33,820 bases of DNA from positions 1-33,820 of IMG/VR virus record IMGVR_UViG_3300023297_000049; one strand, written 5' to 3'. This document shows, piece by piece, positions 1 to 33,820 of this stretch (its first letter is position 1; each line of letters starts with the position of its first letter). The notes under the pieces were generated by a model that was given only the letters and a program-made list of their open reading frames with translations, was not told the DNA's origin and made no database searches. A program made the position numbers and the translations under genes. The stretch comes from a virus.

Positions 1-2192
1 CCCACCACATTATATCCAAACACGCTATACACATTCGACGCGAACCTTGGATCTGAAGAATTGTTGTCATCATTCCCATCGTCATAAGGATCAACAGAAT
101 TAAGGATATTAAGAACCATGGTATTCGAGTTTTCAGTAGTAGGGTTGGCTATATTATCAAAGTCAATCCGCTTCCAGCCATACGCCGTAGGATTCATAGA
201 AATAGAATTAACATTTAACGAGTCAAACGTTACCTCGGCTCCTTCATCGACTTCCTGATCCATACCTCCAACATAACCCCATTGTGCAGCGTCTATTGTG
301 GTGGCCCCAATTAGTTCAAGCTGGTTTACCTCGGCAGCCGACAAAGCACTTAATCCTATTGTTGTGTACAAATTATCATGCTCGCTTTTAATTGTATTAA
401 GTTCGGTGCCAGTAACGGTCGTGTCAAGAGAAGAAAGCGCATCCCCTGGCTGGGTTGCGGTATCAGCATCAGCAAGGCTTGTCCCTATAGCAGCAACCAA
501 ATCTCCAACATCGATACTGTTCGCATCTATCGTGGCACTAATCGCTTGACCCGTAACAACAATATCTATGTCCCCGGCAGTTGTCCCGGTCGCAGCTACA
601 TGATCGTTATCTACCGAAAGCAAGCCCTCACCAATACCCCCGTCAGTGTAAGTCAACCCCGTTCCCGCCATACTTCCAACAAAGTCCTCCACCTCCTCTT
701 CTGTAAGGTTTGTGTCTGTAGCCTTTAACGAGTTAGCTACAATCTCATCCCATTTGCCTGCACCCAAAAGCCCAGCGGAATCTGTATTTGCCTCTGGAAG
801 TATAATGTCATTTGCACTACCGTCTGAGGTGATTCCATATGTAGTTGCGCTTACTGTCCCAGCTTCGAGGGTAGTAGGTACGTTTGTTACTTTTGCCGTA
901 TTGGTTACTATCGCAGAAGCCTGCCCAGAAGTAATTCCTGTCTTTGCTGTATTGGTTACTATCGCCGAAGTTTGCCCAGAAGTTATTGTTGTCGGCTTAT
1001 TTAATATTAAAGCATCCCCAGTAGTGGCATCCCAGTTAGATTGAACATTTTGTTCTTGAGTAGTAACACCGACTTTAGCCGTGTTAGTTACTATCGCAGA
1101 AGCCTGCCCAGAAGTAATTCCTGTCTTTGCTGTATTGGCTGTGATTGCAGAAGCCTGTCCTGAAGTTATTGTTGTCGGCTTATTTAATATTAACGCATCG
1201 CCAGCAGTTTCGTTCCAGTCCGATTGAACGTTCTGCTCTTCGGTAGTAACGCCGACCTTTGCTGTGTTTGCGGTTACGACAAGATTGTTCTCAACCTCAG
1301 TATCAAAATCACTAATTGTGCTGGCGGCTTGAGTCCCAGTGTGGTTTGTCCTATCAAGAAGTGTGGCGTCAGAACTGTTCGCCGTCGCTCCGTCGGCTAC
1401 ATTTAAATCGCTTCTAGTTTCACTATAAGAACGACCCTCTAAAGTATCTGAATCTGTAAACCTGGCGTAATCATATTGAACTGGAGTTCCAGAAACATCT
1501 AAAGTGCCTGTGCTCGGAGCCCCCCATGCAATATCGGTCCCATCGCTAGTAAGAACCTGCCCGGTAGTTCCGGCGCCAAGTCTTGCAGTTGTTCCAGCGC
1601 TGGTCTTATAAATCAAATCTCCCCTTGTTGTCATTGGATCAGGAAAACCGCTCACCTTTGCAGTGTTAAACCCAACAGCTGTAACGAGAGCATTAAGGTC
1701 AACAGCCCCAACAATCGTTATCAGTCCGAGCTTAGACTGTTCAGCTGAAGTGTACGGCACTGCTACGGTTATTGAGTTTGCAGTATCGTTGTAAGTAAGC
1801 GTTCCATCGAGAAGCATGGCGCCGACAATATCTTGAATAGCCTCATCACTGGCACCACCTGTAACATCCCCGACATAAAGAAAAGAACCGTCGGTTAGCC
1901 AAGCATCAAACTCCGCTTTCGTATCAATCGTGCTGCTAATAAAATCAGCTACCGCAGATTGAGCCGCGGTACCGAGCGCCTGAGTCGTAACGCTAGACCC
2001 GCTAATCAAAAGGTATTCACCGTCCACAGCGGTCCAGCTATCCGGAAAGTCTAAAAGGTCAGTTGACTTTGCGTCCGCTGCATTTCCGATATAATCACCA
2101 TTGGTGTTTGCAGCCCTGGCCGTTGTGCAAAAAATAACCAACATCGTTAAAACAACTAAAACATATGCCCAAAAAAATTTATTTTGAATCAC
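1..2192 (-). CDS. Tail-fibre-like protein with N-terminal signal peptide (partial, C-terminus beyond window)
   Basis: An open leftward frame starts at a GTG at 2192 and runs about 730 codons off the left edge. The start is set by GGAGGAG six bases upstream, and the GTG overlaps the TAG of the preceding gene by one base. Residues 1-27 look like a Sec signal peptide: MIQNK, a hydrophobic run FFWAYVLVVLTMLVIFC, then TTARA before Ala-Asn. The rest is Ala/Thr/Gly/Asp-rich and low in Cys, with tail-fibre phrases such as GDLIYKTSAGTTARLGAG, GQVLTSDGT and NTAKVGVTT, and two near-identical 61-aa repeats around residues 311-433. This composition is typical of phage tail fibres and appendages that bind the host surface. 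The signal peptide is odd for a virion protein assembled in the cytoplasm. No chaperone domain or receptor-binding tip is visible because the C-terminus is missing. Function is inferred from composition and position in the structural operon. Confidence 0.75.
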   Translation of the reverse strand, partial: MIQNKFFWAYVLVVLTMLVIFCTTARAANTNGDYIGNAADAKSTDLLDFPDSWTAVDGEYLLISGSSVTTQALGTAAQSAVADFISSTIDTKAEFDAWLTDGSFLYVGDVTGGASDEAIQDIVGAMLLDGTLTYNDTANSITVAVPYTSAEQSKLGLITIVGAVDLNALVTAVGFNTAKVSGFPDPMTTRGDLIYKTSAGTTARLGAGTTGQVLTSDGTDIAWGAPSTGTLDVSGTPVQYDYARFTDSDTLEGRSYSETRSDLNVADGATANSSDATLLDRTNHTGTQAASTISDFDTEVENNLVVTANTAKVGVTTEEQNVQSDWNETAGDALILNKPTTITSGQASAITANTAKTGITSGQASAIVTNTAKVGVTTQEQNVQSNWDATTGDALILNKPTTITSGQTSAIVTNTAKTGITSGQASAIVTNTAKVTNVPTTLEAGTVSATTYGITSDGSANDIILPEANTDSAGLLGAGKWDEIVANSLKATDTNLTEEEVEDFVGSMAGTGLTYTDGGIGEGLLSVDNDHVAATGTTAGDIDIVVTGQAISATIDANSIDVGDLVAAIGTSLADADTATQPGDALSSLDTTVTGTELNTIKSEHDNLYTTIGLSALSAAEVNQLELIGATTIDAAQWGYVGGMDQEVDEGAEVTFDSLNVNSISMNPTAYGWKRIDFDNIANPTTENSNTMVLNILNSVDPYDDGNDDNNSSDPRFASNVYSVFGYNVV
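895..1260 (-). repeat. Two tandem 183-bp in-frame repeats in the tail-fibre gene
   Basis: Units at 895-1077 and 1078-1260 are 183 bp (61 codons) each and nearly identical; the start of a third follows at 1261. Each encodes NTAKVGVTT, EQNVQS, GDALILNKPTTITSGQ and NTAKTGITSGQASAI. The length keeps the reading frame. Such repeats usually form the repetitive shaft of a trimeric fibre and let its length change by recombination. Confidence 0.85.
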
Positions 2193-2653
2193 TATGATCT
2201 CCTCCAACTTCCTACCATGTTAAGTAGTATCCATCTTTTTATTGAAAAAACAGGCTGAAGAGTTACAGACACATAAACCTGATCCGTATCGTTATAAATG
2301 CTTCCACCCTCAACGCCAAAGCCAACATAATCGCTTGCGTCGCCATCGATAATCAATTTCCCAGCGCCAAGTTTTGCCAGGGTAATCGGTGCTATCATGC
2401 CAGAGATTATTGCTGGCAGCGTAAAAGTCCTATCCTCGGTAGGATGAGTCATGCCAATTGTTTTACCCACACCAAGGTCCGCAGCCAAAACAGAGTAATC
2501 AATTTCTTTAATGCTAAAAGCCGAATCAGCCTGACCAGCAGTAACTGTGACAGGATACTCCCCAAACTCAAGAATAAGCTCAGAGGCTAAGGATGCACTT
2601 ATTAAGTCGATCTCTACCGTTTCCTGTAAAAAATCAAGATATATATCGCCCAT
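2192..2653 (-). CDS. Hypothetical phage structural-type protein, 153 aa
   Basis: The protein is not recognised. It starts MGDIYLDFLQ and is rich in Val, Ile, Gly and Asp with no membrane segment and no Cys. It probably folds as a beta-rich domain (for example PITLAKLGAGKLIIDGDASDYVGFGVEGG). Its start overlaps the TAA of the upstream gene by one base (TAATG at 2653), and its stop overlaps the GTG of the tail-fibre gene, so translation is probably coupled. Position between endolysin and tail fibre suggests a fibre-associated or baseplate part; that role is inference only. Confidence 0.7.
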   Translation of the reverse strand: MGDIYLDFLQETVEIDLISASLASELILEFGEYPVTVTAGQADSAFSIKEIDYSVLAADLGVGKTIGMTHPTEDRTFTLPAIISGMIAPITLAKLGAGKLIIDGDASDYVGFGVEGGSIYNDTDQVYVSVTLQPVFSIKRWILLNMVGSWRRS

Positions 2654-3084
2654 TATTCATCCACCTGAACAAGATCCTGGAGTTGTTTCCATGCAAAAGT
2701 TTCGCTGCTCATAATATTCCCAGCACTATCCTTGATTTGAAATTCAGCAAAATATTTTTCTCCGACTTCATTAACGGCAAAATCCATGTCTTCAGCAGAA
2801 CAGTTGGTATTTGACAACCCGTTTGCATAAGGAGCTGTATGCTCCGTAGGGCCGATCTCTTTAAGCAATAACGCACCATTCTGGGCCAAGATACTATTGT
2901 CCGGATCAGCTTCAACCGCCACATCAGGGTCTGCTTCTTGTATCTTAATCGTGAACCAGATCGTCGCACCTGTAATATTAATCGGCTCATATGTGATAGC
3001 GCCAGTATCCGGGTCAACGGTTTTTGTTCGTACCCTTATAATGCTATTGAAGGAATCGCCCTTTTTATGTGTGATAACGTTCAT
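2653..3084 (-). CDS. Hypothetical phage structural-type protein, 143 aa
   Basis: The protein starts MNVITHKKGDSF and reads like a small beta-sandwich domain. The phrases KGDSFNSIIRVRTKT, INITGATIWFTIKIQE and KYFAEFQIKDSAGNI resemble the N-terminal domains of phage baseplate-upper or fibre-attachment proteins, which pair a KGD..F start with an ITGAT.WFTIK strand. I cannot assign a family. It overlaps the end of the endolysin gene by four bases (ATGA type) and the next gene by one base, so it belongs to the same translationally coupled operon. Confidence 0.7.
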   Translation of the reverse strand: MNVITHKKGDSFNSIIRVRTKTVDPDTGAITYEPINITGATIWFTIKIQEADPDVAVEADPDNSILAQNGALLLKEIGPTEHTAPYANGLSNTNCSAEDMDFAVNEVGEKYFAEFQIKDSAGNIMSSETFAWKQLQDLVQVDE

Positions 3085-3833
3085 GCTTCTCCCCTTGGAT
3101 CGCCGACCAAATATTGGCCTGTAAAATTTTTATGAGCCGTGCTTGTCTTCTTGCCGGAAATTCCGTCCATTTTCAGTTCTGGATCCGGCTTAATATTTGC
3201 GTTTAAAAACATCTGATAAACAAGAACATCTTCATTCCTGGCCAAATAAGTCACAGGCCAAGGTTTTTGGGGGCCAGGAGCATAAATCCCCTTTTCCATA
3301 AGTTTATGTAAAATAACATAAGCACCTGCCTGCTTAGAGCGCAGGATCGGGCTGTATTCGCCATCTGAGCCATAAAGACCGAGATCGACACCCCATTGGC
3401 AGCCAGAGAACAAATAAGGGCTTAAAAGACCGTTGTTGCGATATCCGAAGCCATTGTGCCGTTCAAGATGATAACCCATCACCCCGACATCCCAATGATC
3501 GACGGTCACATAGTTTTGAAGGCCCTCAATTGCCGCAGTATGCCAGAACTTCCATGGGCCATGTCCTTTCGGCACGATTGTCGTCATCTCGTCAAGGCGC
3601 TGTCCGTTTAATATCTGCCGGTCGAAACTGCAGTCGCATTCCATTTCATGGATAAGCGCAGTAAAAACCCAGGGGATTCCAGTCTCTCCTTCGACGGCTT
3701 TATATTGGTTTATGCCAAAAATAATTCTCTCAACACAGATTTTCAGCTGATATTCAAAATCAGCAGAAGGAGTAATTCCATCAAAATACCTTTGATATTC
3801 ATTTGGAGTTAAGCAATAAAGTCTTTTTGTCAT
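3081..3833 (-). CDS. Endolysin, lysozyme-family with C-terminal peptidoglycan-binding-like segment
   Basis: The protein is 250 aa from MTKRLYCL. This start is preferred over one 25 codons upstream because GGAGAG lies just before it and its ATG overlaps the terminase stop as ATGA. Residues 55-180 match the COG5526-type lysozyme pattern: W.FTALIHEMECDCSF with Glu65 in the likely catalytic position, an NGQ/LDE stretch, GHGPW, and the signature ERHNGFGYRNNGLLSPYLF followed by a DGEYSP loop. The last 50 residues (LKMDGISGKKTSTAHKNF) look like a short peptidoglycan-binding motif. The predicted role is hydrolysis of host murein at lysis. No signal peptide is seen, so a holin would be needed; none is recognised in the window. 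Placement between terminase and tail genes is common in small-phage late operons. Confidence 0.75.
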   Translation of the reverse strand: MTKRLYCLTPNEYQRYFDGITPSADFEYQLKICVERIIFGINQYKAVEGETGIPWVFTALIHEMECDCSFDRQILNGQRLDEMTTIVPKGHGPWKFWHTAAIEGLQNYVTVDHWDVGVMGYHLERHNGFGYRNNGLLSPYLFSGCQWGVDLGLYGSDGEYSPILRSKQAGAYVILHKLMEKGIYAPGPQKPWPVTYLARNEDVLVYQMFLNANIKPDPELKMDGISGKKTSTAHKNFTGQYLVGDPRGEA

Positions 3834-5749
3834 GACCAACCCTCTCCAAGTTCTCCGGAATAAACAACTTCTGCGGCTTTTTTCTGAGCAATTCGCCATG
3901 CAAGACAACCTTCCGGGATTTCCGGAGCGCTAGATTCTTTAATTCGTTCTTTTTCTGATAACGCCAGACTTGCCAAGGCATCTGCAACAACTTCATCACC
4001 ATGAGCGGATTTTGCGCCAGATGGATCCTGAGAGTTCGCGGCCTTTGAATGTTCAACTAACCCACCCGGTTTAACAATGAATTGCAGGCATTCGATATAT
4101 GCCGGGGCAGACCTGTTAATAAACGTCTGAGAGCCCAAAGCATCCCGATAATTTTCAAACACATGCGTCCTGGCTTCCGGATTAAGAAAATAACCGGGTT
4201 CGTCAGTTACACGCTGGCCGACCTTCTTTTCCATCTTGCGGTAATAAATATTTCCATAACCTGTTGCCATGACTCTCATCGTAAAAGTTTTTCCAGTGGG
4301 CCCTGACGCATCCCAGATCATAAAAGCGTTATTAAAGAATTTTGCAAGGGCCATCGTATAATTAGCAAATCCGTTTGGTCTGACGTGAGGTGTCCTCAAA
4401 ACACCAATTTTTTCTCCGGTTGCGATATTAACAATCGATGACACGGAATTTGATGCACCAGTTCCAGCAGAAACATCTGACCCGATAGCAAATTTCATGT
4501 CATGAGGAATTTTCCCAGAAGAATTTAAAGGCAGCCAAAGAGAAATATCGCCATGAATGTTTTCAGTGAAGCGTTTCGGGATTTGTGTTTCTGGATCAAA
4601 TTCAAGATCCCCGATTAATATCGGTGGCCGTGCGTTCTTTTTCCGCAAAATGTCGATCGTCTCCGAATCGAAAAACTGATAATCAGAACCCAGAAAATCA
4701 ATGTCAAGTTCCTGTGCAATCTCCATTTCCGACACGCATCTTGAACATTCGTTGTCATACCATGGACTTCTGGTCTTTCCATCAAGGCGAAAAGGATAGT
4801 CTTCCGGAAATTTTACTTCCCGAGCTTCTTCCCCCTTTTTCCGAACAGTAACAACAGTACTATAACCGTCAAGGAGTTCTAGTTTCCCATCTTTGTCAGC
4901 CCGGTATAGACCTTTGTTATATTCCGGATGTGAGGTCCAGTGCAGTCGAATGTTTCTGGCTGATGAATTATGGCAAATTTCATAAAAGGCATTATTTGCG
5001 CCCTGAGGTGTAGAGTTAAATCCACGGCATTTCGTTGTGTCCCGGGTCGCTCTTAAAACTTTAAAGCCGTCATTTATATCGAAAGCTGCATGTTCGTCAA
5101 TGAACATCGCGGTCCGTCGATCGCCGCGGCCAGCGTCACCAGTCGTTGACTCACCGTCAATAACACTATCGTTATCAGCGTTCGCTAAATGAAGAAGTCT
5201 TCTCCCGGGATCTTTGTCCGCCATCCATCTTCCGGTCGGGAGTAACCATTTCGGCTGATATTTATGTAAAAAATCTATTTTCCAAAAAAGCGTTTTTGGG
5301 TTTCCGGACTCATCAACATATTTCTCGTTTCTCGATATAAGTAAAAAACTCAAATCTTTCTTAAAATGCCAAAACCACTCAAAAACCGTCAGACCCATCC
5401 ATGATGCACCCATAGTCCTCGATTTCGGCACAACAAAATCCTCACCGGATTGAATACAATCGGCCATGGATAACATCGCTTCGTCTTGAAAGTCATAAGT
5501 AATAAAAGGAAGTACAGGAGTTTTATGGCGAGGATCATACGTCCAGCAGAAAGTATTGATATAAAACATCAAATCATCAGCGCACATCTGCTTAACCGCG
5601 GCTGCTTTAAAAGGATCGCTCCGGCAGATTGAAAGGACATTTTTCCGGAATGTTAAATTTGCAGCCATACTTTTCGGAACCATGCCGTAATGTGGGCAAG
5701 ACATCGATCCCAAAACAGTTAAAACCGCCACTAAAAACCATTTCCGCAT
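3830..5749 (-). CDS. terL: Terminase large subunit (DNA packaging ATPase-nuclease)
   Basis: This 639-aa protein has both terminase domains. ATPase: a deviant Walker A VPKSRTMGASW at 107-117, Walker B TAMFIDEH with Asp218/Glu219, and a coupling segment GFNSTPQG near 243. RNase H-like nuclease: FAIGSDVSAGTG with Asp425, IWDASGPTG with Asp480, and HGDEVVADALA with Asp585/Asp590. It would cut concatemeric DNA and pump it into the procapsid through the portal. The chosen ATG at 5749 has GAGG ten bases upstream and overlaps the preceding gene by 19 bases. Its first 22 residues (MRKWFLVAVLTVLGSMSC) are unusually hydrophobic for a terminase, so an internal start at Met17 or Met28 is possible. The ATP-binding and nuclease residues are present, so the gene looks intact. 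Confidence 0.93.
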   Translation of the reverse strand: MRKWFLVAVLTVLGSMSCPHYGMVPKSMAANLTFRKNVLSICRSDPFKAAAVKQMCADDLMFYINTFCWTYDPRHKTPVLPFITYDFQDEAMLSMADCIQSGEDFVVPKSRTMGASWMGLTVFEWFWHFKKDLSFLLISRNEKYVDESGNPKTLFWKIDFLHKYQPKWLLPTGRWMADKDPGRRLLHLANADNDSVIDGESTTGDAGRGDRRTAMFIDEHAAFDINDGFKVLRATRDTTKCRGFNSTPQGANNAFYEICHNSSARNIRLHWTSHPEYNKGLYRADKDGKLELLDGYSTVVTVRKKGEEAREVKFPEDYPFRLDGKTRSPWYDNECSRCVSEMEIAQELDIDFLGSDYQFFDSETIDILRKKNARPPILIGDLEFDPETQIPKRFTENIHGDISLWLPLNSSGKIPHDMKFAIGSDVSAGTGASNSVSSIVNIATGEKIGVLRTPHVRPNGFANYTMALAKFFNNAFMIWDASGPTGKTFTMRVMATGYGNIYYRKMEKKVGQRVTDEPGYFLNPEARTHVFENYRDALGSQTFINRSAPAYIECLQFIVKPGGLVEHSKAANSQDPSGAKSAHGDEVVADALASLALSEKERIKESSAPEIPEGCLAWRIAQKKAAEVVYSGELGEGWS

Positions 5750-6450
5750 AGTTTTTCAGCCTCTTTACTGATGCTCAACAATTCATCAATAACTTCAGTC
5801 GTTTTACTACCGTCTGTGTCCTTTTCGCCTTTAGATGCTTCCATTTGCGCTCGACTCGGAAGCAATTTTGTAAATGTCGTCTTCCAAAATTCTGCGGCGG
5901 ACATATTACTCTGTCTGCAATGGGCCAATAACCCCCACGCAGATCCGTCTGGACATTCCGCAATCGATGGATCGTTTACCATCATGTTTCTGGCAACCCA
6001 CCTTATAATCTCAACTTCAGTAGCCTGCTTCCCTTCAAATACACTTAAATCAACAGGCTTTAAAGGATCTGCCGTTGCTGATAGGCCAGCCAGAAGCTTT
6101 CTAACCTCCGGCTGACCATCATCGGAGACAACACCATTTTCAGAACCCACGACAGGTTTCTTTTCAGGACTTAAATCCTGTTTCTTATCATTTTTGTTTT
6201 TTGAAGTTTTTTCCGTAGCCGGCTTTGTCTCTGTCCTTTTACGACTTCCAGACTGGCCAATAACTTTAGGAGGATTTTTGAAAAACTCTGCGACGGCTCT
6301 GGCTTGAGCCTCCTTAGGAGAACAACCCTGGAGCTTTAACTCATCTCGTAAACGAATGAATCCGGGCCATTGTCCAGCCTCCTTTAATTGATTCTTTAAA
6401 GATTCGCTTAATTTCGCCATGTCTACCATATAGCCTCTGATATTTTTCAT
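5731..6450 (-). CDS. Probable terminase small subunit
   Basis: The protein is about 239 aa and sits directly upstream of and overlapping terL, the usual place for the small subunit that recognises packaging DNA. The N-terminus (LKNQLKEAGQWPGFIRLRDELKLQGCSPKEAQARAVAEF) looks like a helical DNA-binding segment. Residues 65-110 are a charged, Lys/Ser/Glu-rich linker. The C-terminal half (VEIIRWVARNMMVNDPSIAECPDGSAWGLLAHCR) is a compact helical region similar to ones seen in phage proteins next to TerL. No helix-turn-helix can be assigned with certainty. Possible starts at 6450, at MVD and at MAKL lie close together; AGAGG is four bases before the MVD start. The function rests mainly on context. 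Confidence 0.6.
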   Translation of the reverse strand: MKNIRGYMVDMAKLSESLKNQLKEAGQWPGFIRLRDELKLQGCSPKEAQARAVAEFFKNPPKVIGQSGSRKRTETKPATEKTSKNKNDKKQDLSPEKKPVVGSENGVVSDDGQPEVRKLLAGLSATADPLKPVDLSVFEGKQATEVEIIRWVARNMMVNDPSIAECPDGSAWGLLAHCRQSNMSAAEFWKTTFTKLLPSRAQMEASKGEKDTDGSKTTEVIDELLSISKEAEKLCGNGF

Positions 6451-6810
6451 GTCAAGTAAAAACTATAAAACTTTTTTATAATTCCCTGCTTTCTTGAGAA
6501 CATTGTAAAATTTTTTTATATATTTTTTTGGGTTTTTGTCTCTAATAAATTTATATCAGGGAAAAGTGTGCAGCGCTATACACAATTTTATATATTTTTG
6601 GGACTTTTCCGGCTAAACAAATAAAACGTAAACCGGCAAATTAGCCGCTTACCCACTTTTTTTAAGTTTACATTATGAATTACCTTCGATTATCGACACG
6701 GAAGGGCTGAGGTAACTAGGGACTCCAACAGCTTTCGGGCCGGGGGGTGTGGTAAGAAAATCCCAGGCCAAAATAAAAAGAAATAAGATAATAAATCATC
6801 TAATCAAATT

Positions 6811-6902
6811 ACAGCCCACAGCCTCACAGCTCACCACCTCACAGCACAGCTCACAGCACAGGACCCGCACTGCCCACAGCCCACCACACCACATGACAGC
6901 CC
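6811..6902. repeat. C-rich low-complexity tract with eight ACAGC copies
   Basis: ACAGC starts at 6811, 6818, 6826, 6841, 6846, 6853, 6876 and 6896, spaced by CC, CTC, TC or ACC. The plus strand is nearly free of isolated G, and the minus strand reads as GAGCTGT/GGGCTGT heptads. It is non-coding and lies in the divergent control region. Its role is unknown. Confidence 0.7.
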
Positions 6903-6937
6903 ATGTATTATAGGTGATATTGGTATTGTGTTACTTA

Positions 6938-6953
6938 CCAAGCGAACGCTTGG
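6938..6953. promoter_or_regulatory. Inverted repeat CCAAGCG-AA-CGCTTGG, candidate operator
   Basis: Two perfect 7-bp arms are separated by AA. The size and symmetry suit a dimeric phage repressor or Cro-type protein. It lies in the non-coding divergent region about 500 bp before the rightward promoter. No second exact copy was noticed. Confidence 0.4.
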
Positions 6954-7114
6954 ACATTATCGCAGCTCAACTAGTTATAAAGCCAAGATCTAACAGGTCC
7001 ATAAGCAGATAACCAGAACGGCCTGACTACCCACCACCTCCACCTATACACACGGGAGGCCAAAACACTCCAAATTTATAACCCCTAACCCCCTGATATA
7101 CCTTCATAAAGGGC

Positions 7115-7407
7115 CAAGTTTATACGATTTATAACTTGTGATTATAAATTTACCCTCTGTCTAACTACCTGTTATTACTTTATAAAACACCTCTTTTTAT
7201 CAAGTTTATAATTTATAACCCGTTACCCCCATACAATAAAAAGTCTAAATCAACATAAATTCACAGAATAATTAACACAATAGTATTTAAAAAAAAAAAA
7301 AATATAATAATAAAATAACACTACACTACTCAAGCAAAATCAAGCACTTAGCAACATTTCAAGTTTATAATAAGTGCAATATGAAGAGCTATAAACTTAT
7401 AAACTTC
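7115..7407. repeat. Cluster of AAGTTTATA motifs in both orientations
   Basis: CAAGTTTATA occurs at 7115, 7201 and 7360. The inverted form TATAAACTT occurs near 7391 and 7399. Related TTTATAACCC occurs at 7076 and 7213, and TTTATAACTTG at 7128. They fall in the AT-rich 330 bp just before the rightward early promoter. Iterated motifs of this kind are typical of protein-binding arrays, either repressor/activator sites or origin iterons. Which applies here cannot be told from sequence. Confidence 0.5.
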
Positions 7408-7424
7408 TCCCTGTACCACGAATA

Positions 7425-7438
7425 GGTTGTTGACAACC
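7425..7438. promoter_or_regulatory. Palindrome GGTTGT-TG-ACAACC over the -35 box
   Basis: Two perfect 6-bp arms flank a 2-bp centre, and the right half contains most of the TTGACA box of the rightward promoter. A protein bound here would block RNA polymerase, so it is a good operator candidate. Confidence 0.5.
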
Positions 7439-7458
7439 TCGCCTTAGTAATATATAAG
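7430..7458 (+). promoter_or_regulatory. Rightward sigma70-type early promoter
   Basis: TTGACA at 7430-7435 (six of six) is followed after 17 bp by TATAAG at 7453-7458 (five of six). Transcription would begin near 7465, about 30 bases before the first early gene, whose GGAGG is at 7483-7487. This is the best promoter seen in the window and would drive the rightward operon from 7495. Confidence 0.75.
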
Positions 7459-7494
7459 TACAGGTAGAATATAAACAATATTGGAGGTTACACC

Positions 7495-7665
7495 ATGCCA
7501 AGAACATCAAACAATATAACAGACAAAACGGGCAGAATAATTGATGGTTATGATTATGATTTGCAGGTCTGGATTTTGTCCGGCAGATATCAAAACTGTG
7601 GACATCCTGAAGACATGAATTGTGATTGTTTTGGCCGACTACATCAGGGAGAGGAAAACAAATAA
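7495..7665 (+). CDS. Small Cys/His-rich phage protein, 56 aa
   Basis: This is the first gene after the rightward promoter, with GGAGG eight bases before the ATG. The protein starts MPRTSNNITD and ends GRLHQGEENK. It has CGHPEDMNCDC at 36-46, a Cys-x-His-x5-Cys-x-Cys cluster that could hold one zinc ion. I recognise no named family, although similar short Cys/His phage proteins are common in early operons. Its leading position suggests an early regulatory or host-takeover role; that is inference. Confidence 0.65.
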   Translation: MPRTSNNITDKTGRIIDGYDYDLQVWILSGRYQNCGHPEDMNCDCFGRLHQGEENK

Positions 7666-7667
7666 TC

Positions 7668-7811
7668 ATGAAATTAACAAGTGATGGATATATCTTGAAA
7701 GTAATTAAATCGACCTATTATAAAACATTAAATATTACTTGCAGTCTGGTATTAAAAAGACTTCCAGACGGCAGAAAAACAAAGTTAAATATTATAACGA
7801 AAGGCCAGTAA
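7668..7811 (+). CDS. Hypothetical small protein, 47 aa
   Basis: The frame runs from ATG at 7668 to TAA at 7809-7811, two bases after the previous stop and directly abutting the next ATG. The product starts MKLTSDGYIL and ends NIITKGQ; it is basic, with no Asp/Glu run and no recognisable motif. GAGAGG inside the end of the previous gene could serve as a distant ribosome site. Tight packing between two likely genes supports it, but it has no family assignment. Confidence 0.5.
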   Translation: MKLTSDGYILKVIKSTYYKTLNITCSLVLKRLPDGRKTKLNIITKGQ

Positions 7812-8159
7812 ATGAAAATTGAAACATTAAAAGAATTATCAAAACTATCTGACCGCATTTTAGACATTGCGGACAAATTCGACGAACTCACCACTTCAGA
7901 CCTTCAGGGCATTATTGGGGCTGTTCTTCTGGACGCTTTCAACCTTGAAAGAATTAAGAAACCCAAACCCACACCCACAGCAGGAGCAGGAAACAAGAAG
8001 AAATTTAATTATGTTGATGAACAGTTTAAAAAAATTGTTCCTTATGATTCTGGATATAAAGCCACGATCAAAATCATGACAACCGCAGGCCATACAAACA
8101 ACATGGATATAACCGTTCCACAACTTAATAAAATCAAATTAATCTTAGCAGGAGAATGA
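7812..8159 (+). CDS. Hypothetical phage protein, 115 aa
   Basis: It starts MKIETLKELSKLSDRILDIA immediately after the previous stop. Residues 1-55 are predicted helical and may be coiled. Residues 55-65 are a Pro/Ala/Gly linker (KPKPTPTAGAG). The remainder (KFNYVDEQFKKIVPYDSGYKATIKIMTTAGH) looks like a small alpha/beta domain. Length, codon use and gene packing are convincing; the function is unknown. Confidence 0.7.
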   Translation: MKIETLKELSKLSDRILDIADKFDELTTSDLQGIIGAVLLDAFNLERIKKPKPTPTAGAGNKKKFNYVDEQFKKIVPYDSGYKATIKIMTTAGHTNNMDITVPQLNKIKLILAGE

Positions 8160-8160
8160 C

Positions 8161-8319
8161 ATGGTAAAAGAAAACTTTCAGAAAATGACAACAATTGAAT
8201 TGTTGCAACATGATAAAGTCTGGGAAAATAACGGCAAATATACCCTGAGATATTTGGTAAATAAGTTAATAAAAGATCGTGAAGAACTTCAAACAATAAT
8301 TGATTCACTCTTAAAATAA
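8161..8319 (+). CDS. Hypothetical small protein, 52 aa
   Basis: ATG at 8161 follows the previous TGA by one base, with AGGAGA just upstream inside that gene. The product starts MVKENFQKMTTIELL and ends TIIDSLLK. It is mostly helical and charged, with no Cys and no known motif. Placement in a compact run of small early genes supports it being real. Confidence 0.6.
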   Translation: MVKENFQKMTTIELLQHDKVWENNGKYTLRYLVNKLIKDREELQTIIDSLLK

Positions 8320-8333
8320 CTGGAGGCCATACC

Positions 8334-8587
8334 ATGACAGAATTAACAAAACAAAATATTTATGACTGGTTAGGCTCTGACAACACCGAAGCCCAAGCCG
8401 TTGAGATCATCCAAGATTTAGCCAATGGGAATTATGATATTGAAGCCCTGAAAAGTGATATCTCAGGATATCAAGATAATTTGAAGCCATAACCCATGAT
8501 GATATTTGTCAAACTTGTGAGACTATCGCTAAAAAATTGAACTTAACTATCGGGGCAAAACATGCACGTTTACAGCAAAGACATTAA
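8334..8587 (+). pseudogene. Frameshifted small gene (about 84 aa if repaired)
   Basis: TGGAGG precedes the ATG at 8334. The frame MTELTKQNIYDWLGSDNTEA stops at TAA 8490-8492 after 52 aa. Directly past the stop, in another frame and with no start codon of its own, the sequence reads FEAITHDDICQTCE, then TIAKKLNLTIGAKHARLQQRH to a TAA at 8585-8587. That text has protein-like composition and a CQTC motif. Adding one T to the TTT at 8480-8482 joins the two parts into one 84-aa frame. It may be a real mutation or a homopolymer sequencing error. The function is unknown; the CxxC pair hints at metal binding. The repaired end overlaps the next gene by 26 bases. Confidence 0.5.
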
Positions 8588-8741
8588 CAATAAAAGAATA
8601 GTTCTAACTGAAGTAAAAGGCATTTGGAAACTGACTGTAATTAATAGATCAAGTAATAATTATACAACATCAAAAGTATATGGAAAGGATGAAAAAAAGG
8701 CCCGGGCAGAATATAAACAGAAAATAAAAGATAATTCTTAA
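8562..8741 (+). CDS. Hypothetical small basic protein, 59 aa
   Basis: The frame begins at ATG 8562 with CGGGG eight bases upstream and ends at TAA 8739-8741. The product starts MHVYSKDINNKRIVLTEVKG and ends KQKIKDNS. It looks like a short beta-hairpin domain (WKLTVINRSSNNYTTSKVYG) followed by a Lys/Glu helix. No family is recognised. It partly overlaps the repaired end of the frameshifted gene before it. Confidence 0.55.
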   Translation: MHVYSKDINNKRIVLTEVKGIWKLTVINRSSNNYTTSKVYGKDEKKARAEYKQKIKDNS

Positions 8742-8748
8742 AAGCTTG

Positions 8749-8776
8749 AGGAAATAAGCGCACCTGCTTATTTCTT
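8749..8776 (+). other. Intergenic hairpin, GAAATAAGC / GCTTATTTC
   Basis: Two perfect 9-bp arms (8751-8759 and 8766-8774) enclose a 6-base loop, and further A-T and G-T pairs can extend the stem. TTAAACTTTTTAATA follows. It resembles a weak terminator or a processing stem between two early genes. A near copy lies after the next gene. Confidence 0.6.
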
Positions 8777-8806
8777 AAACTTTTTAATAATAACAGGAGA
8801 CATAAA

Positions 8807-9232
8807 ATGAAATATACAGAACTAAAAGCAAAGCATTCGGCCGAAGTAAACAACTTCCCCATGGCCTTCTCTTTCTCAGACGATCAGCTTGTTAAGGCTT
8901 TGAAAAAATTAAATGTAAAACGTGAAAACATGGAGGCGGAACTTATGGGCCTTGACGGTGGCGGAATGATCCGAAAAACGGACGTAGAAGCTTTTGACAA
9001 CATGTTTGCAAGACACCGGACAGAACGGGCCGAAGCCTTTAAAGACGACGAATTTTTAATTAATGCGATTAATTACGAACTGGGAAATCATGAATTTATT
9101 ATAACTTATGACCCACAGCCAGTAATTGACGCGCTCAACCTTGATATTGAAGACGAACGGGTTTTGAAATGTTTTTGTATTGCAAGAAAAAAATATCTGG
9201 AATGGCAGGAAGAACACGGCTGTTTTGCATAA
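8807..9232 (+). CDS. DUF7659-like phage protein, 141 aa
   Basis: AGGAGA lies seven bases before the ATG. The product starts MKYTELKAKHSAEVNNFPMAF and continues with FSDDQLVKALKKLNVKRENM, a pattern I associate with a widespread small phage family (Y.ELK..H..EVN.FP..FAFS..Q). Near the C-terminus ERVLKCFCIARKKYLEWQEEHGC is a conserved-looking helix with three Cys in the region. Function is unknown in that family as far as I recall, and the family name is from memory. The gene is flanked on both sides by the repeated hairpin. Confidence 0.7.
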   Translation: MKYTELKAKHSAEVNNFPMAFSFSDDQLVKALKKLNVKRENMEAELMGLDGGGMIRKTDVEAFDNMFARHRTERAEAFKDDEFLINAINYELGNHEFIITYDPQPVIDALNLDIEDERVLKCFCIARKKYLEWQEEHGCFA

Positions 9233-9248
9233 CTTTTTAAACTTTTTA

Positions 9249-9275
9249 GGAAATAGGCTTAAGGGCTTATTTCTT
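9249..9275 (+). other. Second copy of the intergenic hairpin
   Basis: GGAAATAGGC (9249-9258) pairs with GCTTATTTC (9265-9273) around a 6-base loop TTAAGG, with one G-T wobble. Stem length, loop length and sequence match the hairpin at 8749-8776. Here the AACTTTTTA blocks come before the stem rather than after it. Confidence 0.55.
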
Positions 9276-9317
9276 AAGATGTTTAAATAATAATATCAAT
9301 TACTTGAAAGGTGCATT

Positions 9318-9590
9318 ATGAAAACCTACGCAGATTTAGAAACCGCTTTAATGCTCGAATTAAAAATTTGGTTTAAAAGACAGTGCTTGCTTCCTTCTGA
9401 AAGTTTTTATCTTTATTATCAAGAGAAAACATCAGAACATAACGGGGGAATTATTATTTTAGTGGATCCGCCGGCAAATAAAAACTATCGCCTTGCCTCT
9501 GCTGAAAGAATTAACAAAGGCGCAACAATTGAACAGAATTCTAATTACTTCCGCAATTCAATACTTGGTGGACTTCCGGTATTAGGATAA
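9318..9590 (+). CDS. Hypothetical phage protein, 90 aa
   Basis: GAAAGG lies eight bases before the ATG. The product starts MKTYADLETALMLELKIWFK, a helix, followed by a strand-rich part (SFYLYYQEKTSEHNGGIIILV) and a C-terminal NYFRNSILGGLPVLG. There is no membrane segment or known motif. The gene is well separated from its neighbours, with normal codon use for this region. Function is unknown. Confidence 0.65.
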   Translation: MKTYADLETALMLELKIWFKRQCLLPSESFYLYYQEKTSEHNGGIIILVDPPANKNYRLASAERINKGATIEQNSNYFRNSILGGLPVLG

Positions 9591-9624
9591 ACAATTATTA
9601 ATCATTAACAAAGGGATTAAACAA

Positions 9625-9963
9625 ATGAAATTAGATTATAAGTATATTTTAAATCAAACTACTTTAGTAGGGAATGGTGATTGTGGACATTCTTTTTATG
9701 ATTCTATTATTGAAGTATGCCGACTATTGTTTAAAAATGTAACCTACAAAGACGGGCTTATAACTTCTAAAACAAAACTTGGAAAACTCCGTATTATTTG
9801 CAGCTTTAACGAGCCTAAAGTATATATTGATATTTCTAATTGTTGGTGTCAAGAAAGTCAGTTAAATTCTTCAAATATAAGATTTTTAAATTATGAATCT
9901 TGTTGCAACTTCCTGGACGGAGTAAAGGACCTTGAAGATATTATTGTTAAAAACGAAGGATAA
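9625..9963 (+). CDS. Hypothetical Cys-containing phage protein, 112 aa
   Basis: AAAGGG precedes the ATG. The product starts MKLDYKYILNQTTLVGNGD and has Cys in CGHSFYDSIIEVC, IIC, CWC and CC contexts, seven in total. The scattering does not match a standard zinc finger. Alternating hydrophobic residues (LGKLRIICSFNEPKVYIDIS) suggest a beta-rich fold. It is AT-rich like its neighbours. I do not recognise a family. Confidence 0.6.
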   Translation: MKLDYKYILNQTTLVGNGDCGHSFYDSIIEVCRLLFKNVTYKDGLITSKTKLGKLRIICSFNEPKVYIDISNCWCQESQLNSSNIRFLNYESCCNFLDGVKDLEDIIVKNEG

Positions 9964-9989
9964 TAAACAATTAAACAGGAGCTAAAAAC

Positions 9990-10196
9990 ATGAAAAAATT
10001 TAACACTATAAACACAAAAGAACAAAATAATATAATTTATGACCTTTGTTTGTTACATGATAAGTTAAACGAAATTAAAAGGAGCGACAAGCTATTAACG
10101 CCAGCCGTTGAAAAGCTTATTATTGACATGCAGAATGAAATTAAAGATAGAATCCGCCTTGCAGCAAGATTAATAAAAGAACTTAACGCCAAATAA
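9990..10196 (+). CDS. Hypothetical helical protein, 68 aa
   Basis: AGGAG lies nine bases before the ATG. The product (MKKFNTINTKEQNNIIYDLC to ARLIKELNAK) is almost entirely predicted helix with a regular hydrophobic pattern, suggesting a small helical hairpin or coiled coil. No catalytic or metal-binding residues stand out. Function is unknown. Confidence 0.6.
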   Translation: MKKFNTINTKEQNNIIYDLCLLHDKLNEIKRSDKLLTPAVEKLIIDMQNEIKDRIRLAARLIKELNAK

Positions 10197-10219
10197 ACAA
10201 TTAACTCGGAGGCTTAAAA

Positions 10220-10312
10220 ATGAAAACCTGCACCTTGTCAGAAGAGACACAAAAAGAGCTTTACGACGTATTAGTACAAATTGAAAAAATACGGAGAGTT
10301 GAACACATTTAA
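10220..10312 (+). CDS. Hypothetical very small protein, 30 aa
   Basis: CGGAGG lies eight bases before the ATG at 10220, and the frame closes at TAA 10310-10312. The product is a single helix-like peptide starting MKTCTLSEETQKELYDVLVQ and ending RRVEHI. The strong ribosome site and its place in a run of similar small genes support it. The short length leaves it uncertain. Confidence 0.45.
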   Translation: MKTCTLSEETQKELYDVLVQIEKIRRVEHI

Positions 10313-10339
10313 CTATAAAATCATACGAGAGGACAAGCC

Positions 10340-10637
10340 ATGGCCGATACAGCTAAAGTTATTTTAATCGAGGGAAACCCACATAATAAAATTCCCAGGT
10401 GGATCAATTGCAGTTTGCAGAACTTCAGACAATGAGTATTGGGCGCATATCGAAGTAAATCACAAAGACGGGCCAAACGGTCAGATCCTTGAAGACGATC
10501 ACCGGCAGAGCAAGAACGGGGAAGTCGTCACAAGCCGGGTTGATTACAACTATCCTCATACAGACATTCCGGCCATTCAGTACCATGAAAACATAAACCA
10601 CATAGCCGTCCGGATCAAGACGAAAGGAGGCAAGTAG
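10340..10637 (+). pseudogene. Frameshifted conserved-type phage gene (98 aa if repaired)
   Basis: GAGAGG lies before the ATG at 10340. The frame MADTAKVILIEGNPHNKI ends at TGA 10433-10435. Another frame carries clear protein text from about 10392: FPGGSIAVCRTSDNEYWAHI, then EVNHKDGPNGQILEDDHRQS, up to HIAVRIKTKGGK and a TAG at 10635-10637. Removing one A from AAAA at 10388-10391 fuses them into one 98-aa protein that ends just before the next gene (TAGTATG). The repaired protein looks beta-rich, with conserved-looking PGGSIAV and EYWAHIEV. The cause is a one-base insertion, a sequencing error, or less likely +1 recoding at CCCA. Function is unknown. Confidence 0.6.
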
Positions 10638-10638
10638 T

Positions 10639-11247
10639 ATGGACACGATAACCAGAAAATATAATCTTTACCAGTATCAGGAGCTTTCAGAACAGGCCAA
10701 ACAGAAGGTGCAGCAGATGTTTGGCGAGGATCCGATTGATGAAACGAGCATGCTGACAGAAGACTTTAAAATGTTACTTGAACAGGATAACCCGTATTTT
10801 ACAAACCCAGAATTTCAGTGGAGTTTGGGCCATTGCCAGGGAGACGGATTGAGCTTTTCCTGTGATGTTGATGTTTTAGCGTTTGTAAAGGCAGAACTGG
10901 AAAGCATTAAAAAACCTAGTGTGCAGAATGTGATTTCTAACTATTTAACAATCAGGTCAACGGGGAATAAAGGCCGATATTGTTACGCATCAAAGAACGA
11001 TATTGATTTTGATTTTGAGACAGATGTCGGTGGGAACATAGAGCAGGTTTTTGATTCTGTAATTAAAGCCGTACAGGATAAGTATATGGATCTTTGTGCT
11101 AAATTCGAGAAAAGCGGTTATGAGCAATATGCTTACAGGTATTCCGACGAGAACGCACAGGAAATGTCTGAGGGGAATGATTACACTTACCTTGAAGACG
11201 GAACGATGTTTAACAAAGAGGAAGGAGATACACCGAGCAATGGTTGA
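10639..11247 (+). CDS. Conserved phage-type protein with YQYQELSEQAKQKV start, 202 aa
   Basis: AAGGAGG lies twelve bases before the ATG. The N-terminus YNLYQYQELSEQAKQKVQQM and the downstream SLGHCQGDGLSFSCDVD match a pattern I recall from many phage and plasmid proteins: an opening Y.f.ELSe.AK.k. followed by a W..S.GdGaSF element. Those proteins are small, acidic and of unknown function. The C-terminal third is Asp/Glu/Tyr-rich (YRYSDENAQEMSEGNDYTYL), and the whole protein is strongly acidic. Acidic early phage proteins sometimes mimic DNA; that is only a thought here. The end overlaps the next small gene by eight bases. Confidence 0.7.
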   Translation: MDTITRKYNLYQYQELSEQAKQKVQQMFGEDPIDETSMLTEDFKMLLEQDNPYFTNPEFQWSLGHCQGDGLSFSCDVDVLAFVKAELESIKKPSVQNVISNYLTIRSTGNKGRYCYASKNDIDFDFETDVGGNIEQVFDSVIKAVQDKYMDLCAKFEKSGYEQYAYRYSDENAQEMSEGNDYTYLEDGTMFNKEEGDTPSNG

Positions 11248-11413
11248 ATATACAACAGTACCCATGGACGACGGGACGGACGATTTTATTTTGCAGTGTA
11301 ACAACTGCGGAGCATTTAAACTGAATGCAGGAAGTGGATCCGAAATCGAACACCACAAGACCTGCAAACCTAACGACGATGACTGGACGGAAGGAGCAGG
11401 CGAGTCATGGTAA
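11240..11413 (+). CDS. Small putative zinc-binding protein, 57 aa
   Basis: ATG at 11240 overlaps the end of the previous gene, with GGAGA thirteen bases upstream. The product starts MVEYTTVPMDDGTDDFILQ and then has CNNCGAF, followed about 15 residues later by HHKTC. This CxxC...HxxxC layout (Cys20, Cys23, His, Cys) could bind one zinc. It is acidic at both ends (NDDDWTEGAGESW). An alternative start is the Met at position 9. Small zinc proteins of this kind are frequent in phage early regions. No family was assigned. Confidence 0.6.
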   Translation: MVEYTTVPMDDGTDDFILQCNNCGAFKLNAGSGSEIEHHKTCKPNDDDWTEGAGESW

Positions 11414-11463
11414 AGAAGTAAACAGAGACATTAACCCATAATTTTAAAAACGGAGACAGTATC

Positions 11464-12048
11464 ATGGCACAAAAAAAAGTAGTTAAATCACCAGCGATCA
11501 AAATCCAATTTATGAACCTTATTTTAGTGGGAGATTCCCCGTTGGTTTGTCATGCTTGGAGCGAAAAGGCAAAGAAAATAATGGCAGACGACCAGGACCC
11601 CGAAAAGGTCAAGCCTCCAAGAACAAAAAGAGACAAAATAGCAGAATATCAGGCGAGCATGTATCATCTTCCGAACGGAAAACATGGTTTCCCGTCAATT
11701 GCTTTTAAATCTTCCGCCGTCCGAGCAGCAAAGAACGTGGAAGGGATGACCATGGCCGACACCAGAAACGCTTTTCATGTTCAGGGGGAACTGGTAGAGA
11801 TAAAAGGAAAACCGGAAATGCGTGAGGATATGATCCGCGTTAAAACTGGCGGAGCAGATTTGCGCTATCGTGGAGGTTTTAACGAATGGGAGGTTGAGAT
11901 TACCGTCCGGTTTAATTCTTCAGTTATTAGCGCAGAAAAGATTGTGAACCTGTTTAATCTTGCAGGGTTTGGCGTAGGTGTTGGAGAATACAGACCAGAA
12001 AAAAACGGATCTTGGGGCTTATTTCATGTTAAAACGGAGAAGGAATAA
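11464..12048 (+). CDS. Conserved phage protein of unknown function, 194 aa
   Basis: CGGAGA lies nine bases before the ATG. The product has a layout I recognise from many phage genomes but cannot name: GDSPLVCHAWSEKAKKIM near the N-terminus, EYQASMYHLPNGKHGFPSIA in the middle with a following AFKSSAVRAA, and a C-terminal Gly-rich segment ISAEKIVNLFNLAGFGVGVG followed by EYRPEKNGSWGLFHV. It is intact and of typical length. It is coupled to the next gene by a one-base TAATG overlap, and the two may work together. No catalytic motif is evident. Confidence 0.7.
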   Translation: MAQKKVVKSPAIKIQFMNLILVGDSPLVCHAWSEKAKKIMADDQDPEKVKPPRTKRDKIAEYQASMYHLPNGKHGFPSIAFKSSAVRAAKNVEGMTMADTRNAFHVQGELVEIKGKPEMREDMIRVKTGGADLRYRGGFNEWEVEITVRFNSSVISAEKIVNLFNLAGFGVGVGEYRPEKNGSWGLFHVKTEKE

Positions 12049-12494
12049 TGGAATATGACTGGAAATACGGCTCAAGAATCTCCGGTAATGCGAGTGTTGT
12101 TGGCGGTCAGATTGAATCTATACGTCAAAAAAAGGGCGGTTTTGTTGGTGCTAGAGACGTTTTGCAGAGTGCAAAGAGAAAAACATCTCCCCTGCACGAA
12201 TATTTTGAATGGGACGATGGTTTGGCTGCTGATGAATATCGGTTAGTTCAGGCAAGAGAATTGCTGCGAGCTATTGTTATTGTCAGGGAAGATGTTACTG
12301 TTCGAGGATTTGTAAACGTCCAAATTGAAGACGATCTAACTTATACCAGTATTGACTTTGCTTTGTCAGATGCGGAGTTGAGGTTACAAGTTATAAATAA
12401 AGCAAAAAAAGAAATGATATCATGGCATCAAAGGTATAAAGATTTAGTAGAGTTTAATCCCATTCATGAAGCTATTGCGAGGTTTGCAGACTAG
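12048..12494 (+). CDS. Conserved phage protein with SPLHEYFEWDD motif, 148 aa
   Basis: The ATG overlaps the previous TAA (TAATG), with AAGGA seven bases upstream. The central GGFVGARDVLQSAKRKTSPL, followed by HEYFEWDDGLAADEYRLVQA and RELLRAIVIV, is a pattern seen in many phage proteins of unknown function. The C-terminal half is helical and contains KKEMISWHQRYKDLVEF. The TAG stop at 12492-12494 lies at the first bases of the G-rich pentamer tract, so the tract abuts the gene without intruding into it. Confidence 0.7.
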   Translation: MEYDWKYGSRISGNASVVGGQIESIRQKKGGFVGARDVLQSAKRKTSPLHEYFEWDDGLAADEYRLVQARELLRAIVIVREDVTVRGFVNVQIEDDLTYTSIDFALSDAELRLQVINKAKKEMISWHQRYKDLVEFNPIHEAIARFAD

Positions 12495-12807
12495 GCAGGC
12501 GTGGACTGGCGGGGCGGGGCATGGTCAGGCCCGGCGCGGAATGGCTTGGCAGGCATGGCCAGGCGCGGTGAGGCAAGGCGAGGTGAGTGGGGCGAGGCAT
12601 GGCAGGCGTGGTCAGGTCTGGTTTGGCATCGCTGGGCGAGGCGAGGTATGGCGGGGCAGGCTGGGCGCGGCAAGGTTCGGCGGGGAGAGGCAAGGCGTGG
12701 CAGGGCAGGGCAGGTTAGGCGTGGCGAGGCAGGGCAGGGCACGGCAGGCTAGGCGTGGCGAGGTTTGGCTTTGCAAGGTCAGGCATGGCAGGGCGAGGCA
12801 GGCAGGG
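12493..12807 (+). repeat. G-rich pentamer tract (GGNNN)n with GGCA resets every ten units
   Basis: GG occurs every five bases for 315 bp with few breaks; the commonest units are GGCGA, GGCAG, GGCGT and GGCAT. The register is shortened by a GGCA tetramer at 12494, 12548, 12601, 12655, 12709, 12743 and 12797. Between these resets lie ten pentamers in four intervals (12498, 12605, 12659, 12747), a ten-unit interval with one base missing (12552), and a six-pentamer interval (12713). The complete unit is thus 54 nt. The three variable bases differ between units, so they are not simple recent copies. It lies between a phage gene and the ribosome site of the serine recombinase. The strand is very G-rich and could form two-layer G-quadruplexes or R-loops. 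All long frames through it are Gly/Arg/Ala/Trp/Gln low-complexity and have no ribosome site. Confidence 0.9.
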
Positions 12808-12833
12808 AAATCTATAACGAAAGGAGGAACAAA

Positions 12834-13535
12834 GTGACTAATGCAATTATTTACGCGAGGTTTTCTCCGCGCAGAAACGCTGAAACTTCAGACTCAAACG
12901 AGATCCAGAAGGCATATTGTGAACAGCATGCTCATGACAAAAAATACACTGTGGCCGGTTTTCATGAGGACAAGGCCCTTTCCGGATCCGACGCAGATCG
13001 TCCGGCTTTGTGGGCCGCCCTGGAGCAATTAGAAAAGGGCTCCGTCTTGCTGGTTTATAAGCTCGACAGACTGGCCAGAAACGTCTATCTGATGGAATTA
13101 ATAAAGCAGGCAGTGAAAACCTGCGGCGCAAGGATTGAAGCCGTTGAGGGCGATGTTGAAGGCGATACGGCTGAATCTGTGCTGATTAGACAGATACTTT
13201 CTAGTATATCGGAGTATGAACGCAAGATCATAGCCTTAAGGACTAAATTTGCAATGCAGCAACATCAGCGAAACGGAAAGAGAATGGGTAGGTTTCCGCC
13301 TTATGGTTTCCAGATCGATCCGGAAGACAATACCATGCTCATCCCGGTTGAACTAGAGCAAAAGGCAATCGTCCGGATCTGGGCGATGAAGGCCGAAGGA
13401 TATGAGACTATGCAGATTGCCAGAAAGATGAACCATGAGAAGTTGCATAAGACCCGGAACGGAAATCGCTGGGCCAGAAAACAAATTGATAAAATCTTAA
13501 GTAATCACAAACAAATAAAAGGAGACAGTAAATGA
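12834..13535 (+). CDS. Short serine recombinase (resolvase/invertase family)
   Basis: The 233-aa product starts at GTG 12834, chosen because AAGGAGG lies six bases upstream; a longer in-frame start would lie inside the G-rich tract. The resolvase fold is clear: NAIIYARFSPRR with Arg9 and nucleophile Ser11, the DKALSGSDADRPAL segment, VYKLDRLARN with Arg79 and Arg82, and the helix QILSSISEYERKIIALRTKF. It is followed by a recombinase DNA-binding segment (RMGRFPPYGFQIDPED to NGNRWARKQIDKIL, residues 150-222). It lacks the long zinc-ribbon/coiled-coil end of large serine integrases, which are usually over 450 aa. It may therefore resolve dimers, invert DNA or act on a local site rather than integrate. 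It overlaps the next gene by four bases (ATGA). Confidence 0.85.
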   Translation: MTNAIIYARFSPRRNAETSDSNEIQKAYCEQHAHDKKYTVAGFHEDKALSGSDADRPALWAALEQLEKGSVLLVYKLDRLARNVYLMELIKQAVKTCGARIEAVEGDVEGDTAESVLIRQILSSISEYERKIIALRTKFAMQQHQRNGKRMGRFPPYGFQIDPEDNTMLIPVELEQKAIVRIWAMKAEGYETMQIARKMNHEKLHKTRNGNRWARKQIDKILSNHKQIKGDSK

Positions 13536-14125
13536 ACAAGAATCCAATAGATAGTTCAGTAATTGCAAAAAGGCTAGCAACTGCGCTGGACAGAACTCAA
13601 AAGGATATTGAATCCTATTTTGACCGGGTTAAACAGGGGGCAACTGATATTATCCGGGAGAATGTAGCCGACGCAATAAGGAGTAAAACCTTGACAGAAG
13701 ATATCGCAAAGCATGTCGATAAAAATGTTTCTTTTGTTGTCGCTAAACACTTCAGGCAAAAGGACTTCAAAGGGGATCTTGACAGGAAAATTGAATCTAT
13801 TGTTGGAGAAGAATTCAGCGCTTTTATTAATAAGTCTGTAAAGGAGGTTTTTGAGGACTATTTCCGTGAGAACATCAGGGTTATGATACAGGACTCAATA
13901 GAAAAACAAACAGACTATGTTATTGAGACGACTAAAAAGATTGCCTTAACAACTTTTACTGACGCTATATCGACAAGAGTTAAAGAGCAGTTTAATGATG
14001 TGGCTTGTAAACATGTCATTACAAAAAAGATCGACGAGCTGATGGGAGCTCTTGGGAAAAGTCACGTTAAGCGGCTTTTAGAGACTGAGCTTGAGCACAG
14101 GGAAGGGGAAAGCGACAAGCATTAA
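13532..14125 (+). CDS. Hypothetical long-helical protein, 197 aa
   Basis: GGAGAC precedes an ATG that overlaps the recombinase stop, so the two are probably co-translated. The product (MNKNPIDSSVIAKRLATALD onward) is almost wholly predicted helix with regular hydrophobic spacing and many charged residues, and contains repeated stretches such as RENVADAIRSKTLTEDIAK and FRENIRVMIQDSIEKQ. It has no membrane segment or catalytic motif. A rod or scaffold, or a partner of the recombinase, is possible by context. It is the last gene of the rightward operon. Confidence 0.65.
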   Translation: MNKNPIDSSVIAKRLATALDRTQKDIESYFDRVKQGATDIIRENVADAIRSKTLTEDIAKHVDKNVSFVVAKHFRQKDFKGDLDRKIESIVGEEFSAFINKSVKEVFEDYFRENIRVMIQDSIEKQTDYVIETTKKIALTTFTDAISTRVKEQFNDVACKHVITKKIDELMGALGKSHVKRLLETELEHREGESDKH

Positions 14126-14139
14126 TATTTTTGTTCCCT

Positions 14140-14268
14140 CTATACTTACACTACTCATACACCATTGTGGTGTATGCAGTGGTGTATCTGTATCCTGCCG
14201 TTTTTGCATGGTTTTCCTTCCAGACACACCATTACCTACACCTATACTTACACTACGACTTACACTAC
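14140..14268. repeat. 15-bp direct repeats in the convergent junction
   Basis: CTATACTTACACTAC occurs at 14140-14154 and 14242-14256, and TTACACTAC appears again at 14260-14268. ACACCATT is also present twice (near 14158 and 14226). The 142-bp gap between the convergent operons holds no gene. Function is unknown; recombinase sites and terminators are the main options. Confidence 0.6.
14156..14176. other. Inverted repeat CATACACCA-TTG-TGGTGTATG
   Basis: Perfect 9-bp arms surround a 3-base centre, between the ends of the rightward and leftward operons. It could act as a terminator stem for either operon, but there is no T-run directly after it. It could also be a recombinase-binding site for the serine recombinase 600 bp away. 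The sequence alone does not decide. Confidence 0.5.
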
Positions 14269-14483
14269 TATTTTTCTTCTATAATCTGAACAATACTCTT
14301 TAAAACGTCCAGTGGTACCTCTGACCCGTGAGCAGCAACATGCGCTATGGATTCTGGCTCTCCCATCGAGGGATGTAACGTGGCTACTCTTAGCTTTTTC
14401 TTTTTGGTGATTTCATCTTGAGTGATAACAAATCCGGTCGTGGTTGCAAAATTGGTTGTAAATGTGGCGTGAAGAACTTTCAT
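14268..14483 (-). CDS. Hypothetical protein, 71 aa
   Basis: This is the last gene of the leftward replication operon, starting two bases after the stop of the RusA-like gene. The product starts MKVLHATFTTNFATTTGFVI and ends KSIVQIIEEK. It looks like a small alpha/beta domain with a Lys cluster (ITKKKKLRVATLH). There is no known motif. Close packing and conserved strand direction support it. Confidence 0.55.
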   Translation of the reverse strand: MKVLHATFTTNFATTTGFVITQDEITKKKKLRVATLHPSMGEPESIAHVAAHGSEVPLDVLKSIVQIIEEK

Positions 14484-14484
14484 G

Positions 14485-14889
14485 TTATTTCTGTCTTTCT
14501 ATTGTTAATTCAACCCTTGACGTCTTCTTGTCGATAAAAAACTCTGCCGGCAACGTGGTTAAATGTTCCGAATCGTCGTCTACCAGTAGGTTTGCGTCAA
14601 CCAACCCGTCATATGTCGGCTTTAACATTGCCAGATGGTTAATGTCGTCACGTCGGCGCTTTTGCTTGTGATAGAATTTCGCCTTGATCGTAGCTCTCCG
14701 CCATGGCCCGGAACTGATCCCTTCACGTTCTGCAGCTTCCATGGCCAGTCTCCGGGACTTCTTTGTTACTGCAGCTCGTTTCATCCTACCGCCAATAGAT
14801 CCGCACACGGTATTTGGAGACAATATCGCAGGTGGAAGCGGTAGGATTATAACGACGGTTTCTTTGGTAAATTTACTTTTTACTTTCAT
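14485..14889 (-). CDS. RusA-like Holliday junction resolvase
   Basis: The product is 134 aa. RusA-type features are ILPLPPAILSPNT near the N-terminus (RusA proteins open with a PLPPS.N strand), a basic stretch RMKRAAVTKKSRR, and the catalytic block KRRRDDINHLAMLKPTYDGL (about 77-96). The block has Asp81/Asp82, Asn84, Lys90 and Asp94, and is followed by VDANLLVDDDSEHL with the final acidic cluster at 104-106. RusA enzymes are Mg-dependent dimers that cut four-way junctions; phages use them to debranch DNA before packaging. The length matches the family (about 120-140 aa). The gene overlaps the upstream one by 17 bases. Confidence 0.75.
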   Translation of the reverse strand: MKVKSKFTKETVVIILPLPPAILSPNTVCGSIGGRMKRAAVTKKSRRLAMEAAEREGISSGPWRRATIKAKFYHKQKRRRDDINHLAMLKPTYDGLVDANLLVDDDSEHLTTLPAEFFIDKKTSRVELTIERQK

Positions 14890-15241
14890 TAACCTGTGCT
14901 ATGTGGTCGTTGTAAGAAGTGTAGGGGACAAATACTGAAGAAATCGAGCTGATTGGTTTTTCATATATCCAACCGCCAGGGACGCGATGAATAATTAGTG
15001 CGTTCGGCTCTTTCCCTGGCATTTTCATAATTTTAACTTCATGTAGCTTCATGTCGTAAACAGTGTACGGCTCATCCCCGAAGGAATCTTCATACTCAAT
15101 AACTCTTTTCTCTGTCATCATCTTCTCCTTTTTTCGGCCTAGGCCAAGTATTCTGTTAGCGATCTTTTCTTTTTTCCAATCGACCGGACCGCCTTCGTCG
15201 TCGAATGGATCGTGAATATCTTTAAAAAGTGAATGGTCCAT
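14873..15241 (-). CDS. Hypothetical protein, 122 aa (alternative start giving 82 aa)
   Basis: The long form starts MDHSLFKDIHDPFDDEGG at 15241, one base after the TGA of the MerR-like gene, and has no ribosome site of its own. An internal ATG at 15121 (MTEKRVIEYEDSF) has AAGGAG six bases upstream and may be the main or a second start. The N-terminal part is acidic then Lys-rich. The C-terminal part (YDMKLHEVKIMKMPGKEPNA) is beta-like with a GGWIYEKPISSIS strand. No family is recognised. Confidence 0.55.
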   Translation of the reverse strand: MDHSLFKDIHDPFDDEGGPVDWKKEKIANRILGLGRKKEKMMTEKRVIEYEDSFGDEPYTVYDMKLHEVKIMKMPGKEPNALIIHRVPGGWIYEKPISSISSVFVPYTSYNDHIAQVNESKK

Positions 15242-15242
15242 A

Positions 15243-15551
15243 TCAGTAATTTGGGATCGTTACATTAATCGTGAAAGTGTATTTAATCTCATTGTTAGCA
15301 AGTATCTTAGCTTTCATTTTAGAGTCGTCCATTACCTTCTTTGCCATTTGTCTTTTTATGCCAGCCTTGACCATTTTCTGTAAGATAGCTATTTCGTGAA
15401 TGTTCTTCCTGGTAAAGTACGCCGGGGATCCTGCTTTCGGGGCTGGGATCTCTGGCGTGATTAGCCCAGCGAATACCCAGCCGGTAAGTGTCATATATTT
15501 AAGATCGAGCATTTTGCAAACTTCACCTTTTTGCCATAAGGGATCTTTCAT
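15243..15551 (-). CDS. MerR-type helix-turn-helix regulator or excisionase-like protein
   Basis: The product is 102 aa. Residues 5-65 follow the MerR DNA-binding pattern: LWQKGEVCKMLDLKYMTLTG, then WVFAGLITPEIPAPKAGSPA and YFTRKNIHEIAILQKM. This corresponds to the helix-turn-helix, wing and second helix. There is no effector-binding domain and no long dimerisation helix, so it resembles the small phage regulators and excisionases that share this fold. It sits in the replication operon, overlapping the upstream small gene by four bases, and could control that operon or act with the serine recombinase. The assignment is at fold level. Confidence 0.65.
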   Translation of the reverse strand: MKDPLWQKGEVCKMLDLKYMTLTGWVFAGLITPEIPAPKAGSPAYFTRKNIHEIAILQKMVKAGIKRQMAKKVMDDSKMKAKILANNEIKYTFTINVTIPNY

Positions 15552-15751
15552 TTATTGTCCTTTCTGTTTAATGGATGACAGATAGAATTACAACCATGCC
15601 AATCAAGATTACGCTTAGAGATGTCGCCCATAGTTTCGATAAACTTAACAATCATTTCTGCCATCAAATAATCTGGCATATCAAAATCATTCTCAACATT
15701 ATACTTATTTATTAATTTTTGTAAGTCTACTTGAAAAGCTACTGAAGCCAT
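15548..15751 (-). CDS. Hypothetical small phage protein, 67 aa
   Basis: The product starts MASVAFQVDLQKLINKYNVE and ends DWHGCNSICHPLNRKDNK. The N-terminal 45 residues are helical. The tail holds His, Cys, Cys, His in WHGCNSICH, a possible metal site. It overlaps the MerR-like gene by four bases (ATGA), so the two are coupled. No family was assigned. Confidence 0.6.
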   Translation of the reverse strand: MASVAFQVDLQKLINKYNVENDFDMPDYLMAEMIVKFIETMGDISKRNLDWHGCNSICHPLNRKDNK

Positions 15752-15763
15752 TACACCACCCCC

Positions 15764-18013
15764 CTATTCAGGTTCTTGTTTTGTTTCTTCCAATCCATAC
15801 GGGTATGCCCAGACCATCAAGGCGCGTTTCCCCGGTTTTGTTCCGATTACAACATGTTTTTGTTCTTGTAAATCAGCTAAATGGTCGTCGCGTTGACGTT
15901 TGCTGTGTTTCGGGGTTTTTTGTGCAAGTACACTTTTCGGGATCCCTTTTGCTCCGGCCTTTTTAATATGGCTAAATATTCTCAGTTTGTCTTTTTCGTA
16001 AACACTTTCTACGACATGGTTCTCTACCATATTCACAGTTCTGGTCAGGAGTGCATTTGCCAGTTGACACGCCCAATCAGCGTGCATATCTGAGATCTCG
16101 GGATTGTCGAATCTATCCCCTGCAGCGACATTAAGCGCAAGCCGGCGAGCGTTCTCCCCGGACTTTAACCATAATTTATCAACACCTTTATTCTGGTTCT
16201 GTCTGGCCATTCGGTCTGACGCTAGTTCAAAATCCATAAAGCATTCATGGGCCTGCGCGTTTGTAGGGATTACTGCCGGGAATATGCCCGTTGCCGCGTC
16301 GATGTCCGGAGTTCCTGCAGGGGCCATAATTGATCTTGTCCACCATGCCTGCAGCTGAGTGACCAGATGCTCTGGAACAGGTTTTGTTTCGTGTTCTTTC
16401 CATCTTTTAGCTGGATTTGTGTTTGATATAAATATCAACACACGACCCAGCCATCCGTCCTCGATCTCTGCAGGACTGATACCCTCGCAAAGCTTTTCAG
16501 GTGTCGTCGTACCATATAGGCAGCAACATGGTTGAACGATAACCTTGCGCTCCTGTTTTGCATATTCTTTGCCATAATATGTCGATTTCGCACATGAATA
16601 AAGTTTCATTAATATCGGGACAATAGATGCTAAATGTGGATTAACTCCGCCAGAAGCCTTGATGCTACCCATCATGTGGCCAATTTCATCCATGGGGAAA
16701 TATATCGAAGGAGATTCTGTCAGGCGTGATTCGATCGCTGCATCTCCAGTGACACTTTCTCCGCCCAAAATTGCGTGAATCCCTGCGGTTTCTATCAGTC
16801 TTTTAATCTGATCTCTGGCGTGCTCCTTCCCTGCGCTGGAAGGAGCGACACCCATTGCGTACAGGTTTGTCCGATTGTTCCATTGATCTCTGACCTTCTG
16901 TCCGAATAGTGCTCCACAGAAAGGCAGGACAGCCCCAAGAGTGAGTAAAGGTTGATCTTTTAAAGCAGTTGCGTTGATCCATGCACAAATGTCTCCAATT
17001 AAGCCTGGCGGTTTCAATAACCATTCAGGGAATGCTTCTTCAGGTTTTATCTCGGAAACTGATTCAATTCTGGGTTCGTTTTTTACTTCTTTTTTCACAC
17101 TGGCCAATAATCCAGCTGCCAGTTTTCCGCCATAGTCCATGAGTTCCTCATCGTCTGGCCTTAACCCGTATTCTTCTAATAACCAGCCTGCAGGTTTCTT
17201 CCCGGGCGTTTTCTTAGCTTCATGTACTTTTCTCTCGAAGTCTTTCCGTTCCTTTTGTGGATCCCATGGCGGATTGCACATGGGATTGTATACGCTCCAT
17301 AACAGCTGGATTGCCGTACCCTCATCGAGTTCAAAACCAACTACCAAAGAGCGAGCGGCCCATAATAGAGCCTCATGGCCGTCCTGTCCCTGATTTGCCG
17401 GCGCACATTTCTTCAGGTACAGTTTCGCTCTGTCAATAATGTCTGTTTTGGGAAGATTTACTTTGTTTATTATTTCCCTGGGCTTTTCCCATGGTAATGC
17501 CGGTGCTTCTTTTTCTGGCTTCAGATGTTCCGGATATTCTGCCAGCTCGACATCATCAGGGCCATGTTTCGGCATCCATTGATACTTCTTCCCGTTTGGA
17601 TGCGTGGACGGGGTTAGAATAATATAATAGCCGTCACCCCGGATATCGATTCCGTTCCGGAAGTTGTTTCTATTTGCAGGAGGATCGTCTGATTTAAACA
17701 GATAATGCGCTCCGCCTCTCGGTGTGATCTGAACGGCTGTTTTTGGCATGGTTTCGGAGAATTCTTCGAGAGATTCAAACCCGTCCTCACCTTTCTCTGG
17801 GTCATAGTCGATATCGACGGTATAAACTCCGGAAGCTTCACCACAGGCAAGTCCGATATTTGCCTCTGGCCATCTTTGCCACCAGGCGCGAATGGTTTTT
17901 TCGTCGGTCGTTGCGTCTCTGCAGCCATGTTTTGTCAGCGGTGTTTTGACTTTAGCTCCACATGGGAAGATGTGCCAGCCTCTTTGCGAGTAGTTCAGTG
18001 CGTGATTAATCAT
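15764..18013 (-). CDS. Prim-Pol primase fused to DUF3987-type helicase/ATPase
   Basis: The product is 749 aa. Residues 1-150 are a bifunctional primase/polymerase domain: GWHIFPCGAKVKTPLTKHG, the metal-binding VYTVDIDYD with Asp67 and Asp69, and PRGGAHYLFK with His103. Residues 190-290 are a helical linker of the primase C-terminal kind. The region from about 330 on matches DUF3987-type phage/plasmid helicases: WLLKPPGLIGDICAWI, a P-loop MGVAPSSAGKEHARD with Lys396, and Walker B IYFPMDEIG with Asp442. A C-terminal winged-helix-like part (KAGAKGIPKSVLAQKTPKHS) may bind DNA. It would make primers and open the fork for phage replication. It starts eight bases inside the end of the upstream helicase gene. 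Confidence 0.87.
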   Translation of the reverse strand: MINHALNYSQRGWHIFPCGAKVKTPLTKHGCRDATTDEKTIRAWWQRWPEANIGLACGEASGVYTVDIDYDPEKGEDGFESLEEFSETMPKTAVQITPRGGAHYLFKSDDPPANRNNFRNGIDIRGDGYYIILTPSTHPNGKKYQWMPKHGPDDVELAEYPEHLKPEKEAPALPWEKPREIINKVNLPKTDIIDRAKLYLKKCAPANQGQDGHEALLWAARSLVVGFELDEGTAIQLLWSVYNPMCNPPWDPQKERKDFERKVHEAKKTPGKKPAGWLLEEYGLRPDDEELMDYGGKLAAGLLASVKKEVKNEPRIESVSEIKPEEAFPEWLLKPPGLIGDICAWINATALKDQPLLTLGAVLPFCGALFGQKVRDQWNNRTNLYAMGVAPSSAGKEHARDQIKRLIETAGIHAILGGESVTGDAAIESRLTESPSIYFPMDEIGHMMGSIKASGGVNPHLASIVPILMKLYSCAKSTYYGKEYAKQERKVIVQPCCCLYGTTTPEKLCEGISPAEIEDGWLGRVLIFISNTNPAKRWKEHETKPVPEHLVTQLQAWWTRSIMAPAGTPDIDAATGIFPAVIPTNAQAHECFMDFELASDRMARQNQNKGVDKLWLKSGENARRLALNVAAGDRFDNPEISDMHADWACQLANALLTRTVNMVENHVVESVYEKDKLRIFSHIKKAGAKGIPKSVLAQKTPKHSKRQRDDHLADLQEQKHVVIGTKPGKRALMVWAYPYGLEETKQEPE

Positions 18014-19640
18014 TTAAGCTATACCCTATTATTTCAGCGTTTTTCCCGCGCTGCCGCACGGTGATTGTTCGGGTTCTGTCGTTGATCCATTGTGGTAAAA
18101 ACATGTCCTGTAGTGCTTCTCTTACAGTTATTGTATCCCAACTAGAAAAGCCCCTAGCTCTCCACCATTGCCGAGCTTGTCGTTCGGCATATCCACCATG
18201 ATCCAAACAGATCCATTCTCTAAACGTGCTGATCCCGCATCGATATTGCACCCGGAGACTATCAGGTTTTTCTGGCTTAATATGCCGATGAACAGTGACG
18301 GCATCAACTAAGAGAGTTTCTGGTTCGCTACCCAAGATATTCTTATTACTGTGTTTTGCTTCGTTAAGTCTTCTTTCTCCTTCTTCAGATTCAAGCCTTT
18401 CAATTTCCTTTTTAGGGATCACCCAACCACAATGAGGGCATTCCCCAATAGCACGACTAAAGGTATCACCACAGTCTTTGCACTCGATTATTTTAACCAC
18501 TCCAGCGTCCAGGCAATCAATTGGCCCATGCTCTTCAATACACCCAGCATAGTCAAGCACTAGACAATCCTCTTTCCCGGGATGCGTCCGCAGACCACGC
18601 CCGACCATCTGCATATAGAGCCCTTTTGACAGCGTAGGGCGAAATAGGGCAACACAATCCACCTGCTTTGCATTAAACCCTTCGGTATAAACATTGATGT
18701 TACAGATAGCTTTAATCCTACCGGCCTTAAATTCATCTGCTATGCGATCGCGTTCTGAGGCCGGAGTTTTTGCCGTCACAACCGGAGCGTGGAGCCCGTA
18801 TTTTCGAAGTTCTTGGGACACGGCTTTGCAATGGCTAATGTCAACACAAAAGAAAATAATGTTTTTCCGTTTTTCAGCCATGATGGTCTGCATCGAGGAT
18901 TGGACAGCCACAGCGACAACATCGCTTTTATCAACTGCCTCGGCCAGTGATTTTATGATATAGTCACCGCCCGAGTTCCGCTTTACTTCTGTTAGGTCGG
19001 GTTGAGCGTCACCGATTTTAGATCTCAGCCTGCAGAGATATCCACCCTCGATCAGATCCCCGACATTAGCCTCATAACAGACGTGATGTAAAATGTGGTC
19101 CTTATGACAAATTGGGCCACATCCCATCCGGTAAGGTGTCGCAGTAAACCCGACAATTCTCAGGTTTTTGTTAAGGCTCCGGCAACCTTTAATAAACTTC
19201 CGATATTTACCTTCCCCTTTGGCCGGTATCCTATGAGCCTCATCAATAATGATGCAATCGAAAGGTGCGAAGTTCCCCCATCTTCTGTGAATGCTGTCAA
19301 TACTGGCATAAGTAACAGAATGATCTTCATCTCGTTTTCTTAGCCCTGCAGAGTAGATCCCAATATCCCCACCGGGCCAGACTTCCATCAACTCTTCAGC
19401 GTTTTGTTTAACCAGTTCTTTCCTGTGGGCTAAGATACAAACACGGAAAGCAGGATAGTCAGCTTTCCATCTCTGAATCGCCCACGCCATCATTAAAGAC
19501 TTGCCTCCGCCGGTTGGGATTACTACGCAAGGATTCGACTCATAGATACAAATATGGTGATGCAGCGCACTTATTCCGTCCTCTTGAAAAGGATAGGGTT
19601 GTAGAATACTACTATTTGCCGTCGCAGGGAACAGTGTCAT
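18006..19640 (-). CDS. Superfamily 2 DEAH-type DNA helicase
   Basis: The 544-aa protein has the full SF2 motif set: Q-like PYPFQEDGI, Walker A PTGGGKS (Lys47), Ia AHRKELV, II IIDEAH (133-136), III FTATPYR (165-171), then a second RecA lobe with FFCVDISHC, INVYTEGFNAKQVD (V) and YMQMVGRGLR (VI). A four-Cys zinc ribbon follows (CKDCGDTF...ECPHCG). It belongs to the SSL2/RAD25-like phage helicases that remodel forks or recombination intermediates. The ATG directly follows the stop of the small basic gene, with no strong ribosome site, so translation is probably coupled. All motifs look functional. Confidence 0.9.
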   Translation of the reverse strand: MTLFPATANSSILQPYPFQEDGISALHHHICIYESNPCVVIPTGGGKSLMMAWAIQRWKADYPAFRVCILAHRKELVKQNAEELMEVWPGGDIGIYSAGLRKRDEDHSVTYASIDSIHRRWGNFAPFDCIIIDEAHRIPAKGEGKYRKFIKGCRSLNKNLRIVGFTATPYRMGCGPICHKDHILHHVCYEANVGDLIEGGYLCRLRSKIGDAQPDLTEVKRNSGGDYIIKSLAEAVDKSDVVAVAVQSSMQTIMAEKRKNIIFFCVDISHCKAVSQELRKYGLHAPVVTAKTPASERDRIADEFKAGRIKAICNINVYTEGFNAKQVDCVALFRPTLSKGLYMQMVGRGLRTHPGKEDCLVLDYAGCIEEHGPIDCLDAGVVKIIECKDCGDTFSRAIGECPHCGWVIPKKEIERLESEEGERRLNEAKHSNKNILGSEPETLLVDAVTVHRHIKPEKPDSLRVQYRCGISTFREWICLDHGGYAERQARQWWRARGFSSWDTITVREALQDMFLPQWINDRTRTITVRQRGKNAEIIGYSLND

Positions 19641-19817
19641 TTACTTTATTTCGTCTACCTTCCTATACCGCTTCTTAGTTGCTTTAGTTACGCTCCGCAA
19701 ACTTGAAAAAGACCTCTTTGTTGAAGCTTTGGCTTTCCCTACTACCTTCCTCCCGGCCTGTTTAAGCCTCTTAAGGCCCTTCTTTAATTCTGCTTGTCGT
19801 CTTGTCATTTCACTCAT
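19641..19817 (-). CDS. Very basic small protein, 58 aa
   Basis: The frame runs from ATG 19817 to TAA 19643-19641, which touches the helicase ATG. GGAAAGGG lies about seven bases upstream. The product starts MSEMTRRQAELKKGLKRLKQ and ends KKRYRKVDEIK. I count 13 Lys and 8 Arg against four acidic residues, giving a net charge near +17. A middle SFSSLRS stretch separates two basic blocks. This suggests nucleic-acid binding, like small histone-like or ribosomal-type tails, but no family is evident. Its place just before a DNA helicase supports a DNA-associated role by inference. Confidence 0.65.
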   Translation of the reverse strand: MSEMTRRQAELKKGLKRLKQAGRKVVGKAKASTKRSFSSLRSVTKATKKRYRKVDEIK

Positions 19818-19840
19818 GTTTTTGCCCTTTCCTTTCGTAC

Positions 19841-20107
19841 TTATTCCTTCTTCTTTTTAGACTTTTTAGACTTTTGTTCAGTCATTTCTTTAATCTTGAA
19901 CTCATACTCGTAAGGAGAAAGCGCAATGAACTTTTCTGCTAGTTCCTTAGTCTCAAACCTTTTCTCCATTTGTGTTTTTATTAATGTTCCGTGTGCGACT
20001 AAACATTTCGAGTTACCGCCCGGATTGTATTCGTCCATCTTGTACCCGGGACATGGTGTTGATATCCACGTTGTCACTATCCAAACTACCATAAAAAACT
20101 TTGTCAT
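19841..20107 (-). CDS. Putative exported small protein, 88 aa
   Basis: GGAGG lies seven bases before the ATG. Residues 1-20 (MTKFFMVVWIVTTWISTPCP) form a hydrophobic segment that could be a signal peptide, lipoprotein signal or membrane anchor; Cys19 has no clean lipobox. The rest is soluble, with a Lys-rich tail (SKKSKKKKE). FETKELAEKFIALSPYEYEF resembles small domains of phage inhibitors, but no family is assigned. It lies next to another exported protein and a cysteine peptidase, suggesting a small envelope-directed set. Confidence 0.6.
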   Translation of the reverse strand: MTKFFMVVWIVTTWISTPCPGYKMDEYNPGGNSKCLVAHGTLIKTQMEKRFETKELAEKFIALSPYEYEFKIKEMTEQKSKKSKKKKE

Positions 20108-20124
20108 GATTTCCTCCTATACTA

Positions 20125-20490
20125 TTAGTTTAATATTGGGTTTCGTTCTTGCCTAAAAAATATAATTGTTTCATTGTCTTTAATCTCAACTAGTTGATAA
20201 TACGGGTAGAATCCATAGTAATCATCCATTGGCTGCACCTGATATTTGTCGTTTTTCAGTCCACCTATAAGATATCGACAATCGTCTCCGGTCTGAACAT
20301 AAAGAGAAATTTCTTCAAACTGGCTACATTTTTTTTCCTTTATTTCTACCTGAATGCCAGTGCAGTTACCTCCAGTAATAGTCCCGGTAATAGTCCCGGT
20401 CTGTGCTCCAGAGTTCTTTGCAACAAAGATTAGAGGGGTCAGGCATCCAATCGTAAAAAATATTACTATTGTCCATACTTTTTTGCTCAT
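20125..20490 (-). CDS. Putative exported protein with carboxypeptidase-regulatory-like beta domain, 121 aa
   Basis: The start at 20490 (MSKKVWTIVIFFTIGCL) is preferred over one eight codons upstream because GGAGG lies six bases before it. Residues 1-30 are a signal peptide or anchor, ending near KNSGAQ. The remainder (GTITGTITGGNCTGIQVEIK to CRYLIGGLKNDKYQVQPMD) follows the G-x-V/I-x-G...Y-x-V-x-P pattern of CarboxypepD_reg/Ig-like beta-sandwich domains, ending VEIKDNETIIFFRQE. The Cys in CTG, KKC and DDC may form a disulfide outside the cytoplasm. The role is unknown; it may act at the host envelope. Confidence 0.6.
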   Translation of the reverse strand: MSKKVWTIVIFFTIGCLTPLIFVAKNSGAQTGTITGTITGGNCTGIQVEIKEKKCSQFEEISLYVQTGDDCRYLIGGLKNDKYQVQPMDDYYGFYPYYQLVEIKDNETIIFFRQERNPILN

Positions 20491-20491
20491 T

Positions 20492-21082
20492 TTAAACCTC
20501 CACTGGCCGTTCATGTGACAAGCACCCTTTAAGTAACTTTAATTGTCTGTCTGTGGAGAAGTCTGCAGGGATATATTCATTAGAAGGCAGTTCTTCGCTT
20601 AACAGTTCCATCCGCTGATATCCTTCTGCAGTTAGCTCTGAGCAAAAAATGCTGGTCAGGTCTTCGGTGTTCATACCACCCCAGCCGTCATACATCGCTT
20701 TAAGAAGCTCAATAGTGTCCTTCTCATACGGCAGGCCAACAACTTCGTTTCTGAAGTTTTTTAGAGCCATACGCATCCCGTAGGTTCTCTCAACTTCCAA
20801 GTGCCGGATTGCAACTTCTCCATTATAGCGTCTGATCCGCTCTCTTAATGGCCCTACCTGGACACCCCTTGTCTCAAGGCCAGACTCAATGTCAGCGACG
20901 TTACTCATAATAGTTGATTCAAAAATCAGTTTCATGTCGTACTCTGGGAGGCTCATAGCTATCCCAACATGCGACCATTTACTACCGGAACGCTTCCGGA
21001 TCTGCTCACTAAAGAATCCTTTTCCAGAGAACAGCACGATATCTCCTGTTTGAATATCCTTTCTCATTAGATGGTACTTCAC
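20492..21082 (-). CDS. YiiX-like permuted papain-fold (NlpC/P60 clan) cysteine hydrolase
   Basis: The product is 196 aa from GTG 21082, with AAGGAGG seven bases upstream; the GTG overlaps the previous TGA. DIQTGDIVLFSGKGFFSEQI, then GSKWSHVGIAM with His38, then IFEST with Glu55, and later SIFCSELTAEGYQ with Cys147, is the order seen in YiiX/YaeF-like permuted NlpC/P60 enzymes (His first, Cys late). Such enzymes cut amide or peptide bonds, sometimes in peptidoglycan or lipids. There is no signal peptide. The Asp/Glu-rich middle is typical. In phages such genes may modify the host envelope or serve at lysis; here the role is inference. Confidence 0.75.
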   Translation of the reverse strand: MKYHLMRKDIQTGDIVLFSGKGFFSEQIRKRSGSKWSHVGIAMSLPEYDMKLIFESTIMSNVADIESGLETRGVQVGPLRERIRRYNGEVAIRHLEVERTYGMRMALKNFRNEVVGLPYEKDTIELLKAMYDGWGGMNTEDLTSIFCSELTAEGYQRMELLSEELPSNEYIPADFSTDRQLKLLKGCLSHERPVEV

Positions 21083-21252
21083 GACGGTTCCTCCTTCCCT
21101 AGTTTAAACCCGATCTCGTTAGCTTTAAACTTCTTTGTGGCAGGGTCAATTTCAACACCCTTAAGAACAAATTCTATGTCTCTAGTCACTACACCGTTAG
21201 CTACCGCTATACAGTCTCTCAAGACATCGGTCAGGGTCTTCATAATTTCCAT
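21079..21252 (-). CDS. Hypothetical small protein, 57 aa
   Basis: GGAGG lies four bases before the ATG at 21252; an alternative ATG is at residue 4. The product starts MEIMKTLTDVLRDCIAVANG and ends NEIGFKLGKEEPS. It looks like one helix plus a beta-hairpin, with no motif. The TGA overlaps the GTG of the YiiX-like gene (GTGA), and its own end carries that gene's ribosome site. The packing supports it as a real gene. Confidence 0.6.
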   Translation of the reverse strand: MEIMKTLTDVLRDCIAVANGVVTRDIEFVLKGVEIDPATKKFKANEIGFKLGKEEPS

Positions 21253-21261
21253 GGTTCCTCC

Positions 21262-22581
21262 TTATTTGTTTGGTCCTGTTAATTCTAGTATCCATGCTGT
21301 TTGTGAGCATTTAACAATAACGGCAACACGCCGTCCCTTGATCTCTTTCGCCATATATTTGCCGTCATGCTGTGTTGCTGTTGGATTCACGTTTGCCAGA
21401 GATTCGTTATAAAACGATTCCCACGCCTTATTGAGCATAGACGCTGGCCCGCTCCACTTCTGGACGCTCAAATCACTCTCGTACCGCTCCATAACATTGC
21501 CAATCGGCACTCCACCATAAACGACCTCAGATCCCGAAAACTCTTCCTTGATTATTTGAGTTTTGTCGTTGAGACTTGAAGGAGTACAGGCCATAAGTTC
21601 TTTTGTGCTCCATTTTCCATCACCGTCGCCGTTTACCCAAATTGATCCATCCTTATTTGTGAATTCAATGCTGTTGTCTGTTGAGTCTGTTGGTTTTGCG
21701 AAGTGGATCAGGTCTGGCAGAACGATGTGATGAGGGCAGGCTTCAAGCTGTTTTTCGCGTGAAATTGTCGCTCCGGTATAGTTACAGCTCCAGCGTCCAT
21801 GGTCCGTGTCCGTTTCGGGAGTAGAATGGCAACATTGCCTGCAGGAAATGTACGGTACCGGCAAAGCTTTTAAGGATTCCCCCCAACATAAATCGGAGGC
21901 AGGACAAAACCTGCAGGTAAATGTTCCGGGTTTTGAAACACATCTTTCTGGAGCATGTCTGGCTAGAATTATCCGACGGGCCTTCGCTATTAGTTCGTTA
22001 GATTCCCGTCCACTATAATGAATCCGCTCGGTGTAAAGTTCATCGGTGTTTTTGTTTACAGCCATATACAAGGCACGCTTCATGCCCGTCTTATGCATAT
22101 ACATTTGCATCTGAGCATAGTGCTTGAAGAATCCGACCTTAACGCCTTTTTTCTTCAGGATCTTAAAATATTTGTCGTTGTGGGTTTTGCCTTCGAATAC
22201 ATGCCAAGTTTTAGGAGCTTCAGGAATACCTAAGCAGCAACCGTCCATATGACCGCTAAAATGACCGCTGACATCCGACATACCAAACTGTTCACCTTTG
22301 TCATCAACGTCGTGAACGGTTACGCCTATAGACCTTAGATCCCTTACCATCCGGCCTTCCTGCAGGTGTCCTGTCTCAAACAACCTGTAAAGTCTGCCAG
22401 GGAAATTCTCTTGTACGCAATCGTTAAAATCGTACCAGAGATAACGATCACACTCATGGCCAATGATACTGGCCCCCAGATATCCCCTTGGAGGCTCAGT
22501 ATCGCCATCAACCTTAAGGCTAATATATATGGCCGTGACTGTTTGTGAATCAGTTGGGAGACAGGAACTAATATCTCCCAT
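21262..22581 (-). CDS. Cas4/RecB-type PD-(D/E)XK nuclease with probable Fe-S cluster
   Basis: In this 439-aa protein, residues 33-235 carry the RecB/Cas4 nuclease pattern: LGASIIGHECDRYLWYDF with Cys44, FETGHLQEGRMVRDL with His71, GHMDGCC with Asp113, HVFEGKTH with Glu130 and Lys132, and HYAQMQMYM with Gln157. CRFCPASDLC (Cys223, Cys226, Cys232), together with Cys44, fits the C...CxxCx5C set that holds a 4Fe-4S cluster in Cas4 and AddB. A C-terminal extension of about 200 residues with more Cys/His (CRQCCHSTPETDTDHG) is not typical of Cas4. It probably trims DNA ends to single strands for the Sak4-like annealing system next door. The start overlaps the Gp157 stop by one base. Confidence 0.82.
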   Translation of the reverse strand: MGDISSCLPTDSQTVTAIYISLKVDGDTEPPRGYLGASIIGHECDRYLWYDFNDCVQENFPGRLYRLFETGHLQEGRMVRDLRSIGVTVHDVDDKGEQFGMSDVSGHFSGHMDGCCLGIPEAPKTWHVFEGKTHNDKYFKILKKKGVKVGFFKHYAQMQMYMHKTGMKRALYMAVNKNTDELYTERIHYSGRESNELIAKARRIILARHAPERCVSKPGTFTCRFCPASDLCWGESLKALPVPYISCRQCCHSTPETDTDHGRWSCNYTGATISREKQLEACPHHIVLPDLIHFAKPTDSTDNSIEFTNKDGSIWVNGDGDGKWSTKELMACTPSSLNDKTQIIKEEFSGSEVVYGGVPIGNVMERYESDLSVQKWSGPASMLNKAWESFYNESLANVNPTATQHDGKYMAKEIKGRRVAVIVKCSQTAWILELTGPNK

Positions 22582-23180
22582 TACTTAATCACTAATATTT
22601 TTTCACGTTTTGGAAGGCATGCACCTTCAACCGCAATCCCAGCTTTGAGATCGGCGCGAATGTCGTCGGTCAAGACCTTGGTTGTGGTTACTTCTTTAAG
22701 GTATTTCCTAGCCAAATCCGGCACGCCTTCGCTGTCCACTTCGGCAAAAATATCAATCGGTGCTTTCCCTCCGGGGTTCTGGACGTTCAAGGTATGTTTT
22801 GTGGTTTTGACTTTTGGGGTGTTTGAGGATTCCATGGCATGTTTTAATAACTCTTTGACTTTATCAGCCTTTGCAGAAAACTGCTTCGCCATGGCCTGCA
22901 GCCTTCCAGCCTCAAGCTTGAGAGTTTTTTCCTGAGCGATAGCATCTTTGATTATATAAACAAACTCATCAGCTCTTTCGGCCAAGTTCTCTTTGATATC
23001 GTCATAAAACGATTTCAAAGCGTCCTGAACGGCCGCGGAAGGGCCTTCGGCCTCACCTTGAACACCAGAGGCCAATGTTTCATTCTGCTCTTCAGTATAG
23101 AGGTCCCATGCGCTTGCAAAGCTGTCGGGGGTTCCGAACGATGTCAGCTCGGGCTTAACTAATTTCAATGCTGTGTTCAT
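22581..23180 (-). CDS. Gp157-family protein (siphovirus Gp157-like)
   Basis: The product is 199 aa. The central helix pair (ERADEFVYIIKDAIAQEKTL, then KLEAGRLQAMAKQFSAKADK and VKELLKHAM) and the following TKHTLNVQNPGGKAPIDI strand with VPDLARKYLKE are the Gp157 pattern (PF05565): a long coiled coil, then a short beta part ending in a Lys-rich AVEGACLPKREKILVIK. The biochemical role is unclear. The family was first described from streptococcal phages and linked to phage resistance, but is common next to phage single-strand annealing and SSB genes, as here. The gene sits between the DUF669 and nuclease genes in one operon. Confidence 0.82.
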   Translation of the reverse strand: MNTALKLVKPELTSFGTPDSFASAWDLYTEEQNETLASGVQGEAEGPSAAVQDALKSFYDDIKENLAERADEFVYIIKDAIAQEKTLKLEAGRLQAMAKQFSAKADKVKELLKHAMESSNTPKVKTTKHTLNVQNPGGKAPIDIFAEVDSEGVPDLARKYLKEVTTTKVLTDDIRADLKAGIAVEGACLPKREKILVIK

Positions 23181-23195
23181 AAGGTGGTCTCTCTT

Positions 23196-23771
23196 CTATC
23201 GCTCCCATGGCGGTTTAGTTTTGGTTGATGACGTAGTTGCTGGTTTGATGGTTTTTTTTGCCTGAGGCTTTGCCTTTGTGGTCCCACTGTCTGGCTCAGT
23301 ACCAGCAGTCGCTTCTTTTTCTTCTTTTTCTTCTTCTGCTTCTACTTCCTGATCCGGGTTAGCTGGCTTGTACGTCCGGACTTCGTTCTCAGCTTCACGA
23401 TCACCGTCACCAGCCTTAACTTTGAGCTTGACGATAATTATTTTCTCGATCAGTTCCTGGCTGTCGGTAATCGCAGCCAAGCCAAGGGCCTGCCCAAGAG
23501 CGGCCAGTTGCTTAATGCCAATCTCAACGCATTTCGAATTTGGGTTGCTAAGGTTAATGTTATCAAAGACTTTCCGGCCCTCATATTCTTCTCCAATAAC
23601 AGAAAGCTGAAGTTTGAGATATGATCCATCGCCTTTTTTAGTCTCTTTTACTTCTGCTTTCTCGATGAACATGTGGTATTCACCAGGAGGCAAAGGTTTA
23701 AAGTCTTCTGTCTTTTCATGCTGGCCTGGCTCGAAAGCGTTCCCACCATAACTATCTGAAATATCGCCCAT
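23196..23771 (-). CDS. DUF669-family single-stranded DNA-binding-like protein
   Basis: The product is 191 aa. Residues 20-130 fit DUF669 (PF05037): PLPPGEYHMFIEKAEVKETK, then GDGSYLKLQLSVIGEEYEGR and KVFDNINLSNPNSK, and a central IKQLAALGQALGL helix. This resembles an OB-fold SSB-like domain. The C-terminal 60 residues are a disordered acidic then Lys/Thr-rich tail (EAEEEKEEKEATAGTEPDSG) ending TKPPWER. It probably coats single-stranded DNA made by the nuclease and helps load the Sak4-like ATPase beside it. It starts 25 bases after that gene's stop, with AGGAGTA upstream of the ATG. Confidence 0.82.
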   Translation of the reverse strand: MGDISDSYGGNAFEPGQHEKTEDFKPLPPGEYHMFIEKAEVKETKKGDGSYLKLQLSVIGEEYEGRKVFDNINLSNPNSKCVEIGIKQLAALGQALGLAAITDSQELIEKIIIVKLKVKAGDGDREAENEVRTYKPANPDQEVEAEEEKEEKEATAGTEPDSGTTKAKPQAKKTIKPATTSSTKTKPPWER

Positions 23772-23795
23772 GGTTCTACTCCTTATGTGTTGTTA

Positions 23796-25598
23796 TTATT
23801 TAACTACCTTAGTCAATGCTTTCATAAATTCATTCCAGTCAAGAGGCAGTTCATATGGCAATCGGCCATAAGGGCCACGACCACCACCCGGATGAGCTGG
23901 TCTTTTCTGGGTGAACAGAAATCGGGATCCACCAGTTACGTCAATACCGCGTTTCTTTTCCTGTCCAAACCCTTTGTCTTCTTTCTGCACCTTAACTTTA
24001 GTGTTGCAAAACAGAATTACATCTGCCCAACGAAAAAGCATATTTACGGCTTTCTCGTTAATGTCAAGAATGTACTGATCGTAGCTGTCACCGGATGGAT
24101 CGTCAAAGCGTTTAACCTTAACATGTCCGATAATAATACTGGACATCCCTTTGTGGCTTCTCAGGGCGTCCAACCCTTCTGTGATCTGTCTCCAATAGTT
24201 CACTGATTCGGTGTATCCTTTGCCATACCCACCGCCAACGGCCTCAATATTCTTTACGTTTGCAGCGTCGCAAACAGCGTTCCAGACAAGAGGCTCCATC
24301 GCGCTTGCGCTGTCTAAAACTACGGTTCTGTGCTCATGTTCTTCGGAGTAAAGGGATCCAAGTGCTTCGATAATATCTTCAAATTTATTGCAAACTGGAA
24401 ACTTTGGGATTTCCAAGTCGTCTGCTCCCTCTTCACCTTTCATCGATAATAGGATAGGAGCGTTCAAGCCGGTCTTGAATATTTTATTGTCCTTAAATTG
24501 CGTTCCGCAGGAAAAGGTCGTGTTGTGTGTTACGACCAAATCTCGTCCCGCTAGATAGGTGTGAGAGGGTGAATCGACGGATATACATTTAACAGGGACG
24601 GACTTTACAGGTGTAACGGAGACGATAGCATCTTTATTGGCTTTCCTTCTGGAGTTTTTTGTTTTAAAGCAGTTAAACTTAAACTTTGAAAACCTAAAAG
24701 GATTTTCTTTCGGGAAAAATGCTACACGAAAATTGGGCCCACAATCTTTGCCATTAAGTTTTGCACGACATCTTGTAATAGATGCTTTGACCCCGAGAGA
24801 TCGAAGCAGTTCGATAAATCCGTCACAGAGACACTCTTTGACCGTTGAGAATTCACACTGGCCTTTGTTGTTGTCGTAGCAACATCCGTCAGTATCCATG
24901 AGCCCAGCCAGCAAGCTTCTCCTGTCTTCTTCGGTACTTTCCCAAACTGAAGCATGGGGGATGTGCTTATTGCCTAGCAGGTTTCTGTTTCTTAGTTTTA
25001 CTTTAAGACCTAAGATCGTAGAAGTCTTGCAGCCAGCAGTTTGGTATGGTTTACCAGTTGATCCCAAATTATTTCCAATTAGAGCGTCCCTGTCTGATAT
25101 TGTTACTCGACCATCGCTAGAACTTCCATCTCCGAGCCAAACTCCCAAAACATATGGGTCAATGCCTATTACTGAAGTCTTCTTTATCTTGAGCGGGAGC
25201 GTGATTGGGACTGCATGATTGTAACGATCTCCGTTGGGAGGTCTAAGGGTCTTAAGGATTTGGCCTGTAGTCAACACTCGTTCTTTATTGTCCCGTATCG
25301 ACCTTGTGAGCCATTGATGCTCTTTATCGGCTATCAATGAGGCCCCGCTCTTAAACTTCACTTCATAGCAGGTTCGTTTTTCCATGATACCCGTCACATC
25401 GGTAACGCGTACCATGCTGCCGTCTCTATCAAAGACATAATCCCCTCTTTTAATAAATTTCAGTGGTTGCCATCCCCTGTTTGTAAAAATTGGGGTATTG
25501 TAGTCGAGAGCCTTCCCGATCTTTTCAACACCTAGAACCAGGATCCTTGGTGCTCTTAAAATTGTTTCTTTTTTAATACTGTTAAGGTCAAACGTCAT
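23796..25598 (-). CDS. Sak4-like RecA-fold ATPase (AAA_24) interrupted by a class 3 intein
   Basis: The product is 600 aa. The host protein is residues 1-29 plus 360-600 (270 aa after splicing). Joined, it reads LVLGVEKIGK|TTFSCG, a perfect Walker A. It continues with a RecA-like core: TVVLDSASAMEPLVW (Walker B), GGGYGKGYTESVNYW, SSIIIGHVKVKRFDDPSGD, NMLFRWADVILF and TQKRPAHPGGGRGPYGRLP. This fits AAA_24 (PF13479) phage nucleotide-binding proteins of the Sak4 group, Rad51-like ATPases that anneal single-stranded DNA with an SSB. Without splicing the P-loop is broken, so ATPase activity should depend on intein removal. The gene lies with DUF669, Gp157 and Cas4-like genes. The ATG has AAGGAG nine bases upstream and overlaps the previous frame by 11 bases. 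Confidence 0.85.
   Translation of the reverse strand: MTFDLNSIKKETILRAPRILVLGVEKIGKALDYNTPIFTNRGWQPLKFIKRGDYVFDRDGSMVRVTDVTGIMEKRTCYEVKFKSGASLIADKEHQWLTRSIRDNKERVLTTGQILKTLRPPNGDRYNHAVPITLPLKIKKTSVIGIDPYVLGVWLGDGSSSDGRVTISDRDALIGNNLGSTGKPYQTAGCKTSTILGLKVKLRNRNLLGNKHIPHASVWESTEEDRRSLLAGLMDTDGCCYDNNKGQCEFSTVKECLCDGFIELLRSLGVKASITRCRAKLNGKDCGPNFRVAFFPKENPFRFSKFKFNCFKTKNSRRKANKDAIVSVTPVKSVPVKCISVDSPSHTYLAGRDLVVTHNTTFSCGTQFKDNKIFKTGLNAPILLSMKGEEGADDLEIPKFPVCNKFEDIIEALGSLYSEEHEHRTVVLDSASAMEPLVWNAVCDAANVKNIEAVGGGYGKGYTESVNYWRQITEGLDALRSHKGMSSIIIGHVKVKRFDDPSGDSYDQYILDINEKAVNMLFRWADVILFCNTKVKVQKEDKGFGQEKKRGIDVTGGSRFLFTQKRPAHPGGGRGPYGRLPYELPLDWNEFMKALTKVVK
24522..25511 (-). mobile_element. Class 3 intein with LAGLIDADG homing endonuclease, 330 aa
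   Basis: The intein is residues 30-359 of the ATPase, inserted between Gly-Lys and Thr of the Walker A motif. It begins with Ala (ALDYNTPIFTNRGWQPL) rather than Cys/Ser. It has block B ADKEHQWLT with His65 and Trp67 (intein numbering), block F VPVKCISVD with Cys309 at F:4, block G DLVVTHN with Thr328, His329 and Asn330, and Thr at +1. The Trp/Cys/Thr set together with no position-1 nucleophile defines class 3 inteins, in which the block F Cys starts splicing. The endonuclease has both LAGLIDADG helices: YVLGVWLGDG (149-158 of the precursor) and LLAGLMDTDG (229-238). Both acidic residues are kept, so homing may be active. The frame is fully open. Confidence 0.92.
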
Positions 25599-25809
25599 TG
25601 TTAGTAACTCCTTCCCTTTCCTCTTTTAACTGCTGTTTGGCGAATATAATGATTTTAAGCTTGCTAATATCACCCCACCTAATTCTATGCGCACACGATT
25701 GAATGTACTGGAGTAGCAAAAAAGTTCTTGACGATCTTACACAGGTAGAATGTTTGTTTTGACCTAATTTAGAAAGAAAAGTCCTTTCGTTCGACGTTGT
25801 GTATCTCAT
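25588..25809 (-). CDS. Hypothetical small basic protein, 73 aa
   Basis: GGAGG lies six bases before ATG 25809; a second ATG five bases upstream gives only 14 codons and was not chosen. The product starts MRYTTSNERTFLSKLGQNKH and ends EREGVTNNDV. It is basic, with two Cys and no motif. It would be the first gene of the leftward replication operon, just after the inverted-repeat terminator, and its end carries the ribosome site of the Sak4-like gene. The composition is less convincing than its neighbours, so a leader peptide or non-coding leader is possible. Confidence 0.45.
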   Translation of the reverse strand: MRYTTSNERTFLSKLGQNKHSTCVRSSRTFLLLQYIQSCAHRIRWGDISKLKIIIFAKQQLKEEREGVTNNDV

Positions 25810-25828
25810 ACATCACCTCCAAAAATTC

Positions 25829-25899
25829 GGCATAAAAAAAGACCGAAATCATAAAGCGGTGTGTGGCCTGCTTCGTAGAAATCGGTCTTTTTTTATGCC
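25829..25899. terminator. Bidirectional terminator or attenuator: 18-bp inverted repeat
   Basis: GGCATAAAAAAAGACCGA at 25829-25846 pairs perfectly with its inverse at 25882-25899, with a 35-base loop. Each strand ends its GC stem (GACCGA/TCGGTC) in a run of seven T, so it can stop transcription both ways. For the leftward late operon it lies about 90 bases after the 2145-aa gene. It ends only about ten bases before the ribosome site of the next leftward gene, leaving no room for a promoter between. The flanks 25815-25828 and 25900-25985 hold no gene. Confidence 0.8.
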
Positions 25900-25985
25900 T
25901 ATTGTTTGTTTGATCATTAAATATCCCCACACGGAATCAAAGTTTAAGCCCGATAAAAACACACTTTCAAAAGTCTGTCAAGATT

Positions 25986-28900
25986 TTATTTTTCATTAAA
26001 AATTTTATTTAGATGTCGCATTCTCTTCCAATAACTTTTAGTACCTACCTTCCTGCCTGATCGCCTACCGTCAAGAGTAAATATCCAGCGATTCCTGAAA
26101 GCAGCTGCAACAAATTTAAAATCATCCTCATACTGTGGGTTGTTATGAATCGCGTCAAGAAGCTCTTCTTTCCGAGCCGGTGTAATGTTTGGGTTTGTTA
26201 GCTGCCATGCAGCGTTCCGGATGATCTGGACATCGCCTTTTACCTGGTCGTCAACTTGTGCCTGAGTTAATTTCAGCTCATAATACATCGCAAGAGATGT
26301 CGGGTCCGGATCAATTTCGTTTTTACGTTTCTTTATCAGCTGGTCCCATGCCTGTGCTCTTTCTTCTTTGCTGGAGATAGAAAACACATTAACAGCCTCA
26401 TCGAACGATAGCCTTTTAAACGATGCTTTAAACGGAGACATTTTGGCCGTGGCTTTGATGTTTTTCTGCTGTCTGGCCGTAAATCCCTCGTAATCCTCTG
26501 CAGGGATTATTTTTCCTTTCCGGATACTGTTAATTATCTTCCTGCGACGATCTGACTTTTCAGCGTCTGCGTGAGATATGTTGGTCTGCCCCCCACGATC
26601 TCGGTTAAAACCTATCATCATTTTTTGAGCTGGGGATCTTGTAATATAAGCCGGAGCCGGCGATATTCCGGACGCTCCTATGATCCATGAGACGGACGTT
26701 TTCTCTCCGTTCTCATGTAGCTTCATACCGTTTCTAACAGAAAATGGCATGAACATGTTTTCAACAAAATAAAGCGATCCTTGCGCTAGTCTGGTTAAAG
26801 GATCACCTTCTTTGATCTGCCGCCCAAAATAATCTTCATTAGTGAGGAGGTCAACTGCAGTACCCCACAAGGGGTTCAGTTTATGTGTGAGCGTCTTCCA
26901 TGGCTGTGTCATCCACGCCACTATGTCTTTAGAATAATGTGGGTTAGAAAGCCGCTCAGGGCTTCCGTCGGTATTCTTGCGGCCAGTTTTTGGAAAGTAA
27001 AGGTCCTTTGGTTCTTCTGGCGGTTCTCCAGTAAAAAGATATTGAAGCAACGCGCCCTGAATGGCGTAAGAGATCCCAGCTCCGAAGGCATAACCCATTC
27101 TGCGAGTGACAACATCCTGATCGTTGCCAATCCTTCTCCAGAACGTCGCAGCGTCCACTGCTCCGCCTCCAAACTCCCTTATCGATCCCAACGTCCAACC
27201 AGGAGCACGAAAGGCCAGCATAACGATCTCCTTGACCGTCCTGTTCCAGTTCAGGTTATCATACCGGAGTTGACCCATCCTGTTATCAACATTATCCCAT
27301 GCACTGGCAAGTTCTGACTGTATCCGGATATCGTCCCAATCCTTTTTATTGGCCTGTTCATAGACATCGGAAGCCATATGGTAAAAGATCCCTAATTTAA
27401 GGCGCGGTACCTCCATCTGCATGATCGGAATAGAAAGTCCTTCGATCAGAGCCATGGAAGCATGAATCGGTGCTGCCATCGCACCCTTAACTTTGCCAGA
27501 AGCATCTTTGCTAAATTTAACATCTCTCAGGGCCTTAAGTAAATTGCTCCCGGCATTATTCCTGTATGCTGCATCCATGGTCGCACTACCACCGCCATCA
27601 ATTACGGCCTGAACAATTTTTCTCATAAAAGGATCTTCAATCTCGCTAAGTTCCTGCCCCATGGCCTTCATTACTTTGTCGCCGGTAAGATAATCTGAAA
27701 CCGGAGCTTTCCATGATTTCTTCACCCATTCGTCGATTGCACCACTAACATCTCCCCTTGAGAGTTTCTGCAGGCCAAGACCAATGTGCGTATTTATACT
27801 GTCTGATGCCACATTAATTCCGTGAAACGCGCTTAAGCCGTGACTTGCCATCAGGGTAACATTCCGCAATTTGCGAAGGCCGTCATAGATGTTTCTGGTG
27901 ATGAGACTTGGGCTCGAGCCAAGGCCCGGGGAAAGATGTCTGTTAAGAATTGTTGCGGCTTCTTTAGGTACGGCCCACTTCCCAATTTCAAGAACTCCCG
28001 GTTGAGTATGTGTTGACGATCGGGTCCCGAGAACTACCGATCTGTCAAGATTCAGCAGTGGTTTTACAATATCGTTATCATTTAAGAAGGTTTTCCATGC
28101 TGCAGTAATCTTCGGGGCAACCTTTGCCATTTTCTCCGGAGCTGCGAGCCATGCCTCTAAGATTACAGCTTCCTTCTCTTCTTTTTTACGGCGGTATCTT
28201 TCTCTTGTTTTTCCAAGATCGCCCAGGGTTTCGTCTCTGAGATCAGCCAGTGCCTGAAATTCTTTCCGGATCGCAGCACGATTGGCCGTCTGCTCAAATT
28301 TTATAGGCTGACCTTCACGTTTGCCCTTTTCATGCACACGACCAATGGTGTGATCGCCGTGCAACATGTAATTAAACAAATCGTACTGATTCCCGATCTG
28401 ATGGCCTATTTCATGAGCCAGTACAGATGTTGGTCCTGCGAATCGAGTCTCTATTTTGTTTTGACCGGGATATGATAAACCCCATACTTGACCGCGCATT
28501 TTCGACATGCGTTCATGAGAAACACCCATTCTAGTCGCTACGCCCATCAGCTGATCTACGAGAAGTTTATCATATGCTTCCGGAAGGGTCAGCTCAGGTG
28601 TAACCTTGACCTCCATATCTGGATCATCAATAAACTCCCATCCGGCCTTTTTATAATTCTTCTCTAATGAAGACGGAACGAATACAGCCATGCCCAGCTC
28701 TTTAAAATCCTGTTTGATCCTCTTGCCGGCAACGAAACGATTCATCTCATGAAGTCTTAAAATTGTCATCTCAACCGGATTGTAATGGGCCAACTCAAGG
28801 CCAGCATCAAGGCCGTCTTTTAACGTGAGATATTTTCTTTTATGAAGGAAGCCTTTCGGGACCAGTCTTCTTTTAGACAGTAATCCGGAAATCACGTCAG

Positions 28901-31900
28901 AGGCATGTTCTGGTCTTTTAAATAAGTGAGGGAAATAATTTTCAATATAATCTTCTAGTGCACCAAACTCCTGAACCCTTTTACGGCCCTTGTCCAACAT
29001 TTCACGCAGGAGTGCTGCAGCGTCATCCAGTTCTGTTGTTACTTGAGGACGCGCACCTTTTGGATCCTCCATCTTGTCAATAAAATCAACGATGTCCTCC
29101 GGAGCCATCCAGTGAAACTGTTTGCCCGTCTCATGAAGCTTGGCCCGTGTCATCTCGTCAAGCTGAGCGGCTTCTGCGGTTCTTTTTCTTTTAACTAATG
29201 CCGCGACTTTTCCAATAACCCCACGTTTATGAGGCATAAGGATCTCCATTACATTGTCGGCAACTTCCCCTGCAGTCATTTTTGCCTGGGCAACTTTAGT
29301 CAGGATCTCGTTTGAAGGTTCATTCTGGGAATAACTGTCATCATCTGAAACTGCGACGTTTGCGTTTCCGGAGGATCCACCGCCTTTTTTCTTCTTGTCG
29401 TCGGGCAGGTCAGTCTGCTTACCCTGTTTCTTTTTCCTTACTTCGTCAAACTCGAAATCTTCGCCTTTTGCGTCTTTCTTGGCCTGTTCCAAATCTGCTG
29501 CAGCGTCGCCATCAGTTTCGGTCTTAAACATTTTAGGCTGAACAGGCTTTGCCTTCTTTTTCTTACCCTTGTTTTTTTCTTTTTGCTGTTCGAGAATAAG
29601 AGGCTCTTTGGTGATATCTTCTCCGGCCTCTATTTTTTTATTTAGAGCGTCCTGCCCTTCCTGTAAGCTTTTGTCGAGATCCTCAATGGTAGGTTTTTTC
29701 TTTTCCTTGGAAAGAATATCTGCAGTCTTTACCAACATGTGTCCGATGTGCTCATGTTCTGTGTTGTTGCCAGTCTTCGGGTCCTCCATTGACCAGCGGC
29801 CATCTTCTTTCTTGGTCCCCCTAAACCTGTCATTGATGTGGAGCCCTCTTCCGCCCATAACCTGTCTGATGTCAAGATCGTCAAACATGGCAATCTTTTC
29901 TAGCTCAGTTTCTGTCAGATTAGGCTCTTTTTTTTCGTCCTTAAGCTCATAGTCTTCCCGTTTTTTGTCCGGAGCTACTTCTTCACCCGCAGGCTTTTTA
30001 ACAGCTTCTTGCTTAAGTTTATCAATCTCCCGCGCTTTTTTAGCAGATTCAGCTTGCAAGAATTCCTCTTCGAAGTTGTCTTCTTTGCCCTGCTCAACCT
30101 CTTTTTCTATTTCAGCTTTCCGTTTGTCTTCACCCTCAAATGGTTTCTGCTCTTTTCTGTTGTCAATTTTTTCGTGATGTTTAAGCCTCTTGAGCTGTCG
30201 TTCTTTTATTGCCAGTTGTGTCTTTAAGTCCCTTTCTTTTTCTTGCTGTCCAGCGAACCATTTTATAGTTTCGTCGGCGGCTTGATCTGCCTCTTCTTTG
30301 GAAAGCCCAGCTTCGATGCTATCTCGGAGAACTTCTTCCCGTATGCTTTCTTCCTGAGATCTCTCAGCTTTGCTAATTGCTGTTCGTTCAATGCCTTCAT
30401 CTGTTAGCTCCTTACTAATATAATTTTCATACTCCTGTTGTTGAATATCGGCCTCATCAGATGCCTTCTGTGCGATGTCTCCAATTGCAGAGACTTCTGT
30501 TCCGGAATAAGATTCCTCCATTTTCTTAAAAAAGTCATCGATGTCAGCTTTTCCATGCTCATCTGTCTTGATATATCCTGCTTCGGCCAGAGATTCTGCC
30601 ATATGGTCAATACTCATTCCACCTTTTTTCCGGAGAACAGGTCTTCCAACCATTTTGGTGTTAATTCGTTTATCTTTTGACATGTCAGAGATTATGGATC
30701 CCCATTGTCCATGAACATCATCAAAGTCTAAACCGCCGACCTTTGAAATGTGCTGCAGCATAGTGTCGGGTTTCTTAACCTTTAAGCCTTTACTTTTAAT
30801 TTTGGATCCGATTTTGTTTCCCGGATCCTCTTTCTGCCTTTTTTCAATTGCAGAGATCAATTCAGTTTTTTTCATGTTAGTTTTAAGGCCAAGCCCTTTG
30901 GCCAGTGCTCTAATTTCTTTAAATGGTTTCGCCTGCAGGTCAGAGTTTGGTAATACTTTGTCAAGCTGATCTTCCAGATCTGCCGGTTTTTTGTCTTGCA
31001 CGGCTTCTTGCACGCCCTGTGGAAGTTGCGTCTCATCACCGGCAGGTTTTATCTTTTCCTGCACTTCAGCTACAGTTTTATCCTCTTCCTTCGCTTGCAC
31101 TTCAGGTGTAATTTTCTCACTCCCACCAACTCCCACCTCCTCTGTCGTGGGAGTAGTTTCTTCCTCTTCTGACGCCTCAGAAACCAACCCTCTCGCATTG
31201 TCAGCAAAAGCCGATCGATCTTCTTTAGACATCTCCGGGAGACCGTATTTTGCAAAAACCTTCCGGGATGGTTTTTCTTCACGGGCCAACTCTATTGCTT
31301 CCCCTGGGTTTTCTGAAACCCATGTCGCTGTCCCAAGCTCGGTCTTTAACACTTCTTTCTCAATTTCACGGCCTAAAGCGATTTCTGTGTCCTCTTTTGA
31401 CTTAGAGGCGCGATGGAGCATGTTTTTCGTAGTTTCTTTGTCAAGGCCATATGTGTTTGCAAGGGAATCAGTGAAAGCATCACGTTCTTTTAGGTTTTTT
31501 TGACCTTTCCATCCTTGATACGTCCCGGTACCACCAACAGCAAGGAAGGTCTGCATTATCGTGTCAATAGCCGTGTCCCAAAGTGCCTTTGGTTCCAAGG
31601 CGTTCGGGTCAATATCGCTTATTTTCCTATTTGCGCTATGAAGCCCTTCTGTGATTAACTCTTCCGGGGCCTCACGCCCAAGACTTTTCCCGATGTCCTT
31701 CATTACCTGCTTAAAGCCTGCTCTTATGATTTGTTTTCCGCCGCCAAACATTGACTCGAAGCCGCCCCAGCCAAGTTTTTGAAATATGCTGGCAACGGCT
31801 CCCTCGATTACTGCAGCCCGACCGGCATAAAGTAAACGATCTGAACCTTCAAGACCTTTGTCTGTAGCAGTAGTTAAAGCATCATTTCCCTCAAAAAGAG

Positions 31901-32423
31901 AAAAACCGGCAATGATCCCATAAGGACCAGCTCCAGCAAGTCCTGCAGCGGTAATCACAGAGTCAGCTGCACCCCTGACCCATCCGACACCTCTTGCGCC
32001 TTTTCTACCAAGTTGTTCTATATCTTTCTGCCGAACGCCCTCCTGAAAAGTCTGGTTGGACCGAATCATCTCATCTGCAAGCTCAGGATTGAAAGGCCGA
32101 TTAGTAAGTGCGGCAACCTTTGAGATTGTTCCTAAGCCAAGAGCTGAAACCTGCCTCCCGACAAAATTATCAGGAATTAAAGAGATGTCTCTTTCCGTCC
32201 GTGCCTGGTCGAGTTTACGATCGTTTCCCTCAATCCGCATATCAGCTGCAGCAGACGCATTTTCAGCTATTTGTGCTTTCAGGATCGCATTCTCAAAGCC
32301 AACAAACTGTTCGGTGTATTTCTTTTTGTCAGCGTCAGACTCTCCGGCTACAAGATCCTCAGCTGTCAAGCCCATGTCCAGAGACTGCCGTACAAAGTCT
32401 TCAGAGAAGTTCTCTTGTCTCAT
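25986..32423 (-). CDS. Giant polyvalent internal-virion protein with HEIGH zinc-metallopeptidase motif
   Basis: The product is 2145 aa. Layout: residues 1-330, helical with Gly/Ala-rich segments (GAADSVITAAGLAGAGPYGI) as in DNA-ejection proteins; 400-1060, long Lys/Glu-rich disordered or coiled stretches, with a SAP/HeH-like module near 500-530 (EIRALAKGLGLKTNMKKTEL); about 1080-1250, a conserved-looking part with ALEDYIENYFPHLFKRPEHA; 1330-1345, SVLAHEIGHQIG, an HExxH zinc site with His1337, Glu1338 and His1341; about 1730-1990, a C-terminal region like the LPD38 polyvalent-protein domain (FRAPGWTLGSIREFGGG, and PHYSKDIVAWMTQPWKTLTH). Such proteins travel in the virion and enter the cell with the DNA. 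The peptidase may cut cell wall, host factors or virion proteins. Stop-to-start spacing after the 463-aa gene is two bases. Confidence 0.75.
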   Translation of the reverse strand: MRQENFSEDFVRQSLDMGLTAEDLVAGESDADKKKYTEQFVGFENAILKAQIAENASAAADMRIEGNDRKLDQARTERDISLIPDNFVGRQVSALGLGTISKVAALTNRPFNPELADEMIRSNQTFQEGVRQKDIEQLGRKGARGVGWVRGAADSVITAAGLAGAGPYGIIAGFSLFEGNDALTTATDKGLEGSDRLLYAGRAAVIEGAVASIFQKLGWGGFESMFGGGKQIIRAGFKQVMKDIGKSLGREAPEELITEGLHSANRKISDIDPNALEPKALWDTAIDTIMQTFLAVGGTGTYQGWKGQKNLKERDAFTDSLANTYGLDKETTKNMLHRASKSKEDTEIALGREIEKEVLKTELGTATWVSENPGEAIELAREEKPSRKVFAKYGLPEMSKEDRSAFADNARGLVSEASEEEETTPTTEEVGVGGSEKITPEVQAKEEDKTVAEVQEKIKPAGDETQLPQGVQEAVQDKKPADLEDQLDKVLPNSDLQAKPFKEIRALAKGLGLKTNMKKTELISAIEKRQKEDPGNKIGSKIKSKGLKVKKPDTMLQHISKVGGLDFDDVHGQWGSIISDMSKDKRINTKMVGRPVLRKKGGMSIDHMAESLAEAGYIKTDEHGKADIDDFFKKMEESYSGTEVSAIGDIAQKASDEADIQQQEYENYISKELTDEGIERTAISKAERSQEESIREEVLRDSIEAGLSKEEADQAADETIKWFAGQQEKERDLKTQLAIKERQLKRLKHHEKIDNRKEQKPFEGEDKRKAEIEKEVEQGKEDNFEEEFLQAESAKKAREIDKLKQEAVKKPAGEEVAPDKKREDYELKDEKKEPNLTETELEKIAMFDDLDIRQVMGGRGLHINDRFRGTKKEDGRWSMEDPKTGNNTEHEHIGHMLVKTADILSKEKKKPTIEDLDKSLQEGQDALNKKIEAGEDITKEPLILEQQKEKNKGKKKKAKPVQPKMFKTETDGDAAADLEQAKKDAKGEDFEFDEVRKKKQGKQTDLPDDKKKKGGGSSGNANVAVSDDDSYSQNEPSNEILTKVAQAKMTAGEVADNVMEILMPHKRGVIGKVAALVKRKRTAEAAQLDEMTRAKLHETGKQFHWMAPEDIVDFIDKMEDPKGARPQVTTELDDAAALLREMLDKGRKRVQEFGALEDYIENYFPHLFKRPEHASDVISGLLSKRRLVPKGFLHKRKYLTLKDGLDAGLELAHYNPVEMTILRLHEMNRFVAGKRIKQDFKELGMAVFVPSSLEKNYKKAGWEFIDDPDMEVKVTPELTLPEAYDKLLVDQLMGVATRMGVSHERMSKMRGQVWGLSYPGQNKIETRFAGPTSVLAHEIGHQIGNQYDLFNYMLHGDHTIGRVHEKGKREGQPIKFEQTANRAAIRKEFQALADLRDETLGDLGKTRERYRRKKEEKEAVILEAWLAAPEKMAKVAPKITAAWKTFLNDNDIVKPLLNLDRSVVLGTRSSTHTQPGVLEIGKWAVPKEAATILNRHLSPGLGSSPSLITRNIYDGLRKLRNVTLMASHGLSAFHGINVASDSINTHIGLGLQKLSRGDVSGAIDEWVKKSWKAPVSDYLTGDKVMKAMGQELSEIEDPFMRKIVQAVIDGGGSATMDAAYRNNAGSNLLKALRDVKFSKDASGKVKGAMAAPIHASMALIEGLSIPIMQMEVPRLKLGIFYHMASDVYEQANKKDWDDIRIQSELASAWDNVDNRMGQLRYDNLNWNRTVKEIVMLAFRAPGWTLGSIREFGGGAVDAATFWRRIGNDQDVVTRRMGYAFGAGISYAIQGALLQYLFTGEPPEEPKDLYFPKTGRKNTDGSPERLSNPHYSKDIVAWMTQPWKTLTHKLNPLWGTAVDLLTNEDYFGRQIKEGDPLTRLAQGSLYFVENMFMPFSVRNGMKLHENGEKTSVSWIIGASGISPAPAYITRSPAQKMMIGFNRDRGGQTNISHADAEKSDRRRKIINSIRKGKIIPAEDYEGFTARQQKNIKATAKMSPFKASFKRLSFDEAVNVFSISSKEERAQAWDQLIKKRKNEIDPDPTSLAMYYELKLTQAQVDDQVKGDVQIIRNAAWQLTNPNITPARKEELLDAIHNNPQYEDDFKFVAAAFRNRWIFTLDGRRSGRKVGTKSYWKRMRHLNKIFNEK

Positions 32424-32425
32424 TT

Positions 32426-33817
32426 TTATGTCGCCTCTTCTGTACTGTCTTTAAGGAGTTGAAGTCGTTTCAGGTCCGCTTTTTCTTTTATTTTCAGTGC
32501 ATCTTCCATGTCTTTGAGGCCGTTGCGTTTCTGTTCAAGAGCCTTAATCTCTTCCTTGGCCTGTTTCTGCCTTGCATCACGGGTCCCGGAACTAAAATAT
32601 GTCTCTTTTTTACGTTTGCTAAAAGGCTTCTTCTTAGAGCCTTGTTTTCCGTGAGCTTTAACCTCAGTGGCAAGAGCTTCTTTTGCCTTAGTGAGTTCAT
32701 TTTCCAGAGAATCCAAGCTTTCAATCTGTCCGTTCTCGGATCCGATCCTGAGAGCGTTTAGCTTGTCCCTTGATGCCTCAACCGCTCCAGCAGCCTTGTT
32801 CCATGCGATTTTAAGTGCAGGCTGGTCATAAGCTTGTGATGGAGCAGGGAAGTCCTTAACTTCGACCACTTCCTGTTCTGCGATAGTTGCCTCCGGGCCT
32901 TCTTGCTGAACGCCATCTGGTTGCCCCTCTACAGGCCCAAATCCGCCTTCTGACAGACTTTGCTGCATCTGCCCGACATCTTGTTGCTGAGTACCAACTG
33001 GTTGTCCCTCTGTAGGCCCAAATCCGCCTTCTGCGCTAGCATCTGAGAGTCCTTTCGCACGGTCAACTATCTCCTGCACTTGCCCGACACCATCTGGCTT
33101 CGGGCCGTAGCCAATCATCTTAAGCCTTTGCTGATAATATTCATTAGCCTTCTCAGGATTCACTACGTTTGTGATCGAATCAGTCGCCAAATCAAAGGAC
33201 TGCTGACTAATGTCGATCTTGTCTTTATCGCTAAGGCCCCGTTTTTCAGTATCTTTGACTTCGGTATTCCCCTCTAAATCCATGCTAAATTGTCGGTTGT
33301 TCCCTTCGTCAAACCAGACATCTCCGGGGCCTTGCCCTTTCGGATGCCGGGAAGGATCTTGCCGCTTAAAAATAGGTTCTATGTTTGCCGCTTTAGCTTC
33401 CAGCATGCGAACAGCTTTAACTTTTTCATCAGGACTAAAATCAGGATTGTTCTGGACTTTATAGATTTCGTTTCGTAGTTTCTCTTCATCATGTTTCTGT
33501 TCTGCAGTCAGCTCATAGTCAAACATGTCACGGTCAAGGCCGGCATTAAAGAGAGTATCTTCACGGTCAAACAATCGGTCGCGATCGGACTCATTAGCAC
33601 TAAAAGATTGCTTTCGGTCTAGCAGTTCCAGTTTATTAGCATTCCGATTTTCTTCAGTCTTAGAAAGGAAATCCTGCCGGCTATTCTGCCGAGTCTGCCG
33701 GTCTAGGATATCTAACCCTTTTAATTTTGTTTTTCCAAGTTGTTCACCTCGTCCTCCTGCGAATTTTGCGCCGAGTACCGATGCAGGGTTTGCTCCATGT
33801 TTCATTTCGATAGCCAT
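32426..33817 (-). CDS. Putative internal virion/structural protein, 463 aa
   Basis: The ATG is three bases from the right edge, so the upstream ribosome site is not visible. The start MAIEMKHGANPASVLGAKFA looks natural. The protein is helical, very charged and Gln/Asp/Lys-rich, with coiled-coil stretches (for example 70-140 and 340-460) and no membrane segment or Cys. Two copies of EGGFGP.EGQP.G lie 27 codons apart (about 32908-33031), a short internal repeat. It directly precedes the giant polyvalent protein, and such pairs are usual for core or ejection proteins of podovirus-like phages. A structural role is inferred from context and composition only. Confidence 0.65.
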   Translation of the reverse strand: MAIEMKHGANPASVLGAKFAGGRGEQLGKTKLKGLDILDRQTRQNSRQDFLSKTEENRNANKLELLDRKQSFSANESDRDRLFDREDTLFNAGLDRDMFDYELTAEQKHDEEKLRNEIYKVQNNPDFSPDEKVKAVRMLEAKAANIEPIFKRQDPSRHPKGQGPGDVWFDEGNNRQFSMDLEGNTEVKDTEKRGLSDKDKIDISQQSFDLATDSITNVVNPEKANEYYQQRLKMIGYGPKPDGVGQVQEIVDRAKGLSDASAEGGFGPTEGQPVGTQQQDVGQMQQSLSEGGFGPVEGQPDGVQQEGPEATIAEQEVVEVKDFPAPSQAYDQPALKIAWNKAAGAVEASRDKLNALRIGSENGQIESLDSLENELTKAKEALATEVKAHGKQGSKKKPFSKRKKETYFSSGTRDARQKQAKEEIKALEQKRNGLKDMEDALKIKEKADLKRLQLLKDSTEEAT

Positions 33818-33820
33818 TAT

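Follow-up and report, generated by a model that had tools for sequence, protein, structure and literature searches.

The window, that is, the whole stretch of 33,820 bases analysed here, is a complete IMG/VR record, and a gene for a fibre-like protein lies at one of its ends (Table 1). The reading frame is visible for 730 codons down to base 3, where the contig ends, so that the C-terminus of the protein is missing. The GTG start, which was read as methionine, shares one base with the TAG stop of the preceding gene, and the predicted N-terminus consists of the leader MIQNKFFWAYVLVVLTMLVIFCTTARA followed by the mature sequence ANTNGDY. An in-frame TTG located upstream, at 2207, was rejected as a start, as it has no usable ribosome site, gives an acidic N-region, and fails the strict signal-peptide rule described below. 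No start better than the GTG was found, and on sequence evidence only the leader lies within the translated product. The same phage is represented by a second, near-identical contig, L002, which matches the window at 4569 of 4572 bases and encodes an unchanged leader. The last 100 residues of the visible protein, used as an approximate query with the first letter off, retrieved no relative carrying the missing 3′ end. The search of the protein against Pfam and PHROGs gave no family at E 0.1, while an AlphaFold model of the 730-aa fragment, made without an alignment, was useless, with a mean pLDDT of 36.8.

Table 1. Features of the window from its fibre-like gene to the terminase gene
Feature	Position	Strand	Details
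Fibre-like protein gene	3..2192	minus	GTG start, at least 730 codons, 3′ end beyond contig
Sec signal peptide, 27 residues, predicted cleavage ARA↓AN	2112..2192	minus	own rule calibrated on E. coli K-12
Shine-Dalgarno GGAGG, 8 nt 5′ of GTG	2201..2205	minus	sequence
"EEVEDFVG.." fibre repeat, first copy (by eye)	1743..1901	minus	residues ~98-150
"GDLIYKTSAGTTARLGAGTTGQVLTSDGTDIAWG" fibre motif region	1509..1661	minus	residues 178-228; common to leaderless fibres
"EQNVQSDWN..GDALILNKPT" repeats	984..1286	minus	residues ~303-403; common to leaderless fibres
"NLTEEEVEDFVGSM" fibre repeat	603..728	minus	residues ~489-530; carriers often leadered (20/69)
153-aa protein	2192..2653	minus	start-stop overlap with fibre gene; no family above cut-off
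143-aa phrog_1084-like protein	2653..3084	minus	E 2.4e-4; kin near leadered and leaderless fibres
Unknown-family protein between terminase and fibre module	3081..3908	minus	Pfam, PHROGs, PDB sequences
Terminase large subunit	3830..5749	minus	anchor of neighbourhood comparison

The leader was assessed with a strict signal-peptide rule, which we wrote ourselves and calibrated on stretches of E. coli K-12 with protein classes labelled from gene names; it accepted 28 of the 36 proteins labelled as exported, 2 of the 35 labelled as membrane-embedded, and 2 of the 118 labelled as cytosolic. The window fibre passed this rule with the top cleavage score and a Kyte-Doolittle core hydropathy of 3.3. Its K5 precedes a strong hydrophobic core that is followed by an AxA-type site. 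Among the 204 candidate starts of window ORFs of at least 70 aa only three passed, namely the fibre start and two that belong to a single small lipoprotein-like ORF (20125-20514). When the first 60 residues of the fibre were shuffled, 111 of 20,000 sequences passed, and on the basis of these shuffles and of the recurrence of leaders described below a chance hydrophobic N-terminus was judged unlikely. A lipoprotein signal was also rejected, because Cys22 follows Phe rather than the Gly, Ala, Ser, or Cys of a lipobox, and the rule assigned the leader to SPI. The N-terminus of the window terminase is hydrophobic as well, which is partly common to its relatives, and it passes a looser rule while failing the strict one and having no proper site. 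The fact that a surely cytosolic protein has such an N-terminus indicates that hydrophobicity alone misleads as a criterion of export. The sequence-only reading had described a clear Sec signal peptide with a good ribosome site, and the data agree with it on both points. Judging from these features, the leader is very probably genuine, and the window fibre is likely to be exported.

The 153-aa gene directly preceding the fibre gene resembles in its position the 88–90-aa genes which are located ahead of the leadered fibres (those with a predicted signal peptide) in three related records, L074, L081, and L103. The 143-aa protein encoded two genes upstream of the fibre resembles phrog_1084, for which PHROGs lists no function. 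A BppU-type adaptor was considered for this protein and rejected, as Pfam BppU_N matched it with an E of 0.11 and 12.6 bits versus a cut-off of 23.1; its structure model was weak (59.3), and the PDB matches were unspecific beta folds, none of them at E ≤0.001. In L076, kin of this gene directly precede a leadered ORF, and in L172 they lie one gene ahead of a fibre judged by eye to be leadered; in L182 they are flanked by leadered and leaderless ORFs, and in L087 they come ahead of a leaderless fibre. For the gene that follows the terminase, endolysin had been a guess by eye, which gained no support from Pfam, PHROGs, or PDB sequences.

ORFs at 63 IMG/VR loci have repeats in common with the body of the window fibre, which bears out the earlier description of the protein as tail-fibre-like. 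Three isolate records were also matched, two of them annotated as tail protein or minor tail protein and one as hypothetical. The N-terminal 173 residues were shared, among viral_contigs, only by the same phage. The fibres that have the GDLIY.. and EQNVQS.. repeats in common with the window fibre and no signal peptide form the majority, as 50 of the 54 repeat-sharing ORFs with a closed 5′ end were leaderless. The four leadered ones were L002 itself and L060, L063, and L064, which match the window fibre via the single repeat NLTEEEVEDFVG. A scan with this repeat gave 71 loci, further referred to as the EEVEDF set, which comprises 70 fibre ORFs when L002 is left out, 69 of them closed at the 5′ end. 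The data showed that 20 of these 69 ORFs passed the strict rule, 19 as SPI and 1 with a lipobox; three of the 20 are on the contigs already named, as L113, L116, and L150 duplicate L060, L063, and L064. Among the non-fibre ORFs at the EEVEDF loci 15 of 188 passed, and 11 of these 15 sit in loci with a leadered fibre. In the counts for the 54-ORF set, for the EEVEDF set, and for the cassettes described below, any start within the first 60 codons was eligible, a choice that tends to raise the number of positives among both fibres and controls. When the first 150 residues of the 20 leadered fibres were compared, matches at E 1e-5 linked only L115, L119, L161, and L169. Because these N-terminal regions are mostly unrelated, the leadered fibres form a sub-class of considerable size and varied origin, whose members, as seen by eye, adjoin terminase, capsid, or tail genes at different loci.

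The cysteine content of the EEVEDF fibres provides a second sign that bears on export. The leaderless fibres have fewer cysteines than the leadered ones, with means of 0.19 and 0.71 per 100 residues, respectively. Cysteines paired at a distance of 8–18 residues were present in 8 of 20 leadered versus 2 of 44 leaderless fibres (Fisher p 0.0008, with kinship and host uncontrolled, and rows de-duplicated by length and cysteine count only). Two fibres which have leaders by eye and fail the rule, L137 and L172, were counted as leaderless, and this works against the contrast. The enrichment looks as if the leadered proteins folded in an oxidising compartment, outside the cytoplasm. The visible mature part of the window fibre has 0 cysteines in 703 residues, so this argument supports the class and not directly this member; likewise, it is not direct for L074, L075, L076, and L081.

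A search with the window terminase gave 38 loci and, in bacterial genomes, a further two, those in Cerasicoccus frondis and a Verrucomicrobia MAG. Cerasicoccus belongs to Verrucomicrobiota, and in a sample of this phylum 3 of 387 genomes matched the terminase, Cerasicoccus and one partial match included, while in an order-level sample the only match among 372 genomes was Cerasicoccus itself. The presence of terminase kin in two Verrucomicrobiota genomes suggests that the host of the window phage, a tailed phage, is probably a bacterium of this phylum.

The terminase lineage was compared in 42 records, counting the window, L103, L104, and L110. The end of the terminase gene and the start of the portal gene were both visible in 33 records, and in 26 of these they overlap or are ≤10 bases apart. 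The two genes are also adjacent in the Cerasicoccus frondis prophage, which is thus an example lacking the cassette. Small gaps were present in L066, L077, and L100, and a cassette of ~2–6 kb in L072, L073, L076, and L081, while in the window, L002, L074, L075, L103, and L110 other coding sequence extends from the terminase to the contig end; L065, L078, and L086 were uninformative for this spacing. Six of the nine distinct terminase-adjacent cassettes contain an ORF that is fibre-like by eye and passes the strict rule, which are those of the window together with L002, L074, L075, L076 (with a lipobox), L081, and L103. The leadered start has no recognisable ribosome site in the case of the L075 fibre and of the second ORF of L103. 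L110 also passes the strict rule with the site inside the core, and it was excluded from the leadered count. The cassette of L073 has no leadered ORF, and that of L072 has only a small lipoprotein-like one. Small lipoprotein-like ORFs are also seen in the window and in some of its relatives.

The fibre locus of the window adjoins the terminase gene, and relatives possess, at another site, a leaderless fibre-like gene. The Cerasicoccus prophage has a late gene, taken for a tail protein gene, which is present in 9 of 12 records searched, and in 5 of 6 examined, including the phage with the L081 cassette, it is immediately followed by a leaderless fibre-like ORF. Because the latter phage has this second gene, its leadered fibre is an extra one, and it may not be the virion fibre.

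Among cultivated phages, Sec leaders on fibre- or spike-like proteins, several of them in tandem, are likewise present in the Cellulophaga phages phi10:1, phi18:3, phi19:1, phi46:3, Nekkels, and Ingeline. In three of these phages leadered proteins carry record notes of detection in virions by MS/MS, and the study behind the notes is reportedly that of Holmfeldt and others from 2013. In phi10:1, gp091, gp093, and gp094 passed the strict rule and gp092 the looser one, while the remaining 8 of 12 virion proteins tested were leaderless. In phi18:3, gp086 and gp087 passed the strict rule and gp085 the looser one, with the other 9 of 12 leaderless. Among the 4 virion proteins tested in phi19:1, gp102 and gp103 (SPI) and gp101 (lipobox) all passed the strict rule. 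In these three phages the predicted mature N-termini follow LNA, VSA, or LSA. Two further proteins, phi10:1 gp095 and phi19:1 gp104, are leadered by eye only. On the other hand, a leader was present in none of the virion proteins tested in phi13:1 (0 of 13) and phi14:2 (0 of 17), which means that most virion proteins, fibres included, do without a leader. The tests of phi10:1, phi13:1, phi18:3, and phi19:1 cover portions of each genome; the counts leave out phi14:2 gp076 and gp077 and phi19:1 gp98, and four of the virion record notes are legible only as far as "part of structural virion." The MS/MS signal could also come from periplasmic protein or vesicles purified along with the virions. These records imply that a leader alone does not point to a role off the virion. 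The sequence-only reading, which set the leader against ordinary tail fibres, is in line with the repeat-sharing fibres, most of which are leaderless, but a leader as a feature that separates the protein from tail fibres is not supported in that form, given the leadered fibre and lyase proteins recorded in the virions of three Cellulophaga phages.

The leaders of the Cellulophaga proteins are also conserved as modules. The first 40 residues of phi10:1 gp094, which comprise the leader and ~20 further residues, are kept at 36–38 of 40 positions in five proteins, whose phages are placed in the families Assiduviridae, Pachyviridae, and Duneviridae. A gapped comparison shows that three of these proteins have homology to gp094 along most of the sequence, at 32–37% identity overall, while phi18:3 gp087 and Nekkels 55 have no match past about residue 70. 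As far as these comparisons indicate, the leader region of gp094 is far better kept than the remainder and is joined to another body in two cases. Conversely, one lyase body, 92–93% identical, follows a gp094-related module in phi46:3 gp081, whereas in phi10:1 gp093 and phi19:1 gp102 it is joined to another leader module, and a related body (48%) in phi17:2_18 is leaderless with another N-terminus. Short conserved N-terminal modules on varying bodies typify the virion-attachment parts of fibres. The Cellulophaga modules look like such parts, here with an export signal included.

The window fibre differs from the Cellulophaga proteins in several respects. They are encoded among structural genes, while the structural neighbour of the window fibre is the terminase, and no sequence kinship between them was seen, as no Cellulophaga phage was among the isolate matches. 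Their phages have other hosts, and they are backed by MS/MS evidence from virions, while the window fibre is known from its sequence alone. Another leadered fibre-like protein of an isolate phage is encoded by Tenacibaculum phage Larrie (ON950054, L183:7536-9044), where the leader MKKILTILFAIVSISIFSQ, which passes the looser rule only, precedes a hypothetical protein with YadA-head-like repeats (by eye), located near structural genes. The body of this protein is unrelated to the window fibre, and its C-terminal domain was seen with no leader in those proteins of Flavobacterium and Shewanella phages that were examined. Phage superinfection-exclusion lipoproteins such as T5 Llp are small, lipobox-bearing, phage-encoded envelope proteins which are exported. 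The window fibre has predicted export in common with them, but it is a long repeat protein without a lipobox. For Ingeline and Nekkels, Bartlau and colleagues mentioned "signaling peptides" on the lyase proteins (PMC8776804), and we confirmed these leaders from sequence; the portion of that article dealing with them gives no mechanism. The literature in open-licence PubMed Central yielded this one printed mention of such leaders (PMC8776804) and no account that treats exported tail fibres as a distinct class. These data indicate that leadered fibre-like proteins are a widespread and little-noticed group, some members of which are recorded in purified virus particles.

To account for these observations, the following route could be considered. 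Translation from the GTG would yield a precursor with a Sec signal peptide, which is a step well supported by sequence. SecYEG would then move the precursor over the inner membrane and signal peptidase I would cut it after ARA, so that the chain would fold in the periplasm and not in the cytoplasm. The appendage would dock on virions at or after lysis, when the particles meet the periplasmic contents, perhaps via the proteins encoded just upstream of the fibre; we infer this last step from the leadered Cellulophaga phage proteins recorded in virions. A binding or depolymerising protein kept outside the cytoplasm could also act on the host envelope before release. Export is favoured by the leader and its recurrence, by the cysteine pairs, and by the conservation of the leader modules, and virion membership by the MS/MS records; export first with docking at lysis would be the simplest account of both. 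We tentatively favour the reading that the window fibre is a Sec-exported tail appendage which folds in the periplasm and most likely joins virions at or after lysis, and give it somewhat less than an even chance. Its final location on virions, suggested by analogy, is slightly less likely than not.

The main rival explanation assumes that the protein is exported and stays in the host envelope, off the virion, where it would cover or occupy the receptor, either for superinfection exclusion or to stop debris from trapping the progeny, or would alter adhesion of the infected cell; the MS/MS data would then have come from co-purified protein. Receptor masking, superinfection exclusion, and adhesion had been proposed in the sequence-only reading, and they are possible roles of the window fibre. 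The convincing Sec leader is in line with this explanation, as are the location of the gene in a variable terminase-adjacent cassette, while the L081 phage also has a leaderless fibre-like gene elsewhere, and the small lipoprotein-like ORFs of the window and some relatives. However, the leadered fibre and lyase proteins that carry virion notes in three Cellulophaga phages argue against it, as do the Phe before Cys22, which leaves no lipobox of the kind found in lipoprotein exclusion factors, and the phrog_1084-like gene two upstream, whose kin lie near fibres. We consider a purely envelope-bound role a serious alternative, which is nevertheless rather doubtful.

It is unlikely that the hydrophobic N-terminus is unused for export and instead anchors or trimerises the fibre while virions assemble in the cytoplasm, or keeps assembly tied to the inner membrane. 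Cytoplasmic assembly would be the simplest cause of the presence of leadered proteins in Cellulophaga virion MS/MS data, and the window terminase exemplifies a hydrophobic N-terminus without export, but the positive N-region and the AxA site are better explained by a signal peptide, given how few E. coli membrane-embedded proteins the rule accepted (2 of 35). Moreover, the cysteine pairs are enriched in the leadered group, and most fibres with the same repeats are without such a segment. Slightly more improbable still is a captured bacterial surface or adhesin gene, that is, a moron, which resembles a fibre and sits among late genes with no specific phage role. In line with such an origin, the cassette beside the terminase is missing from most resolved relatives, and companion leadered ORFs match PKD (L103) and Laminin_G_3 (L113) weakly, under the curated cut-offs. 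It is less consistent with the repeats in common with phage fibres, with the start-stop overlap with the upstream gene and the phrog_1084-like neighbour, and with the recurrence of leadered fibres beside phage structural genes in many loci, as seen by eye.

The synthesis and assembly of tail fibres are usually placed in the cytoplasm. The data presented here suggest that certain phages may export parts of their tails from the cell interior before the particles are complete. As a class-wide proposal, which is possible and still somewhat harder to uphold than to doubt, some tailed phages would send fibres and depolymerase spikes through Sec, with periplasmic maturation, in some cases including disulfides, and docking at lysis; the window protein would be a member of this class in phages of Verrucomicrobiota, and the Bacteroidota phages its cultivated models. 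This class-wide proposal is directly testable in cultivated Cellulophaga phages. It also matters for annotation, because leadered fibre genes can be mistaken for those of bacterial adhesins or auxiliary enzymes. If it is true, there would be a second, extracytoplasmic assembly route for virion tail parts, the cysteine pairs of many leadered fibres would be explained, and phages could attack or mask the host envelope from inside before release.

Predicted signal peptides were also found in other phages. In a relative whose terminase and portal genes are separated by just 181 bases (L077), a leadered ORF of 297 aa lies directly after the leaderless fibre-like gene (L216, 1397-2290 in the minus-strand reading, numbered from the end of that locus). 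The OmpA-domain protein gp002 of the crAss-like Cellulophaga phage phi14:2 (L189, 283-1278) has a signal peptide according to the looser rule, and several signal-peptide ORFs follow one another on each of two further phage contigs (L118 and L113), one of those in the L113 series giving a weak match to Laminin_G_3. The terminase of the window itself has a hydrophobic, signal-like N-terminus (5662-5749, minus strand), which is in part common to four relatives (L066, L068, L070 and L073) and is odd for a packaging ATPase.

Other features of the window
Feature	Position	Strand	Basis
Serine recombinase	12765-13535	+	Resolvase and Recombinase domains
Lipoprotein-like small ORF	20125-20514	-	Signal-peptide rule
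C92 permuted-papain amidase	20492-21082	-	Pfam Peptidase_C92
AAA_24 gene split by intein-like insert	23796-25598	-	Pfam Hom_end and LAGLIDADG_3
Giant protein, 2145 aa	25986-32423	-	Rho_N domain

The intein-like insert carries a LAGLIDADG homing-endonuclease domain, and the lipoprotein-like ORF overlaps the amidase gene. Directly upstream of the recombinase gene, a GC-rich stretch (12466-12837, plus strand) contains highly repetitive coding sequence (GQARRGMAWQAWPG..).

On a single genome contig (G281:C1) the terminase region is present twice (L110 and L112), with 50.9 kb between the copies. This would be a tandem prophage or a phage concatemer, and a genome length near 51 kb is hinted at. With its serine recombinase gene, the phage of the window may be temperate.
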